Of a DNA stretch of 61,011 nucleotides, positions 1-61,011 are shown piece by piece (within the stretch, counting starts at the first letter, position 1; each line of letters begins with the position of its first letter). The stretch is from Marinobacterium profundum. Its GTDB lineage: Bacteria; Pseudomonadota; Gammaproteobacteria; Pseudomonadales; Balneatricaceae. Location: NCBI RefSeq assembly GCF_001528745.1, contig NZ_BCNS01000156.1:1-61011 (forward strand), read 5' to 3'. The translations under genes were made by a program, and so were the position numbers. The notes beneath the pieces are model-generated. The model worked only from the letters and a program-made list of their open reading frames with translations, was not told the origin of the DNA and searched no databases.

Positions 1-73
1 TTATTTTACGGAATCACTTATCTGTCGATCGAGTTTGTTTTGAGTGCTTCCTTGCTTCGAGGTGGCCGGATAT

Positions 74-101
74 GGGCCGATGTAAGATGAACGTGCTCTA
101 G
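74..101 (+). repeat. Left copy of 28-bp direct repeat
   Basis: This 28-bp stretch, which contains GATGTAAGATGAA and ends GTGCTCTAG, recurs at 438-465 with 26 of 28 bases identical. The two copies are 364 bp apart and bracket the foldback and hairpin block between them. They could be the boundaries of a small mobile or recombining unit. Confidence 0.75.
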
Positions 102-146
102 TTGCCTACTGCCACCGAAACATCAGAGCGGCTCTTGTTCCCCCTT

Positions 147-288
147 ATGAAGCCGGCGAGCACTGAGGTCATTCGGCGATCAGGCCCGAAGGGGCGCAAC
201 AGGGACTGATGCGCCTGCGATGAGGTACATGGATGTACCGTCAGCGCAGCCCGCTGAATGATCTCAGAGCGCAGCGAATAGGCTTCAT
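147..288. repeat. Large imperfect palindrome (foldback)
   Basis: The outer arms ATGAAGCC (147-154) and GGCTTCAT (281-288) are perfectly complementary. The adjoining segments at about 157-178 and 252-272 are also largely complementary. The centre holds a nested hairpin, GGTACAT/ATGTACC (224-230, 233-239), flanked by CTGCGATGA and TCAGCGCAG, which pair at 8 of 9 positions. The whole block could form a long cruciform or a structured RNA. No open reading frame of note lies here. Confidence 0.65.
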
Positions 289-306
289 CGGGGCGTGCTT
301 TCTTTG

Positions 307-338
307 GTTACTTTCTTTGCACGAGCAAAGAAAGTAAC
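307..338. repeat. Perfect 14-bp hairpin
   Basis: GTTACTTTCTTTGC (307-320) is followed by a 4-nt loop and its exact reverse complement (325-338). There is no trailing T-run, so it does not look like an ordinary intrinsic terminator. It sits just right of the large foldback and inside the direct-repeat-flanked block. Confidence 0.7.
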
Positions 339-476
339 GCGTCAGCAAGGCGCAACATGAGCCATCAAACTGCTCCGATACCGCAGCCTGCACAGGCTCC
401 AACACAGTCACCTGAATCTCGTCTCAACCATCGCAATGGGTCGATGTAAGATGAAAGTGCTCTAGCCGCCTGAATC

Positions 477-1427
477 TTAATTCACCACCCGCAGCGCCTC
501 GCCACGACCGAACGCCTGTACCGTTTCCAGCGTCTGCGCAATGATACGCTGACGCGCCTCGGTGCTGCCCCAGGCGTTGTGCGGCGTTACGATCAGATTG
601 GGAATGTCACCGCTCAGCAGCGGATTACCACCCCTTGGCGGCTCCACACTGAGTACATCAGTGGCAGCCCCCGCCAGCTCGCCACTGCGCAGGGCATCTG
701 CCAGTGCCGCCTCATCAACAATGCCACCGCGGGCCACATTGATCAGCAGAGCGGACTTTTTCATGCGCTTGAAAGCAGCCGCATCAAGCAGGTTGCGAGT
801 ATGCTCGGTCAGCGGACAGTGCAGCGTCAGCACATCCACCTGGGCAAGAAGCTCATCCAGCGGCGTACGACCCGCTTCAGCGGGCCCGCCCGGGCGCTGC
901 GCGATCATGACCTTCATGCCAAAAGCCTCGGCAATGCGCCCGACGCCCTGACCCAAGTTGCCATAGCCGACAATACCCAGTGTCTTGCCAGAGAGCTCTG
1001 CGATAGGAAAATCCAGAAAACAGAACTGCCCAGCCTGCTGCCAGCGCCCGGCCTGCACCGCCTGGTGGTAATCCAGCAGGCGCGTACTGAGTGCCAGCAA
1101 CAGCGCGAAGACGTGCTGAATCACCGAGTCATTGCCGTAGGCACGGCAATTCGACACCTGAATACCAAGGCGCTGCGCGGCCTCAAGATCCACATTATTG
1201 GTACCCGTCGCAACCACGCAAATCAGCTTGAGTTGTGACGCCTGCTCTAGCGCAGCGGCATCAAGGCGTACCTTGTTGACCAGCACCACCTCGGCATCGC
1301 GGATGCGCACAGCCACGTCTGAAGGCGCTGTGGCCATGTGAGTTTCGAAGCTCTCGAACTCGCCTGCCAGCGCCGCCAGGTCGATATCTTCCAGGCTTTC
1401 GAGATCAAGAAATACTGCCTTTTCCAT
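477..1427 (-). CDS. D-2-hydroxyacid dehydrogenase (hydroxypyruvate/glycerate dehydrogenase-like)
   Basis: A 316-residue NAD(P)-dependent D-2-hydroxyacid dehydrogenase that would interconvert a 2-keto acid such as hydroxypyruvate or glyoxylate with the D-hydroxy acid in the cytoplasm. The Rossmann motif GYGNLG lies near residue 153. The catalytic trio is visible as Arg in NVARGGIVDE, Glu in DVLSVEPP and His in VTPHNAWGS. The residues after the second Rossmann strand are Gln-Arg rather than the Asp typical of strict NAD enzymes, which hints at NADP(H) use. The ATG at 1427 was chosen because GGGAG lies 8 bases upstream; a GTG at 1436 is less well placed. It stands alone, separated from bamC by a terminator. 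The exact substrate cannot be told from sequence. Confidence 0.85.
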   Translation of the reverse strand: MEKAVFLDLESLEDIDLAALAGEFESFETHMATAPSDVAVRIRDAEVVLVNKVRLDAAALEQASQLKLICVVATGTNNVDLEAAQRLGIQVSNCRAYGNDSVIQHVFALLLALSTRLLDYHQAVQAGRWQQAGQFCFLDFPIAELSGKTLGIVGYGNLGQGVGRIAEAFGMKVMIAQRPGGPAEAGRTPLDELLAQVDVLTLHCPLTEHTRNLLDAAAFKRMKKSALLINVARGGIVDEAALADALRSGELAGAATDVLSVEPPRGGNPLLSGDIPNLIVTPHNAWGSTEARQRIIAQTLETVQAFGRGEALRVVN

Positions 1428-1488
1428 ATGCCTCACTCCCTGCTGTTTTTCTACTTTTCAAGAGCTATTTAGCGCTTTTGTTCAGATA

Positions 1489-1516
1489 CGAAAAAGGGGC
1501 CTTAGCCCCTTTTTCG
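1489..1516 (-). terminator. Intrinsic terminator after dapA-bamC
   Basis: A perfect 12-bp stem (1489-1500 with 1505-1516), a 4-nt loop and A5/T5 tracts within the stem. It lies just past the bamC stop on the leftward strand, so it probably ends the dapA-bamC transcript and insulates the downstream dehydrogenase gene. Confidence 0.8.
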
Positions 1517-1554
1517 TTAACCTGTTATCACTGCTCGTTCAGGCTCAGCCCGAG

Positions 1555-2946
1555 TCAGCCTGCAGGCAGGTGATCCTTGATGCTCCACAGAATCTCTTCT
1601 GCCACCAGAGACGGTGCTGCCAGGCCTTCAGCCGTGTCGACACTCAAATAGCTGCCGCTGCGCGAACGATTCATGCGCAACTGATAGCGCCCCACGAACT
1701 CATAATTGCCCGTTTCACGATTCAGGCCGCCATCCTTGCCATCATCGCCAAACACATAGATAACCTTGCCGGCAAACCAGATCTTGTAACCTTCGCGATT
1801 GGCCAGGTTGTCTGGATCGGCCAGATCGCTCTGATCCACCACGCCCTCAACAAGACGGTCGGTCTGCTTGGCGCTGTAACTGATGCCATTGTCAGCGTCA
1901 GTCTCGCCAAAGCCCAGGGTGCGTTCGAACAGGCCGGTATCAAACTTGATATCGTCACGCTCGCCGTGCAGCCACTCAAAGAAACCGGCCTTTTTGGAAT
2001 CGTCCACCGGTGTCGTGGTGGTGTAGGTCAGATAGAAAATGCCACGTTCCTGATCCCGCGTACCCACGTCCAGCTCTGCCGCCGTAAGCGCACTATCGAT
2101 CAGGCTCCAGGCATTATCAATCGAGGTTTCGATCTTCAGCGTCGGATTGCCACGCGAGTCACGCCCCAAGAGCGGGCGCACCGTATCGCGCTGCTGCAGC
2201 GCCAGCAGGCTCTGCGCACTGGAATCGGCCGTGGCCTTGCTGAGGTAACGCAACATGTCGAACATCATGTCGCTCTTGTAGCCGACATTACTGGCCTGAG
2301 CACTCCAGTCGATAGTATCGACCTGCTGACTAAACGGAAACGCTACATGATCAATCCGAATGGACGTGCGATCGTAGTTTTCCGGGTCCGGTTTGAGGCT
2401 AATACGCAACTTGTTGCGAGTATCGGTATCAACATTCTGAAAAGTCAGCTTTTTGATCCAGCGATCAGCAAAGCCGTATTCCTTGCCATCAACGCGAATC
2501 CAGCCGGATTCCATCTGCCCCTGACGCGGGTCAGACTTAGCCAGTTCGATGTCGTTGAAACGCCAGAAATCCTGCAGTTTGAGCCAGACATCGGCGATGG
2601 GCTCATCCACCACTATGACCTTCTCATCACCCAGACGGGACAGATTGACTCGCTCGGAACCCGTATCGGCGTAAAAGAATTCCGGTCGAGGCACCTGAAA
2701 GTCGCTCTGACGCAAAGTGGCGGTATCACCCACCACCGGCACTACCAGCTGCTCGTTCAGCTCACGAGTCTGCAGGTGCGGCGGAATTTCCAGCCGCGAC
2801 TGCGCCTGGGCGGCTTCATAGTCCTGGGAGCGGTTGCGCACCAGACCATCGTCGCCGTAGAGCGGGTTGTTCGACAGGTAACTGCAACCTGACAGCCCCG
2901 CGACTGCGACCAGTAGCGCACCGGTCAGCGTTTGACTCTTCATCAT
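1555..2946 (-). CDS. bamC: Outer-membrane assembly lipoprotein BamC
   Basis: BamC (NlpB) is an accessory lipoprotein of the BAM complex, which folds beta-barrel proteins into the outer membrane. The N-terminus is a lipoprotein signal with lipobox LSGC, followed by the unstructured NNPLYGDDG segment that in the family binds BamD. Two helix-grip domains fill the rest. At about 463 residues it is clearly longer than the roughly 344 of E. coli BamC. The start is one of two adjacent ATGs (2946 or 2943), 7-10 bases past the dapA stop. The dapA-bamC pairing matches gammaproteobacterial synteny, so the two are almost certainly co-transcribed. Confidence 0.9.
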   Translation of the reverse strand: MMKSQTLTGALLVAVAGLSGCSYLSNNPLYGDDGLVRNRSQDYEAAQAQSRLEIPPHLQTRELNEQLVVPVVGDTATLRQSDFQVPRPEFFYADTGSERVNLSRLGDEKVIVVDEPIADVWLKLQDFWRFNDIELAKSDPRQGQMESGWIRVDGKEYGFADRWIKKLTFQNVDTDTRNKLRISLKPDPENYDRTSIRIDHVAFPFSQQVDTIDWSAQASNVGYKSDMMFDMLRYLSKATADSSAQSLLALQQRDTVRPLLGRDSRGNPTLKIETSIDNAWSLIDSALTAAELDVGTRDQERGIFYLTYTTTTPVDDSKKAGFFEWLHGERDDIKFDTGLFERTLGFGETDADNGISYSAKQTDRLVEGVVDQSDLADPDNLANREGYKIWFAGKVIYVFGDDGKDGGLNRETGNYEFVGRYQLRMNRSRSGSYLSVDTAEGLAAPSLVAEEILWSIKDHLPAG

Positions 2947-2953
2947 GATGGGT

Positions 2954-3835
2954 TCAGCCCTGAATGATGCCGCTCTCGCGCAGCGCATTGCGAACGATCG
3001 GCTGACAGCTCTCGGCCAGCAGCGTCAGCGGTAAACGAATACCGGGACCAATCAGACCCATTTCGTACAGGGCCCACTTCACCGGAATCGGGTTGGACTC
3101 CACAAACAGCTGAGTGTTCAGTGGCATCAGTTTTTCCTGCAACGCCCGGGCACCTGCAGCATCGCCCGCCAGGGCCAGGCGGCACAGCTCGGCCATCTCG
3201 GCCGGTGCCACGTTGGCGGTAACAGAGATATTACCGTGACCGCCGGCCAGAATCAGCTCAACCGCCGTGGCATCATCCCCGGAGTAAATTGCAAAATCCT
3301 TGGGTGCACGGGCTACCAGATCACGGGCACGATCGACATTGCCGGTCGCATCCTTGATACCGATGATATTATCGATAGCGGCCAGACGCAGCGTAGTGTC
3401 GTTGCTCATGTCACAGGCAGTACGGCCCGGCACATTATACAGAATCTGAGCTACCGGCACGGCTTCAGCAACCGCCTTGAAGTGCTGAAACAGGCCTTCC
3501 TGAGTCGGCTTGTTGTAGTACGGCGTTACCAGCAAACAGGCATCGGCACCCAGATCTGCTGCGCGGCGGGTCAGGGAGATGGCCTCACGGGTCGAGTTGG
3601 CACCGGTACCAGCGATCACCGGCATGCGCCCATCGACACGCTTGATGATGCGTTTGATCACCTGACAATGCTCGTCATAATCGAGGGTCGCGGACTCACC
3701 GCTGGTCCCAACGGCAACGATCGAATCGGTGCCGTTATCCAGGTGCAAATCGACAACTTTGTCCAGAGCGTCCCAATCGACATCTCCGTTGATCTGCATC
3801 GGCGTAACGAGCGCAACAATACTGCCAGTAATCAT
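2954..3835 (-). CDS. dapA: 4-hydroxy-tetrahydrodipicolinate synthase
   Basis: DapA condenses pyruvate with aspartate semialdehyde, the first committed step of lysine and diaminopimelate synthesis. The 293-residue TIM barrel has the usual length. Visible features are GTSGESATL with the catalytic-triad Thr (Ser replaces the common second Thr), the catalytic Tyr in ILYNVPGRT and the Schiff-base Lys in GIKDATG. The start at 3835 has GGAG six bases upstream and gives the family-typical MITGSIVALVTPM; an in-frame ATG 12 bases earlier lacks a site. It is the first gene of the dapA-bamC operon and diverges from bcp. Confidence 0.96.
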   Translation of the reverse strand: MITGSIVALVTPMQINGDVDWDALDKVVDLHLDNGTDSIVAVGTSGESATLDYDEHCQVIKRIIKRVDGRMPVIAGTGANSTREAISLTRRAADLGADACLLVTPYYNKPTQEGLFQHFKAVAEAVPVAQILYNVPGRTACDMSNDTTLRLAAIDNIIGIKDATGNVDRARDLVARAPKDFAIYSGDDATAVELILAGGHGNISVTANVAPAEMAELCRLALAGDAAGARALQEKLMPLNTQLFVESNPIPVKWALYEMGLIGPGIRLPLTLLAESCQPIVRNALRESGIIQG

Positions 3836-4015
3836 TACTTTCTCCATCTGACAAATTCGGGTCTATGGTACGGTTCGCACCAGACTCGTACAACGAGATC
3901 CGAATTCCCCGTCGGCCACGGCCAACAGCGGGTTTGATCTCGCAGAAAGGCCCAGTATTCTATACGATTTGCACGCCCGAAGCGTACCCGTTTTTTGACC
4001 CAAAAAGGAATCCCC

Positions 4016-4483
4016 ATGAGCCTAGTATCCCTCAACCAGCCCATACCTGACTTTAACGCCCAGGCCACCAGCGACCTTGCGGTTGACTCAGGCGCCCTGC
4101 GCGGCCGCAACCTGGTGATCTATTTCTACCCCAAGGACAGCACCCCCGGCTGCACCACTGAAGGCCAGAACTTTCGCGATCTGTACGAAGAGTTTCAGGC
4201 ACTGGATACCGATATATTTGGCGTGTCACGCGATGGACTGCGTGCACACGAGAACTTCAAGGCCAAACAGGCATTCCCGTTCGAGCTGATCAGCGATACA
4301 GACGAGAGCCTGTGTGGCCTGTTTGACGTAATCAAGCTCAAGAAGCTGTACGGCAAGGAGCACATGGGCATCGAACGCAGTACTTTTCTGATCGACAAAA
4401 CCGGCACCCTGCGCAACGAATGGCGCAAGGTAAAAGTCGCCGGCCACACCGACGCCGTGCTCGAAGCCGTCAAGGCGCTCTGA
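4016..4483 (+). CDS. bcp: Thioredoxin-dependent thiol peroxidase (Bcp/PrxQ)
   Basis: A 155-residue peroxiredoxin that reduces hydrogen peroxide and organic hydroperoxides with thioredoxin as donor. The peroxidatic Cys is in the FYPKDSTPGCTTEG motif near residue 46, with a second Cys (ESLCGLF) near residue 100. The start at 4016 follows AAGGA five bases upstream; the frame continues seven codons further up without a site. It diverges from dapA. In E. coli gcvR sits between dapA and bcp; here there is no gene in the 180-bp gap. Confidence 0.94.
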   Translation: MSLVSLNQPIPDFNAQATSDLAVDSGALRGRNLVIYFYPKDSTPGCTTEGQNFRDLYEEFQALDTDIFGVSRDGLRAHENFKAKQAFPFELISDTDESLCGLFDVIKLKKLYGKEHMGIERSTFLIDKTGTLRNEWRKVKVAGHTDAVLEAVKAL

Positions 4484-4491
4484 TACACCGC

Positions 4492-4518
4492 CGCGGGCAG
4501 CCCGACGGGTTACCCGCG
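4492..4518. terminator. Possible bidirectional terminator hairpin
   Basis: A GC-rich hairpin with arms 4492-4503 and 4507-4518, one mismatch and one G-T pair, lies between the convergent bcp and perM genes. There is no clear T-run on either side, so termination is plausible from position only. Confidence 0.35.
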
Positions 4519-4545
4519 ACCCTCTAAAATGAGACGACCCTGACG

Positions 4546-5631
4546 CTAAGACGGCGGCTGACCGTCACCAGGAAGCGCCGGCAACTGACTCCCCGGCCAG
4601 GCATTCAGAATGGCCTTTACCAGGGTCGCCAGAGGAATGGCAAAGAACACACCCCAGAAACCCCACAAACTGCCAAATATCAGCACCGCTACTATGATGG
4701 AGACCGGGTGCAGGTTCACCGCTTCCGAAAACAGCAGCGGCACCAGCACGTTACCGTCCAGCGCCTGAATAATGCCGTAGGCCACCATCAGCCACATGAA
4801 CTCGGTACCCCAGCCAAACTGAAAGAAGCCAATCAGCGCTACCGGCAAGGTCACCAGTGCGGCACCTATATAGGGCACCAGCACAGACAGACCGACAATA
4901 ATTCCCAGCAGCGCAGCGTAATTTACCCCCAGGAAGGCCAATGCCACAAAGGTAACGCTGCCGACAATAAGGATTTCCAGCGCCTTGCCACGAATGTAGT
5001 TGGCGATCTGATCATCCATTTCGCGCCATACCTTGGTCATCATCAGGCGACGCTCCGGCAGGAAGGAAGTCCACCAGCCCACCAGTTTGCGACCATCCTT
5101 GAGAAAGAAAAACACCAGTATGGGCACCAGCACCACATAGATCAGCAGCGCCACCAGATTGCCGAGGGAATTGAGCGAAAAGGTCAGCACCCATTGCCCG
5201 GCCCGGCTGAGTTCCGTGGTCGCCAGCTGGATCAGCTCGCGTACCTGGGACTCGGAAATAAAGTCGGGGTATTTCTCGGGTAACAACAGCAATAGCGACT
5301 GCACATGGGACACCATGCGCGGCAACTCATTAAACAGGGTGACAAGCTGCTTCCAGGCCAGCGGCATGACAAACAGCACCAGTGCCAGAAAAAAGCCAAC
5401 GAAGGCCGCGAATACCAGCATCACCGCAGGCAGGTGATTCAGCCCTCGCGAGACCAGCCAGTCGACCGAGCCCTGCATCAGAAACGCCAGCACTATGCCG
5501 GCAAAGACTGGCGCCAGGGGTTGCCCCAGAGTAACAATGACCGTCAGACCCACTGCCAGCAGCAGAAAGAGCAACAGGGCTTCTTCGTCGGAGAAATACC
5601 GATCAATCCATTTACCGAAAATCTTGCGCAT
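4546..5631 (-). CDS. perM: AI-2E transporter family permease (PerM-like)
   Basis: A 361-residue inner-membrane protein of the AI-2E transporter/PerM family. Several hydrophobic segments cluster in the N-terminal third and in the C-terminal half, with a soluble region between them (about residues 120-190). Members are variously linked to autoinducer or ion export, so the substrate is uncertain. The start at 5631 has AGGGA eight bases upstream; 45 further in-frame codons upstream overlap the TusA-like gene and were dropped. The neighbourhood with a TusA-like gene and a BepA-like protease matches gammaproteobacterial order, since perM and bepA are also neighbours in E. coli. Confidence 0.85.
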   Translation of the reverse strand: MRKIFGKWIDRYFSDEEALLLFLLLAVGLTVIVTLGQPLAPVFAGIVLAFLMQGSVDWLVSRGLNHLPAVMLVFAAFVGFFLALVLFVMPLAWKQLVTLFNELPRMVSHVQSLLLLLPEKYPDFISESQVRELIQLATTELSRAGQWVLTFSLNSLGNLVALLIYVVLVPILVFFFLKDGRKLVGWWTSFLPERRLMMTKVWREMDDQIANYIRGKALEILIVGSVTFVALAFLGVNYAALLGIIVGLSVLVPYIGAALVTLPVALIGFFQFGWGTEFMWLMVAYGIIQALDGNVLVPLLFSEAVNLHPVSIIVAVLIFGSLWGFWGVFFAIPLATLVKAILNAWPGSQLPALPGDGQPPS

Positions 5632-5647
5632 ATAATATCCCTGCAGG

Positions 5648-5884
5648 CTAGGAACGCCGGATAATGTAAATGTAACGCTCGCCCTCTGTGAACGATTGCA
5701 GCAGCTCATGGTCACACTGATCGGTGTATGCCTTGAAGTCCCGCACCGATCCCGCATCGGTCGCAATGACCTTTAACACAGCACCGCTTTGCAGCCGGTT
5801 CAGTGCCTGCTTGGCCTTGAGCAACGGCAACGGGCAATTCAGCCCACTGGCATCAAGTACCTGATCGAATTCACCGCCTACCAT
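5648..5884 (-). CDS. TusA/SirA-family sulfurtransferase-like protein
   Basis: A 78-residue protein with the TusA-fold signature CPLPLLKAKQAL, including the family's single sulfur-carrying Cys near residue 16. TusA-family proteins pass persulfide sulfur to tRNA thiolation or other sulfur pathways. The start at 5884 has GAGGGG about five bases upstream. It lies 16 bases upstream of perM on the same strand and is probably co-transcribed with it. Genomes often carry several paralogues, so it should not be assumed to be TusA itself. Confidence 0.8.
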   Translation of the reverse strand: MVGGEFDQVLDASGLNCPLPLLKAKQALNRLQSGAVLKVIATDAGSVRDFKAYTDQCDHELLQSFTEGERYIYIIRRS

Positions 5885-5974
5885 GATTACCCCTCTTGCC
5901 GGGTCGCTTGGGAAGCTGGATATTAGCATAAAGCTCTGTACGATAATCGTCAGCGACTGATGATAAGGAAACCC

Positions 5975-7417
5975 ATGCTAGCGCCCAAAAAACTGCCCGC
6001 TCTGCTGCTGGGGCTACTTCTGTCCATGCCCCCGCTTGCCCAGGCGGCACAGAACCTGCCGACCATCGGCGACACCTCCTCCTCCATCGTATCGCTGTCG
6101 CAAGAGGCACGCCTGGGCGATACCTGGGGTCGAATGCTGCGCGGACGCGCCAAGCTGCTCGAAGACCCCATCGTATATAGCTACCTGGAAGACCTGCTGT
6201 GGAAGCTCGCCGCCAACAGCGCACTACAGCAACCGCAGCTTGAACTGATCACCGTCGACAACCCAACGCTCAATGCCTTTGCGGTACCGGGCGGCATCGT
6301 CGGCGTACACGGTGGCCTGCTGCTATCAGCCGAAGCTGAAGATGAACTGGCCTCGGTACTGGCGCACGAACTGGCGCACCTCAGCCAGCGCCACTTCGCC
6401 CAGCAGCTGGAAGAAGAAAGGCGCAACCGCCCCTTTATGATGGCGGCAGTACTGGGCAGTATTCTGGTGGCGGCAGTCGATGCCCAGGCAGGTGCAGCAG
6501 CACTGAGCTCAACGATGGGCGCCAATGAGCTGGCACGGCTTTCATTCAGCCGCCAGAACGAACAGGAAGCCGACCGCCTTGGCATGGCCACACTGGCATC
6601 ATCCAACATAGACCCCAGCGCCATGCCGCGCATGTTTGAGCGCATGCAGCGCTCGATGCGATTTTACGGCGATCGCCCACCGGAATTTCTGCTCACCCAC
6701 CCGGTGACCCAGTCCCGTATCGCCGACTCCCTCAACCGCGCCGCCCAGCTGCCCGTACCGATGGCGCAGCGCCAAAGCCAGGAATTCGATATCGCCCGCA
6801 CTCGTCTGCAGGTACATTACGCCAGCCAGCCTGGCGTCATTATGGCCAGTTTTGAAGCCGCAGCACAAAACAGCGGCAGCAACCGTGACTATTACGGCCT
6901 GGCACTGGCCGCAAGCGCCAATGGCGATCACGCCAAGGCAATCAAGGCGTTCGACCGCCTGGATAGCGCCTGGCAGCAACACCTGTATGTGCGCGTCAGT
7001 CGGGCCGAAATTCTTCACGCCGCCAAGCGTGACAGCGAAGCCGAGCAGATCCTCAATGAACTGAATCAGCTCTATCCTGACAACCTGCCGGTGCAAAAAA
7101 CCTACGCCCGCCTGCTGCAGGACATCGAAAAACCCGCCCGGGCCGCACGCCTCTACGAATCACTGCTCAGGCGCTACCCCAATGATATCAACAGCCGCTT
7201 CAACCTCGCCGAGAGCTATGGCCTGGAACAGCAGATTCTGCGCGTGCACGAAGCCCGCATCGAGTATTTTCTGCGCACGGCAGACGTCGACAAGGCCCTG
7301 CGCCAGGTGGACTTTGCACTGAAGGAAAAGACACTGTCTGAGTCAGACCGCGCACGCCTGGAAGCCTACAAGACGGATGCCGAACAGCTGCGTGAAAACC
7401 TGAAAATGGATTTTTGA
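5975..7417 (+). CDS. bepA: BepA-like periplasmic M48 metalloprotease with TPR repeats
   Basis: A 480-residue secreted protease resembling BepA (YfgC), which degrades or assists stalled outer-membrane proteins such as LptD. A signal peptide ends near AQAAQN. The zinc site HELAH lies near residue 131, with the third ligand Glu in NEQEADRLG near residue 197. The C-terminal half (about 260-470) is built of TPR-like helical repeats. The start at 5975 follows AAGGA; an ATG 15 bases upstream has no ribosome-binding site. It diverges from the TusA-like/perM pair. A role alongside BamC in envelope quality control is inferred from the family. Confidence 0.9.
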   Translation: MLAPKKLPALLLGLLLSMPPLAQAAQNLPTIGDTSSSIVSLSQEARLGDTWGRMLRGRAKLLEDPIVYSYLEDLLWKLAANSALQQPQLELITVDNPTLNAFAVPGGIVGVHGGLLLSAEAEDELASVLAHELAHLSQRHFAQQLEEERRNRPFMMAAVLGSILVAAVDAQAGAAALSSTMGANELARLSFSRQNEQEADRLGMATLASSNIDPSAMPRMFERMQRSMRFYGDRPPEFLLTHPVTQSRIADSLNRAAQLPVPMAQRQSQEFDIARTRLQVHYASQPGVIMASFEAAAQNSGSNRDYYGLALAASANGDHAKAIKAFDRLDSAWQQHLYVRVSRAEILHAAKRDSEAEQILNELNQLYPDNLPVQKTYARLLQDIEKPARAARLYESLLRRYPNDINSRFNLAESYGLEQQILRVHEARIEYFLRTADVDKALRQVDFALKEKTLSESDRARLEAYKTDAEQLRENLKMDF

Positions 7418-7442
7418 TAATACGCGAGGATCTATACAACAA

Positions 7443-7472
7443 TGCCTGTCCCGACAAGCGTCGGGACAGGCA
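7443..7472. repeat. Perfect 13-bp inverted repeat
   Basis: TGCCTGTCCCGAC (7443-7455), loop AAGC, then the exact reverse complement (7460-7472), starting 26 bases after the bepA stop. It may terminate bepA transcription, but there is no T-run after it. It sits beside the heptamer array in the 223-bp gap between convergent bepA and nadA. Confidence 0.6.
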
Positions 7473-7522
7473 CTGGGGGTCGCACCACCCGTAACGGGCG
7501 CTGCGTGACTTATGCCGTTGAT

Positions 7523-7585
7523 CTTGTAACCTGCAGCTTGCGACTTGTGACTTGTAGCTTACGGCTTACGGCTTATAACTTGCAC
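7523..7585 (+). repeat. Degenerate heptamer tandem repeat
   Basis: Nine consecutive 7-base units, of which eight begin CTT (for example CTTGTAA, CTTGCGA, CTTGTGA, CTTGTAG, CTTACGG twice, CTTATAA). The array lies in the convergent gap between bepA and nadA and contains no convincing gene. Confidence 0.7.
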
Positions 7586-7640
7586 AAGGTCACAGGCACC
7601 CGGGGCCGCAAGACCCCGACAAATCCTTTTAGCCCTGAGA

Positions 7641-8702
7641 CTACCCCTTGAGTGCCACAGAGAAATCCAGCATGCGTTGCAACGGCCGGCGCGCCGCATC
7701 GATAAGAGACGCATCGACCAGCACCTCATCACGACCCTCTTCCAGCGCCGTCACCATATTCTCCAGGCCGTTCAGTGCCATCCAGGGACAGTGTGCACAG
7801 CTGCGACAGGTCGCACCGCTGCCGCCGGTGGGCGCTTCGATAAAGACCTTGTCCGGAGCCGCCTGCTGCATCTTGTAGAAGATGCCGCGATCGGTGGCCA
7901 CGATCAGCTCGCGGTTTGGCAGCTCCGCCGCCGCCTTGATCAGCTGGGACGTTGATCCCACCGCATCGGCCAGTTCGATAACCGAAGCCGGTGACTCCGG
8001 ATGCACCAGAATAGCGGCATCGGGGTACACCTGCTTCAGATCCAGCAACCCCTTGGCCTTGAACTCTTCGTGCACGATGCAGGCACCATCCCACATCAGC
8101 ATTTCAATGCCCGTCTGCTTCTGCACGTAGGCACCCAGATGCTTGTCCGGCGCCCAGATGATTTTTTTGCCCTGATCTGCCAGATGCTCAACCACATCCA
8201 GCGCAATGCTGGAGGTCACGACCCAGTCTGCCCGCGCCTTGACCGCCGCCGAGGTATTGGCATAGACCACGACTTCATAGTCCGGATGCGCATCACAGAA
8301 GGCGGTGAATTCCGGCGCAGGACAACCGATATCCAGCGAACAGGTCGCCTCAAGGGTCGGCATGAGAATGCGTTTTTCCGGACTCAGTATCTTTGCCGTC
8401 TCCCCCATAAAACGCACACCAGCTACCAGCAGCGTGGTTTCCGGTCGGGCACTGCCAAAGCGCGCCATTTCCAGCGAATCAGCGACACAGCCGCCGGTTT
8501 CTTCAGCCAGCTCCTGGATAATCGCTTCGGTGTAATAATGCGCCACCAGGCAGGCATTCTTTTCTTTCAGCAATGCCTTGATACGCGCTTTATAGCGATC
8601 AACATCCGCGCGACTCATGTCGTCCGGCAAATGTTCTTTGGCTAAGTGCTCCTGCACCAGGATGCGCTCGGAGATGTCCTGCTTGCTCAACATAGGCGTC
8701 AT
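7641..8702 (-). CDS. nadA: Quinolinate synthase A
   Basis: NadA condenses iminoaspartate (made by NadB) with dihydroxyacetone phosphate to quinolinate for de novo NAD synthesis. The 353-residue protein carries the [4Fe-4S] ligands expected of the family: Cys in TCSLDIGCP, and in the C-terminal CRSCAHCPW near residue 300. Other conserved stretches include VAHYYT and VHPESPA. The start is taken at 8702; a second ATG at 8693 is equally possible, and neither has a strong ribosome-binding site. It stands alone on the leftward strand. Confidence 0.95.
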
Positions 8703-8921
8703 GTCAGTCTGTCAAAATTGGGGCAACAAACCCGATGTGAATTTCGAGGCGCAGAATAATACCACAGTTCTGCGCCAGCGGTCGCCGTCACTGCTTTGAC
8801 CCGATAACCCAATCATTGTGCCGACTCTGCGTGACTGCAAGCCCCGCAACACTGATAGCGACCAAAATATCAGCGAACCTTGTCAGCAGAGATGCCAATC
8901 GCACCCAAAGCAAACAGACAT

Positions 8922-8957
8922 AAAAAAAGAGGGAGCAAAAAATGCTCCCTCTTTTTT
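8922..8957 (-). terminator. Terminator after tRNA-Lys
   Basis: Stem GAGGGAGCA (8929-8937) pairs with TGCTCCCTC (8943-8951) around a five-A loop, flanked by A7 on one side and T6 on the other. It lies just downstream of tRNA-Lys on the leftward strand and is symmetrical enough to work in both directions. Confidence 0.85.
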
Positions 8958-8966
8958 CGAATTTGG

Positions 8967-9039
8967 TGGGTCGTATAGGATTCGAACCTATGACCAATTG
9001 GTTAAAAGCCAACTGCTCTACCAACTGAGCTAACGACCC
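8967..9039 (-). tRNA. tRNA-Lys (UUU)
   Basis: A 73-nt cloverleaf on the leftward strand. The acceptor GGGTCGT pairs with ACGACCC plus an A discriminator. The anticodon loop CTTTTAA gives UUU, and the T-loop reads TTCGAAT. The CCA is not encoded. tRNA-Lys downstream of queC is conserved in pseudomonads and relatives. Confidence 0.96.
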
Positions 9040-9051
9040 GATGGGCTGCGC

Positions 9052-9079
9052 ATTCTAAAGACTTTCAGCCTCGATGCAA
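9052..9079 (-). promoter_or_regulatory. Candidate promoter of tRNA-Lys
   Basis: On the leftward strand TTGCAT (9079-9074) is followed by 16 bases and TAGAAT (9057-9052), then a GC-rich discriminator about a dozen bases ahead of the tRNA. The -10 and the 16-base spacing match the promoter in front of the Asp/Val tRNA array. Confidence 0.5.
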
Positions 9080-9095
9080 CCCCTGCAATCAACTT

Positions 9096-9788
9096 TTATG
9101 CCTGATAGCGGGTCGGATCCTCAACACCGGCATCTTCAAAACCCCTGGCACGCAATCGACAGCTATCACAGACGCCACAGGCCCGTCCCTGCTCATCCGC
9201 CTGATAGCAGGACACTGTCAAGCCATAGTCCAGCCCTAGCCGTCGACCTTCGGCAATAATATCCGACTTGGTTAGGCTCATCAGCGGCGTCTCAATACGA
9301 AATGGCTGACCGCTAACACCCGCCTTGGTCGCGAGATTAGCCATAGTTTCGAATGCGGCAATAAATTCGGGCCGACAGTCCGGATAACCGGAGTAATCCA
9401 CCGCATTGACACCGATGAACAGGGCTCTGGCATCCAGCACTTCGGCCCAACCCAGCGCCAGGGAAAGAAATACAGTGTTGCGCGCCGGCACATAGGTCAC
9501 CGGAATCACGCCCTCAACTTCCTGCTCCGGGACATCAATCGAATGATCGGTCAACGCAGAGCCACCAAAGTCCTCCAGATGCAGGCGAACAACCTTGTGC
9601 TTGTGTGCACTAACACCCAGGGCACTGACAACGGCACGGGCAGCATTCAGTTCAGTCTGCGAGCGCTGACCATAATCAAAACTCAGCACATGGCAGTCGT
9701 AACCCTGATCGAGCGCCATCGCCAGCACTGTGGCCGAATCAAGACCACCGGACAACAAGACAACGGCTTTGGGAGAGGATTGAGTCAT
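9096..9788 (-). CDS. queC: 7-cyano-7-deazaguanine synthase QueC
   Basis: QueC converts 7-carboxy-7-deazaguanine to preQ0 with ATP and ammonia, in queuosine biosynthesis. The 230-residue protein has the PP-loop SGGLDS near residue 15 and the C-terminal zinc site C-x10-C-x2-C-x2-C ([17 protein letters not shown]) near residue 190-205. The ATG at 9788 is used; a TTG one codon earlier is the alternative. In related genomes queE normally lies between cpoB and queC, but here only 85 bp separate them and queE is absent. Confidence 0.95.
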
Positions 9789-9834
9789 CAAAACAGTTTC
9801 CGCTTTTAAAAATGTGAGCAGTACAACAAATAAC

Positions 9835-9857
9835 TGAGCCCGGACAGGCCGGGCTCA
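9835..9857 (-). terminator. Hairpin after cpoB
   Basis: A 9-bp GC-rich stem (GAGCCCGG with CCGGGCTC plus one T-A pair) and a 5-nt loop lie 17 bases past the cpoB stop. The following bases on the leftward strand are AT-rich but not a strict T-run. It probably ends or attenuates the tol-pal transcript before queC. Confidence 0.55.
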
Positions 9858-9873
9858 AGCGAACACCAAGCGC

Positions 9874-10674
9874 CTAGCGCTTAAAATTTTGCGCCAATCG
9901 CGCGGCAGAACTTTGCGGGAAATCACGTATCACCCGCTCCAGGTAACGCGCCGACTCAGCCGTGTTGCCACGCTGATAATTCAGCACCCCCAGCTTGTAG
10001 AGCGCATCGGGCAGCTTGGTACTGCCAGGAAAATCACTCACAACACGGGAAAAAGCTGTTTGGGCAAGATCCAGTTGCTGCTGGGCCAGGTAAATTTCAC
10101 CGAGCCAGTAGTGTGCATTCGCCAACCGGGCACTTGCCGGATAGTCCTGCACGAAACGCTCAAAGGCGCCAGCCGCTTCAGTAAACTTGCGCTCTCGCAC
10201 CAGCGCAAAGGCATCCTGATACGCCTGATCATCGCCGCCTGCTCCGGAAGACGCCAAAGGCGCGTAAGTAGGCGCAGGCGCAGCAGTTTCAGGCTCAGGA
10301 GCACCCGCACCTGGCAACGGCGTACCAGAGTTAAGTTCAGGAACCACAGGAGCTACGGCTGCACCGGTAATCAACGCGCCCATGCGGCGGTCGAGATCAC
10401 GGTATCGCTCCAGCTGATCCTTCTGCATACGATCGAACTCGTATTGCTGTGATTCCACCTGGCCGCGCAGGCTGCGTACTTCATCCTGCAGTTGTTGCAG
10501 CATCATCATGAGCTGCGCCTCCTGCGTGCCAAAAGCCTGCCCCGAGCCGCCACTGGAATAGCTCTGCCCTGGCCCCGGCGCGATCTCAATGACCGGCACG
10601 GGGTCCGCAGCCAGAACCGCTACTGGCGCAAGCGCCAGTAGCAATCCCAGAAACCTGAGCCTGAATACAGTCAT
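9874..10674 (-). CDS. cpoB: Cell division coordinator CpoB (YbgF)
   Basis: CpoB is a periplasmic TPR protein that links Tol-Pal driven outer-membrane constriction to septal peptidoglycan synthesis. The 266-residue product has a signal peptide ending near VLAADP, an N-terminal coiled-coil rich in Gln and Leu (about 40-90) used for trimerisation in the family, a Pro/Ala-rich linker (about 105-140) and C-terminal TPRs (about 145-265). The ATG at 10674 lies six bases after the pal stop; a GTG six bases earlier is possible. It is the last gene of the tolQRAB-pal-cpoB operon. Confidence 0.92.
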   Translation of the reverse strand: MTVFRLRFLGLLLALAPVAVLAADPVPVIEIAPGPGQSYSSGGSGQAFGTQEAQLMMMLQQLQDEVRSLRGQVESQQYEFDRMQKDQLERYRDLDRRMGALITGAAVAPVVPELNSGTPLPGAGAPEPETAAPAPTYAPLASSGAGGDDQAYQDAFALVRERKFTEAAGAFERFVQDYPASARLANAHYWLGEIYLAQQQLDLAQTAFSRVVSDFPGSTKLPDALYKLGVLNYQRGNTAESARYLERVIRDFPQSSAARLAQNFKR

Positions 10675-10680
10675 GGGCAC

Positions 10681-11211
10681 TTAGCGGCCAGCGTATTTCA
10701 GCTCAACGCGACGGTTCTGAGCCCAGGAATCCGAGCCATGTCCCATCACTGCCGGCTTTTCTTCGCCGTAACTGATTACTTCAACCTGACCGGCGTTGGC
10801 ACCGTTCACCATCAGGAAACGCGCAACTGCGTTACCACGACGCTCGCCCAGGGCGATGTTGTATTCACGAGTACCACGCTCATCGGCGTGACCTTCCAGG
10901 CGAACGTTTGCCTGCGGGTTAGACGACAGGTAGCGTGCATGCGCTTCCAGATCAGCGAAAGATTCGCCCTTGACGGTAGACTGATCAAAATCGAAGTAGA
11001 AAACTGTCTGCAGGTTTGCAACTTCAGCCGGCAGGTCGGAACCCGACAGTCCGCCCATACCCGCGGAACCGGAGGTCATGGCACCGCCTTCAGAACCCAT
11101 GCTACCGCCCATATCTGCGCTGTCAGTCTGAGTACTAGTGGAGCTGCAACCTGCAACCCATGCGAATGTAAGAGCCAGAGCAGCAACCTTGGTAACGTTC
11201 AACGCACGCAT
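10681..11211 (-). CDS. pal: Peptidoglycan-associated lipoprotein Pal
   Basis: Pal anchors the outer membrane to peptidoglycan and is the outer-membrane partner of TolB. The 176-residue precursor has a lipobox WVAGC near residue 22, a Ser/Gly/Met-rich linker, and an OmpA-like peptidoglycan-binding domain. That domain shows FYFDFDQSTV, LEGHADERGTREYN and the terminal NRRVEL. AAGGAG lies ten bases upstream of the ATG. It sits between tolB and cpoB as usual. Confidence 0.96.
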   Translation of the reverse strand: MRALNVTKVAALALTFAWVAGCSSTSTQTDSADMGGSMGSEGGAMTSGSAGMGGLSGSDLPAEVANLQTVFYFDFDQSTVKGESFADLEAHARYLSSNPQANVRLEGHADERGTREYNIALGERRGNAVARFLMVNGANAGQVEVISYGEEKPAVMGHGSDSWAQNRRVELKYAGR

Positions 11212-11280
11212 TCTTCTATTGCTCCTTGAAGCGACCGTCTTGGCCGCTAATGTGTAGACTAAAGTAATGTTAGCCCGGTC

Positions 11281-12582
11281 CTATTGCAAGTAGGGGGACC
11301 AGGCCGGCTCCCTAACATCACCCGATGACGAGGGCATGCGAAAGCGCACCCGACCATCGAGAGAAACTGCCGCCAGTACACCGGTACTACCCTGCTGGGT
11401 CGCGTACAGCACAACGCTGCCGTTCGGTGCTATGGTTGGCGATTCGTCCAGAGACGTCTGAGTCAGTATATCCAGGCGCCCTGTTTTAAGATCCTGCACT
11501 GCAATATTGAAGGCCGCTCCAGCACCGGCACTGCGATGCACCATGGCCAGGAAACGGCCATCCTGGGTCAGCTTGCCGCTACTATTGTAGTTGCCCTCAA
11601 AGGTCACACGCTCAATGCGCCTATCCGCCAGGTAGACACGGTAGATCTGCGGCTGCCCACCCCGATCCGACGTAAAGAGTATGGACTGCCCGTCCGGCGC
11701 CCAGGTCGGCTCGGTGTCTATGCCGTAGTGGTGCGTTACCCGGGTTAGCTGGCGGCGCGCCAGGTCCAGCGTATAAATTTCAGGGTTACCATCCTTGGAC
11801 AGCGTCAACGCCAGGCGCTGACCGTCCGGCGCCCAGGCCGGCGCACCGTTGAGTCCCGGAAAGGACTGAATTTTTTCCCGCTTGCCACTGGCCAAGTGCT
11901 GCACATAGATTCCCGGACGCGAGCTTTCAAAGGATACGTACGCCAGCTTGCTGCCATCCCTGGACCAGGACGGCGACATGATGGGCTCGCGGGACTCCAG
12001 AATGGTACGCGCACGCGCACCGTCGGCATCCGCCAGCTGCAGGCTGTAGCGGTGCTGGCCAGCGCCCTGACTCTGCGCCGTCACATAAGCGATGCGGGTA
12101 GAAAAGGCACCGCGCAAACCTGTAAGCTTCTCGAATACTGCATCGGCGATATAGTGCGCCATATCACGCATATTGCGTGTTGAGCCACTGATCTGCTCAC
12201 CGAACACCCGCGTTTCCTTGAGCACATCGTAGAGCTCATAGGTCACCTGCAATTGCTCACCGCCGGTCGAGCTTACGCGACCAATCAGCAGATAATTCTG
12301 CCCCGATACGCGCCAGTCCCGAAAGAACACCTGCGCCTGCTGCTGCGGAAAGCTCAACATGTCAGCGCGTTTCATGGCACCGAAAAAGCCGCTGCGGTGA
12401 AGGTCAGTGGACACGATCTCGGCGATATCCTCCGGCAGCGGCGTAGTGCCACTCCAGCCAAAGGGCACCACAGCGATGGGCGTCGGCGCATCTACACCCT
12501 GGGTGACTTCAATCACCAACTCCGCGCGCACACCGAATGCCAACAGCATCAATACGCAGCACGCCAGCAACCTTTGCTTCAT
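11281..12582 (-). CDS. tolB: Tol-Pal system protein TolB
   Basis: TolB is the periplasmic beta-propeller that binds Pal and is displaced by TolA. The 433-residue protein has a signal peptide ending around FGVRAE, an N-terminal domain (about 20-155) and C-terminal propeller repeats with recurring PSWSRDG, PAWAPDG and PTWAPDG motifs. The ATG at 12582 has AAGGTGG eight bases upstream and lies five bases past the tolA stop; a GTG further upstream would overlap tolA. Confidence 0.95.
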
Positions 12583-12587
12583 CGCTA

Positions 12588-13754
12588 TTACCACCTTAAT
12601 CCCTCCGGTCGGAACTTAACTCTGAATTTTCTGAAATTGCGCTCGAACGTCAATGGATCCAACTCAGTCAATCTAGAAAAACGATCGACCTTGTACACCG
12701 CCTGCACCGCCGTAGCGTCAAATCCTGAATCACCACTGCTCAGCACCAGATTAGCACTATCAACTTCGCCGGACGGGAAAAGGCGTATTTCCACCACCGC
12801 CTCCATGCCGTTACGAGATGCGCTTGAAATCCGCCAGTAGCGCTCCAATTCACTTCGTATATAGTCACCCATCGACACCATCAGCTGCTGCGATGCGCGA
12901 TCCGCGGCCATCTTCTGCTGCTCCTGGGCCAATTCTTTTTCAAGCTGCGCCAGTTCACGTGCTTTTTCGGCTTCCTTGCGCTGCTGTTCTTCCTGCTTGC
13001 GCTTGGCTTCGGCAACACGCTTGGCTTCGGCTTCCGCCTTGGCCTTGGCCGCCACATCTGCCTGTTTTTTCTTCTCGGCCGCGGCTTTTGCCTGATCGTC
13101 AGCCTGCTTTTTCTTCTCGGCGGCAAGCTTGGCCTGATCGTCCGCCTGCTTTTTCTTCTCAGCGGCAAGCTTCGCCTGATCATCTGCCAGCTTTTTCTTG
13201 TCAGCCGCAGCTTTGGCCAGATCCTCGGCCTGTTTTTTCTTCTCGGCGGCGAGCTTCGCCTGCTCCTGCGCCTTCTGCTTTGTCTCAGCGACAGCCTTAG
13301 CCTCAGCAGCCTTAGCCTTCGCCAGAACTTCAGCCTGCTCCTTTTGCTGGCGCTGGGCTTCTGCCTTCTGCTCAGCCTCTTTTACCGATTTTTCCTTTGC
13401 CGCCTGCTCATTCTGGGCCTTTAGCTCCTGAGCCTGCTGTGCCTTTGCAGCCTTTTCCTGCGCCGCCAGCTCCTGCTGACGCTGCTTTTCCTGCGCCTGA
13501 TCGCGCTCGTTCTGCTTGAGCTGCTCGGTTTTCTTGCGCGCCTCTTCAGCGCGACGCGCCTGCTCGGTCTGCTTTTCCAGCGCCTGACTCACCGCGCCCA
13601 GATCCACCATCTGCGCCTGAATATGGCGCGGCTTCAGCTCCCGCGGGTCGGCCTGGTCGAACCAGTGACCAGCCAGCAGCAACACCACAGCCACATGCAC
13701 CAGAAACGCAAGCAGGCTGGGTACCAGATAACTGCGCTTATCCACCGACCACAC
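12588..13754 (-). CDS. tolA: Cell envelope integrity protein TolA
   Basis: TolA spans the periplasm and connects the TolQR motor to TolB-Pal. The 388-residue protein has one N-terminal membrane anchor (about 9-30). A long Ala/Lys/Glu/Gln helical domain follows (about 60-290), with near-perfect 14-residue units built on [14 protein letters not shown]. The C-terminal domain (about 295-388) shows [13 protein letters not shown] and RLFPSGEV. It starts with GTG directly against the tolR stop. The repeat tract is made of highly similar 42-bp DNA units, so length changes by slippage or recombination would be expected. Confidence 0.95.
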
Positions 13755-14171
13755 CTACTCGGTTACCAGCCCGACACTGGGTGCGCCGGCCTGCTGCAAC
13801 AGCACCATAAGCCCGACGACCTTGTCATATTCAACGCGTCTGTCACCTTTGACCAGCAACATTTTTTCCGGATTCGCCGCCAGCACCTTCTGCACACGCT
13901 CACCCACATCTTCTGCACTGACAACCGACTGTTCGGTGCCGCCAATATTGATGTAGTACTGCCCCTGTGCATCCACCGTAACGATCAGTGGTTCGCTGTC
14001 CTTGCTGTCCACAGGGTCGGCTGAGGCCTTGGGCAACTCCACATCCACACCCTGGGTAAGCATTGGGGCGGTAACCATGAAGATCACCAGCAGCACCATC
14101 ATGACGTCGATATAGGGTACAACGTTGATCTCGGCATTAAGCTTGCGCTTGCGCTTCTGTCGTCTAATCAT
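13755..14171 (-). CDS. tolR: Tol-Pal proton channel subunit TolR
   Basis: TolR is the ExbD-like subunit of the TolQR motor that energises TolA with the proton gradient. The 138-residue protein has a basic N-terminus (RRQKRKRKLNAEIN), one membrane helix (about 18-40) containing the essential Asp in VPYIDVMMVLLVIF, and a periplasmic domain. It follows tolQ by 12 bases and abuts tolA. Confidence 0.95.
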   Translation of the reverse strand: MIRRQKRKRKLNAEINVVPYIDVMMVLLVIFMVTAPMLTQGVDVELPKASADPVDSKDSEPLIVTVDAQGQYYINIGGTEQSVVSAEDVGERVQKVLAANPEKMLLVKGDRRVEYDKVVGLMVLLQQAGAPSVGLVTE

Positions 14172-14183
14172 GAGATTGCCTGA

Positions 14184-14864
14184 TCAATCCGCTGAATGAA
14201 TGCGACGGTGCAAAATACTGGAAAACTCATCGGCGAAGGTCTCGTAACGGTTAAGCAGCCCTTCGGATTTGGACGAGAAGCGGTTATAGGCAATGACCGC
14301 CGGAATCGCCGCAAAAAGCCCAATCGCCGTAGCAATCAGCGCCTCGGAAATACCCGGTGCCACGGACGCGAGCGTCGCCTGGTGCATATTGGCCAGCCCG
14401 CGGAATGAGTTCATGATGCCCCAGACAGTACCGAACAGACCTATATAGGGACTGGTCGAACCAACGGTAGCCAAAAACGGCAGGTGCTGATCCAGCTTTT
14501 CCTCTTCACGGGCCAGCGCAACACGCATGCTGCGCTGAATACCTTCCATCACTGCATCGGGATCGTAATTGCGCTGCTGCGTCAGGCGAGTGAATTCCTT
14601 GATACCGGAGCGGAAAATATTCTCGGCACCATTACCCGGATCCGGAGACTGATTCACTTCGCGAAACAGATGCCCCAGATCAACGCCCGACCAAAAGCGC
14701 TCTTCAAACACGGCCAGACCTTTGCTGGCATCACTGAAGACGCGGCGACGCTGAAAAATCATGATCCATGACAGGAAGGATGCCAACAGCAATATCAGCA
14801 TAACCAGCTGCACAACCAGACTTGCGTTGAGCACCAGACTCCAGATCGACATTTCCTCGACCAC
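14184..14864 (-). CDS. tolQ: Tol-Pal proton channel subunit TolQ
   Basis: TolQ is the ExbB-like, three-helix channel subunit of the Tol motor. The 226-residue protein has helices at about 13-35, 130-160 and 170-195, with conserved TVWGIMNSF and AIGLFAAIPAVIAYN segments. The start is GTG at 14864, with AGAGGAA six bases upstream; an ATG four codons later is crowded against its upstream purine run. It heads the operon. The usual upstream gene ybgC is missing, so the promoter must lie in the 717-bp gap that contains a repeat element. Confidence 0.94.
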   Translation of the reverse strand: MVEEMSIWSLVLNASLVVQLVMLILLLASFLSWIMIFQRRRVFSDASKGLAVFEERFWSGVDLGHLFREVNQSPDPGNGAENIFRSGIKEFTRLTQQRNYDPDAVMEGIQRSMRVALAREEEKLDQHLPFLATVGSTSPYIGLFGTVWGIMNSFRGLANMHQATLASVAPGISEALIATAIGLFAAIPAVIAYNRFSSKSEGLLNRYETFADEFSSILHRRIHSAD

Positions 14865-15581
14865 AACAAATTCCTCTCACGCGCCAGATCACAAGAAGTG
14901 CCGGCTGACTCGGTTGATAAATCGAACTACCCGATGCCACATAAAGCAACGAACAGACCAAAACAGGTTAATAGGTTCTGGATGCAATAAAAAGCTTCCC
15001 GACAGCCTCTGTCGACCCTAACACAGACTTGCCTGCGATCGCTGTATGATAGCGCTCAAGCAGATTGGTTCAGCCACATCCACGAGCGCCGCATGATAGC
15101 GGCTCCAAGCTTGCTGCAGAATGAACAAAGCCACTGCTAGCAGCCTGTCGGACTTGACCGATCGTAGCGAGGGAAAGTCCGTTTCGAGGCAGTTTTTGAG
15201 CTCTTTTGAGACGAATAGTGGTTCTATTTAACAAAAAAGAGCGCGAATAATGCCCAGAATCGGCTTTTCCACAGTAGATTAGCGTTAAGTCCGACTGGCT
15301 GCTCGAACCCCGCCCCACGCACACTGTCGCACAACCTTAACAGGCGCACGCAGCAGAGGTGAATAAGGGTAAGCATACAAAGTCGTTTGCGCGATGGGCA
15401 GGGACCAGGGACCTGGGCCTTTAGGCGTCGAGCGAATTCTGCGCACACAATAGCAGGCGCAAAAATTTATTCAAGCAGCTTATGCAGCGCCAACGCAAAA
15501 AGAATTTCAGCCGCCATGACCGCCCTTAAATAGTGCATGGAAACGGCCAGAAACAGGCAAAGCCGACCCCACAACTTTCAC
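14865..15581. other. 717-bp gap between ruvB and tolQ, ybgC absent
   Basis: In relatives this position normally holds ybgC, an acyl-CoA thioesterase gene of the tol operon. No fragment of it is recognisable on either strand. The gap contains one inverted-repeat element (15140-15302), unassigned sequence on both sides and presumably the tolQ promoter. A 16-codon frame at 15467-15517 is too short to support. Confidence 0.6.
15140..15302 (-). mobile_element. 163-bp inverted-repeat element, copy A
   Basis: The core begins GCAGCCTGTCGGACTT and ends with nearly the inverse sequence. It is the reverse complement of the copies at 25548 and 42345, with the same length and about nine substitutions relative to copy B. 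On the leftward strand it reads open as part of an 84-codon frame (15070-15324) containing LIYCGKADSGHYSRS. It has no transposase, so it fits a non-autonomous MITE-like element. No target-site duplication is clear. Confidence 0.75.
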
Positions 15582-16595
15582 TCAGGGGTTGCGTTCAGGC
15601 ACCGCCAGACCAAAGTGCAGATACGCATGATCGGTGACAATGCGCCCTCTGGGTGTGCGCATGATAAAACCTTGCTGAATGAGATAGGGCTCCAGCACGT
15701 CCTCGATGGTATCGCGCTCTTCCGAAATCGCCGCCGCCAGATTATCGACGCCAACAGGCCCACCACCAAACTTCTCGATCATCGCCAGCAACAGGCGCCT
15801 ATCCATATGATCAAACCCGCGCTCGTCGACGCTAAGCATGTTCAGTGCCAGATCAGCCGTCTGCCGGTCAATCTCGCCATTACCCTTAACCTCAGCGTAA
15901 TCCCGCGCACGCCTTAGCAAGCGATTCGCGATACGTGGTGTACCCCGCGCTCGCCTGGCAACTTCCAGCGCACCCTCAGACGCTATGCTGGTGCCAGACA
16001 GACGCGCTGAGCGCTCGACGATCTGTGCCAGATCATCAACGCCATAGAATTCCAGCCGCTGCACTATGCCAAAGCGGTCGCGCAGCGGGGACGTCAGCAG
16101 CCCGGCACGGGTTGTTGCCCCCACCAGGGTAAAGGGCGGCAGCTCTATCTTGATTGAGCGCGCCGCAGGCCCCTCCCCGATCATGATATCGAGCTGATAG
16201 TCCTCCATGGCCGGATAGAGAATTTCTTCCACATTGGGGCTCAAACGATGGATTTCGTCGATAAAAAGAATATCGCCAGGTTCCAGACTGGTGAGCATGG
16301 CCGCCACGTCACCGGCCTTTTCCAGCACAGGCCCGGAGGTCGTCTTGATGGCCCCCTTCATCTCGTTAGCGATGATATTGGCGAGCGTGGTCTTGCCAAG
16401 ACCGGGCGGTCCGAATATCAGGGTATGGTCCAGGGCCTCGCCACGCTTGCGTGCCGCCTCGATGAAAATTTCCATCTGCTCACGCACCCGCGGCTGACCT
16501 TCGTAATCCGCCAGCGTCTTGGGGCGTATCGCCCTATCCAGCACATCCTCCGTCGGGCTCGCCTGGGGCGCAATAAAACGGTCTGCTTCGATCAT
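15582..16595 (-). CDS. ruvB: Holliday junction branch migration helicase RuvB
   Basis: RuvB is the hexameric AAA+ motor that drives branch migration with RuvA. The 337-residue protein has Walker [10 protein letters not shown] near residue 62, Walker B DEIHR near residue 112, the arginine-finger region [18 protein letters not shown] and a C-terminal winged helix (about 255-337). It is the last of the ruv genes, 35 bases after ruvA. Confidence 0.97.
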
Positions 16596-16630
16596 ACAGC
16601 CTTACTCCACAGCGCCAGATCTGACATCTA

Positions 16631-17257
16631 TCAACCCCCGACCATTGACTTGAGGGCTTGGCGAATCAGCGCTTCACAGGGCGCATTGGCATCCAGCTGT
16701 CTGGCCGCCTGGCTCACAGCCTTGGTGGCTTCAGCGGGCTTGTAACCCAGCGCCACCAGCGCACTCTCCGCCTCGGAAGTCGCATCAGGGCCTGCGACAG
16801 GCGCCTGCTCACCGGGGGCGGACAGCTGAAATTCGCCGGCACCGGACACCTGCAACTCCTTGAGTTTGTCTTTCATCTCGACGATCAGTCGCTCCGCGGT
16901 CTTTTTGCCGATGCCAGGCAAACGCACCAGCGATGCCGTATCGCCCTGATGCACCGCCCGCACAAAGCTGTCGGCATCAATGCCCGACAAAATGGTCAGC
17001 GCGAGCTTGGGACCAACACCATTCACCTTGATAAGGGCACGGAACAGACTGCGCTCGCCCCGATCAGCAAAACCGTAAAGCAACTGCGCATCTTCACGCA
17101 CCACAAAGTGGGTGTAGAGCACCACCTGCTTGCCACGCTCGGGCAGGCGATAGAAGGTATTCATCGAGGCTTCGAGCTCGTAACCAATCCCACCCACCTC
17201 TACCAGCAACTGCGGCGGATGCTTTTCCAGCAACTCCCCTCTCAGACGTCCTATCAC
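16631..17257 (-). CDS. ruvA: Holliday junction DNA-binding protein RuvA
   Basis: RuvA binds four-way junctions and loads RuvB. The 208-residue protein has the N-terminal OB domain (about 1-63), tandem helix-hairpin-helix motifs ([22 protein letters not shown]) and a C-terminal RuvB-binding domain (about 160-208). It starts with GTG in a GTGA overlap with the upstream TRIC-type gene, which implies translational coupling. Confidence 0.96.
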
Positions 17258-17934
17258 GGCTCTTTTCTCTCCAGATTACGGGCTTCTTCGGGTGATTCCA
17301 GCCTGTGCCCTGCCACTATAAATTCAGGCAGCCTCAGCCCCGCCACGATGGAGGCCATGCGAAACACAAACACTATGGTCATGGCACTCAACTCCAGCCA
17401 GCGTGTGGGCTCGGTCATAACATGGCTGAACACCACATAGACGACCGCGCCCACCAGCGCGCAGCTGGCATACATTTCACCGTTCCATTGCAAAATCAGC
17501 GGCACCTGGCCGGTGAGGATATCGCGAATCATGCCACCGGCCACACCGGTAATAACGGCCATCATGACCACCACTACATCAGGCATACCCAGGGCGAGGG
17601 CTTTCTGCGCTCCCAGAATGGCGAACAGCGACAGCCCCAGCGCATCCAGAATCAGCAGCAGGCGCCGGGGGTACCGGATATAGCGCGACAGCACAAAGGC
17701 CAGCACCGCACTTAAAATGGCCACCCACAGGTAGCGGGTATCGCCAATCCAGAGCACCGGGTGAGCATTCAGGGTGATGTCCCGCAGCGTACCGCCACCC
17801 AGCGCCGTCACAATACCCAGTACCACCACACCCAGAATATCCAGTCGCTTGCCCTGGGCGGCAAGCGCGCCGGTGGTAGCGAACACGGCAACACCGGCGA
17901 GGTCCGCCACATAGACAAACTCAAGGTAGGTCAT
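17254..17934 (-). CDS. TRIC/UPF0126-family membrane channel protein
   Basis: A 226-residue membrane protein of the UPF0126 (YadS/YicG) family, the bacterial relatives of trimeric intracellular cation channels; some members are linked to glycine or cation permeation. About seven hydrophobic helices are visible. The two family repeats carry GGGTLRDI near residue 46 and GGMIRDIL near residue 132. It is inserted between ruvC and ruvA with 4-bp overlaps at both ends, so it is translated as part of the ruv operon. No DNA-repair role is known for the family. Confidence 0.85.
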
Positions 17935-18449
17935 TTGCGCCAGCGTCCGTTACGACTGGCGCAGACACCCAGGGTACGCACCATGCTGCTGCGGGTATGG
18001 GCATGACAGATGGCGATGGCCAGGGCATCAGCGGCATCGGCCTGGGGCAGGCCCGGCAATTTCAACAAATAGGACACCATGTGCTGCACCTGCGCCTTGT
18101 CGGCGCCGCCATTGCCTACCACCGCCTGCTTTACCTTGCGTGCGGCATACTCGTATACCGGCAGGTCTCGATTACTGCAGGCGACGATGGCCACACCGCG
18201 CGCCTGCCCAAGCTTCAGGGCCGAGTCCGGATTGCGTGCCATGAACACCTGCTCGATCGCCATTTCCTGCGGACAGTATGTTTCCACGATCTCACTGACG
18301 CCGGCGTAGACCTGCTGCAGCCGCTCGGGCAGCTCATCGCCCTTGATGCGAATGCAACCACTGGCTACATATTCATTGCGCCCATCGACATGGTTAATCA
18401 CCCCGTACCCGGTGATCCGCGAGCCGGGGTCAATTCCTAGAATCAGCAT
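17931..18449 (-). CDS. ruvC: Crossover junction endodeoxyribonuclease RuvC
   Basis: RuvC resolves Holliday junctions by symmetric nicking. The 172-residue protein shows the RNase H-like catalytic acids: Asp in [12 protein letters not shown] near residue 7, Glu in IEQVFMARN near residue 66 and Asp in [12 protein letters not shown] near residue 140. The ATG at 18449 gives the family start [10 protein letters not shown]; the frame is open for 34 codons upstream, but those codons do not resemble RuvC. It overlaps the next gene by ATGA. Confidence 0.95.
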
Positions 18450-18640
18450 ACAGATTCGCTTATCCCTGAGTGCGTCTGGGCCATGATAGCGACTCAGACG
18501 CACTGCTGCGCAAAATAAAAGGCCGGAGCCCGGATTTAACCGCCGCATCAATACAGGTCTGCAAGGACCTCACTGACGACGACTAAAATCCTGACCCCGG
18601 CCGGGAGTGTCTCGACGGGTTGCCCGTAAAACGAAATGAC

Positions 18641-19384
18641 TTATTCGTCTTCCATGGCCTCTTCGGGAATATCGGCATTGTGGAAAACGTTCTGCGAATC
18701 ATCCAGATCATCCAGCGCGTCTATCAGCTTCATGACCCTGCGGGCAGTGTCGACATCCAGCTCTACCGTAGTGGCCGGAATCATAGAGACTTCGGCAAAC
18801 TCGGACTTGAAACCGGCCGCTTCAAGACCCTGCTTGACTGCCATGAAATCCGCCGGCGCCGTAAACACATCCACAGAACCGTCATCATTACCGACCACAT
18901 CTTCTGCACCCACCTCCAGCGCCGCTTCCATGATGGCGTCTTCGTCCGCGCCTTCACCAAAACTGAGCTGACCTTTTTTCTCGAACAGGTACGACACCGA
19001 GCCGTTGGTCCCCAGATTGCCACCAAACTTGTTAAAGGCAGCACGCACCTGGGACACGGTACGGTTAACGTTATCGGTCATGCACTCAACCAGAATCGCC
19101 ACACCGTTGATGCCATAACCTTCGTAGGTCAGCTCGTCGTAGCTTTCACCCTCCATGCCGCCGGCACCGCGCGCGACCGCCTTGTCGATGGTATCGCGCT
19201 TCATATTGGCACCCAGTGCCTTATCGACCGCCGCGCGCAGGCGCGGATTGTCATCCGGGTTAGGCCCGCCTTCCTTGGATGCCACAGTCAGCTCGCGAAT
19301 CAGCTTGGTGAAAACCTTGCCGCGCTTCGCATCCTGGGCCGCCTTGCGGTGCTTGATGTTGGCGAATTTCGAATGACCTGCCAT
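18641..19384 (-). CDS. yebC: YebC/PmpR-family protein
   Basis: A 247-residue YebC/TACO1-family protein with the standard start [18 protein letters not shown]. The family was long annotated as transcriptional regulators; more recent work ties members to relief of ribosome stalling at proline stretches. AAGAGGT lies about seven bases upstream of the ATG. The gene sits between aspS and ruvC, as in many gammaproteobacteria, 191 bp ahead of ruvC. Confidence 0.92.
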
Positions 19385-19438
19385 CGGTATACCTCTTGAT
19401 CTGCAGAGCCGCCGCAGCGGCCCCGCCAGTACTTTTTA

Positions 19439-21202
19439 TCAGGGGGTTTTGCGCAAACGAATGTTCAATTCATGCAGCTGGGCCGCACTCACTTCGCCCG
19501 GCGCATCGGTCAGCATGCAGGACGCGCTCTGGGTTTTCGGAAAGGCAATGACTTCACGAATCGAGTCTGAGCCGGTCATCAGCATCACCAGACGATCGAG
19601 ACCGAATGCCAGACCACCGTGGGGCGGCGCACCGTATTTCAGAGCGTTGAGCAGGAAGCCGAATTTCTCCTGCGCTTCCTCATCCTCGATACCCAGAATT
19701 TTGAACACTACCTTCTGCATGGCCTGGTCGTGGATACGGATGGAACCGCCACCCAGCTCAGTGCCATTCAGCACCATGTCGTAGGCACGGGACAGCGCTG
19801 TTTCTGGTGCAGCCTTAAGCTCGTCGACGCTGCAGCTGGGCGCCGTGAACGGGTGATGCAGCGCGGTCAGACCGCCCTTGCTGGTTTCCTCGAACATCGG
19901 GAAGTCCACCACCCACAGTGGCGCCCACTCGCGCTCGATCAGACCCAGGTCTTCCGCCACCTTGATGCGCAGCGCACCAATGGCTTCGCTGACGATCTTG
20001 GAGCTGTCTGCGCCGAAGAATACGATATCACCGTTCTTGGCCCCCAGGCGCTGCATGATCTGCATGGATACGTCTTCACCCAGGAACTTGACGATCGGCG
20101 ACTGCAGCCCCTCAACACCGTCTTCCAGCGCATTGACCTTGATCCAGGCCAGACCACGGGCACCGTAGATGCTGACAAACTTGGTGTAGTCGTCAATCTG
20201 CTTGCGAGTCAGCACAGCGCCACCCGGAACCTTCAATGCCGCAACACGGCCCTTGGGATCCTTGGCCGGGCCGGCAAAGACCTTGAAGTCGACCGTTGCC
20301 ATCAGGTCGGCAACATCGACCAGCTCCATGGAAATGCGCAGATCCGGCTTGTCCGAACCAAAGCGACGCATGGCTTCGGCGTAAGGCATGCGGGGGAATT
20401 CGCCCAGATCCACATTCATCAGGTTCTGGAAGACGCCGCGGATCATTTCCTCGGCCATGCCCATGATCTCTTCCTCGTTCATGAACGAGGCTTCGATATC
20501 CACCTGAGTAAACTCAGGCTGGCGATCAGCGCGCAGGTCTTCATCACGGAAGCACTTGGCAATCTGGTAGTAGCGATCAAAGCCGGACACCATCAGCAGC
20601 TGCTTGAACAGCTGGGGCGACTGCGGCAGTGCGAAGAAGGACCCTTCATGGGTACGGCTTGGTACCAGGTAGTCACGCGCGCCTTCAGGCGTGGCACGGG
20701 TCAGGATCGGGGTTTCGATATCCAGGAAGCCATGGCCATCCAGGTAGGTGCGCAGCGCGCTGGTTACCTTGGAGCGAAAGCGCAACTTGTTCTGAATTTC
20801 AGGACGACGCAGGTCGATGTAACGGTGACGCAGACGCACGTCCTCGCCCACCTGCTGGTGATCGTCCAGCTGGAACGGCGGCGTTTCCGCCTTGTTCAGG
20901 ATAATTAGCTCCTTGCCCAGCACTTCAATCCCGCCGGTGGCCATGTCCTTGTTCGAGGTGCCCTCTGGGCGCGCCCGCACTGTGCCGCGCAGTTCGATAA
21001 CAAACTCGCTGCGCACGCTGTCCGCGAGCTTGAAGCTTTCTTCACGGTCCGGATCAAATACAACCTGGGAAATGCCTTCACGGTCACGCACGTCGAGGAA
21101 GATAACCCCGCCGTGATCACGGCGACGGTGAACCCAACCCATCAGCGTCACATCTTCGCCGATATGTTCTTCTCTCAGCTCGCCGCAATATTGGCTGCGC
21201 AT
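19439..21202 (-). CDS. aspS: Aspartate--tRNA ligase
   Basis: AspRS charges tRNA-Asp with aspartate. The 587-residue bacterial-type enzyme has an N-terminal OB anticodon-binding domain (about 1-105), class II motif 2 in [17 protein letters not shown] near residue 215, the bacterial GAD insertion (about 290-410) and motif 3 [11 protein letters not shown] near residue 535. The ATG at 21202 gives the family-like start [10 protein letters not shown]; another ATG nine codons earlier lacks a ribosome-binding site. It heads the aspS-yebC-ruv gene string. The same window carries five tRNA-Asp genes. Confidence 0.96.
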
Positions 21203-21595
21203 AGTTTCCAATTCCTGTCGATTAACCATAGGGGGACGCGCCCCGAAATCTTGTATAGCACCGCATTAAGCGGATGCTAGCTGCATACCTGTCGCCTGCC
21301 GGATATCACAGCAGTACACCACTCACGGGCAAGCGGTAATCCAGACCTTACCCGGAGCCCAAAAACTCTGGGCTGCACGATGCAGGGCTCAAACCCCATA
21401 TCGGCTACTGGCAGCAAAACACAGGCACATGACGCAAAAACGCCGCCTGCGCACCACACAGGCGTCACAAAGCGGCGAATTATACCTGATTTGAAAGGCG
21501 CTTACAGACCTGCCCAGGCTAATTTTACCTGCACTTAGCCCGTACCTTAGCCGACACACACGTCTGTACTGCTGCCGTCGGCCAACACCTGCCAA
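21203..21595. other. 393-bp gap upstream of aspS
   Basis: No gene was seen between the HIT-protein stop and the aspS start. It should hold the aspS promoter and the end of the HIT transcript. A short CGCCTG/CAGGCG inverted repeat near 21451-21468 is the only structure noticed. Confidence 0.4.
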
Positions 21596-22045
21596 TCAAA
21601 CGGACTGTGGCACGAAGTCCAGCTCACCTGACATCAGCGCCTGCAGCTTCTTGCGGATATCCCCAACCTGCTCCGCGGTGTAACTGCGCGCAGGCAGCTT
21701 GCCCCACACAGGACCAGGCCAAGCCGGGTCTTTTTCGAACCGCACGATGTGATGCAGGTGCAGCTGTGGCACCATATTGCCCAGGGACGCGACATTCATC
21801 TTGCGTGCGACAAAGGCGTCAGCCAGATTTTCGGCCAGAAAGCAGGATTCCCGCATCAGCTGCACCTGATCTTGTGATGACAGGTGGTAAATTTCGCTGA
21901 CACCGCTGCGCCGCGGCACCAGCACAAACCAGGGATAGTTGGCATCATTGATCAGCAGCAATCGACAGAGCGCAAAGTCTCCCAACGCAATACAGTCCTG
22001 CGCCAGCTGCGGGTGGAGTTCAAATTCGAGTTCCAGCTCATCCAT
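21596..22045 (-). CDS. HIT-domain protein
   Basis: A 149-residue histidine-triad family protein, a nucleotide hydrolase or transferase superfamily acting on phosphoramidate or dinucleotide substrates. The active-site region reads PQLHLHHIVRF near residue 90-100, a His-rich variant of the canonical H-x-H-x-H triad seen in one bacterial subgroup. The start at 22045 has AGGAG eight bases upstream; the 17 codons before it have no site. It diverges from the COG3146-type gene. The substrate is unknown. Confidence 0.82.
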   Translation of the reverse strand: MDELELEFELHPQLAQDCIALGDFALCRLLLINDANYPWFVLVPRRSGVSEIYHLSSQDQVQLMRESCFLAENLADAFVARKMNVASLGNMVPQLHLHHIVRFEKDPAWPGPVWGKLPARSYTAEQVGDIRKKLQALMSGELDFVPQSV

Positions 22046-22116
22046 CTTGGGGCTCCTGTTCGCCACACCAAAACCCGATATTCTGCACCCGGGCATTCAT
22101 GGAAGTATAGGTAAAA

Positions 22117-23247
22117 ATGCTTGAACTCAAGATTCTCACTGACATCAGCGCAATAGGCCCAGACACCTGGAACCGACTCTGCGGCATAGACTACCCCTTT
22201 CTGCGTTATGAATTTCTCGCCGCCCTGGAAGACAGCAATAGCGTCAGCCCTGAAACCGGCTGGCAGCCCCTGCATATCGCTGTCGTACAGGACGGCGAAA
22301 CCATCGCTGTGATGCCGATGTACCTTAAAACCCACTCTTACGGCGAATACGTGTTCGACTGGTCCTGGGCTGATGCCTACCAGCGCCACGGGCTGGACTA
22401 CTACCCCAAACTTGTCACGGCCATCCCTTTCACCCCCGCCGCCGGACCTCGTATCGGCAGCAGCCAGCCGACAGAAAACCTGATGCCCGCCCTGCTGGAT
22501 GCCATTCGGCAGCTGGCAGAGCGCTTTGGGGCCTCTTCCTGGCACGGCCTCTTCGTAGAGCCCGAACTGCGACAGAGCATGGAAGCATCCGACCTAACGC
22601 TGCGCCTGGGCACCCAGTATCACTGGTTCAACGAAGACTTTCGCAACTTCGACCATTTCATGGAAAAATTCGCCTCGCGCAAACGCAAGAACATCCGCCG
22701 CGAGCGCCAAAAGGTGATCAAGCAACAAATCAGCCTGCGCCGCATTGAAGGCACCGACATCAGCCCCGAGCTGCTCGAGGTTTTCTACGCCTTTTACCAA
22801 AACACCTATCTAAAGCGCGGTCGCACAGGCTACCTGACACCTGAATTTTTCCGGCTGCTACACCTAAACATGCCAGAGCAGCTGCTGCTGGTGCTCGCCG
22901 AAAAAGACGGCCAGCCCGTTGCTGCGGCGCTGTCACTCAAGAGCAGCTCCACGCTGTACGGCCGCTACTGGGGCTGCCTGGATGACTACGACAGCCTGCA
23001 TTTTGAAACTTGCTATTACCAGGGTATCGAATACTGCATCGACCAGGGTCTGACCCGCTTCGACCCCGGCGCCCAGGGCGAGCACAAGATTCAGCGCGGT
23101 TTTCAGCCGATCGAAACCTGGTCCGGCCACTGGGTCAAACACCCAGGCTTCGCCGGTGCCATCGACAAGGCCATGGGCGAGGAACGCAGCGCCATGCGTG
23201 CTCAAATTGAAGAATTAACAAGTTGGCTGCCATTTAGAAAGGACTGA
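22117..23247 (+). CDS. COG3146/DUF482-type GNAT acyltransferase-like protein
   Basis: A 376-residue protein of the COG3146 (DUF482) family, predicted to have tandem GNAT-like N-acyltransferase folds similar to peptidoglycan FemX/FemAB proteins. Recognisable stretches are FLRYEFLAALE near residue 28, YVFDWSWADAYQRHG near residue 75, FASRKRKNIRRER near residue 188 and FDPGAQGEHKIQRGF near residue 310. No signal or membrane segment is seen. AGG lies five bases before the ATG. The acceptor substrate is unknown. It diverges from the HIT gene across about 70 bp. Confidence 0.8.
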   Translation: MLELKILTDISAIGPDTWNRLCGIDYPFLRYEFLAALEDSNSVSPETGWQPLHIAVVQDGETIAVMPMYLKTHSYGEYVFDWSWADAYQRHGLDYYPKLVTAIPFTPAAGPRIGSSQPTENLMPALLDAIRQLAERFGASSWHGLFVEPELRQSMEASDLTLRLGTQYHWFNEDFRNFDHFMEKFASRKRKNIRRERQKVIKQQISLRRIEGTDISPELLEVFYAFYQNTYLKRGRTGYLTPEFFRLLHLNMPEQLLLVLAEKDGQPVAAALSLKSSSTLYGRYWGCLDDYDSLHFETCYYQGIEYCIDQGLTRFDPGAQGEHKIQRGFQPIETWSGHWVKHPGFAGAIDKAMGEERSAMRAQIEELTSWLPFRKD

Positions 23248-23499
23248 AACGCCATAAAACATCGGCCTTTGCAGGCGTACAATCGCTCAACGCACTGCAA
23301 TATGGAGCACAACGAGGATCGCATTAATTTCACTTTGCAGCCGCAGCATGAGCCACAATAAACAAGCAGGGCAGGCGCATGAATTTAAATACGCAAGCTT
23401 CCATAGCGACCATCAGCAAGCCCTTCTACACTCATGATTGCTCTCAGGGACGGCAATGCAAAAAGTGAAGAGCACCCCCAACCATGGAGATAGCACAGT

Positions 23500-23775
23500 A
23501 TGTTGACGTATGAAGAATGTTTGGCAATGTGTGACTTGACGGAGGCTGAAATCGAGGCAATCGCGGAACATGAACACATGGACCCCATGATCGCGATGGC
23601 TCTAGGGCAGTACCTGACATCCCACCACGGCGACCAGCGAATCAAGAGCATCATTCTTGATGACATAAAACGCGCTGAACGGTGCGGCAATACAACTCAT
23701 GCCGAAGTCTTGCGCAAGGTGCTGCAACACTTTCTGGCAACCCACCCGGAACATGGCAACAGCGCCGCCGCGTGA
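23500..23775 (+). CDS. Small conserved hypothetical protein (91 aa)
   Basis: A 91-residue soluble, acidic, mostly helical protein with many His residues (EHEHMDPMIAMALGQYL, SHHGDQRIKSII). It resembles small uncharacterised proteins seen in marine gammaproteobacteria, but I cannot name a family. GGAG lies 11 bases upstream of the ATG. It stands alone in a roughly 700-bp interval and has no obvious partner. Confidence 0.65.
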   Translation: MLTYEECLAMCDLTEAEIEAIAEHEHMDPMIAMALGQYLTSHHGDQRIKSIILDDIKRAERCGNTTHAEVLRKVLQHFLATHPEHGNSAAA

Positions 23776-23959
23776 CAGCAAGTTGTACTAGAAACCGCTT
23801 AATCAGACTTTCAACCGAAGCAGAGACACTTCCCCCTTCTCTCTCTGCTGCGTTTCGGGCAGAAGCCGGCACCAAGGCGCCGACTCCTGCCCGCACTTTT
23901 ATTTGACCACCCCTGACACACGAAACGACATCAGACGATAACGGCCAAGCGCCAGTGCA

Positions 23960-25204
23960 CTACAGCATGGTATCTGCGATCGCCAGCACCGCCACATAAC
24001 CCACACTATAGGCCAGCAGCAAACGCGGCAGAAAACGCAGGTATGTCGCAAAGCTGAGAGCTTCAATCTTGCTCATGGCAATAACTCCCGCCGCCGAGCC
24101 GATGATCAGCAAGGATCCGCCCACACCGGTAGCATAGGTCAGCCCCATCCAGTCCGCACGATCCATGTCGATGCCGGATTTGAGGATGGCTGCAGTCAAA
24201 GGCACGTTATCCACCAGCGCAGACAGCAGACCGACCACGTAGTTGGCCGCATAGACCGGCATCACCTGGTACAGCGCCGGCAACTGATCCAGCACCGACA
24301 GCTCCTTGAGCATGCCCACCAGCAGCAGCACGCCGAGGAAGAACAACAGGGTGTCGAACTCGATCTCGCGAATATACTCCAGTACGCTCTGGCTTGAGGG
24401 CGTATTGCGGTTAAGAAACTGGTACATCAGAAACATCACCGAGAGCCCGAACAGGAAGCTCAGTACCGGCGGTACACTGAAATACACGCTCATGAAGAGC
24501 GTCGAGCCAATGGTCAGCACGAACAGCAGCGCTATCACCTTGTCACGCCCGCCGATGGGACGCCGAAAATGGGGAATATCCAGCTCGCCCGTGGTGCCGC
24601 CGAGCATTGTCAGCAACAGTACAACGACCCCCAATACAGCCGCAGGTATGAGCATAAACAGGTTGCTGATACTGACCTTGCCAGCCAGGAAGATCATCAG
24701 GGTGGTCACGTCGCCGGTAATCAGCGATACACCACCGGAGTTCACCGCAAACACCAGCAATGCCGCAAATTTCAGCACGGTTTCGGTCTTGAGCTTGAGA
24801 GAGGACAGCAGCGATAGCATGATCAGGGATGCAGTGATGTTATCCGCCAGGGACGAAAACGCCAGGGCCAGCAGGGCCATCAAGAGCATCAGCTGACGCT
24901 GACCGATACGCGCTGGCAGAATGCGATACACCATCTGGGTAATCAGTCCCTGCTGGTTGAGATAGGCCACAAAGGTCATCGCCGACATCAAAAACAGCCA
25001 CAGGGTGGCAATATCCAGCAGGTTTTCGTTCAATTGCGCCTGAATGGTCGCGGCATCAGTGCCGGGTTCAGGAAAGATAAACGCCAGCAGCCAGACGAGG
25101 GTTCCCAGAAACAGGCTCGACTTGGCTTTATTGATATGGACAAAGTCTTCGGCCACGATCAACACAAACGCCAGCACGATAAGGCATAGCAGTATCCAAT
25201 GCAT
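23960..25204 (-). CDS. nhaD: NhaD-type Na+/H+ antiporter
   Basis: A 414-residue inner-membrane transporter of the NhaD family (ion transporter superfamily), which exchanges sodium for protons in marine and halophilic bacteria. About eleven to twelve hydrophobic helices run through the protein. Conserved-looking stretches are SSLADNITASLIMLSLL near residue 125 and SALVDNVPLTAAILKSG near residue 325, each carrying a membrane Asp-Asn pair. The start at 25204 (MHWILLCL) was preferred to an ATG 15 codons upstream. It suggests a saline habitat. Confidence 0.9.
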   Translation of the reverse strand: MHWILLCLIVLAFVLIVAEDFVHINKAKSSLFLGTLVWLLAFIFPEPGTDAATIQAQLNENLLDIATLWLFLMSAMTFVAYLNQQGLITQMVYRILPARIGQRQLMLLMALLALAFSSLADNITASLIMLSLLSSLKLKTETVLKFAALLVFAVNSGGVSLITGDVTTLMIFLAGKVSISNLFMLIPAAVLGVVVLLLTMLGGTTGELDIPHFRRPIGGRDKVIALLFVLTIGSTLFMSVYFSVPPVLSFLFGLSVMFLMYQFLNRNTPSSQSVLEYIREIEFDTLLFFLGVLLLVGMLKELSVLDQLPALYQVMPVYAANYVVGLLSALVDNVPLTAAILKSGIDMDRADWMGLTYATGVGGSLLIIGSAAGVIAMSKIEALSFATYLRFLPRLLLAYSVGYVAVLAIADTML

Positions 25205-25547
25205 GGAGTGGTTCACTCCCCAGGTGTGGGCTGTCCCGCAGGGGGACAAAAAATTGGCAGTTCACTGGCCCCTTTCAAACGGGCCGGATTGCCAACACTG
25301 GGCATGATGAACAGCCAATCGCTTCCTGCTACACACCAGGAGGCCGGCATCAACTGAATACCACCGCTGCAGCTACAACTGGCAGACACGGTCGTGGACG
25401 AAGGAGCAAGCACCTCAAAACGCGCTCAATATGCCCAATTGCGACACTAAGGTCGAGCCCTGCCCGCATAAAATATTGGCCGACCCAGCCCCGCCCTGCT
25501 TGCGCGGTACGTCAATCGCTCCGATTTCCTGGCTCCAGAGCCTGCTA

Positions 25548-25710
25548 GCAGCCTGTCGGACTTACCACTGATCTACTGCGGAAAAGCCGATTTTGGGCAT
25601 TATTCGCGCTCTTTTTTGTTAAATAGAACCACTATTCGCCTCAAAAGAGCTCAAAAACTGCCTCAAAACGGACTTTCCCTCGCTACGATCGGCCAAGTCC
25701 GACAGGCTGC
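25548..25710 (+). mobile_element. 163-bp inverted-repeat element, copy B
   Basis: This copy has the most perfect ends. GCAGCCTGTCGGACTT and its exact inverse bound the core, and the match extends five bases outward on each side to 25543 and 25715. One frame stays open across the element (LIYCGKADFGHYSRS then LATIGQVRQAA). The copy at 42345 differs by about 13 substitutions and no indels. It fits a non-autonomous element or a mobile structured repeat. Confidence 0.8.
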
Positions 25711-25868
25711 TAGCACGTCGTTTAACCCGCGCGGCATCTCGCTACCAGGCGAATCAAACCTAGCTAATCATTAATTAGGCGCAGAACTTAAGTCGCCAGA
25801 CCATGCGCAACCAAAGTACAGAGCCAATTGGGTACTTGTGCATGAGTGAAAAATCCTGGGCTAAAAAT

Positions 25869-25898
25869 GCCACGGGCCACCCTTAGGTGGCCCGTGGC
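25869..25898 (-). terminator. Intrinsic terminator
   Basis: A perfect 13-bp stem (25869-25881 with 25886-25898) and a 4-nt loop, followed on the leftward strand by a five-T tract. It lies 19 bases past the stop of the 61-residue leftward protein and supports that small gene being transcribed. Confidence 0.88.
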
Positions 25899-25917
25899 CG
25901 GCTGCAAGCAGCCGATA

Positions 25918-26103
25918 TTAGTGAAGCGCTTCGTACTTTCTTTGAATCGCTGCAAGTTTGGGTTGAATATCCAGAGGGGCATAACGGATTGCCTGATCAA
26001 ACAGCGCTCTGTTCTCTTCAGACAGGCGTTCGTCCTCGGTCATAACAGACAGCTTCTGCATGGCTTCAACGAATTTAGGATGGGTTTTAAGCTTGGTTTC
26101 CAT
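25918..26103 (-). CDS. Small hypothetical protein (61 aa)
   Basis: A 61-residue soluble helical protein starting METKLKTHPKF, with charged segments such as MTEDERLSEENRALFDQAI. The start at 26103 has GGGAG eight bases upstream, and a strong intrinsic terminator follows the stop, so the unit has the full layout of a small monocistronic gene. I do not recognise a family. It lies ahead of a TIGR02647-type gene on the same strand. Confidence 0.68.
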   Translation of the reverse strand: METKLKTHPKFVEAMQKLSVMTEDERLSEENRALFDQAIRYAPLDIQPKLAAIQRKYEALH

Positions 26104-26236
26104 AATGGTGACTCCCATTCTAGGCAGCATTTCTTGCTCACGCTTATTATTGTGCCGCAGGTGCACAAAACTTCAAAGCTAATCTTCACCCTCCGTGCAG
26201 CGCCCGCCGAGCGCGATACCCTCGGCGGTGACAGTT

Positions 26237-26482
26237 TCAGTTACAGGGCGGCGACTGCAGGATCATCAGCGCCGACTGGGCGTGCTCAGCCGCTTCGCGA
26301 CCGAGATCCGTCAGATAACCACCATCAGCCTGAGTAATCAGACCTTTTTCAAACAGCCGACCGGTGGCAGAAACCACCGCAGTTTCAGCGTCATGGTGTA
26401 CCTTGAGGCCTTCCTGGGTTGTCATCAGATTGAAGCGGTTCAGCATGTTCAGCTCTTCAATCATTTCAGGCGAATATGGCAT
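26237..26482 (-). CDS. TIGR02647-family protein
   Basis: An 81-residue small protein of the conserved gammaproteobacterial family TIGR02647, recognised from MPYSPEMIEELNMLNRFNL, the GLKVHHDA segment, GLITQADGGYLTDLGREAAEH and length. The C-terminal part resembles a winged-helix-like pattern, but no function is established. The start at 26482 was chosen over an ATG five codons earlier because it gives the family start. It diverges from the LysR gene. Confidence 0.82.
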   Translation of the reverse strand: MPYSPEMIEELNMLNRFNLMTTQEGLKVHHDAETAVVSATGRLFEKGLITQADGGYLTDLGREAAEHAQSALMILQSPPCN

Positions 26483-26717
26483 GGGCAACTCTCGCATTAG
26501 GATTATTCTTCGAAATTAGGTGCTGCTCAGCATAGAACGATTCACCTATTCCCGTACAGTAGGCAATGCAGCAGAAACAGTCCGCAGCTGTACCACAGGC
26601 ACAACACCGTGCGGCCCCCGCTTCACAAACCGATGCCCCCTTGCCAAGAAATTAGATGACTTTTGCATCGCTGGCAACCACTGCCAGGCCGTGTTGAGGC
26701 CCAGCGGGACAAAGACA

Positions 26718-26746
26718 TTAACGCTTCACTGCAGTGGCGCTATACT
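26718..26746 (+). promoter_or_regulatory. Candidate sigma-70 promoter of the LysR gene
   Basis: TTAACG (26718-26723), a 17-base spacer and TATACT (26741-26746) predict a start near 26752. If correct, the upstream in-frame ATG at 26663 cannot be used, and translation must begin at GTG 26768 or at the atypical ATC 26795. Confidence 0.5.
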
Positions 26747-26767
26747 AGGGCTCGATATTCGCGCCCT

Positions 26768-27706
26768 GTGCGCGACCTGACAGGGAGAAATAACATCCGC
26801 CGTCTGCCACCACTCAATGCACTGCGCAGCTTCGAAGCCGCCGCCCGCCACGGCAGCTTCAATAAAGCGGCCGATGAACTCTATGTCACACCTTCCGCCG
26901 TCAGCCACCAGGTCAAAACACTGGAAGACTTTCTGGAAGTGCGCCTGTTTCTGCGTGAAAAACGCAGGGTCAGCCTTACCAGTGCAGGCGAACGCTACCT
27001 GGCCTCTGTACAGCTGGCGCTGGATGAAATCGACAGCGCTACCCGACGCCTGATGGCTTCGCCAAACTCGGTCGCAGTCACCATCAGCGTGGCGCCCGCC
27101 TTTCTAACCCGCTGGCTGGTGCCGCGCATCGGTCAGTTTCAAACTGAATACCCCGATGTCGAACTGCGCCTTAGCGCGGCCTATGGCCCGATCGATTTTG
27201 ATCATTCAGATACCGATATGGCGGTCAACTTTGGCCGTGGCGGCTGGCGTGATGTCGAAAGCACCCACCTGCTCAATGTCCGCCTGGTCCCGGTCTGCAG
27301 CCCCGCTCTGCTCACCGGCGACAAGCCCCTCAACAGCCCCGAAGATCTCAAGCGCCACACCCTGATCCGAGTCGCCGACAGGCCGGATGAGTGGCCGCGC
27401 ATTCTGCGCCAGGCCGGCGTCAGCAGCACCGACATTGGCCGTGTCATGACGTTCTCAAGCACATCGCTGGCCATGTCAGCCGCGATGGAGGGCGTGGGCA
27501 TTGCGCTGGGCGATGAAAAACTGGTGGAGCGAGAGGTACGCTACGGCCAGCTGGCCAAGCCTTTCGACCTGGTACTGGACAGTGGCAATGCCTTCTTCCT
27601 GGTGTACCCCAAGGGCCGGGCGCTGAGTTACGGCATGAAAGCCTTCCACGACTGGGTGATCGAAGCGATCACCCACGATGCGCCCATGTCAGGCATCAAT
27701 ACCTGA
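26768..27706 (+). CDS. LysR-family regulator, GcvA-like
   Basis: A LysR-type transcription factor of about 303-312 residues resembling GcvA, the glycine-cleavage regulator group. The DNA-binding part reads RRLPPLNALRSFEAAARHGSF, with the helix-turn-helix around AADELYVTPSAVSHQVKTLE. The effector domain follows from about residue 95. GTG at 26768 is the first conventional start, but it has no ribosome-binding site. GcvA-type proteins begin right before RRLPPLN, where an ATC codon (26795) sits seven bases after AGGGAG. The 3' end overlaps the convergent META-domain gene by 18 bp. The target genes are unknown, and no gcv genes are nearby. Confidence 0.85.
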   Translation: MRDLTGRNNIRRLPPLNALRSFEAAARHGSFNKAADELYVTPSAVSHQVKTLEDFLEVRLFLREKRRVSLTSAGERYLASVQLALDEIDSATRRLMASPNSVAVTISVAPAFLTRWLVPRIGQFQTEYPDVELRLSAAYGPIDFDHSDTDMAVNFGRGGWRDVESTHLLNVRLVPVCSPALLTGDKPLNSPEDLKRHTLIRVADRPDEWPRILRQAGVSSTDIGRVMTFSSTSLAMSAAMEGVGIALGDEKLVEREVRYGQLAKPFDLVLDSGNAFFLVYPKGRALSYGMKAFHDWVIEAITHDAPMSGINT

Positions 27707-28210
27707 GTCAGAGTTGATTGTGCGCGACGGCAAGGAGGCCTCCGGCAGAGGGGTCATGCGACTGAGGCCCCGTTCGCGGGCCGACTCCAGAATCAACTCA
27801 TCCGCCTGCAGATAGACACGTTCCGCACCGCGCAGAACACGCAGTAACGCCTCCTCCTGGTACATGATGGCGGCGAAACAGAGTTTGCGTGTTGTGGCCA
27901 GACGCTCGACCCGCAGACTGCCGTTATTCAGCTCATAGGTGCCGGTGAACTGGTTGCAGCCGGCAGAGCCGAATACATGGCCCTGATCATCAAACTGGAT
28001 ACTGGAGTTGATCGAAGCAGGTACTGGCTGATCAGCCACCTGGACTACCTGCCAGCGAGTGCCGGCAAGGCTGGGTATTGCCACTTTTGTACCAAGGGCA
28101 ACCGGTGTGGACCCTGTGCCCTGTTGCTGTAATCCAGCACAGCCCGCCAGCAACCCAGCTGCGACCAGAGCACATGCGCCCAGACAAGTACTGCCAAAGA
28201 TCCGCGTCAT
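27689..28210 (-). CDS. META-domain (HslJ-like) lipoprotein
   Basis: A 173-residue putative lipoprotein with lipobox LLAGC near residue 21 and a META/HslJ-type domain. The domain runs from TRWQVVQV through IQFDDQGHVFGSAGCNQFTGTYE, a typical META signature, and on to RKLCFA and EEALLRVL. Proteins of this type are outer-membrane or periplasmic and are linked to heat-shock or novobiocin resistance in E. coli. The start at 28210 has AAAGGG about ten bases upstream. Its last bases overlap the convergent LysR gene. Confidence 0.82.
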   Translation of the reverse strand: MTRIFGSTCLGACALVAAGLLAGCAGLQQQGTGSTPVALGTKVAIPSLAGTRWQVVQVADQPVPASINSSIQFDDQGHVFGSAGCNQFTGTYELNNGSLRVERLATTRKLCFAAIMYQEEALLRVLRGAERVYLQADELILESARERGLSRMTPLPEASLPSRTINSDSGIDA

Positions 28211-28368
28211 CCGTAAAGTCCCTTTAAATTCACTGCCTACGCAGCATAGCAGGCCGCACTCATATGGTGCGCCCAACCGTGGCATCCCTGCCGTTTAACG
28301 TTCGTATTGCACAGCTCACTCACCAGGCAAGAAGGCCTGGCGGGTGAAGCGCTTTCGAGTCACATCAT

Positions 28369-29562
28369 TCAGATATCGATAACATCGAAGGGCACCTGGG
28401 GGTCCACATCGGCGGCGTAATCTACAGCATCCAAACCGAATCCGAACAGTTTCAGGAACTCCGCCTTGTAGACCGCGTAGTCTGTCAGGTCAAACAGGTT
28501 CTCGGTGGTCACCTGAGGCCAGAGGGCGCGGCATTCGCTCTGAATATCATCGCGCAGCTCCCAGTCATCAAGGCGAAAACGGTTGCCCTCATCCATCTTG
28601 GCACTGGTGCCGCACAGGCCTGTGGTGAACAGACGCGCCACCTGCTCCATGCAGCCTTCGTGCACGCCATGTGCCTTCATGATGCGGAACACCATGGACA
28701 GGTACAGCGGCATGACCGGAATGGCCGAGCTTGCCTGGGTCACAACGGACTTAAGCACCGCCACATTAGCCTGGCCGCCCTTGGCAGCCAGCAGGCCGTT
28801 GAGGGCCGTTGCGGCGCGATCAAGATCCTGCTTGGCCTTGCCCAGAGCGCCATCCCAGTAAATTGGCCAGGTGATATCGGTACCTATATAGCTGTACGCC
28901 ACCGACTTGCAGCCTTCAGCCAGTACACCGGCATCATTCAGCGCATGCAGCCAGAGTTCCCAGTCTTCACCGCCCATAACAGTAACCGTATTGGCCACTT
29001 CTTCTTCGGTCGCAGGCTCAACTTCAGCCTCGATAATGCAGTCACGGTTGGTATCGATAGCGGTTGCGCGGTAAGTTTCGCCGATGGGCTTGAGCACCGA
29101 GCGCACAACTTCGCCGGAATCCGGCATTTTGCGCACAGGCGATGCCAGGGAATAGACCACCAGATCAATTTGCCCCAGATCCTGCTGAATCAGCTCAACA
29201 ACCTTCTGCTTGGCTTCATGGGAGAAGGCATCACCGTTCAGGCTTTTGGCGTACAGACCTGCGGCATGCGCCTCTTGCTCGAAAGCAGCGGAATTGTACC
29301 AACCGGCGGTACCGGTCTTGCGCTCAGTGGCAGGCTTTTCAAAAAACACGCCAATGGTGGCAGCACCCGAACCAAAGGCCGCAGCGATACGGGACGACAG
29401 GCCATAACCGCTGGACGCGCCTATCACCAGCACCCGCTTTGGGCCATTCTCAACAGTGCCATGCTGGCGGGTATAGTCGATCTGCTCGCGCACGTTCTGA
29501 GCACAGCCCGTAGGATGGGTGGTAGTACAGATGAAGCCGCGGATTTTCGGTTGGATGATCAT
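28369..29562 (-). CDS. fabV: Enoyl-ACP reductase FabV
   Basis: FabV reduces trans-2-enoyl-ACP in the last step of fatty-acid elongation and is naturally insensitive to triclosan. The 397-residue protein begins [17 protein letters not shown], as the family does. It has the NAD-binding motif [12 protein letters not shown] near residue 48 and the FabV-type Tyr-x8-Lys active site in [13 protein letters not shown] near residue 235. The ATG at 29562 was chosen; 49 upstream in-frame codons are unlike the family. The gene is monocistronic. Confidence 0.95.
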
Positions 29563-29769
29563 GCTTTTTTCAGTCTCAGGCCATTCAATTCGATGCACAA
29601 AGTGTGCGGCAACGATACCCGAAACTCCCGCCTGATAACAGCCCGCTGCCTGCCCCACCCAAACCCGCCGACTGATAACGCGCACTGCATGCGACACTGC
29701 TTGATACAATCATGCTCAATCCGTGCGACCTGCCCTATCCACCAGCCATCGAGTGCGACTCCAGGCCTG

Positions 29770-30555
29770 TCAGGTCAGCGCAGCCACCAGCGCCTGTTCC
29801 GGTGCAAAGCGCAAACGCACTGTATCCCCAGGCAATAGCCCCCTCGCCAGATCACGCGACACCAGCGCACAGGCCTCATCGCCGCCCTTGAGACGCACCT
29901 GAAGCTCAATACTCTGGCCACAGTCTTCCAGCCCGGTGAGCGTACCCTCAAGCCGATTCAACCCAGGATCAGAGAGCAGCGCTGCGTCTGCAATTAATTC
30001 GATGGCTGGAGCCTTGAGCAACAGGAGCACGTCCTTGCCCGGCGACAGTGCCAGGCGTTCGCGACTGCGCCGGGTAATACTCGCGCAAAGCGGGGTACCA
30101 TCGGCCAGGGCTGTGAAAATGCGCTCATCCGGGCCTATCGACTCAATGCGTTCGACGACACCAAAAAACTGATTGCGGGCGCTGGTTTGCAATGACATCC
30201 GCGCCATGACCCCCAGCAAACTGTGCAGCGGAATACTGTCGTCCTCCAGCGCCGCCAGCGCTTGCCCCTGCACCTGCTCCAGCAATTCATACAGCTGCAC
30301 AAAACGAACACCACGGCGGGTCAGCGCGGCTCCGCCGCCACCACGCCCGCCCACCGCAGATTCGACAAGCGCCTCGGGACTGCGCAGATTCATCTCCTTG
30401 ACTGCATCCCAGGCGGCCTTGTAGCTAAGGCCCGCCAGTTTTGCGCCCTGACTGATGGACCCGGTAACCCCTATCTGACGCAACAGAGCGATACGCTTGG
30501 GATTTGCCAGCAGTTTGCTGTCCTGCAGCAGGGTCAGTACGACCTCAAGTTCCAT
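29770..30555 (-). CDS. modE: Molybdate-responsive regulator ModE
   Basis: ModE represses the modABC operon when bound to molybdate. The 261-residue protein has an N-terminal winged helix (ISQGAKLAGLSYKAAWDAV near residue 35-53, then GGRGGGGAALTRRG) and two C-terminal Mop/TOBE molybdate-binding modules (about 125-190 and 195-261). The start at 30555 has GGAG four bases upstream. It diverges from modA across a gap that contains its own operator, so both transcripts are probably regulated. Confidence 0.94.
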   Translation of the reverse strand: MELEVVLTLLQDSKLLANPKRIALLRQIGVTGSISQGAKLAGLSYKAAWDAVKEMNLRSPEALVESAVGGRGGGGAALTRRGVRFVQLYELLEQVQGQALAALEDDSIPLHSLLGVMARMSLQTSARNQFFGVVERIESIGPDERIFTALADGTPLCASITRRSRERLALSPGKDVLLLLKAPAIELIADAALLSDPGLNRLEGTLTGLEDCGQSIELQVRLKGGDEACALVSRDLARGLLPGDTVRLRFAPEQALVAALT

Positions 30556-30715
30556 AAATCTCCACTTCGCACGCACCTTAACCGACGCCTTGACCGCCAC
30601 CGCACCAGACGCCCTGGCCACCCATTGTGCCCGTCGCAGCCAAAACCTCAAGCCATGGCAACAAGAGCAAACAGCTGCGCGTAAAAAGCAAACCGCAGTG
30701 CGGTGAACTTGCATA

Positions 30716-30741
30716 GCGCTATATACCTTGATATATATCGA
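30716..30741. promoter_or_regulatory. ModE operator
   Basis: GCGCTATATA, six bases, then TATATATCGA forms an imperfect palindrome with two TATATA half-sites 12 bases apart. This matches the known ModE-molybdate site pattern (CGnTATAT with an inverted partner). It lies between the divergent modE and modA genes, about 70 bases ahead of the modA start region. Confidence 0.82.
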
Positions 30742-30810
30742 TACCCCAATCAACACTCAAAATCCGCGCCTGTCACCAGGCCCTGAATGCTTTACTGCCG
30801 GACAGCCCCC

Positions 30811-31575
30811 ATGCGCCTGAAACCCATCGCCGTATTGCTTGGCCTGCTGCTAGGCCTGCTATCCGGCACCACCCGCAGCGCAGAGTCTCTCAGCATCTAT
30901 GCGGCCGCCTCGCTGACCAATGCGTTAAACGACGTGATCGCCGCCTACGGTGAAACCCACTCGACAAGGGTCATCGCCAACTATGCCTCATCATCCACCC
31001 TGGCGCGCCAGATAGCACAGGGCGCGCCGGCGGATCTTTATATCTCGGCCAACCTGCAATGGATGGATTATCTGACGGAGGCCGGCGTACTGGCCGATGA
31101 CAGCCGCCGTACCCTGCTGGGCAACCGCCTGGTGCTGGTCACTGCCCGCGACAGCGCCCTGGCAACCGTTGAGCTGCATCCGGACTGGGATCTGGCCGGC
31201 GCTCTGGGTGACAGTCGTCTGGCCCTGGGTGATCCTGATCACGTGCCGGCCGGACGCTACGCCAAAGAAGCACTGCAGTGGCTCGGGCTCTGGCCGGTCG
31301 CAGAACCGCGCCTGGCCCGAGCCAACAATGTGCGTGGTGCCCTGGCACTGGTTGAGCGCGGCGAAGCCCCCTTGGGCATCGTCTATGGCAGCGATGCCTT
31401 AAGCGCCAGGGTGCGGATTCTGGCAGAGTTTCCACCCCACAGTCACAGCCCCATCGACTATCCAGTCGCCATTGTACGCAACGCAGACAGCCCCGCCGCC
31501 CGCGAGTTGCTGGCTTTCCTGAACGCGCCCCATGCCACCGATATTTTTCGTCGCCACGGCTTTGAAGTTCACTAG
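30811..31575 (+). CDS. modA: Molybdate ABC transporter substrate-binding protein ModA
   Basis: ModA captures molybdate (or tungstate) in the periplasm and delivers it to ModB. The 254-residue precursor has a signal peptide (MRLKPIAVLLGLLLG, cleaved near TRSAES) and ModA landmarks: IYAAASLTNAL, YASSSTLARQI, GAPADLYISA and DHVPAGRYAKEAL. An ATG 24 bases upstream (30787) is an alternative start; the later one gives the better signal peptide. The modB ATG follows the stop codon directly. Confidence 0.94.
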   Translation: MRLKPIAVLLGLLLGLLSGTTRSAESLSIYAAASLTNALNDVIAAYGETHSTRVIANYASSSTLARQIAQGAPADLYISANLQWMDYLTEAGVLADDSRRTLLGNRLVLVTARDSALATVELHPDWDLAGALGDSRLALGDPDHVPAGRYAKEALQWLGLWPVAEPRLARANNVRGALALVERGEAPLGIVYGSDALSARVRILAEFPPHSHSPIDYPVAIVRNADSPAARELLAFLNAPHATDIFRRHGFEVH

Positions 31576-32268
31576 ATGCTGAGCGAATACGAATGGCAGG
31601 CACTGATACTCAGCCTGAAAATATCCAGCGTCGCGGTGCTCTGGAGCCTGCCGCCTGGCATTCTGCTGGCCTGGCTGCTGGCCCGCGGGCGTTTTCCCGG
31701 CAAGGCACTGCTCGACAGCCTGATTCATCTGCCGCTGGTGCTACCACCGGTCGTGATCGGCTATCTGCTGCTGATTGGCATGGGTCGCCAGAGCATGATC
31801 GGGGGCTGGCTGTACGAGAGTTTTGGCCTTAGCTTCAGTTTCAGCTGGCGCGGTGCGGCACTGGCCTCCGCCGTGGTGGCCTTCCCGTTACTGGTACGCG
31901 CCATCCGGCTGTCACTCGAGGCCGTGGACCGCCGCCTCGAAGAAGCCGCCCACACTTTGGGCGCAGGACGGCTGCGCGTCTTTGCCACCATCACCCTGCC
32001 CCTGACACTGCCCGGTATTCTGGCCGGCACCGTGCTGGCCTTCGCCCGCTGCCTGGGTGAGTTTGGCGCGACCATCACCTTTGTCTCCAATATTCCCGGA
32101 GAAACACGCACCCTGCCCCTGGCCATGTTCAGCTTTATCGAAACCCCTGGCGCTGAAGCCGAGGCCGCTCGCCTGTGCGTAATCGCCATAGTCGTTTCAC
32201 TGGCCGCTCTGCTGTTCTCCGAATGGCTGGCCCGCCTGACCCGCCGTCGGCTGGAGGGCGCATGCTGA
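31576..32268 (+). CDS. modB: Molybdate ABC transporter permease ModB
   Basis: ModB forms the transmembrane channel of the molybdate importer. The 230-residue protein has about five to six membrane helices. The cytoplasmic EAA loop is visible as EEAAHTLGAGRLRVFATITLP near residue 120-140, which contacts ModC. Its ATG immediately follows the modA stop, and its end overlaps modC by 7 bp. Confidence 0.95.
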   Translation: MLSEYEWQALILSLKISSVAVLWSLPPGILLAWLLARGRFPGKALLDSLIHLPLVLPPVVIGYLLLIGMGRQSMIGGWLYESFGLSFSFSWRGAALASAVVAFPLLVRAIRLSLEAVDRRLEEAAHTLGAGRLRVFATITLPLTLPGILAGTVLAFARCLGEFGATITFVSNIPGETRTLPLAMFSFIETPGAEAEAARLCVIAIVVSLAALLFSEWLARLTRRRLEGAC

Positions 32269-33359
32269 GTATCTGTATTAAAAAGCGCCAGGGTGACCTC
32301 GACATGGAGCTGGATATCCAGCTACCGGCACAGGGTATCAGTGCCATCTTCGGCCGTTCAGGGGCCGGCAAGACGTCCCTGATCAACATGATTAGCGGCC
32401 TGGTGCGCCCAGATCAGGGCCAGATCGCGCTAGGTGACGAGGTGCTGTTCGACAGCCGCCGCAATATTCATCTGCGCCCGGAGCAGCGCCGGATCGGCTA
32501 TGTGTTTCAGGATGCCCGCCTCTTCCCGCATTACAGCGTGGAAGGCAATCTGCGCTACGGGTCTCGCAAAACAAACCCAAAACAGTTTGCGGATGTGATC
32601 GAACTGCTGGGCATAGGCCCGCTGCTGCTGCGCGCGCCTTCGACCCTGTCAGGCGGTGAACGTCAGCGCGTTGCCATAGGCCGAGCTCTGCTGAGCCAGC
32701 CACGCCTGCTGCTGATGGATGAGCCACTGGCCTCCCTCGATATGCCGCGCAAACGCGAGTTGATGCCCTACCTGGAGCGCCTGGCGGCGGAAGTCCAACT
32801 GCCGATTCTGTATGTCAGCCACAGCCTGGATGAGGTACTGCGCCTGGCAGATCACCTGGTATTGCTGGACAAAGGCCGCGCCCCCTTGCAGGGGCCACTG
32901 GAAGAGGTCTGGGGATCGGCACAGATGCGCCCCTGGTTTGCGGCAGAGGATCTAAGCTGCGTACTTAACGCCAGGGTGCTATCCCAAGAGCCAAAGTGGC
33001 AGATGACGCAGTTGTCACTGGGGGAAGATTTGCCACTTTGGGTGCGCAGCATCGAGATGCCGGCGGGGCAACAGGTACGATTGCGCATTCGTGCCAACGA
33101 TATTTCCATTGTGCGCACGCGGGCGCAGCACAGCAGTATCCGCAATGTGCTGCCAGCACGCATCGAAGCGCTGGAGCCGGATGAAAGCGGTCATCAAATG
33201 GCGGTGCAGCTGTGTATCGGCAGCCACCGCCTGTGGGCGCATATTACGCTCTGGGCCGCATCTGAACTGGGATTGAGTGTCGGTGATGAGGTGTTTGCCC
33301 AGATCAAGGGAATTAGCCTCAATCAGACAGACTGGGCCGCCCACGGGGGGCGACCCTGA
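32262..33359 (+). CDS. modC: Molybdate ABC transporter ATP-binding protein ModC
   Basis: ModC powers molybdate import. The 365-residue protein has Walker A GRSGAGKTS near residue 32, signature LSGGERQRVAIGRAL near residue 130, Walker B LLLMDEPLASLD near residue 150 and a C-terminal Mop/TOBE domain (about 295-360) that senses molybdate. It starts at 32262 inside the modB stop region (ATGCTGA), indicating translational coupling. It runs convergent to gor with only 13 bp between the stops and no visible terminator. Confidence 0.95.
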   Translation: MLSICIKKRQGDLDMELDIQLPAQGISAIFGRSGAGKTSLINMISGLVRPDQGQIALGDEVLFDSRRNIHLRPEQRRIGYVFQDARLFPHYSVEGNLRYGSRKTNPKQFADVIELLGIGPLLLRAPSTLSGGERQRVAIGRALLSQPRLLLMDEPLASLDMPRKRELMPYLERLAAEVQLPILYVSHSLDEVLRLADHLVLLDKGRAPLQGPLEEVWGSAQMRPWFAAEDLSCVLNARVLSQEPKWQMTQLSLGEDLPLWVRSIEMPAGQQVRLRIRANDISIVRTRAQHSSIRNVLPARIEALEPDESGHQMAVQLCIGSHRLWAHITLWAASELGLSVGDEVFAQIKGISLNQTDWAAHGGRP

Positions 33360-33372
33360 TCAGATCAGCAGA

Positions 33373-34728
33373 CTAACGGGTCTTCTGACGCATGGTGACA
33401 AACTCTTCCGCCGCCGTCGGGTGAATGCCGATAGTGGAGTCGAATACCGCCTTGGTGGCGCCGGCCTTCATGGCAATCGCAATACCCTGAATGATTTCAC
33501 CGGCATCGCCGCCCACCATGTGCACGCCAACGACGCGATCAGTGGCTGAATCTACGATCATCTTCATCAGGGTGCGCTCGTCGCTACCGCTTAACGTGTG
33601 CTTGAGGGCACGAAAGCTGGAGCTGTAGACGTCGATAGCACCATAACGCTCGCGGGCCTGCTCTTCACTCAGTCCCACGGTACCGATATTCGGCTGGCAA
33701 AATACGGCGGTAGGAATAAGGTCGTAGTCGACCTTCTCCGCCTTGCCATCGTAGAGGTTGCGCACCAGCGCCATGCCCTCAGCCAGTGCCACCGGCGTCA
33801 GCTGGACGCGATCCGTCACATCCCCCAGCGCATAGACCGACGGCTCACCGGTCTGGAACTGCTCATCAACAATGATGGCGCCATTGTCACGCTGGCGAAC
33901 CGCCACATTTTCCAGCCCCAGGTTGGTCACGTTGGGCACCCGCCCTGTGGCATAAAGCACGCAGTCGGCGTCCAGTACTTCACCGTTTTTCAGCTCGACT
34001 CGCAGGCTGCCATCCGCCGCCTTCTGAATCCGTTGCACATCCGTATTAAACCGCAGGTCAACGTCTTTCTTGCGCATTTCCTCGGCCACAAACTCCCGCA
34101 CTTCCTGATCAAAGCCGCGCAGGAACAGCTCACCGCGATAGATCTGGTGCGTTTTTGCGCCCAGACCGGCGAAGATGCCGGCAAATTCCACCGCGATATA
34201 ACCACCGCCCACAACAAGGACACGCTCAGGAAAAGCATCCAGATCGAAGACTTCATTTGAGGTCGTAATATGCTCGCGACCTTCAATATCGGGCACGAAG
34301 GGCCAGCCGCCGGTCGCAACCAGAATGCGCTCAACACTGTAGTGATCATTACCCACCGCCACTGTGTGAGCATCCACAATGCGGGCTCGCCCTTCAATCA
34401 GGGTGCAGCCGGAATTGACCAGCAGATTGCGGTAAATACCGTTGAGACGTTCGATTTCCTGGCTCTTGTTATCGCGCAGCGTTTCCCAGCGAAAACGGGG
34501 CTTTTCTGCCTGCCAGCCAAAGCCCTGCGCCTCGCAAAAATCGTCACCATAGTGGGAGGCATAGACATAGAGTTTTTTCGGTACGCAACCAACGTTCACA
34601 CAGGTACCACCCAGGTAGCGGTCTTCGGCAATGCCGACTCGCACTCCCATGGCAGCCGCCATTCGACCCGCACGCACACCGCCGGACCCGGCTCCAATTA
34701 CAAACAGATCAAAATCGTATTCAGCCAC
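33373..34728 (-). CDS. gor: Glutathione-disulfide reductase
   Basis: Gor reduces oxidised glutathione with NADPH to keep the cytoplasm reduced. The 451-residue flavoprotein has the FAD motif [10 protein letters not shown] near residue 12, the redox disulfide in [13 protein letters not shown] near residue 41-53, an NADPH-binding [11 protein letters not shown] near residue 173 and the dimer-interface active site GIHPTAAEE near the C-terminus. It starts with GTG preceded by AGGGAGG. It appears monocistronic. Confidence 0.93.
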
Positions 34729-34906
34729 TCTGGCCTCCCTCTAGCTTCTCAGTATCTGTGGCGACCTACTCTATAGATTTCGCCATCCAGAGGCCAATAG
34801 CCTGCCACTAAAGCGGAAATAGCGCCCGGCTATATTCGCAGGGATGAGCCGGCCAAACGGGCATGCTACACTGCTGCGCCGCCCGTTATCAGGAGTACTG
34901 TCAGGC

Positions 34907-35722
34907 ATGAAGCTGGTCTCATTCAATACCAACGGAATACGCGCCCGCCTGCACCAGCTCGCCGCGCTGATCGAGTCTCACCAGCCGGATGTTATCGGCA
35001 TTCAGGAAACCAAGGTTTCAGACCCGGAATTTCCAATCGGAGCCATCGAAGCCCTGGGCTACCACGTTGAGTTTCACGGCCAGAAAGGCCACTACGGCGT
35101 CTGCCTGATCTCGCGCCAACCCCCGCTCAGCGTACAAAAAGGCTTCCTGACGGACGATGAGGACGCACAAAAGCGCCTGATCATCGGCCGTTACGCCAGT
35201 GAGAACGGCACCGAGGTCACGGTCATTAACGGCTATTTCCCCCAGGGCGAGAACATTGCCCACGCCACCAAGTTCCCTGCCAAGCGCAAGTATTACGCGG
35301 ATCTGCAGGCCCACCTGGAGCAGCACTGCGATCCGGCCGAGCTGCTGGTGGTGATGGGTGACCTGAACATATCACCCGAAGATATTGATATCGGCATTGG
35401 CGAAGACAACCGCAAGCGCTGGCTGCGCGATGGCAAAAGCAGCTTTCAGCCCGTCGAGCGCGAATGGCTGCAACGCCTGCAGGGCTGGGGCCTGCAGGAT
35501 ACCTACCGACTGCACAAGCCCGACGACAACGCACACTTCAGCTGGTTTGATTACCGCAGCCGCGGCTTTGAACGCGAGCCCAGGCGCGGCCTGCGCATCG
35601 ACGCCATCCTGGCAACGGCGCCGCTGGCAAGTCTGTGTACAGACGCAAATATCGACTACGACATCCGGGCCATGGAAAAACCGTCCGATCATGCACCTAT
35701 TTGGGCCACCTTCGATCTCTGA
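34907..35722 (+). CDS. xthA: Exodeoxyribonuclease III
   Basis: XthA is an AP endonuclease and 3'-5' exonuclease in base-excision repair. The 271-residue protein has family motifs [19 protein letters not shown] (metal-binding Glu), [15 protein letters not shown] (catalytic Asp and Asn) and the C-terminal SDHAPI with the catalytic Asp-His. The ATG at 34907 gives the family start MKLVSFN; 21 upstream codons are unrelated. A hairpin follows the stop. Confidence 0.95.
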
Positions 35723-35748
35723 GATCGCATGTGCGAAGCCCATTTAGC

Positions 35749-35776
35749 ATAACGCCCGCGCATTCGCGGGCGTTAT
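35749..35776. terminator. Terminator between xthA and the universal stress gene
   Basis: A perfect 12-bp stem (ATAACGCCCGCG and its inverse) with a 4-nt loop lies in the 139-bp gap between two convergent genes. The T-run is weak. It may serve both directions. Confidence 0.6.
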
Positions 35777-35861
35777 ACATTCATCCAAGCCTGGCGTCGC
35801 AGCGGCGACACTCGCAGCCGGGACCGCTTTCTACCAAGACTCTTTCTCAAACAAGGCACTT

Positions 35862-36797
35862 TTAACCAAAATTGGACGTATCAAAACCCGCCGGTTTAAC
35901 CGCCAGCACGTCGCAGTCCATGTGATCGAAGATCCGTTCAATGGTGCTGCCCAATAACAGTCGATCCAGAAAGCCCCTGGCAACCGACCCCATCACCATC
36001 ACATCGATCTTATATTGCGCGGCAAACGCGGGCAGGGTGATATGACTTTCCCCCTGCAGCTGATGCACATTGTCAGCCTCGATATACACCAGCTCATCCA
36101 GCATTTTATCCAGAGCCTCGCCATGCTGTTGCACAACCGACCTCTGCAGCGCTGCATAGTCGGTCACTACATGTTCATCAAATATTGCCGCCTGCGGCAG
36201 GGTCTGAAAGCTGTGCACCACATGCATACGGCCATCGGCCAGGCGCGCCAGCACGCAGGCCTGATTCAGAATGCCGCGATCCAGTTCCGCCGGTGCATCA
36301 CATTCGTGAAACGGATCGACACAGGCGGCCACCAGAGGTATTCGGCCCCACTGATGGGCCTTGACCAGCAACATGGGCACCGCACACTGACGCAACAACT
36401 GCCAGTCATGGTGTTCCATCCAGTAATGCCCCAGGCGGCTGTGGACTCCAATCTGGTGAATCAGCAGATCAGGCCCGTAACGCTGCACCTTGCGTAAAAC
36501 GCCATCGCAATGATGCCGGTCCCAGGCGACATCCACCTCAACATTCAGCCCCTGGCTCTGCAGGCTCGATGCGGTTGTCAGCAAGCGCTCCTCCACCTGA
36601 CGCAAATAGCCGTGCTGCGCGTGCAGACCCGCCTCTTTGTCGAACAGGTAGCCATTGCGTATCGAAATATTGAAACAGCAGCAAAATAACTCGATCGAAG
36701 CCCCCGAGCGCTCTGCCAGCCAGACGGCCTTGGCGATTGCCTGCTCGCTGTCATGCTGCTCTTCGATATTGACCAGAATCTTGCTAATCGTTTTCAT
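35862..36797 (-). CDS. uspE: Tandem-domain universal stress protein (UspE-like)
   Basis: A 311-residue protein with two consecutive Usp domains (about 1-145 and 155-305), the layout of E. coli UspE. The second domain ends with VMVMGSVARGFLDRLLLGSTIERI, close to the ATP-binding G-x2-G-x9-G(S/T) pattern; the first is more diverged. AGGAGG lies directly ahead of the ATG. Family members act in stress survival and motility. It stands alone, opposite xthA. Confidence 0.88.
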   Translation of the reverse strand: MKTISKILVNIEEQHDSEQAIAKAVWLAERSGASIELFCCCFNISIRNGYLFDKEAGLHAQHGYLRQVEERLLTTASSLQSQGLNVEVDVAWDRHHCDGVLRKVQRYGPDLLIHQIGVHSRLGHYWMEHHDWQLLRQCAVPMLLVKAHQWGRIPLVAACVDPFHECDAPAELDRGILNQACVLARLADGRMHVVHSFQTLPQAAIFDEHVVTDYAALQRSVVQQHGEALDKMLDELVYIEADNVHQLQGESHITLPAFAAQYKIDVMVMGSVARGFLDRLLLGSTIERIFDHMDCDVLAVKPAGFDTSNFG

Positions 36798-36963
36798 ATT
36801 GCCTCCTGCAACAGCGAGTCCCTTACTCGAGCCCGGCAGCGCTTCCTGGTAACCGCCCCTGAGAAATTACCGTGCTACAATCACAGGCTCGATCGATAGC
36901 GCGACAAAGGAAGGTACGGTCTCCCAGAGACCGACAGAGTCTGTTAGGATCAGCGCACACTAT

Positions 36964-38283
36964 ATGAAGGATAGTGCGTTTGTGACGATTCAAGTTCTCC
37001 GCCTGCTTATCGCACCCTTTGCTTTGATGCTAATGGCGACGCTGGTGCTGTTCAGCAACCTCAGCCGCCTGTCACCTGACCTGCAACTGCTGATTGTTGC
37101 CCTGCCGTACCTGCTCGGCGCTGCCAACCTGCTACTGGGCTTTCTGTTTAATCAGAGTCGACTGCTTTTCGCCGCACTAAACCTGCTGGGTGTCTACGCG
37201 CTCATCCAGCTCTGCCTGCAGACTCCACTGGAGCAGCCCGACAATTACGTGCTTTTCAGCCTGCTGTCTCTGCTGCTGCCCATCAATCATCTCGTGATTT
37301 GCCTCGCACCCGAACGCGGCCTGTTTAACCGTGGGGCCTTGCTACGCCTGCTACTGCCCCTGGCCACCTACCTGATGCTCTGGTTCCTGTGGCAGCAACA
37401 GATTCTGGGGGCCTGGCTCAGCCATCTGCCCATGCTGCTGCTCGAACTCATCACGGCAGGCCACTACCTCAGTGAAGGCGCCGCCTGGCTGTTTGCGGGC
37501 ACTTTCGCATTCTGCGCTCTGGTACTATCGCTACGCCGCACCCGCGCCGATGCGGCGCTGTTCGTGTCCCTGCTGACCATGCCGGCACTGTTTTTCTGGT
37601 TTGATCTGACACACATCTCGCCCCTGCTGTTCACCTGCATCCAGCTGCTGCTGTGCCAGGCATTGATCTCCCACTCCCACCAGCTGGCCTTTATTGATGA
37701 GCTAACGACTTTGCCGGGCCGCAGGGCACTGCAGGAACAGCTTAGCAGCCTGGGCCAGCGCTATACCCTGGCCATGATGGATATTGACCACTTCAAACAG
37801 TTCAATGATCGCCATGGCCATGATGCCGGTGACCAGGTGTTGCGCATGGTGGCGTCTCAACTCAAGCAGGTTGGTGGTGGCGGACGAGTTTTCCGCTATG
37901 GCGGTGAAGAATTCACCGTGCTGTTTCGCGGCAAAACCGAGGTCGAAGCCCTGCCCTATCTCGAGCAATTGCGCGAGGTCATCGCTCGCTACCCGCTGCA
38001 CCTGCGCCAACTCAATCGCACCGAGAATGCGAAAGAGGGCCGTCAGCAGCGTCAGTCAGGCAAGCCCGCCAAGAAAACAACCAAAAGCTCCGACAAGCCG
38101 CTTCAAGTCACCATCAGTATTGGTCTGTGCGAACGCGGGCCTGCCCAGTTGCACAGCGATGAAGTCATGCAACTGGCCGACAAGGCGCTCTACGCCGCCA
38201 AACGGGCCGGGCGCAACCGCACCCTCGCCAACTCTCAGCTGACCCGGCGTCCCAGGCGCAGCAGCCAGGCGGATTTTGCATGA
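36964..38283 (+). CDS. Membrane-bound diguanylate cyclase (GGDEF)
   Basis: A 439-residue protein with about seven N-terminal membrane helices (residues 5-240) and a C-terminal GGDEF domain. The active-site signature is intact as RYGGEEF near residue 315, and the metal site MDIDHFKQFND is present, so c-di-GMP synthesis is likely. The usual inhibitory RxxD site just before the signature is not seen. A Lys/Gln/Ser-rich insert of about 28 residues (about 358-383) interrupts the domain before the final conserved strand. The ATG at 36964 lacks a strong ribosome-binding site; a GTG at 36982 is an alternative. A DUF5610 gene follows. Confidence 0.9.
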   Translation: MKDSAFVTIQVLRLLIAPFALMLMATLVLFSNLSRLSPDLQLLIVALPYLLGAANLLLGFLFNQSRLLFAALNLLGVYALIQLCLQTPLEQPDNYVLFSLLSLLLPINHLVICLAPERGLFNRGALLRLLLPLATYLMLWFLWQQQILGAWLSHLPMLLLELITAGHYLSEGAAWLFAGTFAFCALVLSLRRTRADAALFVSLLTMPALFFWFDLTHISPLLFTCIQLLLCQALISHSHQLAFIDELTTLPGRRALQEQLSSLGQRYTLAMMDIDHFKQFNDRHGHDAGDQVLRMVASQLKQVGGGGRVFRYGGEEFTVLFRGKTEVEALPYLEQLREVIARYPLHLRQLNRTENAKEGRQQRQSGKPAKKTTKSSDKPLQVTISIGLCERGPAQLHSDEVMQLADKALYAAKRAGRNRTLANSQLTRRPRRSSQADFA

Positions 38284-38357
38284 ATAGGTTTCACTCAACA
38301 ATCAAGGCTCGTAGCCGATACTCAGAGGATCGACCACCGCTGGGAGCCTGATCCGCC

Positions 38358-38957
38358 ATGGACATAAAACCCGATAACTTCGGCCAACAGGTTTCCGCCC
38401 GCGCCAAAGCCGAAGACCGCCCCACTGGTGGCCTGGGCGCGGAGGTTTCTCAAGCGGCCCGTAGCGACAAGCAGCTTACCCCCGCCGAACATAGCCAGGC
38501 GCGCAACGAAGCCATTCTCGAAGCCTCCCTCAAGGTCAGCATCACTGTGGGCAGCCAGCCCATGGAGGCGCTGTATCGCAGCGTTATAGGCGCACTCAAT
38601 GAAACTCTGCAGGCGGACCTTGGCGATTCGGCGATTCAGAACGCCTACGCCACAGAGCTGGATGTCAGCCCCGAAGCCACAGCCGCACGCATCCTGAGCC
38701 GTTCAACAGCCTTCTTTGCGTCCTATCAAACCCAGCACCCGGAACTAAACGAAGACGAAGCCCGCCTCAGCTTCGCCGACATCATAAAGGGCGGTATCGA
38801 CCTGGGCTTTGCCCAGGCGCGGGACCTTCTGGACGGTTTGCAGGTGCTCAAGGGCGATATTGCCAGCGCCATAGACGCGACCTACAGCCTGGTCATGCAG
38901 GGTCTGGAGACCTTCCGGACACAGTCTGGGACACCCGTCGAGACTCCCGCAGGCTAG
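38358..38957 (+). CDS. DUF5610-domain protein
   Basis: A 199-residue soluble protein that appears to match DUF5610. It has a charged, disordered N-terminal 55 residues and then a helical domain with MEALYRSVIGALNETL, SPEATAARILSRSTAFF and DIIKGGIDLGFAQARDLL. The function is unknown. It follows the diguanylate cyclase gene by 74 bp on the same strand, so co-transcription and a link to surface or motility control are possible but only inferred. GGGAG lies 12 bases upstream of the ATG. Confidence 0.75.
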   Translation: MDIKPDNFGQQVSARAKAEDRPTGGLGAEVSQAARSDKQLTPAEHSQARNEAILEASLKVSITVGSQPMEALYRSVIGALNETLQADLGDSAIQNAYATELDVSPEATAARILSRSTAFFASYQTQHPELNEDEARLSFADIIKGGIDLGFAQARDLLDGLQVLKGDIASAIDATYSLVMQGLETFRTQSGTPVETPAG

Positions 38958-39062
38958 CAGTTAAAGGCACAGCGGCTGATTGAGACTCTGCACGAACCTT
39001 ACTTCATAAATTTAGGGGCGCAGGTTTGGCAGCCGATCGAGATCGGCCTTGCAGAGGGCTAC

Positions 39063-39431
39063 TCAGCCCTCTGCATCCCAACGATAGAGGGCCAGCGATA
39101 TGCGCCCACGCAGAAAACAGACCCCTTCTGTCTCAAGCAGGCTGCGCTGGCGCAGTTCTCCTGCGCTGCCCTGCGGCAATGACAACTCGCCCCTGGCGTT
39201 TACCACCCGATGCCAGGGCAATCGACTGCCCTGGGGCAACCGGCTGAGAATACGTCCGACCAGGCGTGCCCGGCGCGGCAGCCCCGCAAGCTCCGCCACC
39301 TGTCCATAGCTGCAGACCCGCCCGGGAGGAATTCGCGCCACCACCTGCCATATACGCTCGGCATCAGTCAGGGGTTCTGCGCTGACATCAGCCACGGCGC
39401 CATCGTGCGCCATGGCTGTCTTCAGACTCAT
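39063..39431 (-). CDS. Alkyltransferase-like protein (Atl/YbaZ type)
   Basis: A 122-residue protein with the DNA-binding fold of O6-alkylguanine-DNA alkyltransferases but PWHRV in place of PCHRV. The alkyl-accepting Cys is therefore Trp, the hallmark of alkyltransferase-like (ATL) proteins. These bind alkylated guanine and hand it to nucleotide excision repair. RIPPGRVCSYGQVAELAG is the typical preceding region. The start at 39431 lies in an ATGA overlap with the upstream PatZ-like gene, so the two are translationally coupled; an ATG 24 bases earlier is possible. Confidence 0.88.
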   Translation of the reverse strand: MSLKTAMAHDGAVADVSAEPLTDAERIWQVVARIPPGRVCSYGQVAELAGLPRRARLVGRILSRLPQGSRLPWHRVVNARGELSLPQGSAGELRQRSLLETEGVCFLRGRISLALYRWDAEG

Positions 39432-42163
39432 GACTGCAACCGGTACATCTGCCATTCCTCGGTCGCCTCGTTCAACATCATGACCATCTCGACCACATCC
39501 TCTTCGGCATTGAAACGAATCTTGAATCCGAGCTTGCGGGCTAGCGTCTGCATGCCCCGGTTAACCGGCAGGGTCGAGCCATACAGCTGCAGCGTGCCCC
39601 GGCTACGACAGTAATCGATCAACTTTTGCATCAGCACAACCCCGACCCCCTCCCCCTGCAGGTCGTCCCGAATAACAATGGAGAATTCACTGCGCACATT
39701 ATCCGCATCCGTCACCGCCCGCACCACGGCCAGAGTCTCGTTGCCGGCGCCATTTTCCCGTGGCGCCGACACCACAAAGGCCATTTCGCGGTCGTAATCA
39801 ATCTGAGTCCAATTGGCCAGCTCCTGGTGCGTCGGCACACCGCGGCTGTAGAAGTAGCGCATGCGGATCGATTCAGAACTGAGGTGATTGTAAAACTCCA
39901 GATGATCGGGCTCATCTTCACCTCGAATGGCTCGCAGCACGGCCTGGCGGCCGGAGCGACGCAGGCGAATCGTCTCGGTCAGATGCTCGGGGTAAGGCGA
40001 TATTGCCAGGCGTACAGGCTCAGCCACCGACACGGCCACATCCACCGCCAGCAGACCGCGCTTGTTGAGCAGCAACGGGTTGATTTCCAGCCCCGCAATA
40101 TTAGGCAGATCCACCACCATCTCAGATAGTTTGATCAGCAGGTCGCACAACTGATCGACATCGCGCTCAACCTGATAACTATTTTCGCAGATAATGTCGT
40201 ATACCCTCGAGCGCTGTACCAGTGTCCGGGCCAACGCCTGATTCAACGGCGGCAACATCAGCTGCCGATCCGCCAGTACATCCACCGTATAACCACCGGC
40301 GCCAAACAGCAGTAGCGGCCCAAAAATGGGGTCGCGGGTAATGCCCACGTTGATCTGCAGCGATTGAAAACCACGCTTCATCTGCTGCACGCAGAATCCC
40401 ATCACCTGGTCGTCACTGAAGCGCTCACGCACGCGGTACTCCAGCCGTGTCACGGCATGGCGAACCTCGCTGACCGAGTACAGGTCCAACGCCAGATCGC
40501 GCCAGCGCTGGCGCACCTTGTCGTCATAGCTGAACGGATAGACATTCTCACAGTGCAGTACCCGCACGGCGACTGACCCGCCCAGCTGTTTGGCCACCTC
40601 CACCACGCCTTCCACCGTATCGGCGTAGTACGAATGAGACACAGGCACGCCATAGAGATCCAGCAGTTCACAGGCCTGGGCATGGTGCAGAAAGCCGCGC
40701 CCTTCTTCCAGCGCCTGAGCCACCAGATTGCGCGCCTGGATATGATTCTGGCTGTTCAGTTTCAGAAAAGGCGCCGGCGTCTGGCGCATGACTTCCTGAT
40801 TGCGCCTGTAACGCACCATCTGCAGGAAGGCATCAACCGCTTCCTCAGGGGTGATGAAGGTGGCGATACCGGCAGTATTGAAATGATTACGAGCCGCAAT
40901 GGCTGTGGCGCGACCCATCCAGCAACTGAGCACGTTGCGCGGGGTTCCCCGGGCAACCTCTATCACCGCTCTGGCGGTCTCGACGCCCGGCGCAGGATGC
41001 GTCGGCGCGTGTATCACCAGCACCGCATCCACCGCAGTATCGGCGACCAGAATACGCAGCGCACTGGCAAAGCGTTCGGGTGTGGCGTCGGCATTCAGAT
41101 CCACCGGGTTGCCCCGGTTCCAGCCGTCCGGCAGCAATGCCGCCAGGGCCTCACGGCTGGCCTCTGACAACTGCGCCAACTGGCCCCGCCCGCGCAGAAA
41201 TCGATCGGTAGCCAGCGCGTTGGGCCCCATACCATTGGACACAATAGCCAGCCGCTCCCCCCGCATGGGCTTCATGCGCGAAAGGGTTTCCAGAGCATGG
41301 AACAACTGATCCGAAGTTTCGACCCGCAGTACACCGGCACGACGCAGCGCTGCGTCATACACAAGATCCTCATCGCAAACGCCGGGCGCCAGGCGGGCGC
41401 AGTGCTCGGCGTCCTGCACCACATCGGACTTGAGTACCAGCACCAGCTTGTTGCGTGATGCGGCACGCACGGCCGAGAGGAAATCCCGCGCAGAGCCGGT
41501 CATGCGATCCATCTGCAGCAAAATGGCCTGGGTATGGGGGTCCTTGGCCAGATAGTCGATCACCGCTGGAATATCCACATCGACACTTTCACCCAGGGTC
41601 AGAAAATGGGAAAAACCAATCTCCTGCCCGTTCGCCCAGTCAATCATGGCGGTGCCTATTAGCCCCGACTGGCCAACGTATGCCACCTTGCCGTGGCTGA
41701 TATTGACATGGGAATAACTGGCATTCATGCAAGACCCCGGCACCAGCAAGCCCATGCAGTCCGGTCCCAGGATGCGAATGCCATAGGGGTGCGCGGCTTC
41801 CAGCACTTCCTCATGCAAGGTGCGCTCTGTCTTGCTGTCCCGAATCGACAGACCGCCGGTAAGAATCAGCGCCGCCTTCACCATATGGGCACCGAGCTTG
41901 CGAATAATATCGGCGACGGTTTGGGGTGGCGAGCAGATAATCGCCAGATCCGGCATCTTCGGCAGTTCGCTGACACTTTTTACGCAGGGCACGCCCCGCA
42001 CCATCTCGTAGCCCTGGGCATTAACGACAATCAACTCACCCTTATAGCCGCCATCCAGCAGGTTCTGCAGTACGACGCCGCCCATGCTGTCATCGCGCTC
42101 TGAGGCCCCAAAGATGGCGATGGAGTCGGGCTTGAAAAATCGTTTTAGGTACTTTGTTGACAC
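39428..42163 (-). CDS. PatZ-like protein lysine acetyltransferase (NDP-forming acyl-CoA synthetase-like plus GNAT)
   Basis: A 911-residue multidomain protein. It has an N-terminal CoA-binding domain (GASERDDSMGG near residue 19), succinyl-CoA-ligase-like domains (about 150-460), an ATP-grasp domain (about 490-700) and a C-terminal GNAT domain (about 735-895) with VIRDDLQGEGVGVVLMQKL. This matches PatZ/YfiQ-type enzymes, which acetylate acetyl-CoA synthetase and other proteins. In true acetyl-CoA synthetases a catalytic His lies in an SHTGALAG motif; here the aligned stretch reads CARLAPGVCDED and lacks it, consistent with a regulatory rather than ligase role. It starts with GTG preceded by AGGAAG. 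Confidence 0.88.
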   Translation of the reverse strand: MSTKYLKRFFKPDSIAIFGASERDDSMGGVVLQNLLDGGYKGELIVVNAQGYEMVRGVPCVKSVSELPKMPDLAIICSPPQTVADIIRKLGAHMVKAALILTGGLSIRDSKTERTLHEEVLEAAHPYGIRILGPDCMGLLVPGSCMNASYSHVNISHGKVAYVGQSGLIGTAMIDWANGQEIGFSHFLTLGESVDVDIPAVIDYLAKDPHTQAILLQMDRMTGSARDFLSAVRAASRNKLVLVLKSDVVQDAEHCARLAPGVCDEDLVYDAALRRAGVLRVETSDQLFHALETLSRMKPMRGERLAIVSNGMGPNALATDRFLRGRGQLAQLSEASREALAALLPDGWNRGNPVDLNADATPERFASALRILVADTAVDAVLVIHAPTHPAPGVETARAVIEVARGTPRNVLSCWMGRATAIAARNHFNTAGIATFITPEEAVDAFLQMVRYRRNQEVMRQTPAPFLKLNSQNHIQARNLVAQALEEGRGFLHHAQACELLDLYGVPVSHSYYADTVEGVVEVAKQLGGSVAVRVLHCENVYPFSYDDKVRQRWRDLALDLYSVSEVRHAVTRLEYRVRERFSDDQVMGFCVQQMKRGFQSLQINVGITRDPIFGPLLLFGAGGYTVDVLADRQLMLPPLNQALARTLVQRSRVYDIICENSYQVERDVDQLCDLLIKLSEMVVDLPNIAGLEINPLLLNKRGLLAVDVAVSVAEPVRLAISPYPEHLTETIRLRRSGRQAVLRAIRGEDEPDHLEFYNHLSSESIRMRYFYSRGVPTHQELANWTQIDYDREMAFVVSAPRENGAGNETLAVVRAVTDADNVRSEFSIVIRDDLQGEGVGVVLMQKLIDYCRSRGTLQLYGSTLPVNRGMQTLARKLGFKIRFNAEEDVVEMVMMLNEATEEWQMYRLQS

Positions 42164-42344
42164 GCGACGCTTCCTGTTCAGACCGAAGTGCTGGGGGGCT
42201 GCTCATGCAGGTCAGCCTACTATTTTAGCGTGCAAAGCCGGTACGGGAGCCACTGAATGACATGTCATTGTACATACAGCCATCACACGGACACCCTGCT
42301 GCGCCCTGCCAACGCCATCAAAGTCGCATACAATACCCACCCTA

Positions 42345-42507
42345 GCTGCTTGTCGGACTTAACACTGATCTACTGCGGAAAAGCCGCCTTTGGTCATTTT
42401 TCGTCCTCTTTTTTGTTAAATAGAACCACTATTTACCTCAAAAGAGCTCAAAAACTGCCTCAAAACGGTCTTTCCCTCGCTACGATCGGCCAAGCCCGAC
42501 AGGCTGC
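42345..42507 (+). mobile_element. 163-bp inverted-repeat element, copy C
   Basis: Same orientation and exactly the same core length as copy B, with about 13 substitutions. Its left end is worn (GCTGCTTGTCGGACTT). The open frame is kept (LSDLTLIYCGKAAFGHFSSS, ending ATIGQARQAA). It lies between the PatZ-like gene and the end of the tRNA array. Confidence 0.78.
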
Positions 42508-42590
42508 TAGAATGCAAAGGACGGGCAAAAGGATAGCCGCGCTGACCCACAAAGTACTGCAGCGGATCAGAAAAATGCAAAAAAAAGACA

Positions 42591-42615
42591 AAAAAAAGCC
42601 ACTTCGAAAAGTGGC
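42591..42615 (-). terminator. Terminator of the tRNA array, sharing the tRNA-Asp CCA end
   Basis: Stem GCCACTT/AAGTGGC (42598-42604, 42609-42615) with a 4-nt loop is followed on the leftward strand by a seven-T tract and a second T-rich stretch. The promoter-proximal arm includes the encoded CCA of the last tRNA-Asp, so terminator folding and tRNA 3' maturation compete for the same bases. Confidence 0.8.
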
Positions 42616-42688
42616 GGAACGGACGGGACTCGAACCCGCGACCCCCTGCGTGACAGGCAGGTATTCTAACCAACTGAACTACCGCTCC
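42612..42688 (-). tRNA. tRNA-Asp (GUC), copy 1
   Basis: A 77-nt cloverleaf including the encoded CCA. The anticodon loop CTGTCAC gives GUC. It differs from the other four Asp copies at a paired acceptor position (5-68 is C-G here, U-A in the others), a compensated change. It is last in the array, next to the terminator. Confidence 0.96.
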
Positions 42689-42692
42689 GTTA

Positions 42693-42768
42693 TGGTGGGC
42701 GAAGAGGGGTTCGAACCCCCGACCCTCTGCTTGTAAGGCAGACGCTCTCCCAACTGAGCTATTCGCCC
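42693..42768 (-). tRNA. tRNA-Val (UAC), copy 1
   Basis: A 76-nt cloverleaf with encoded CCA. Acceptor GGGCGAA pairs with TTCGCCC, and the anticodon loop CTTACAA gives UAC. It lies four bases upstream of tRNA-Asp copy 1. Confidence 0.96.
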
Positions 42769-42866
42769 ATAACGCTGGCTTAATACGACGCTTCAGCACT
42801 TTGAAACGAAGTCTTGCTCTCAACACTTGTCACGAGTGTCTTTTACAATTGCCACTTCGGAAAAAG

Positions 42867-42943
42867 TGGCGGAATGGACGGGACTCGAACCCGCGACCCC
42901 CTGCGTGACAGGCAGGTATTCTAACCAACTGAACTACCACTCC
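42867..42943 (-). tRNA. tRNA-Asp (GUC), copy 2
   Basis: 77 nt with encoded CCA and anticodon GUC. The acceptor is GGAGTGG with CCATTCC. A CCACTT/AAGTGG-type hairpin overlaps its 3' end, as in copy 1 but without the T-run. Confidence 0.96.
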
Positions 42944-42947
42944 GTTA

Positions 42948-43023
42948 TGGTGGGCGAAGAGGGGTTCGAACCCCCGACCCTCTGCTTGTAAGGCAGACGC
43001 TCTCCCAACTGAGCTATTCGCCC
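42948..43023 (-). tRNA. tRNA-Val (UAC), copy 2
   Basis: 76 nt, identical to Val copy 1 by inspection, anticodon UAC, CCA encoded, four bases from Asp copy 2. Confidence 0.96.
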
Positions 43024-43097
43024 ATAACGCTGGCTTTTGTACGACGTTTCAGCACTTTGAAACGAAGTCTTACTTGTACAACTTCCACTTCGAAAAG

Positions 43098-43174
43098 TGG
43101 CGGAATGGACGGGACTCGAACCCGCGACCCCCTGCGTGACAGGCAGGTATTCTAACCAACTGAACTACCACTCC
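43098..43174 (-). tRNA. tRNA-Asp (GUC), copy 3
   Basis: 77 nt with encoded CCA and anticodon GUC, same sequence as copy 2 by inspection, with the same 3' hairpin. Confidence 0.96.
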
Positions 43175-43178
43175 GTTA

Positions 43179-43254
43179 TGGTGGGCGAAGAGGGGTTCGA
43201 ACCCCCGACCCTCTGCTTGTAAGGCAGACGCTCTCCCAACTGAGCTATTCGCCC
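43179..43254 (-). tRNA. tRNA-Val (UAC), copy 3
   Basis: 76 nt, anticodon UAC, CCA encoded, same sequence as the other Val copies by inspection. Confidence 0.96.
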
Positions 43255-43354
43255 ATAACGCTGGCTTTTAATACGACGCTTCAGCACTTTGAAACGAAGT
43301 CTTGATCTCAGCACTTGTCACGAGTGCCTTTTACAATTGCCACTTCGCTAGAAG

Positions 43355-43430
43355 TAGCGGTATGGGCAGGACTGAATCCCCGACCGCACCGATGATGAAA
43401 TGACAGGCTGATATTCTAACCCGTTACCTC
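43355..43430 (-). pseudogene. Decayed tRNA-Asp-like unit P1
   Basis: It aligns with tRNA-Asp at both ends and keeps CTGTCAT around the anticodon, but the D-arm is rearranged, extra bases follow the anticodon, the T-loop has lost its TTCGA core and the CCA has become CTA. It is the most diverged of the three units and is unlikely to fold as a tRNA. Confidence 0.7.
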
Positions 43431-43468
43431 AACACTATCTTTCAAACTATCCACATGCTCAAAGTAAG

Positions 43469-43544
43469 TGGCGGAATGGACGGGACTGAATCCCCGACCG
43501 CACCTGTGATGAAATGACAGACTGATATTCTAACCTGCTACTCC
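43469..43544 (-). pseudogene. Decayed tRNA-Asp-like unit P2
   Basis: The 3' acceptor CCATTCCG plus CCA is intact and the 5' end GGAGTAG is close to tRNA-Asp. The D-arm lacks the TTCAGTTGG segment, the anticodon stem is broken by an insertion (TCATTTCATCACAGG) and the T-loop reads GATTCAG. It shares these same lesions with P1 and P3. Confidence 0.72.
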
Positions 43545-43583
43545 AACACCGATCTTTCAACTACTCCACTTACACAAATCAAG

Positions 43584-43660
43584 TGGCGGAATGGACGGGA
43601 CTCGAACCCGCGACCCCCTGCGTGACAGGCAGGTATTCTAACCAACTGAACTACCACTCC
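43584..43660 (-). tRNA. tRNA-Asp (GUC), copy 4
   Basis: 77 nt with encoded CCA, anticodon GUC, acceptor as in copies 2 and 3. Confidence 0.96.
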
Positions 43661-43664
43661 GTTA

Positions 43665-43740
43665 TGGTGGGCGAAGAGGGGTTCGAACCCCCGACCCTCT
43701 GCTTGTAAGGCAGACGCTCTCCCAACTGAGCTATTCGCCC
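43665..43740 (-). tRNA. tRNA-Val (UAC), copy 4
   Basis: 76 nt, anticodon UAC, CCA encoded, four bases from Asp copy 4. Confidence 0.96.
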
Positions 43741-43820
43741 ATAACGCTGGCCTTTAGTACGACGCTTCAGCACTTTGAAACGAAGTCTTGCGTTTACAAC
43801 TTCCACTTACGCAAAGCAAG

Positions 43821-43896
43821 TGGCGGAATGGACGGGACTGAATCCCCGACCGCACCTGTGATGAAATGACAGGCAGCTTTTCTACCCTGCTACTCC
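43821..43896 (-). pseudogene. Decayed tRNA-Asp-like unit P3
   Basis: Same lesions as P2 in the D-arm, anticodon arm and T-loop, with further change in the anticodon stem (AGCTGCCTGTC). The acceptor 3' half and CCA are intact. It sits between Asp copy 5 and Val copy 4. Confidence 0.7.
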
Positions 43897-43935
43897 AACA
43901 CCGATCTTTCAAACTATCCACATGCACAAAGCAAG

Positions 43936-44012
43936 TGGCGGAATGGACGGGACTCGAACCCGCGACCCCCTGCGTGACAGGCAGGTATTCTAACCAACTG
44001 AACTACCACTCC
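43936..44012 (-). tRNA. tRNA-Asp (GUC), copy 5
   Basis: 77 nt with encoded CCA and anticodon GUC. It is first in the array, nearest the promoter, and has no Val partner directly downstream. Confidence 0.96.
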
Positions 44013-44097
44013 GTATTCTGATCGAGGGAAGATTACACATCAACCTACCCTTTAATCAACCGCCCTGAACATGTTGTTGCCTCAGAACGGAGTGCGA

Positions 44098-44125
44098 ATT
44101 CTAATGATTTTGCGAGTGCTGTCAA
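44098..44125 (-). promoter_or_regulatory. Strong stable-RNA promoter of the tRNA array
   Basis: On the leftward strand a consensus TTGACA (44125-44120), a 16-base spacer and TAGAAT (44103-44098) are followed by the GC-rich stretch TCGCACTCCG. Such discriminators are typical of stringently controlled tRNA and rRNA promoters. The first tRNA starts about 80 bases downstream. Confidence 0.78.
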
Positions 44126-44428
44126 ACGTTTAGCTGCATTTTTTTTAAGTCGCGTCAAAGCTGCGCATTTTTCATACAGAAAAGTCCCTCAATTGGCTGC
44201 AACACCCTGCGCGCGACTGCGAACCAGAAACTCTACGGCCAGTTTAGCCACAATATTGTTACCTGCCTGGATCTCCCTCGACCCTACTCCACTGAGCTAT
44301 TGCACAATCAAATCCGAAGCAGATAGAGTAAGCCGCGTTTATTAAGATACAAATGCAGACACGCAAACAGACATGCTGATCGACATAACTACATCACCTG
44401 TTTTCCACATCCTGACCCGAGTGACGCA
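44126..44428. other. Gap between tRNA promoter and syd
   Basis: No gene was seen. At 44289-44306 the leftward strand reads CAATAGCTCAGTGG, like the 5' part of a tRNA, but no matching 3' part follows, so it is at most a relic. The right part should hold the syd promoter. Confidence 0.4.
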
Positions 44429-45004
44429 ATGACCCCGAGCGCCAGCACCGCCCAGGCACTAGATCGCTTTATCGATCGCGCGCTGGAACACCAGCTGCAG
44501 CAGACAGGCAGACTGCCCCTTGTCGCTTTTGACTCCGAGTGGCCTTCAGACTGCTACCAGAGTGAAGCCGATGCAGACTCACCCACCCATTGGCGCCCTG
44601 TACGCCAGGCCAACATAAACGACCTGTTCGAGCGTATTAGCCTGGCACTCGAGCAACCCATTCATCCCGATATCGTGACTTTCTACAGCCGCTACTGGTC
44701 CGACCCGCTGCCCGCGCTGCATCAGTCCGACCGTCTGACCCTGCTACAACTGTGGAATCCGGAAGACGGCGAGCGTCTGCGCAGCAACCTGCTCGGACAC
44801 GCCCTGATGAAAGCGCGCAAGAAGCAGCCGCTGACCCTGTTCTTCGCCACTACTGAGCCTGACGACATGTTTATCAGCCTTAACAATACCGACGGCAGCG
44901 TCTGGCTCGAAGCTCCCGGCAAAAAGCCCCTGCGCAAAATTGCTGACAACCTGACGACCTTCCTCGACACACTACAGCCCGATACCATTCAGGATCAGGA
45001 GTAA
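44429..45004 (+). CDS. syd: SecY-interacting protein Syd
   Basis: Syd is a cytoplasmic protein that binds SecY and monitors the integrity of the translocon. The 191-residue product matches Syd in length and landmarks: a central IHPDIVTFYSRYWSDPL, the LTLLQLWNPEDGERL segment near residue 105, NLLGHALMKARKKQPLTLFFAT and the C-terminal NLTTFLDTLQP. The gene is followed three bases later by yajG, so the pair is likely co-transcribed. Confidence 0.88.
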   Translation: MTPSASTAQALDRFIDRALEHQLQQTGRLPLVAFDSEWPSDCYQSEADADSPTHWRPVRQANINDLFERISLALEQPIHPDIVTFYSRYWSDPLPALHQSDRLTLLQLWNPEDGERLRSNLLGHALMKARKKQPLTLFFATTEPDDMFISLNNTDGSVWLEAPGKKPLRKIADNLTTFLDTLQPDTIQDQE

Positions 45005-45007
45005 ATC

Positions 45008-45598
45008 ATGTCCCGTTGCAAGTACCTGCTTTTTGGTCTGTTGATCGTCCTCGCTAGCGGTTGCACCAGCCTGAGTCCGCAACAAATCCAGCTTCAGCCT
45101 CAGATTGATACTCAGCAACGTCTGCCCATCGGTATTCAGGTCGAGCTGGATGCGAAGGATTTGCGCAAGTCGCCGATCATAGGCCACCGCGTCTCACGCT
45201 TTGAAAAAAATGCGTTTATCACCCTGGCAACGGATGCACGCTACACCCTGCTGAGCAGCGCCCAACAGGGGCTGCGACAGATGGGTGCCTACCAGTTTGG
45301 CAATAACACCGGGCAGCGCAATGAACTCAAGATCACACTGCTGCTGGACGACCTGACCTACAAAGCCAGCCAGGAAGGCTCACAGCAACAGGTGCGACTA
45401 AAGATGACACTACGTCTGGTCGCTCAAATGAATGGCCGCTCGTTCAGCGGAGAGTACAAATCAGAGCAAGGTTACCAGTCACCGCTGACACCCTCTGAAA
45501 GCAAGAATCAGGAACTGTTCAACCTGCTCGCCAGCGATACCCTCAGTCGCGCCTTCAACGACCCCAAGCTGCTGAACTTTATTAACCAGCAGTATTAA
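45008..45598 (+). CDS. yajG: YajG-family lipoprotein
   Basis: A 196-residue lipoprotein with lipobox LASGC near residue 19 and the YajG-type sequence that follows: QLQPQID, IGIQVELDAKDLRKSPIIGHR and LKITLLLDDLTYKA. The family is a putative outer-membrane lipoprotein of unknown function; E. coli yajG precedes ampG. It starts three bases after syd. Confidence 0.85.
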   Translation: MSRCKYLLFGLLIVLASGCTSLSPQQIQLQPQIDTQQRLPIGIQVELDAKDLRKSPIIGHRVSRFEKNAFITLATDARYTLLSSAQQGLRQMGAYQFGNNTGQRNELKITLLLDDLTYKASQEGSQQQVRLKMTLRLVAQMNGRSFSGEYKSEQGYQSPLTPSESKNQELFNLLASDTLSRAFNDPKLLNFINQQY

Positions 45599-45630
45599 CA
45601 GCAACGGGCCGTTAAATCCGACCGCCCCGA

Positions 45631-46299
45631 CTACCAGCCGACGGTCAGGGCCAGCAGCCTGCTGATCTGGCACAGGGGCCGGCCGGATTCCAGCTGCCAC
45701 TGATTGAAGGCCTGCTGCACCAGGCGCAGATCACGCTGCGCCGTCGGCCGCTTGTCCACCACCCCCTGCGCTATCAGGGCGGCCACCACATCGTCGGTCA
45801 GCACGAAGGTATCCTTGCCCACCATGCGCAGAAAGTATGGCCCTGAATTACCGCCCAGCTGCGAACCCTGTTTTTTGAGCAACAGCCAGAGCCCGACTAT
45901 ATCGTCCTGCGGCCAATCCGCCAGAAAACGCGCAAAACTGCCGTGCCTTGCCGTCATTTCCGTCACCATAAAGGCATTGGCCCGCACCGACTTGAGCTTG
46001 CCCAAATGCCGAATCAGCTTGTCGTTCTGCATCAGGCGCTCGAGCTGCTCATCCGACATGAGCGCCACCTTGTTGGCATCAAAGCCCCAGAAAGCGTCCT
46101 CAAAAGCCGGCCAGCGCGCATCCACCAGCGAGTGCCTGAGCCCGGCACGGAACACCCGTCGACACAGATCAGACAGCAAACGGTCATCAGCGACCGCCGC
46201 CAGCTGCGCCCTATCAAGAGGCTGTGGCAGCAACGCTTCGATATTTTCGCCTGCGCGATGTTCAACCACATGCTGGTACAGCCACTGAAATGACTTCAT
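45631..46299 (-). CDS. DNA-3-methyladenine glycosylase I-family protein
   Basis: A 222-residue protein of the Tag-like (COG2818) family, which excises 3-methyladenine. The central region RLLSDLCRRVFRAGLRHSLVDARWPAFEDAFWGFD matches the family core, followed by KLKSVRANA and the HhH-like LKKQGSQLGGNSGPYFLRMVGKD. The N-terminal Cys-Gly-Trp zinc motif of E. coli Tag is absent, so it belongs to a diverged branch and activity is uncertain. The start at 46299 was chosen over 29 upstream codons with no resemblance. It is convergent with yajG. Confidence 0.78.
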   Translation of the reverse strand: MKSFQWLYQHVVEHRAGENIEALLPQPLDRAQLAAVADDRLLSDLCRRVFRAGLRHSLVDARWPAFEDAFWGFDANKVALMSDEQLERLMQNDKLIRHLGKLKSVRANAFMVTEMTARHGSFARFLADWPQDDIVGLWLLLKKQGSQLGGNSGPYFLRMVGKDTFVLTDDVVAALIAQGVVDKRPTAQRDLRLVQQAFNQWQLESGRPLCQISRLLALTVGW

Positions 46300-46469
46300 C
46301 GCGCTCTTTGCATCCCTGATATTGCATGCCTGTGACCGTTGACCATGCAGCACGGCGCTATTCTGTGGCCGCATATTCTTTTGCACTGAAAAAGGACGTA
46401 TGATTTATCCCTTTTCGCCAATGGACACAGGCACTTCGCCAAATATTGTCCAGCCAGTCGCAGTGCCTG

Positions 46470-46521
46470 GCAGCCTGTCGGACTTAACACTGATCTACTG
46501 CGGAAAAGCTCGACAGGCTGC
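46470..46521 (+). mobile_element. Internally deleted inverted-repeat element, copy D
   Basis: It keeps GCAGCCTGTCGGACTT, the adjoining 24 bases and the right end CGACAGGCTGC, but lacks 111 bp of the interior. The loss is a multiple of three and preserves the reading frame (LTLIYCGKA joined to RQAA). It lies 41 bases ahead of the alaA start, so it is probably part of that gene's leader or promoter. Confidence 0.75.
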
Positions 46522-46562
46522 TAAAACCAATCGCAACTGCAATGGAGTTCAGGGTTGCAACC

Positions 46563-47777
46563 ATGCCAGTAATCAGAAAATCGAACAAGCTGATCAACGT
46601 CTGCTACGACATCCGCGGCCCTGTTCTGCAGGAAGCCAAGCGGCTTGAAGAAGAAGGCCACCGCATCCTCAAGCTGAATATCGGCAACCCGGCGCCCTGG
46701 GGCTTTGAAGCCCCGGAAGAAATCGTGCAGGACGTCATCCACAATCTGCCATCGGCCCAGGGTTACTGCGACTCCAAGGGACTGTTTTCGGCGCGCAAGG
46801 CCGTTATGCAGGAATCCCAGCGCAAGGGCATTCGCAACGTCACCATCGAAGACATCTACATCGGCAACGGCGTATCCGAACTGATCGTCATGGCCATGCA
46901 GGGCCTGCTGAACGATACCGATGAAATGCTGATTCCCTCGCCCGACTATCCGCTCTGGACCGCAGCTGTGAGCCTGGCCGGCGGCAACCCGATCCATTAC
47001 GTCTGCGACGAACAGGCCGACTGGTTCCCGGATATCGAGGACATGCGCAGCAAGATTACCGAGCGCACCAAGGGAATAGTGGTGATCAACCCCAACAACC
47101 CCACCGGCGCCCTGTACCCGCTGGAGCTGTTGCAGCAGATCATTGATCTGGCCCGTGAGCACGACCTGATCCTGTTTGCCGACGAAATCTACGACAAGAT
47201 TCTGTACGACGGCCACGAGCACACATCCCTCGCCTCCCTGGCGGACGATGTGCTGTGCCTTACCTTTAACGGCCTCTCCAAGACCTACCGTGCCGCCGGC
47301 TTTCGCTCCGGCTGGGTAATCGTCAGCGGCCCCAAGCACAACGCCCGCGATTACATCGAGGGCCTCGACATGCTCGCCAGCATGCGGCTGTGCGCCAACG
47401 TCCCGGCACAGCACGCCATACAGACGGCGCTGGGCGGTTACCAGAGCATCAACGAACTGACTGTTCCGGGCGGGCGCCTGTACGACCAGATGGACAGCGC
47501 CTGGCGCCTGATCAACGAAATCCCGGGGGTTTCCTGCGTCCGCCCCAAGGCCGCCATGTACCTGTTCCCGAAACTGGATCCGCAGATGTACCCGATCCAC
47601 AACGACGAAAAAATGGTACTCGACCTGCTGCAGCAGCAAAAAGTACTGGTGGTACAGGGCAGCGGCTTCAACATGATGGATACACAGCATTTTCGCGTGG
47701 TCTTCCTGCCGCGCCAGGATGAGCTTGAAGATGCCATCGGGCGCCTGGCCGACTTCCTGCGCCTTTACCGGCAGTAA
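46563..47777 (+). CDS. alaA: Alanine aminotransferase AlaA
   Basis: AlaA makes alanine from pyruvate and glutamate using PLP. The 404-residue class I aminotransferase matches AlaA (YfbQ) in length and start (MPVIRKSNKL). It shows NIGNPAPWGFEAPEEI near residue 42, the substrate-binding VINPNNPTGALYP and the PLP-Lys motif NGLSKTYRAAGFRSGW near residue 240. The ATG at 46563 has AGGG eight bases upstream; an in-frame ATG 21 bases earlier is less well placed. Confidence 0.94.
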   Translation: MPVIRKSNKLINVCYDIRGPVLQEAKRLEEEGHRILKLNIGNPAPWGFEAPEEIVQDVIHNLPSAQGYCDSKGLFSARKAVMQESQRKGIRNVTIEDIYIGNGVSELIVMAMQGLLNDTDEMLIPSPDYPLWTAAVSLAGGNPIHYVCDEQADWFPDIEDMRSKITERTKGIVVINPNNPTGALYPLELLQQIIDLAREHDLILFADEIYDKILYDGHEHTSLASLADDVLCLTFNGLSKTYRAAGFRSGWVIVSGPKHNARDYIEGLDMLASMRLCANVPAQHAIQTALGGYQSINELTVPGGRLYDQMDSAWRLINEIPGVSCVRPKAAMYLFPKLDPQMYPIHNDEKMVLDLLQQQKVLVVQGSGFNMMDTQHFRVVFLPRQDELEDAIGRLADFLRLYRQ

Positions 47778-47892
47778 AACTGCCGCCTGAATGCCGGAGA
47801 CTGACCCAGGCGTCATTCTCTGGCATGCTGGGAGACGCACCTACACAATACGGATGAGCAGATCCATCAGAATAATAAGACTGGAAGCCACC

Positions 47893-50163
47893 ATGACCCG
47901 ATTTTTCTGGCGCAACCTGTTCCTGTCGTCCCTGCTGCTGATATGCAGCCAGCTGGGACTGGCGGCAGCCGTAACCGAAGGCCAGGCGCGACAGGCCAGC
48001 ACCGACAAGATCGCCCAGATGAGCGACGGCGAAGTGCGCCAGATGCTGCTCAACCAGCTCGAACAGCAAAGCATTGCCCGCACGCCCAATCCCTACGACG
48101 CCCTGCAAAGCATGCCGGCGCCGACCAACGATTTCGAAAGCCGCCTTGAGCTGCTGCAACAGAGCTTCGATCGCTGGCCCCAGCAGCAACAGCATTTCTG
48201 GGATTCACTTACCGACCAGCGCGGCTGGGACGGTTTCAGCGATCTGATGATCGCCTTCGCGCTGATGCTGCTATCGGGCCTGGCGGTTGAAGGCCTGCTG
48301 GGCTGGAAGCTCAGACGCATGTCGTCCGATATTTCCTGCCAGCAGTGTCAGAGCCTGTCCACCAGCGTGGGTTATCTTTTCCTGCAGGCGGCACTCAACC
48401 TGGTGCGCCTTGGCGCTTTTGTGCTGGGTGCCCTCGCCCTCCCCGTGCTGGCCTATGACCCAGGCACCGGCCTGCGCCCGACCCTGATGGCACTGCTGGT
48501 GGCCGTGAGTATCATCCGCCTGGTCAGTATCCTGTCGCGCTCACTGTTCGCCCCCCATGCCCGCGGCATACGCCCGTTTCGCATGGACTGCGAGAATGCC
48601 CAGAACATCCACCACTGGGTTATCGGCTTCGCCATCGTCTATGTCATCGTTACCCGCGGCCTGTCACTGGTGTACCACCACGGCATTGAAACCATACTGT
48701 CGGCCATTACAGTCCCGCTGGGCGGCCTGCTGCTGAACCTGATCGCCATTACCTTCGTCTGGCATCACCGTCACACCATTACCCGCCTGTTCGCCGATCC
48801 TGAAGCCGACCAGAGCTCATCCATGCGCCAGACACTGCGGCAGAACTGGCCGATGCTGGCCACCCTCTGGCTGATGCTGCTCTGGGGCATCTGGAGCTAC
48901 CATGTCTTTATTGGCAATTACGAAACCGCCCGCAGCGTAGACCCGGTCTGGTGGCTGACACTGGGCTTTATCCTCATCGACCGACTGCTGCACGCCCTGT
49001 TGCAGCGCATGTGCCAGTTCTCATGGCTGCAAAGCCATACCTTCGAGCAGCGCTCACGCAGTTTCATCCGCATCATCCAGAACGGCAGCCGCCTGATCCT
49101 GCTCGGTATGACACTGTTCTTTCTCAGCGAGACTTTCGGCTTTTCGTCCATGTCGATGCTGGAGGAAACCCTGGTGCAGCGCAGCCTGGGCGTCGCTATC
49201 GACATCATGGTCATACTGCTGCTGGCCTATACCTGCTGGCAGGTGATCCAGTCCGCCATCGAGCGGCGCCTGCCCGAACCCCAGAGCGAAGACGCCATTG
49301 CCAGCCTTGAAGGCGAAGGCGGTGCCGCGGGCGCCTCCAGGGCCGAGACCCTGCTGCCACTGGTGCGCAGCTTTACCTCCGTCATTCTGGTGATCGTGGT
49401 CGCCTTAATGGCCCTGAGCGTGACCGGCATAGAGATAGGCCCCTTGCTGGCCGGCGCCGGTGTCGTCGGCATCGCCATCGGCTTTGGTGCCCAGAAGCTG
49501 GTGCAGGACATACTGTCCGGCATATTTTTCCTGCTGGATGATGCCTTTCGCCGCGGCGAATACATCGAGGCCGCTGGCCTTCGCGGCACCGTGGAGCAGA
49601 TTTCACTACGCTCCATGCGCCTGCGGCATCACCTGGGCGCGGTACAAACCATTCCCTACAGCGAAATTGCTACCGTAAAGAACCTGTCACGGGACTGGGT
49701 CACCATGAAGCTCGAGTTCCGCCTGCCCTATGACACCGATATCGAGCAGGTGCGCAAGATCATCAAGAAAATTGGCGTAGCTATGCTCGACGACCCCGAA
49801 ATGGGCCCCCACATACTGCTGCCGCTTAAATCCCAGGGGGTAATGCGGGTCGAGGAGTCAGCCCTTATCTTTCGCATGAAGTTCACCTGCAAGCCCGGCG
49901 AGCAATGGGTTATCCGCCGCGAAGCCTACCGCCAGGTAAAGGATGCGCTGGAAGCCAACGGTATTCGCTTTGCCCACCGTTCAGTGCATGTACTGTTGCC
50001 CGATAGCCCCCCCGCGACCAATGCCGCGGATCCGACAGGTGCGGCTGGCCTTGGCCTGGCGGGCGCAGCCGCAGCACTGGCACTGCATCCAGACCTGTTC
50101 AAGAGCAACCGTATCGACGATGATCATGGCAAAAACCTGTATGACGAAGATGGTTCGGCCTGA
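47893..50163 (+). CDS. Large MscS-family mechanosensitive channel
   Basis: A 756-residue inner-membrane protein with an N-terminal signal-like segment (ending near LGLAAA), a periplasmic helical region (to about 110), about eleven membrane helices and a C-terminal MscS core (about 490-720). The pore helix region reads GAGVVGIAIGFGAQKLVQDILSG, followed by the beta domain GLRGTVEQISLRSMRLR. Size and layout resemble YbiO-type channels. It probably releases solutes during osmotic downshock. The extra C-terminal 40 residues are Ala/Gly-rich. It lies 96 bp upstream of the glycosyltransferase operon on the same strand. Confidence 0.88.
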   Translation: MTRFFWRNLFLSSLLLICSQLGLAAAVTEGQARQASTDKIAQMSDGEVRQMLLNQLEQQSIARTPNPYDALQSMPAPTNDFESRLELLQQSFDRWPQQQQHFWDSLTDQRGWDGFSDLMIAFALMLLSGLAVEGLLGWKLRRMSSDISCQQCQSLSTSVGYLFLQAALNLVRLGAFVLGALALPVLAYDPGTGLRPTLMALLVAVSIIRLVSILSRSLFAPHARGIRPFRMDCENAQNIHHWVIGFAIVYVIVTRGLSLVYHHGIETILSAITVPLGGLLLNLIAITFVWHHRHTITRLFADPEADQSSSMRQTLRQNWPMLATLWLMLLWGIWSYHVFIGNYETARSVDPVWWLTLGFILIDRLLHALLQRMCQFSWLQSHTFEQRSRSFIRIIQNGSRLILLGMTLFFLSETFGFSSMSMLEETLVQRSLGVAIDIMVILLLAYTCWQVIQSAIERRLPEPQSEDAIASLEGEGGAAGASRAETLLPLVRSFTSVILVIVVALMALSVTGIEIGPLLAGAGVVGIAIGFGAQKLVQDILSGIFFLLDDAFRRGEYIEAAGLRGTVEQISLRSMRLRHHLGAVQTIPYSEIATVKNLSRDWVTMKLEFRLPYDTDIEQVRKIIKKIGVAMLDDPEMGPHILLPLKSQGVMRVEESALIFRMKFTCKPGEQWVIRREAYRQVKDALEANGIRFAHRSVHVLLPDSPPATNAADPTGAAGLGLAGAAAALALHPDLFKSNRIDDDHGKNLYDEDGSA

Positions 50164-50259
50164 GCCAGACCCCCGTCGTACCGGCCACGGCTATACAAGC
50201 CCTTAGCCGGTGCATTACTATGGCCGCCAGAAATGGACGCAGCTGCATAAGGCAATAGT

Positions 50260-51438
50260 TTGAAAAACCGTCGCTTGCTGATCTACAGCCATGATTCCTT
50301 CGGTCTTGGCCACCTGCGCCGCTGCCGCGCGCTGGCCCATGCCATGGTGGATGCCTACAAGGGACTTTCGGTGCTAATCATGACCGGATCCCCCATCATC
50401 GGCCGCTTTGACTTCAAGGCCCGGGTCGATTTCGTGCGTATCCCAGGCGTTATCAAGCTGCACAATGGCGATTACACCTCGCTTGCGCTGCACATCGACC
50501 TGGCCGACACCCTGGCGCTGCGCGAAAGCATTATCCTGAATACCACCAAGGCATTTGCCCCGGATATTTTCCTGGTCGACAAGGAGCCTTTGGGCCTCAA
50601 GGGCGAAGTGCACTCGACACTGGAAATGCTCAAGGACACGCCAACCCGCACCATACTGGGTCTGCGCGATGTCATGGATGCACCGGATCTGCTGACGGCC
50701 GAGTGGCACAAGAAGGGCATTTTTGGCGAGCTGGAACGTCTCTATGACGAACTCTGGGTCTATGGCCCCCGTGCCATGGGCAACCCTCTGCACAGCCTGC
50801 CGATCGATGCCGCCACTATGGAGAGGATGCGCTATACCGGCTATCTGCGTCGCGAAATTCCCGAGGTCGCCAATACCGTCGACTCCGCCTCCCCCGAGCA
50901 GCCCTACATGCTGGTAACACCCGGTGGCGGTGGCGATGGCATCGAGATGACCGACTGGGTACTGCGCGCTTACGAATCCGGCGTCCAACTTCCCTGGCGT
51001 GCCCTTTTTGTACTAGGCCCCTTTATGCCCCAGGCCGAACGCCAGCAGTTTTTGCACCGTGCCGACGCCCTGCCCAATGTCGACATGATTACCTTTGATG
51101 CACAGCTTGAACGCCTAATGGCCAACGCCAGCGCCGTCGTTGCGATGGGCGGCTACAACACCTTTTGCGAGATCCTGTCCCTCGACCGCCCGGCACTGAT
51201 CCTGCCACGCAGCTTCCCGCGCAAGGAGCAGCTAATACGGGCGCAAAATGCCGCCGCGCTGAACCTGATTAGCCTGGTGGATGCCGACGGTGAACGCTCC
51301 ACCACCGAAATGGTTGAGGCCCTGCTACAGCTGCCGCAACAACCACCCCCAGGCGTTGCCGACAAGGCCGAGTGGCTTGGAGGCCTGGACAGTGTCACCG
51401 AGCGTATCGGCGAGCTGTTCGAGCAGGCGCCGCAATGA
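50260..51438 (+). CDS. COG4671-type predicted glycosyltransferase (first paralogue)
   Basis: A 392-residue protein of the COG4671 group, with a GT-B fold related to MurG-like transferases. The N-terminal motif SFGLGHLRRCRAL lies near residue 14, TPGGGGDG near residue 222 at the start of the second domain, and VVAMGGYNTFCEIL near residue 290 matches the nucleotide-sugar binding region. No membrane segment is seen, so it acts in the cytoplasm. It starts with TTG preceded by AAGG. It overlaps the next gene by ATGA and is the first of six genes. Donor and acceptor are unknown. Confidence 0.82.
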   Translation: MKNRRLLIYSHDSFGLGHLRRCRALAHAMVDAYKGLSVLIMTGSPIIGRFDFKARVDFVRIPGVIKLHNGDYTSLALHIDLADTLALRESIILNTTKAFAPDIFLVDKEPLGLKGEVHSTLEMLKDTPTRTILGLRDVMDAPDLLTAEWHKKGIFGELERLYDELWVYGPRAMGNPLHSLPIDAATMERMRYTGYLRREIPEVANTVDSASPEQPYMLVTPGGGGDGIEMTDWVLRAYESGVQLPWRALFVLGPFMPQAERQQFLHRADALPNVDMITFDAQLERLMANASAVVAMGGYNTFCEILSLDRPALILPRSFPRKEQLIRAQNAAALNLISLVDADGERSTTEMVEALLQLPQQPPPGVADKAEWLGGLDSVTERIGELFEQAPQ

Positions 51439-52601
51439 ACACACAAGGCAAAGCCCCCGCACGAGTACTGTTCTACGTACAGCACCTGCTGGGTGTGGGC
51501 CATCTGCGCCGCGCCGCGCTATTGTGCGAAGCCCTGGTCGAGGCGGGCCTTGATGTGCAGATGGTACTGGGCGGAGAGCCGGTACCCTCGATCAGTTTTG
51601 ACGGCGCTCACTGCCATTACCTCAGCGCCATCCGGGTAGAAAATGCCGACTTCGCCACCCTGGTAGACGCTACCGGCAAGCCACTCAGCGATGCCACCCG
51701 CAGCGCCCGCCGCGAGCAGCTACTGGCTCTGGCGGCGCAGATCCAGCCCGATGCCATCATTACCGAACTGTTTCCCTTTGGCCGTCGCCAGATGCGCTTC
51801 GAGTTGCGCCCGCTGCTCGACTGGGCACAGCAGCAAAAGCCGCGGCCCAAGCTGGTTTGCTCCCTGCGCGACATAGTGCAAAAGCGCAGCCCGGAGCGGG
51901 AAGAAGAAACTCTGCAACTGATCAACCGTCACTACAGCCGCGTCTGGGCCCACGGCGATCCGCACTTCGCGCCACTGGATGCCAGCTACGGCCTGACACC
52001 CCAGCTAAGCCCGCGCCTGCATTACACCGGCTATATTGCCCCCGCCGCACCTGCACCCCGACCACGCCGCGGTGTTATCGTATCGGCCGGTGGCGGTGCC
52101 GTCGGCCTGCGCCTGCTGCAGGCGGCCATAGAAGCACACCGTGCCGGCCTGTTGCCGAATCGCCCCTGGACGCTAATCGCCGGGCCCAATCTGCCGCAGG
52201 CAGATTTCGATCAACTGCAACAGTCACTGCACTCGTCTGAGCTGGAGCTGGTGCGCTTTTGCAGCGACTTTATCAGCCGCCTGGCAGGCGCTGAGCTGTC
52301 CATATCCCAGGCAGGCTACAACACGGTAATGGACCTGCTGGTCAGCCAGGTACCGGCGGTGGTCGTGCCCTATATCGGCAGCGGCGAAACCGAACAGATC
52401 AGCCGCGCACGCCAGCTGGCAGAGGCCGGGCGCGTCAGCATCGCCGATGAAACCGGGCTCTGCGCCCAGAGCCTCAGCCAGGCGGCGCAACTGGCGCTAA
52501 ATGCAGGACAACAGGATGACCGCTCGCCAGAACTGCGCCTAGATGGCGCCCGCAACGCCGCCGCCGATCTGCTCCGGCTGCTAACAGGCTCCCAGGCATG
52601 A
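51435..52601 (+). CDS. COG4671-type predicted glycosyltransferase (second paralogue)
   Basis: A 388-residue paralogue of the preceding gene: LLGVGHLRRAALL near residue 18, VSAGGGAVGLRLL near residue 215, SISQAGYNTVMDLL near residue 290 and GSGETEQISRARQL. The shared GHLRR and GYNT motifs suggest that the two arose by duplication and may act in turn or as a heteromer. It overlaps both neighbours by 4 bp, so the first three genes are translationally coupled. Confidence 0.82.
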   Translation: MNTQGKAPARVLFYVQHLLGVGHLRRAALLCEALVEAGLDVQMVLGGEPVPSISFDGAHCHYLSAIRVENADFATLVDATGKPLSDATRSARREQLLALAAQIQPDAIITELFPFGRRQMRFELRPLLDWAQQQKPRPKLVCSLRDIVQKRSPEREEETLQLINRHYSRVWAHGDPHFAPLDASYGLTPQLSPRLHYTGYIAPAAPAPRPRRGVIVSAGGGAVGLRLLQAAIEAHRAGLLPNRPWTLIAGPNLPQADFDQLQQSLHSSELELVRFCSDFISRLAGAELSISQAGYNTVMDLLVSQVPAVVVPYIGSGETEQISRARQLAEAGRVSIADETGLCAQSLSQAAQLALNAGQQDDRSPELRLDGARNAAADLLRLLTGSQA

Positions 52602-53341
52602 CCTCCTGGCAGGCACTGCAACAGGAACTGGATCAATGGCACGAGCCTGCCACCTTCTGGTGGCGCGATGACGATGCCATCGCCCCGGGCGCTGCGCTAG
52701 ACCACCTGTTAGCCCTCAGTAACCGGCATGGCATCGACCTGAGTCTGGCGGTCATTCCCGCCCTGTGCACCGAGGCACTGGCCCTGCGCCTGAGCACAGA
52801 GCCTCGCGCCTGGGTGCTGCAGCACGGCTACGATCACCGCCCCTACGCAGCCCCCGGCGAGCGCAAACGCGAGCTCGGTGGCCCAAGGCCCAGGGATGAA
52901 ATCCTGCAGCAACTGCACACCGGCCAACAACGACTGACACAGCTGTTTGGCGCCCAGGCGCTGGATATACTGGTACCGCCCTGGAACCGCATTGATGCCG
53001 ACCTGCTGCCCCTGCTGCCAGGACTGGGCTATCGACGCCTGTCGGTACTGGGCCCGCGACCGGCTGAACCTGTGGGCCCGCTGCAGATCAATGTCCATAT
53101 CGATATTATCGACTGGCAGGCGCGACGCTTCGCCGGCACTGAAGCTGTGCTCAAGCGCATTATTGCCAACCTGGAAGCACGCAGGCAGGGACTGGTGGAT
53201 GCCACCGAGCCCTGCGGCCTTATGACGCACCACCTGGATCATGATCCGGATTGCTGGGCCTTCCTTGAGCAGCTAACCCGCACACTGACAGCGTCCTCCC
53301 AGGTTCGCTGGGTTGAAGGCCCCGCCCTGCTGACCGCCTGA
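52598..53341 (+). CDS. Polysaccharide deacetylase-like protein
   Basis: A 247-residue protein with a deacetylase-type (NodB-like) pattern: WWRDDDAIAPG near residue 22 carrying the metal/base Asp residues, VLQHGYDHRPYA near residue 75 giving the His pair, and VPPWNRID near residue 127. The C-terminal THHLDHD may supply the last catalytic His. No signal peptide is seen, so it would act on a cytoplasmic intermediate, which is unusual for this superfamily. It overlaps the upstream gene by ATGA. Confidence 0.72.
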   Translation: MTSWQALQQELDQWHEPATFWWRDDDAIAPGAALDHLLALSNRHGIDLSLAVIPALCTEALALRLSTEPRAWVLQHGYDHRPYAAPGERKRELGGPRPRDEILQQLHTGQQRLTQLFGAQALDILVPPWNRIDADLLPLLPGLGYRRLSVLGPRPAEPVGPLQINVHIDIIDWQARRFAGTEAVLKRIIANLEARRQGLVDATEPCGLMTHHLDHDPDCWAFLEQLTRTLTASSQVRWVEGPALLTA

Positions 53342-53381
53342 GTGGCGGCTTTGTAAAGTTCTGGCCATGAAGGAGTACCGT

Positions 53382-54662
53382 TTGAGCCAACAGATCACCC
53401 TCGTCCTTAAAGGCTATCCACGCCTGTCGGAAACCTTTATAGCCCAGGAAATACGTGCCCTGGAGCTGCGAGGCATGAAGATTACCCTGGCTTCCCTGCG
53501 CCACCCCACCGACAAGGCCACCCACCCGATACACGACGAAATTCAGGCACCGGTGCTTTACCTGCCCGAATACTTGCACCAGGAACCCCTGCGGGTACTC
53601 AAGGGGTGGTGGCAGGTGCGGCTTAAGCCAGGCTATCGCAGCTGTATGCGGCGCTGGTGGCAGGACTTCAGGCGCGATCGCAGCCGCAATCGCCTGCGAC
53701 GCCTGGGCCAGGCCCTGGTACTGGCCGCAGAATTGCCGCCTGGTACCGAGCAACTCTACGCCCACTTTCTGCACACGCCAGCCTCAGTCACACGCTACTG
53801 CGCCCTGCTCACCGAACTGCCGTGGAGCGCCTCGGCCCACGCCAAGGACATTTGGACCAGCGAGACCTGGGAACTGCAGGAGAAGCTTGCAGAACTTGCC
53901 TGGCTAGCCACCTGCACCGGCGCCAATCACGAGTATTTGCAGGGACTGGCGGCCGATCCATCAAGGGTACATCTGGTCTACCACGGGCTGGATTTTCGCC
54001 GTTTTTCGGCCCTGCCCAATACTGCCCAGCTGCGGGACGCGCGTAACCCTGAAGATCCGGTACGACTGGTTTCGGTGGGCCGCGCCGTCGCCAAGAAAGG
54101 TTATGACGACCTGCTGAACGCGCTGGCTGCACTGCCTGCCGATTGCGCCTGGCAACTGACCCATATCGGTGGCGGCCCACTCCTGAGCCGCCTCAAACAG
54201 CAGGCAGAAGAACTTGGCATAGGCGAGCGCATCCAGTGGCTCGGCGCCCTGCCCCAAACCGAAGTGCTGGAAAACTATCGCTCCTCGGATCTGTTCGTGC
54301 TGGCCAGCAAGATCGTCGATGATGGCGATCGCGATGGCCTGCCCAATGTGCTGATGGAAGCCCAGAGCCAGGGGCTTTGCTGCCTGAGCACAACGATCTC
54401 CGGCATTCCCGAGCTGATCGAGCACCAGCGCACCGGCTGGCTGGTCGGCCCCGCCGATGCGCCCGAGTTGTCGAATGCGCTGCAGCTGCTGCTGCAAGAT
54501 CCTGCGCTGCGCACCCGTCTGGGCCAGGCCGGCCAGCAACGTGTCCAGCAGGTCTTTAATGTCGAGCGCGGTATTGATCAACTGGCAACACTGTTTGATC
54601 TGCCAAGCGCGCCAGCCAACAGCAAAACCGCAACCGTCCAGCACTGCGACTGCGATCACTGA
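53382..54662 (+). CDS. Family 4 glycosyltransferase (WcaL-like)
   Basis: A 426-residue GT4 retaining glycosyltransferase. The N-terminus KGYPRLSETFIAQEIRALE is typical of WcaL-type exopolysaccharide transferases. The second domain begins SVGRAVAKKGYDDLL near residue 232, and the sugar-nucleotide site reads GLPNVLMEAQSQG near residue 320. A perfect AAGGAG lies six bases before the TTG at 53382, which makes it a better start than the ATG at 53367, which precedes that ribosome-binding site. It follows the deacetylase-like gene by about 40 bp. Confidence 0.86.
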   Translation: MSQQITLVLKGYPRLSETFIAQEIRALELRGMKITLASLRHPTDKATHPIHDEIQAPVLYLPEYLHQEPLRVLKGWWQVRLKPGYRSCMRRWWQDFRRDRSRNRLRRLGQALVLAAELPPGTEQLYAHFLHTPASVTRYCALLTELPWSASAHAKDIWTSETWELQEKLAELAWLATCTGANHEYLQGLAADPSRVHLVYHGLDFRRFSALPNTAQLRDARNPEDPVRLVSVGRAVAKKGYDDLLNALAALPADCAWQLTHIGGGPLLSRLKQQAEELGIGERIQWLGALPQTEVLENYRSSDLFVLASKIVDDGDRDGLPNVLMEAQSQGLCCLSTTISGIPELIEHQRTGWLVGPADAPELSNALQLLLQDPALRTRLGQAGQQRVQQVFNVERGIDQLATLFDLPSAPANSKTATVQHCDCDH

Positions 54663-54667
54663 GCCTT

Positions 54668-55810
54668 ATGCCTTCCCCTGTCGCCTTCTACGCGCCACTC
54701 AAGGCCCCCAGCCATGCCACCCCCTCCGGCGACCGCTTGCTGGCCCGGCTGCTCATGAGCGCGCTGGGGGAAGCAGGTTTTGATGTACGTCTGGCCAGCG
54801 CCCTGCGCAGCCGTGACGCCAGTGGCGACCCGGTGCGCCAACTGCGCATGGCACAGCTGGGCGAACAGTTGGCGACACGCCTGATCCGGCACTGGCAACG
54901 CCAGCAATGGCGCCCCAGACTCTGGTTTACCTACCATCTGTACTACAAGGCGCCGGACTGGATTGGCCCCGCCGTCTGCCGACAACTTGGCATTCCCTAT
55001 GTCTGCGCCGAAGCCTCCTGGGCTGCCAGCCGCGCCCTGGGCCCCTGGGCGCTATCGCATCAGAGCGTTGGCGATGCGCTGCATCTGGCACAACGCATCT
55101 TTACCCTTAACCCCACCGATATCGACGGCCTTGAGGCTTGCCTGGGCCCACAGGCCCCCATCGTCAACCTCAACCCCTTTATTGACCTTGATGCCCAAGC
55201 CATCTCCTGCGTCGACAAAGCCGCCCTGGCCAGACGCTGGCAGCTGAACGCCGACAAACCCTGGCTGATCAGCGTGGCCATGATGCGCTCTGGCGACAAG
55301 CTGGCATCCTACCGCATACTGGCGGCAAGCCTTGCGCAACTGCACAGCGACGCCCAGCTGCTGATAGTCGGAGATGGCAGTGCCCGCAATGAGGTGCTGG
55401 CGGCCTTTGGCCAGCAGGATTCGTCGAACCAGCAGGCCCGCGTGCGCTTTTTGGGCCGACTCTCGCCCGCTGAGCTGACGCCCCTGCTCAGGGCTGCAGA
55501 TCTCATGGTCTGGCCTGCGGTGAACGAAGCCTTTGGCATGGCACTGCTGGAGGCACAGGCCCAGGGCCTGCCGGTGATTGCCGGCAACGAAAGGGGCGTG
55601 GCGGCGGTGGTGCATCACAACCGTACCGGCCAGCTGGTTCCCCCGCGGGATCCAGGCGCACTGGCCCAGGCCCTGGATTTGGCCCTGGCACAGCCTGCGC
55701 TGCGCCAGCAATGGCGGGACGCCAGTCTGGCCACTGTTCGCCAACAGCACTCTCTACAATCTGCCGCCGCCGTGCTGCGCACCGAACTGGAGCCGCTCAT
55801 TCATGCCTAA
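54668..55810 (+). CDS. Family 4 glycosyltransferase
   Basis: A 380-residue GT4 transferase. N-terminal SHATPSGDRLLARLLMSAL is characteristic of an acceptor-binding loop. The second domain shows WLISVAMMRSGDKLASY, LLIVGDGSARNE and the catalytic E-x7-E region NEAFGMALLEAQAQG near residue 280. It starts five bases after the previous stop and overlaps the following phosphatase gene by 8 bp. The substrate is unknown. Confidence 0.84.
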   Translation: MPSPVAFYAPLKAPSHATPSGDRLLARLLMSALGEAGFDVRLASALRSRDASGDPVRQLRMAQLGEQLATRLIRHWQRQQWRPRLWFTYHLYYKAPDWIGPAVCRQLGIPYVCAEASWAASRALGPWALSHQSVGDALHLAQRIFTLNPTDIDGLEACLGPQAPIVNLNPFIDLDAQAISCVDKAALARRWQLNADKPWLISVAMMRSGDKLASYRILAASLAQLHSDAQLLIVGDGSARNEVLAAFGQQDSSNQQARVRFLGRLSPAELTPLLRAADLMVWPAVNEAFGMALLEAQAQGLPVIAGNERGVAAVVHHNRTGQLVPPRDPGALAQALDLALAQPALRQQWRDASLATVRQQHSLQSAAAVLRTELEPLIHA

Positions 55811-56456
55811 AACATCCATGCCTGAAAAACTCATGTCTGAGCCCACAGCTAAACCCGCTCCTGATCCCTATTTTGAACTGATCTGCCTGCGTCACGGCCC
55901 GACCGAATGGAACCGTCTCAAGCGCCTGCAGGGCCGCCATGATGAGCCCCTGATGCCGCAAAGCCGCAGTGACCTCCAAAGCCTCAAGCTACCCATGAGC
56001 CTTAGCGGACTCGACTGGTACAGCAGCCCACTGCTGCGCGCGCGCGAAACAGCACAGCAGCTACAACTGGATACGCGCATTGCGCCAGCACTGATTGAAA
56101 TGGACTGGGGCGACTGGGAAGGTCAACGCATTGTTGACCTGCGACTTAAGGACCCTGCAGGCATGATGGCGATGGAAACCCTGGGGCTGGATCTGTGCCC
56201 GCCTAACGGCGAGTCACCGCGCCAGGTACAGCAGCGCCTCACGGACTGGGCCGAGTCAATGCGCAGGAAGGGATGCACCCGCGCAGGCGCCCTTTGTCAC
56301 AAGGGTGTGATACGGGCACTGCTCGCCGCCGCCTGCCAGTGGGACATGCGCGGCAAGGCCCCGGTCAAACTGGATTATCGTTGCCTGCAGCACTTTGTCT
56401 GGGATGGTCAGCAGTGGCACCTGCGACAGGCCAACTTGCCACTGGAGCTGCGCTGA
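55803..56456 (+). CDS. Histidine phosphatase family protein
   Basis: A 217-residue phosphoglycerate-mutase-like phosphatase. The catalytic RHG motif is in CLRHGPTEWNRLKRLQG near residue 37, a second Arg lies in SSPLLRARETA, and the second active-site His in ALCHKGVIRALL near residue 170. The start is placed at 55803, overlapping the previous gene; ATGs at 55818 and 55833 are also possible. As the last gene of the glycosyltransferase operon it may dephosphorylate a glycosyl-phosphate intermediate, which is an inference from context. Confidence 0.84.
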   Translation: MPKTSMPEKLMSEPTAKPAPDPYFELICLRHGPTEWNRLKRLQGRHDEPLMPQSRSDLQSLKLPMSLSGLDWYSSPLLRARETAQQLQLDTRIAPALIEMDWGDWEGQRIVDLRLKDPAGMMAMETLGLDLCPPNGESPRQVQQRLTDWAESMRRKGCTRAGALCHKGVIRALLAAACQWDMRGKAPVKLDYRCLQHFVWDGQQWHLRQANLPLELR

Positions 56457-56598
56457 ATCGCGCGCAGCGGGTTCAGAATAAACCGGGGTGATCCGAAAAG
56501 ACCAAATTTTTCAACAACCTGCTAAGCTGTCACACAACCTTAGTCAAATTGACTTATAGTCATTCGCAGTCGAAAAAACACGGAGAGGTTCGTCAATC

Positions 56599-56967
56599 AT
56601 GTTTATCAAAATCAACAAGAACAGCGGCATCTACATGGAACACAACGGGCTGGAAAAACAGCGCCTGATTCCGGTGACGTCCAACTTTCTGATTAACCTG
56701 AATCACGTCACCGAAGTGTCCTTCTACAGTATCAAGGAAGCCAAAAAGCGCTACGATCTGGAAAACCATGCGTTTACTGTGCAGCCACACACTCGGGTCA
56801 TCCACTTGCAAATGAGCTATCTGCATGCGACCTACAAGGAAACAATCCACGGCAACAAAGGCAACCTGGTGGATCGCGGCTATTTCAAGCTGTACTTCAT
56901 GCCCGAGGAAACCGGCCAGTATGATGCCATCCGCAGCCAGATCGACGGGCTGACGCTGAACCTCTGA
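56599..56967 (+). CDS. Hypothetical protein (122 aa)
   Basis: A 122-residue soluble protein with a mixed alpha/beta pattern (MFIKINKNSGIYMEHNG, NFLINLNHVTEVSFYS, GYFKLYFMPEETGQYDAI). I recognise no family. GGAGAGG lies ten bases upstream of the ATG. An AGTCAA-A-TTGACT inverted repeat with an adjoining TATAGT (56543-56560) lies about 40-55 bases upstream and could be a promoter or operator. It stands alone between the glycosyltransferase operon and a convergent exonuclease gene. Confidence 0.68.
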   Translation: MFIKINKNSGIYMEHNGLEKQRLIPVTSNFLINLNHVTEVSFYSIKEAKKRYDLENHAFTVQPHTRVIHLQMSYLHATYKETIHGNKGNLVDRGYFKLYFMPEETGQYDAIRSQIDGLTLNL

Positions 56968-57011
56968 GGCGACACCCAAGCACACTGAGCTCCAGGCGGT
57001 AAGCTCGGGGC

Positions 57012-57491
57012 TCAGGATTTCTGATAGGCGTATTTCAAGGCGCTAATCAGGTCAACAACATCATCCAGGGCGCGGTGATTGCGGTCCTGGCACTCAATCG
57101 CATCCAGAAAACGCTGACGCTGTGCCGGGCTGAGCAGCACTTCCAGTCCCCTGAGCTGAAACAGCGGGCGCATTTGGGCAGCATCGTACAGACGTCGCAT
57201 CCAGAAGTGATCAAACTCCAGCGCATCGCAGTAAACCGTTTTGCCTTCCAGTGCCCGATTCAGCCGCCAGCAGGCTGCTGCAGCAGAAACGCCCTCGGCA
57301 TGCAGCTCTTCCCGCGCCAGACCATGAATACCCTCGGCCACCTCATCCCAGTGTGTCCAGCCTGGTACGGACAGCGGGTCTATCAAAAAGCTGTCCTGCT
57401 CGCCGCTGCTGGCATCACGCCAGGCCACTTCGATGGGGTAGGAGCTTGTCCCCAGACCGCTGGCCTCGAAGTCCAGGCAAATAATATCCAT
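57012..57491 (-). CDS. DEDD-family 3'-5' exonuclease-like protein
   Basis: A 159-residue RNase T/DnaQ-like exonuclease domain. The first motif is CLDFEASGLG near residue 5 (metal Asp and Glu), the second Asp is in YCDALEFDHFW near residue 90, and the final motif NHRALDDV near residue 138 provides the His and Asp of the DEDDh type. It could trim RNA or DNA; no specificity can be read from sequence. It overlaps the upstream methyltransferase by one base (TGATG), so the two are translationally coupled. Confidence 0.8.
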   Translation of the reverse strand: MDIICLDFEASGLGTSSYPIEVAWRDASSGEQDSFLIDPLSVPGWTHWDEVAEGIHGLAREELHAEGVSAAAACWRLNRALEGKTVYCDALEFDHFWMRRLYDAAQMRPLFQLRGLEVLLSPAQRQRFLDAIECQDRNHRALDDVVDLISALKYAYQKS

Positions 57492-58396
57492 CAGGCCTCC
57501 CGTTCGAATAGCAATACCTTTAGGGCCCGTTCCGGGTCCTGCTCGGGAAAGTCGTCGGGATTATTCAGCCGCTCACGAAAGCCAAACTGCGGGCACTCCT
57601 GTGCCATAAGCGCGCGAATAAAGCCGGTGTCATGCAAGGGATCATTATGGCACGCCAGTATGCGACTGCCGGTCTGGGTCAGTTCGGGCAGGCGCCGCAC
57701 CACTTTGCGATAGTCATGCTCGGCAACAAAGCTGCCGGGCTGAAAGCTCGGCGGATCAATCAGGATCAGATCATAGGGGCCGAGCTTGCGCAGCTTGCCC
57801 CAGGATTTGAGCAGGTCATGCCCCAGGTAGCGCACGTCGCGCTGATCATGCTGATTGAGCTGATGATTCTCCCGCCCCCGCGCCAGGGCACCACGACTCA
57901 TGTCCAGGTTCACCACCGAGGCCGCACCGCCGGCCATGGCTGCCACTGAAAAAGCGCAACTGTAGGCAAACAGATTCAGCACCCGGGCGCCACTGGCTTG
58001 CTCGCGCACCCAGCGGCGCCCCTCGCGCATATCCAGAAACAGGCCGCTGTTTTGATTCTGCAGCGGTGAAACCCAGTATTGCAGACCCAGCTCCGTTGCC
58101 TTTAACCGTTCCGGCACCTGACCCCAGGCGATCTCGTTGCGCGTTTCGCGGCCTCGGCCACGGGATTGCACTACCAGGGCTTCAATACCGGCAACCTGCG
58201 CCAGCGCAGCACACAGACGCTCACACCATGCAGGCTCGACCTCTTCATACAAGCGCACCACGGCCACCGGTGCAAACCAGTCGATCACCAGGTGTTCGAG
58301 ACCCGGATAACAATGGCCTCGACCATGAAACAGCCGGCGTGTTTCGCCCGCCGCTAACTGCAATTGCTGTGTGACTGTCTCGATCAGCGGTTCCAT
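57491..58396 (-). CDS. RlmI-like class I SAM-dependent methyltransferase
   Basis: A 301-residue Rossmann-fold methyltransferase resembling the C-terminal part of RlmI-type RNA methyltransferases. The SAM site is VLNLFAYSCAFSVAA near residue 145, followed by VVNLDMSRGAL, and the catalytic-type motif LILIDPPSFQPGSF near residue 215. The N-terminal PUA domain of RlmI is missing. The start at 58396 gives MEPLIETVTQQL with GGGG six bases upstream. An RNA target is inferred. It is coupled to the downstream exonuclease. Confidence 0.83.
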   Translation of the reverse strand: MEPLIETVTQQLQLAAGETRRLFHGRGHCYPGLEHLVIDWFAPVAVVRLYEEVEPAWCERLCAALAQVAGIEALVVQSRGRGRETRNEIAWGQVPERLKATELGLQYWVSPLQNQNSGLFLDMREGRRWVREQASGARVLNLFAYSCAFSVAAMAGGAASVVNLDMSRGALARGRENHQLNQHDQRDVRYLGHDLLKSWGKLRKLGPYDLILIDPPSFQPGSFVAEHDYRKVVRRLPELTQTGSRILACHNDPLHDTGFIRALMAQECPQFGFRERLNNPDDFPEQDPERALKVLLFEREA

Positions 58397-58549
58397 CTTG
58401 TACCCCGGCCGGATCGGCGGCTGCAAAAGCGCGGCATTATAGCCGCCGTACCAGGTAGCAACCAGACGATTTTTAATGCTCAATACATTGAAACTTTATC
58501 ACCTAGCCCACATCTTATTGCCTAACACCCAACCAGGTAGACTTACACC

Positions 58550-59437
58550 ATGATGCGGATCGTCCTGTTCCTTGCCACCAACATCGCTGTACTGATCGTC
58601 GCCAGCATAACCCTTAGCCTGCTGGGCGTTGAGCATTACCTTAGCGGTACTGGGCTCAACCTCGGCTCGCTGCTGGCCTTCTGTGCTGTATTCGGTTTCG
58701 CCGGATCCATTATTTCCCTACTGCTTTCCAAAATGATGGCCAAGATGTCCACCGGCACCCAGATCATCACCCAGCCGCGCACAGAAGCCGAACGCTGGCT
58801 GCTGGACACCGTTGCCGAACTGTCGGAAAAGGCTGGCATCAAGATGCCCGAGGTCGGCATTTTCCCGGCCCAGCAGGCCAACGCCTTTGCCACTGGCTGG
58901 AACAAGAATGCCGCCCTGGTGGCCGTCAGCCAGGGCCTGCTGGAGCGCTTTCGCAAGGAAGAAACCCGCGCTGTACTGGCCCATGAAATTGGTCATGTTG
59001 CCAATGGCGACATGGTAACGCTGGCGCTGGTACAGGGGGTGGTCAACACCTTCGTGATGTTCTTCGCCCGCATCGCCGCCTATGCGGTAGATTCCTTCCT
59101 GCGCCGTGATGGCGATGACTCACGCCCAGGCATTGGCTTCTACATCACCACCTTCGTATTTGAAATCCTGTTCGGCATTGCGGCCTCAGTGATCGTGGCC
59201 TGGTTCTCGCGCCGGCGCGAATACCGTGCCGATGAGTCCGGCGCCTCCCTCGCCAGCCCCCACGCCATGATTGGCGCGCTGCAACGCCTGAAATCCGAAT
59301 ATGGTGTGCCTGATCAGCTGCAGGGTCAGCTGACCGCATTTGGCATCAGCAGCCACATAAAACAGGGCTTTATGGAGCTGCTGTCTTCGCATCCGCCGCT
59401 GGATGACCGTATCGCTGCACTGCAGAATCGCCGCTAG
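58550..59437 (+). CDS. htpX: Membrane protease HtpX
   Basis: HtpX is an inner-membrane zinc protease that degrades misfolded membrane proteins together with FtsH. The 295-residue protein starts [15 protein letters not shown], as in E. coli. It has two N-terminal helices, the zinc motif HEIGH near residue 144 with the third ligand Glu in REYRADESG near residue 225, and two further helices between them. It diverges from the methyltransferase gene and is followed by a good terminator. Confidence 0.95.
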
Positions 59438-59480
59438 GCCACCCAAGCTATAAGACTGCAGATACAGCACTTCAGAAACA

Positions 59481-59507
59481 AAAACGGGCGCCCAGAGCGC
59501 CCGTTTT
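59481..59507. terminator. Terminator after htpX
   Basis: A 7-bp GC-rich stem extended by A4/T4 (59481-59491 with 59497-59507) and a 5-nt loop lies 44 bases after htpX. Its symmetry allows it to serve the convergent small membrane-protein gene as well. Confidence 0.8.
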
Positions 59508-59522
59508 GCGTTTTCAGCTCTC

Positions 59523-59723
59523 TCAGCCGCCCTCATCCAGCACACAAAAGGACAGACAGGTACTGAAGAGCGCCACCGCCAGCATTAACGGAGGCTGAGC
59601 CAGCCACAGCATCAAGAATCCAGACAGTATCCAGATATTGCACACCAGCCCTCGGCGGGAACGCACTTTCCATTCACCCAGCCCTAGCCATCGCAACACA
59701 AATCCGAACAGACCGGGAAACAT
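59523..59723 (-). CDS. Small membrane protein (66 aa)
   Basis: A 66-residue protein with a basic middle (WKVRSRRG) and two hydrophobic segments (about 3-15 and 27-60), so it is probably an inner-membrane protein. GGAGG lies seven bases upstream of the ATG, and the htpX-side terminator follows its stop, which together support a real gene. No family is recognised. A role near HtpX is not shown. Confidence 0.68.
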   Translation of the reverse strand: MFPGLFGFVLRWLGLGEWKVRSRRGLVCNIWILSGFLMLWLAQPPLMLAVALFSTCLSFCVLDEGG

Positions 59724-59816
59724 GAGTGCACCTCCAGGGTCACAGAACGCCTATCGCCACCGCATCCAGATACACCAGCAAGCGTTCTTTAACGTCTATT
59801 CAGGTTAGAAGCCCAC

Positions 59817-60929
59817 TCAGCAATCCGCCACCCGATAAAGTACGGCATCGTGGTAACCGGTGGTGATGCGCATCAGGCCGGCGAAGGCGGCATCCAGCTG
59901 TGGGTCCCCGCTGTCTACGATCAAAGGCCGCCCGTCCAGCGCCTTGAGCTTGGTTTTGGACGCCAGCAGATGAATATTATCGCGCCCGATACGGCGCAGT
60001 AGCGCAGGGCTCAGTTGCTGGTTACCACGCCCGATAATATGCCCCTGACCACCGATGACTGTAATCACCAGCTGACTGTCGCAACCCTCAGTCAAAGCCA
60101 GCAACTGCTCGGCAGTACAGTCGCTGGCGATGAGCTGGCCATCCTCAATAACATCCACACCCAGCAACGTATTGGGGAGCCCCAGTTCCTGCATCACCGC
60201 CTGTACCGTAGTGCCTGAGCCCATCACATAGCGCACCTCCGGCAACATGGCTTCCACCATGTCCGCAGCGATGTCCGCCAGCACCAACTCCTCAACCTCG
60301 CGGGCGCCATTTTTCACGTGCTGCAGATAACGATGTTCCTGGGGCACCAGTAGCTCGCCATAGTACTTGGCACGCACTCGCCCCTGGCGAAATGCCTCCT
60401 CGTCGATATCCCGCACTTCCTGATCCGCCAGCGTCACCAGCTCGCCGCGTACCAGCATGGCAACTATTTCACCGGCCGCTCTGGGCGTAACAGCGTAGAC
60501 ACCGGAATGGATTTTCACCCCGGCGGGAATCCCCAGTACCGGCACCCGATCGGACAGCACATTGCAGATATTTCGCGCGGTGCCATCGCCGCCGGCAAAC
60601 AGAATCAGATCGACCCCGGCCGCCGCCAGCGCCAGCGCCGCACGCTCCGTATCCTCTGGCCCGGTATGTCCCGATTCGATCTTGCCCAGCACCCGGGGCT
60701 CAAAACCTGCACTAGTCGCCACATCAGCACCCATTTCTGCCGGCCAGGTCAGCACCTCGACATCCAGCCCCTGCAGCGGCAGCAGTGCCTGCAGAGCACG
60801 CTCGCAAGCTTTGGGCTTGGCACCGAGCTCCAGCGCAAGACGCGCGGTTTCGGCGCCATCACTGCCCTTAAGGGCAACACTGCCACCAATACCTGCCAGC
60901 GGGTTGATGATCAATCCCAGTCGAAACAC
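59817..60929 (-). CDS. ATP-NAD kinase-like protein (COG3199)
   Basis: A 370-residue protein of the COG3199 group, related to NAD kinases. The N-terminal INPLAGIGGSVALKGSDG and the FAGGDGTARNI motif near residue 115 match the kinase superfamily's GGDG nucleotide-binding site. A C-terminal part includes VIGGQGHIIGRGNQQLSP. It is longer than ordinary NadK and lacks its usual C-terminal pattern, so the phosphorylated substrate is uncertain. It stands alone on the leftward strand. Confidence 0.84.
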   Translation of the reverse strand: MFRLGLIINPLAGIGGSVALKGSDGAETARLALELGAKPKACERALQALLPLQGLDVEVLTWPAEMGADVATSAGFEPRVLGKIESGHTGPEDTERAALALAAAGVDLILFAGGDGTARNICNVLSDRVPVLGIPAGVKIHSGVYAVTPRAAGEIVAMLVRGELVTLADQEVRDIDEEAFRQGRVRAKYYGELLVPQEHRYLQHVKNGAREVEELVLADIAADMVEAMLPEVRYVMGSGTTVQAVMQELGLPNTLLGVDVIEDGQLIASDCTAEQLLALTEGCDSQLVITVIGGQGHIIGRGNQQLSPALLRRIGRDNIHLLASKTKLKALDGRPLIVDSGDPQLDAAFAGLMRITTGYHDAVLYRVADC

Positions 60930-60993
60930 TCGACCTCCTGCATCTGATTACTTGAATAATTGAATAACTGACGGCCCGCAGTATCCAGTTCCC

Positions 60994-61011
60994 CTAGGAG
61001 GCTGTCCGAGA
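60994..61011. repeat. Possible start of a related inverted-repeat element at the right edge
   Basis: CTAGGAGGCTGTCCGAG matches the terminal sequence of the dispersed element (CTAGCAGCCTGTCGGAC) at 13 of 17 positions. The window ends here, so whether an element follows cannot be seen. Confidence 0.35.

Follow-up and report, generated by a model that had tools for sequence, protein, structure and literature searches.

Modular miniature elements of Marinobacterium profundum share their ends with IS1182-type insertion sequences and may carry CTAG into their targets

What is a short palindromic sequence that recurs at one and the same length within a single stretch of bacterial DNA, keeps a reading frame open, and has no transposase gene of its own? 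The question is raised by a window of 61,011 nucleotides, one contig (C156; NZ_BCNS01000156.1) of the 5.64-Mb draft genome of Marinobacterium profundum (226 contigs). A preliminary description, made from the letters of the window, had noted three full copies of an inverted-repeat element and had offered three readings: a miniature inverted-repeat transposable element (MITE), a structured regulatory RNA, or a mobile micro-ORF. Our analysis favors the first. Most probably, the element belongs to a family of non-autonomous MITEs mobilized in trans by a DDE transposase of the IS1182 family, which would recognize CTAGCAGCCTGTCGGACTT. MITEs and IS1182 elements are known; this family goes beyond an ordinary MITE in its modular make-up, with two kinds of end on a shared core, in the covariation of its arms, and in the carry-over of CTAG into its target sites that we propose. 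We found no description of this MITE family in the open-access literature, subscription papers and ISfinder lying outside the search.

The three full copies (Table 1) are present as described, with cores that are equal in length and align without indels. The core length, given earlier as 163 bp, becomes 161 bp once the outer four-base sequences are set apart, and the range of 9 to 13 substitutions holds for copies 1 and 2 (9) and copies 2 and 3 (13) and fails for copies 1 and 3 (20). The internally deleted fourth copy had been overlooked. Each element is, as stated, a short repeat without a transposase gene, and the 19-bp ends of copy 2, which pair perfectly, are terminal inverted repeats. With up to three mismatches allowed, the window contains 10 occurrences of the 16-mer end (8 of them inside the four copies) against a shuffle mean of 0.84, and the genome contains 169 + 143 against 42 + 50 for a reversed control; both counts lie above their controls, which excludes chance.

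Table 1. Copies and parts of the element in the window, and insertion sites at which one flank keeps the ancestral four-base sequence and the other reads CTAG.
Feature	Position	Strand	Remarks
Copy 1	15137..15305	-	161-bp core 15141-15301; plus-strand flanks CTAG (left) and CTCG (right)
Copy 2 (element under study)	25545..25713	+	161-bp core 25549-25709; CTAG on both sides
Copy 3	42342..42510	+	161-bp core 42346-42506; CTAG on both sides; adjoins the tRNA-Asp/Val array
Copy 4	46467..46524	+	50-bp core 46471-46520; internal deletion, both ends kept; flanks CTGG and CTAA
Left terminal inverted repeat, copy 2	25545..25563	+	CTAGCAGCCTGTCGGACTT; found unchanged elsewhere at ends of IS1182-like insertion sequences
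Right terminal inverted repeat, copy 2	25695..25713	-	CTAGCAGCCTGTCGGACTT inverted
Apical hairpin AATAG-AACCA-CTATT, copy 2	25622..25636	+	four of five pairs invariant; fifth kept in 57 of 58 aligned copies
One-sided site L011			window copy 1; ancestral CTCG in four relatives
One-sided site L019			ancestral CTGG in G003; G006 has TTCG
One-sided site L151			ancestral ATAG in two relatives
One-sided site L315			ancestral CCAG in one relative
One-sided site L318			ancestral CCAG in one relative
One-sided site L317			ancestral GCTG in three relatives; one-base ambiguity

The family extends well beyond the window. A search of the genome with the element listed 70 matches, many of them reverse-strand self-matches of the palindrome, and from these loci 38 near-full-length copies (at least 150 matched bases, 80% identity) could be extracted, 30 of which are gapless and identical in length. 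All six congeners gave matches too. At E 0.001 or better, the element was matched in 15 of the 57 genomes searched. Besides M. profundum and its six congeners, these comprise five further members of the family, whose best matches are 79-84% identical, and three members of the order, in which the matches are weak.

Comparison with the congeners reveals presence/absence polymorphism at orthologous sites, both for window copies 1, 2, and 4 and for further copies. Copy 1 is absent from four congeners, in which the empty site is a single CTCG. The intergenic stretch holding copy 2 is likewise free of the element in four congeners, with nearby sequence too diverged for the target to be read. At the site of copy 4, the 50-bp version is shared with the congener G001, a 175-bp version occupies the site in G003, and an empty site (CTCG) is readable in two congeners, G002 and G006; the short form is best read as an internal deletion, given the 175-bp version at the same site. 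Copy 3 lies in a tRNA region without synteny to the congeners. Conversely, the stretch 33268-33482 of the window is the empty counterpart of a site occupied in G001 (L312), with TTAG here and CTAG on both sides there. The element has thus been mobile on the time scale of species.

The tRNA region beside copy 3 (42612-44012, minus strand) comprises nine tRNA genes, five for Asp-GTC and four for Val-TAC, together with repeated tRNA-like pieces that ARAGORN did not call (43352-43435, 43466-43549, and 43818-43901). Other repeats occur in the window and around copies elsewhere. Positions 109-166 hold a part of about 58 bp of another dispersed repeat, with about eleven further places listed in the same genome, some of them beside MITE copies (L058, L059). 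Positions 72-107 and 436-471 form a repeat pair, and 13002-13337 is an array of tandem 42-bp repeats over about 340 bp, 63-80% alike to the reference copy. Next to the MITE copy at L023 lies a dispersed repeat of about 133 bp (1434-1568) with more than 20 places listed in G001 and G003 together. The copy at about 1501-1669 of L006 is embedded in tandem copies of CCCCTAG, a heptamer that includes the CTAG target, and the copies L318 (G001), L308, L089, and L019 (378-538) sit in the loop of a terminator-like palindrome.

If the element is non-autonomous, a transposase-bearing relative with the same ends is to be looked for, and such relatives exist. The M. profundum genome itself contains an IS1182-like element (L090, 1264-3017) with an uninterrupted 504-aa frame matching PF13751 (DDE_Tnp_1_6), PF05598 (DUF772), and PF01609 (DDE_Tnp_1), whose ends, CTAGGAGGCTGTCCGAGAATG, define the second end type (type B) of the family, that of the element under study being type A. 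With the type-B transposase as query, a protein search identified an IS1182-like element in G003 (L137, 539-2110), 1572 bp end to end and bounded by CTAGCAGCCTGTCGGACTT and CTAGCAGCCTGTCGGTCTT; it is decayed, its transposase frame being broken. The 186-aa C-terminal piece of this transposase has relatives in 5 of 116 genomes of the family at E 1e-20, among which G059 and G073 have open frames of 467 aa with ends CTAGCAGCCCGTCGGACT and CTAGCAGTCTGTCGG. At the same threshold, no relative of the type-A transposase was found in the M. profundum draft or in five of the six congeners. Present-day mobility of the MITE is therefore unsupported, the one type-A transposase seen among these genomes, that of G003, being broken.

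The same ends bound IS1182-like elements of many other bacteria. When an alignment of four sequences was used to scan named genomes, the best 80 loci were retained out of 366 relatives, and 68 of these were examined. CTAG[CG]AG stands at both ends of 54 of the 68, or of 46 if a stricter motif is applied, and nine loci match the exact 19-mer at both ends; two have an end on one side only and 12 no recognized end pair. Relatives with these ends include Pseudomonas oleovorans, Propionivibrio, and Halomonas sp. Y3, and Methylobacter luteus has eleven copies among the examined loci, counted irrespective of whether the frames are intact. A search for end pairs across IS1182 relatives returned the G003 element, L090, and L121. 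Among 30 loci read from a longer list of PF01609 matches, only L090 has a matching end pair around the transposase, and the IS1182 relatives in G005 and G006 (26-32% identity) have none. The type-B insertion sequence in L090 has entered a type-B repeat at its CTAG end, as has a relative in G002 that is 82% identical to it.

The element thus resembles insertion sequences of the IS1182 family (DUF772, DDE_Tnp_1_6), one clade of which has terminal repeats identical or nearly identical to its own. Unlike them, it has no transposase; only the ends of about 19 bp are common to it and the two insertion sequences compared, and its inner hairpin is no obvious internal deletion of those two. Species that lack copies at the same sites, and transposase-bearing relatives with the same ends, bear out the MITE reading, and it is likely that a transposase of the type-A clade would act on the element in trans. 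As described in PMC6053426, the 102-bp MITE of Pseudomonas syringae pv. actinidiae is similar in kind, as are bacterial MITEs more widely: short, in many copies, with inverted repeats and without a gene. The present element differs from what is described there: its inner blocks are exchangeable, its core occurs with either of two end types, some copies have chimeric ends, and its CTAG flanks do not amount to plain duplications.

The strict conservation of length emphasized in the preliminary description does not extend to the whole family, which comprises size classes from 41 to 304 bp built from exchangeable blocks at fixed places. A 63-bp block is found in the 224-bp class (eight places). 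Another, of about 72 bp and usually with the motif CTACATCCCTGTAG, is present in versions of 225-241 bp and again in those of 296 and 304 bp, and a third, of about 66 bp with GCACATGGATGTGC, is present in versions of 290 and 304 bp. At the other extreme, mini versions of 41-50 bp retain little beyond the ends. The modules are not confined to one end type: the inner core GTTAAATAGAACCACTATTCGCCT of type A is found also in repeats of about 159 bp that have type-B ends, the block of about 72 bp recurs at the same place in a type-B repeat (L294), and chimeras that join one type-A end and one type-B end are found at L052 and L061 and, by alignment, at L040. Recombination between copies would be the simplest source of these modular forms.

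A test for target site duplication found a four-base sequence at each end, often CTAG at one and the ancestral letters at the other. Among 71 type-A end pairs, which take in size variants and a few loosely matched copies, 33 have CTAG on both sides, 20 on one side, and 18 on neither, and no pair is identical without being CTAG. The corresponding numbers for 23 copies in G001, three of which are also among the 71, are 7, 8, and 7, with one identical non-CTAG pair, so that such pairs amount to 1 of 91 overall. CTAG is itself scarce in the window, with 40 sites, five of them in elements, where 226 are expected from base frequencies and 67.7 from a Markov model.

Ancestral targets were read from empty sites, with 20 copies of M. 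profundum compared to four congeners, 23 copies of G001 to three genomes, and the window copies and one type-B copy in G003 taken in as well; the relatives differ at roughly 10% of positions, for which reason some inferred targets may be wrong. Where the alignment is clean, the element has entered a CTAG-like four-base sequence and no target DNA has been lost. Six sites are one-sided: one flank retains ancestral letters that differ from CTAG, and the other flank reads CTAG (Table 1). The side on which the target letters are kept, relative to the element, is the left in L011, L019, L151, and L315 and the right in L318 and L317; this variation with orientation is what a symmetric process would give. 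Two more sites, L314 and L008, are mixed: one-sided as well, but with CTAG in a second relative. Elsewhere, both flanks are CTAG where relatives have CTCG, CTGG, TTAG, or CCTG (L003, L007, L312, and L089, the last with a one-base ambiguity), or at least one relative has CTAG and none has clearer ancestral letters (L028, L015, L005, L310, and L311). At no site among those read do both flanks equal a non-CTAG ancestral sequence. L320 in G001, with CTGG on both sides, looks like a plain duplication, and its sole relative has TTAG. Twelve sites need further mutations under either scheme (L022, L023, L025, L027, L029, L308, L309, L319, L321, L326, L327, and window copy 4), among them L023, which sits in another dispersed repeat and whose relatives may not be orthologous. 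The remaining copies gave no two-sided match (L016, L018, L026, L006, and L010 of the 20; L063, L077, L316, L323, L324, and L325 of the 23) or were ambiguous (L004, L017, and L009 of the 20; L313, L322, and the already named L319 and L327 of the 23).

These patterns suggest that the element may carry CTAG into mismatched targets, a reading whose chances we place close to, and at most, even. The main rival is that an ordinary MITE made strict 4-bp target duplications and that flank mismatches arose later, by mutation or by gene conversion with CTAG-flanked copies. Four-base targets have indeed been published for IS1182 members: a table entry for ISPse1, in the part of PMC3281130 that lists it, is read as a 4-bp direct repeat, and PMC8027508 gives the target of ISPsy36 as GGCC. 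The module mosaics make recombination between copies evident, and this could turn a flank into CTAG; the identical flanks of L320 also fit. Against this stand the six one-sided sites, where exactly CTAG lies across the element from the ancestral letters, and the finding that no site read retains two ancestral non-CTAG flanks. In L151 the difference falls at the outermost base (ATAG to CTAG), so that conversion would need a tract extending right to the final base. We regard this rival as possible, though we are inclined to doubt it.

A different route to flanks that are not duplications is known from the same transposase family. In the passages of PMC5678879 that treat IS1272, stem-loop replacing transposition is described, in which inverted repeats are replaced without target duplication; here, the element would replace a target palindrome. 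The likeness extends to the transposase family, the absence of plain target duplication, and some palindromic targets, a minority of sites lying in palindromes: of 67 copies, 7 have outer flanks that form arms of at least 6 bp, where shuffles give 0.98 and none of 500 is as high, in a test that is post hoc, the examples having been noticed first, and of which an earlier version without an offset was negative. Unlike IS1272 as described in those passages, the element removes no palindrome at cleanly aligned targets, where the empty locus has the length of the joined flanks and no extra sequence, and palindrome arms persist after insertion in L318 and also in L007, L028, L015, and L315. We consider IS1272-type replacement extremely improbable for this family and have rejected it.

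The carry-over of CTAG could come about as follows. The excised element would bear single-stranded CTAG on its ends, the overhang would anneal, mismatches included, to a gap of four bases at the target site (such as CTCG, CTGG, CCAG, or ATAG) and be ligated, and repair or replication would then settle each junction to either CTAG or the target letters. With junctions settled in this manner, plain duplication of a non-CTAG target would rarely or never be seen. The internal hairpin blocks would most likely be shuffled by recombination between copies. Donor flanking letters that travel with an element or pair with the target are familiar from other systems, namely the seamless TTAA transposition of piggyBac and the coupling sequences of Tn916. 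Unlike in those, the carry-over proposed here is deduced from the comparison of sites alone and concerns a bacterial system of the IS1182 type.

The whole of copy 2 with its CTAGs forms one end-to-end hairpin, of -75.8 kcal/mol as RNA against -37.0 for shuffles (z -10.3) and of -43.1 as DNA (z -9.0), and it might accordingly be asked whether the host keeps the element as a structured RNA, either a transcript-end hairpin or a regulatory RNA. In an alignment of 58 copies from M. profundum and its relatives, 75 cells hold pair-keeping double changes, where shuffles give 24.4 and none of 500 is as high. Such changes are seen in 25 pairs, compared with 10.9 in shuffles, and kinship among the copies inflates this test. 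Controls in which the structure was slid along the alignment gave 18-28 such cells, a comparison that favors the reference structure, since a member of the alignment supplied it. Of the helices, the apical stem AATAG/CTATT varies least and is nearly invariant, and at 9 of 34 sites the TAG stop of a called gene lies inside the flanking CTAG. The gene context at these 34 sites is nevertheless mixed, with 10 convergent settings, 14 tandem, and 4 divergent, besides 4 overlaps with a called ORF and 2 undetermined cases. RNAalifold over all 58 copies returned a weak consensus of 27 pairs and -10.8 kcal/mol, and a search of six loci against Rfam at the gathering score found tRNAs and no match to the element.

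The nature of the changes in the arms also bears on this point. In the inner helices, with two columns that are U-G/G-U by default set aside, the given strand shows 25 G-U against 87 A-C cells; since G-U is not above A-C, selection on an RNA of that strand is unsupported. The suggestion of a structured regulatory RNA is therefore upheld as to covarying arms and not as to a G-U preference on the given strand or an Rfam match in the six loci. Covariation arises without selection when imperfect palindromes are corrected by template switching, and the covariation observed would fit an RNA transcribed from the opposite strand, a hairpin of DNA, or the correction of palindromes as they are replicated. 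Taken as an explanation of why the element is kept, host use as a structured RNA seems unlikely to us.

The third reading starts from the open frame. One frame is indeed open across all three full copies in the window, and either a peptide might be encoded or the frame might be open for in-frame insertion, as has been proposed for enterobacterial RU elements. It is open in 26 of the 30 gapless copies of M. profundum and closed in four, where 18.3 (sd 2.6) open copies are expected if changes are spread evenly and 21.7 (sd 2.4; P 0.048) if variable positions are kept. Five of seven larger type-A versions tested also keep the frame (L039, L051, L055, L057, and L058), which they owe to added blocks that are free of stops and multiples of three (63, 78, and 135 bp). 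Yet the frame of copy 2 contains neither ATG nor GTG, its translation having no M and a single V encoded by GTC, and the changes are flat across codon positions (109, 117, and 122). The count of synonymous and nonsynonymous changes is close to the expectation without selection, at 86 nonsynonymous, 43 synonymous, and 3 stop changes against 88.6, 37.8, and 5.6. Copies of relatives are open inside in 14 of 21 cases and closed in 7, the 290-bp version has a stop in frame, and the 304-bp version has no open frame. The longest internal open frame is the 161-bp one and is not a transposase. On the codon positions, the substitution counts, and the missing start codon in copy 2, we reject a coding role, and a mobile micro-ORF appears very improbable; the raised openness and the five open larger versions remain unexplained and are not counted as support for coding. 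In PMC2759123, the ERIC and RU-1/RU-2 repeats of enterobacteria (127 and 168 bp) are likened to MITEs and open reading frames are noted in them. By that description, they are like the present element in size, MITE-like character, and open frame, and differ in that the frame here is without signs of coding.

The preferred reading is thus a MITE family dependent on IS1182-type transposases. As a wider model, which we advance tentatively and at somewhat less than even confidence, an IS1182 clade would insert by overhang exchange: CTAG overhangs would meet mismatched CTNG or NTAG gaps and be ligated without gap filling, with CTAG overwriting part of the target and marking the landing site, and a modular, two-ended MITE would exploit two such transposases. 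With one core, two end types, and chimeras between them, the family is a natural test case for how a MITE changes its ends, and it contains at least three recurrent exchangeable hairpin blocks. Its arm-to-arm covariation provides a data set with which structural selection can be separated from the mutational correction of palindromes. If the carry-over of CTAG is true, an insertion sequence family present in many proteobacteria would insert without the normal target duplication, and the way in which insertions of that family are recognized and dated would have to change.
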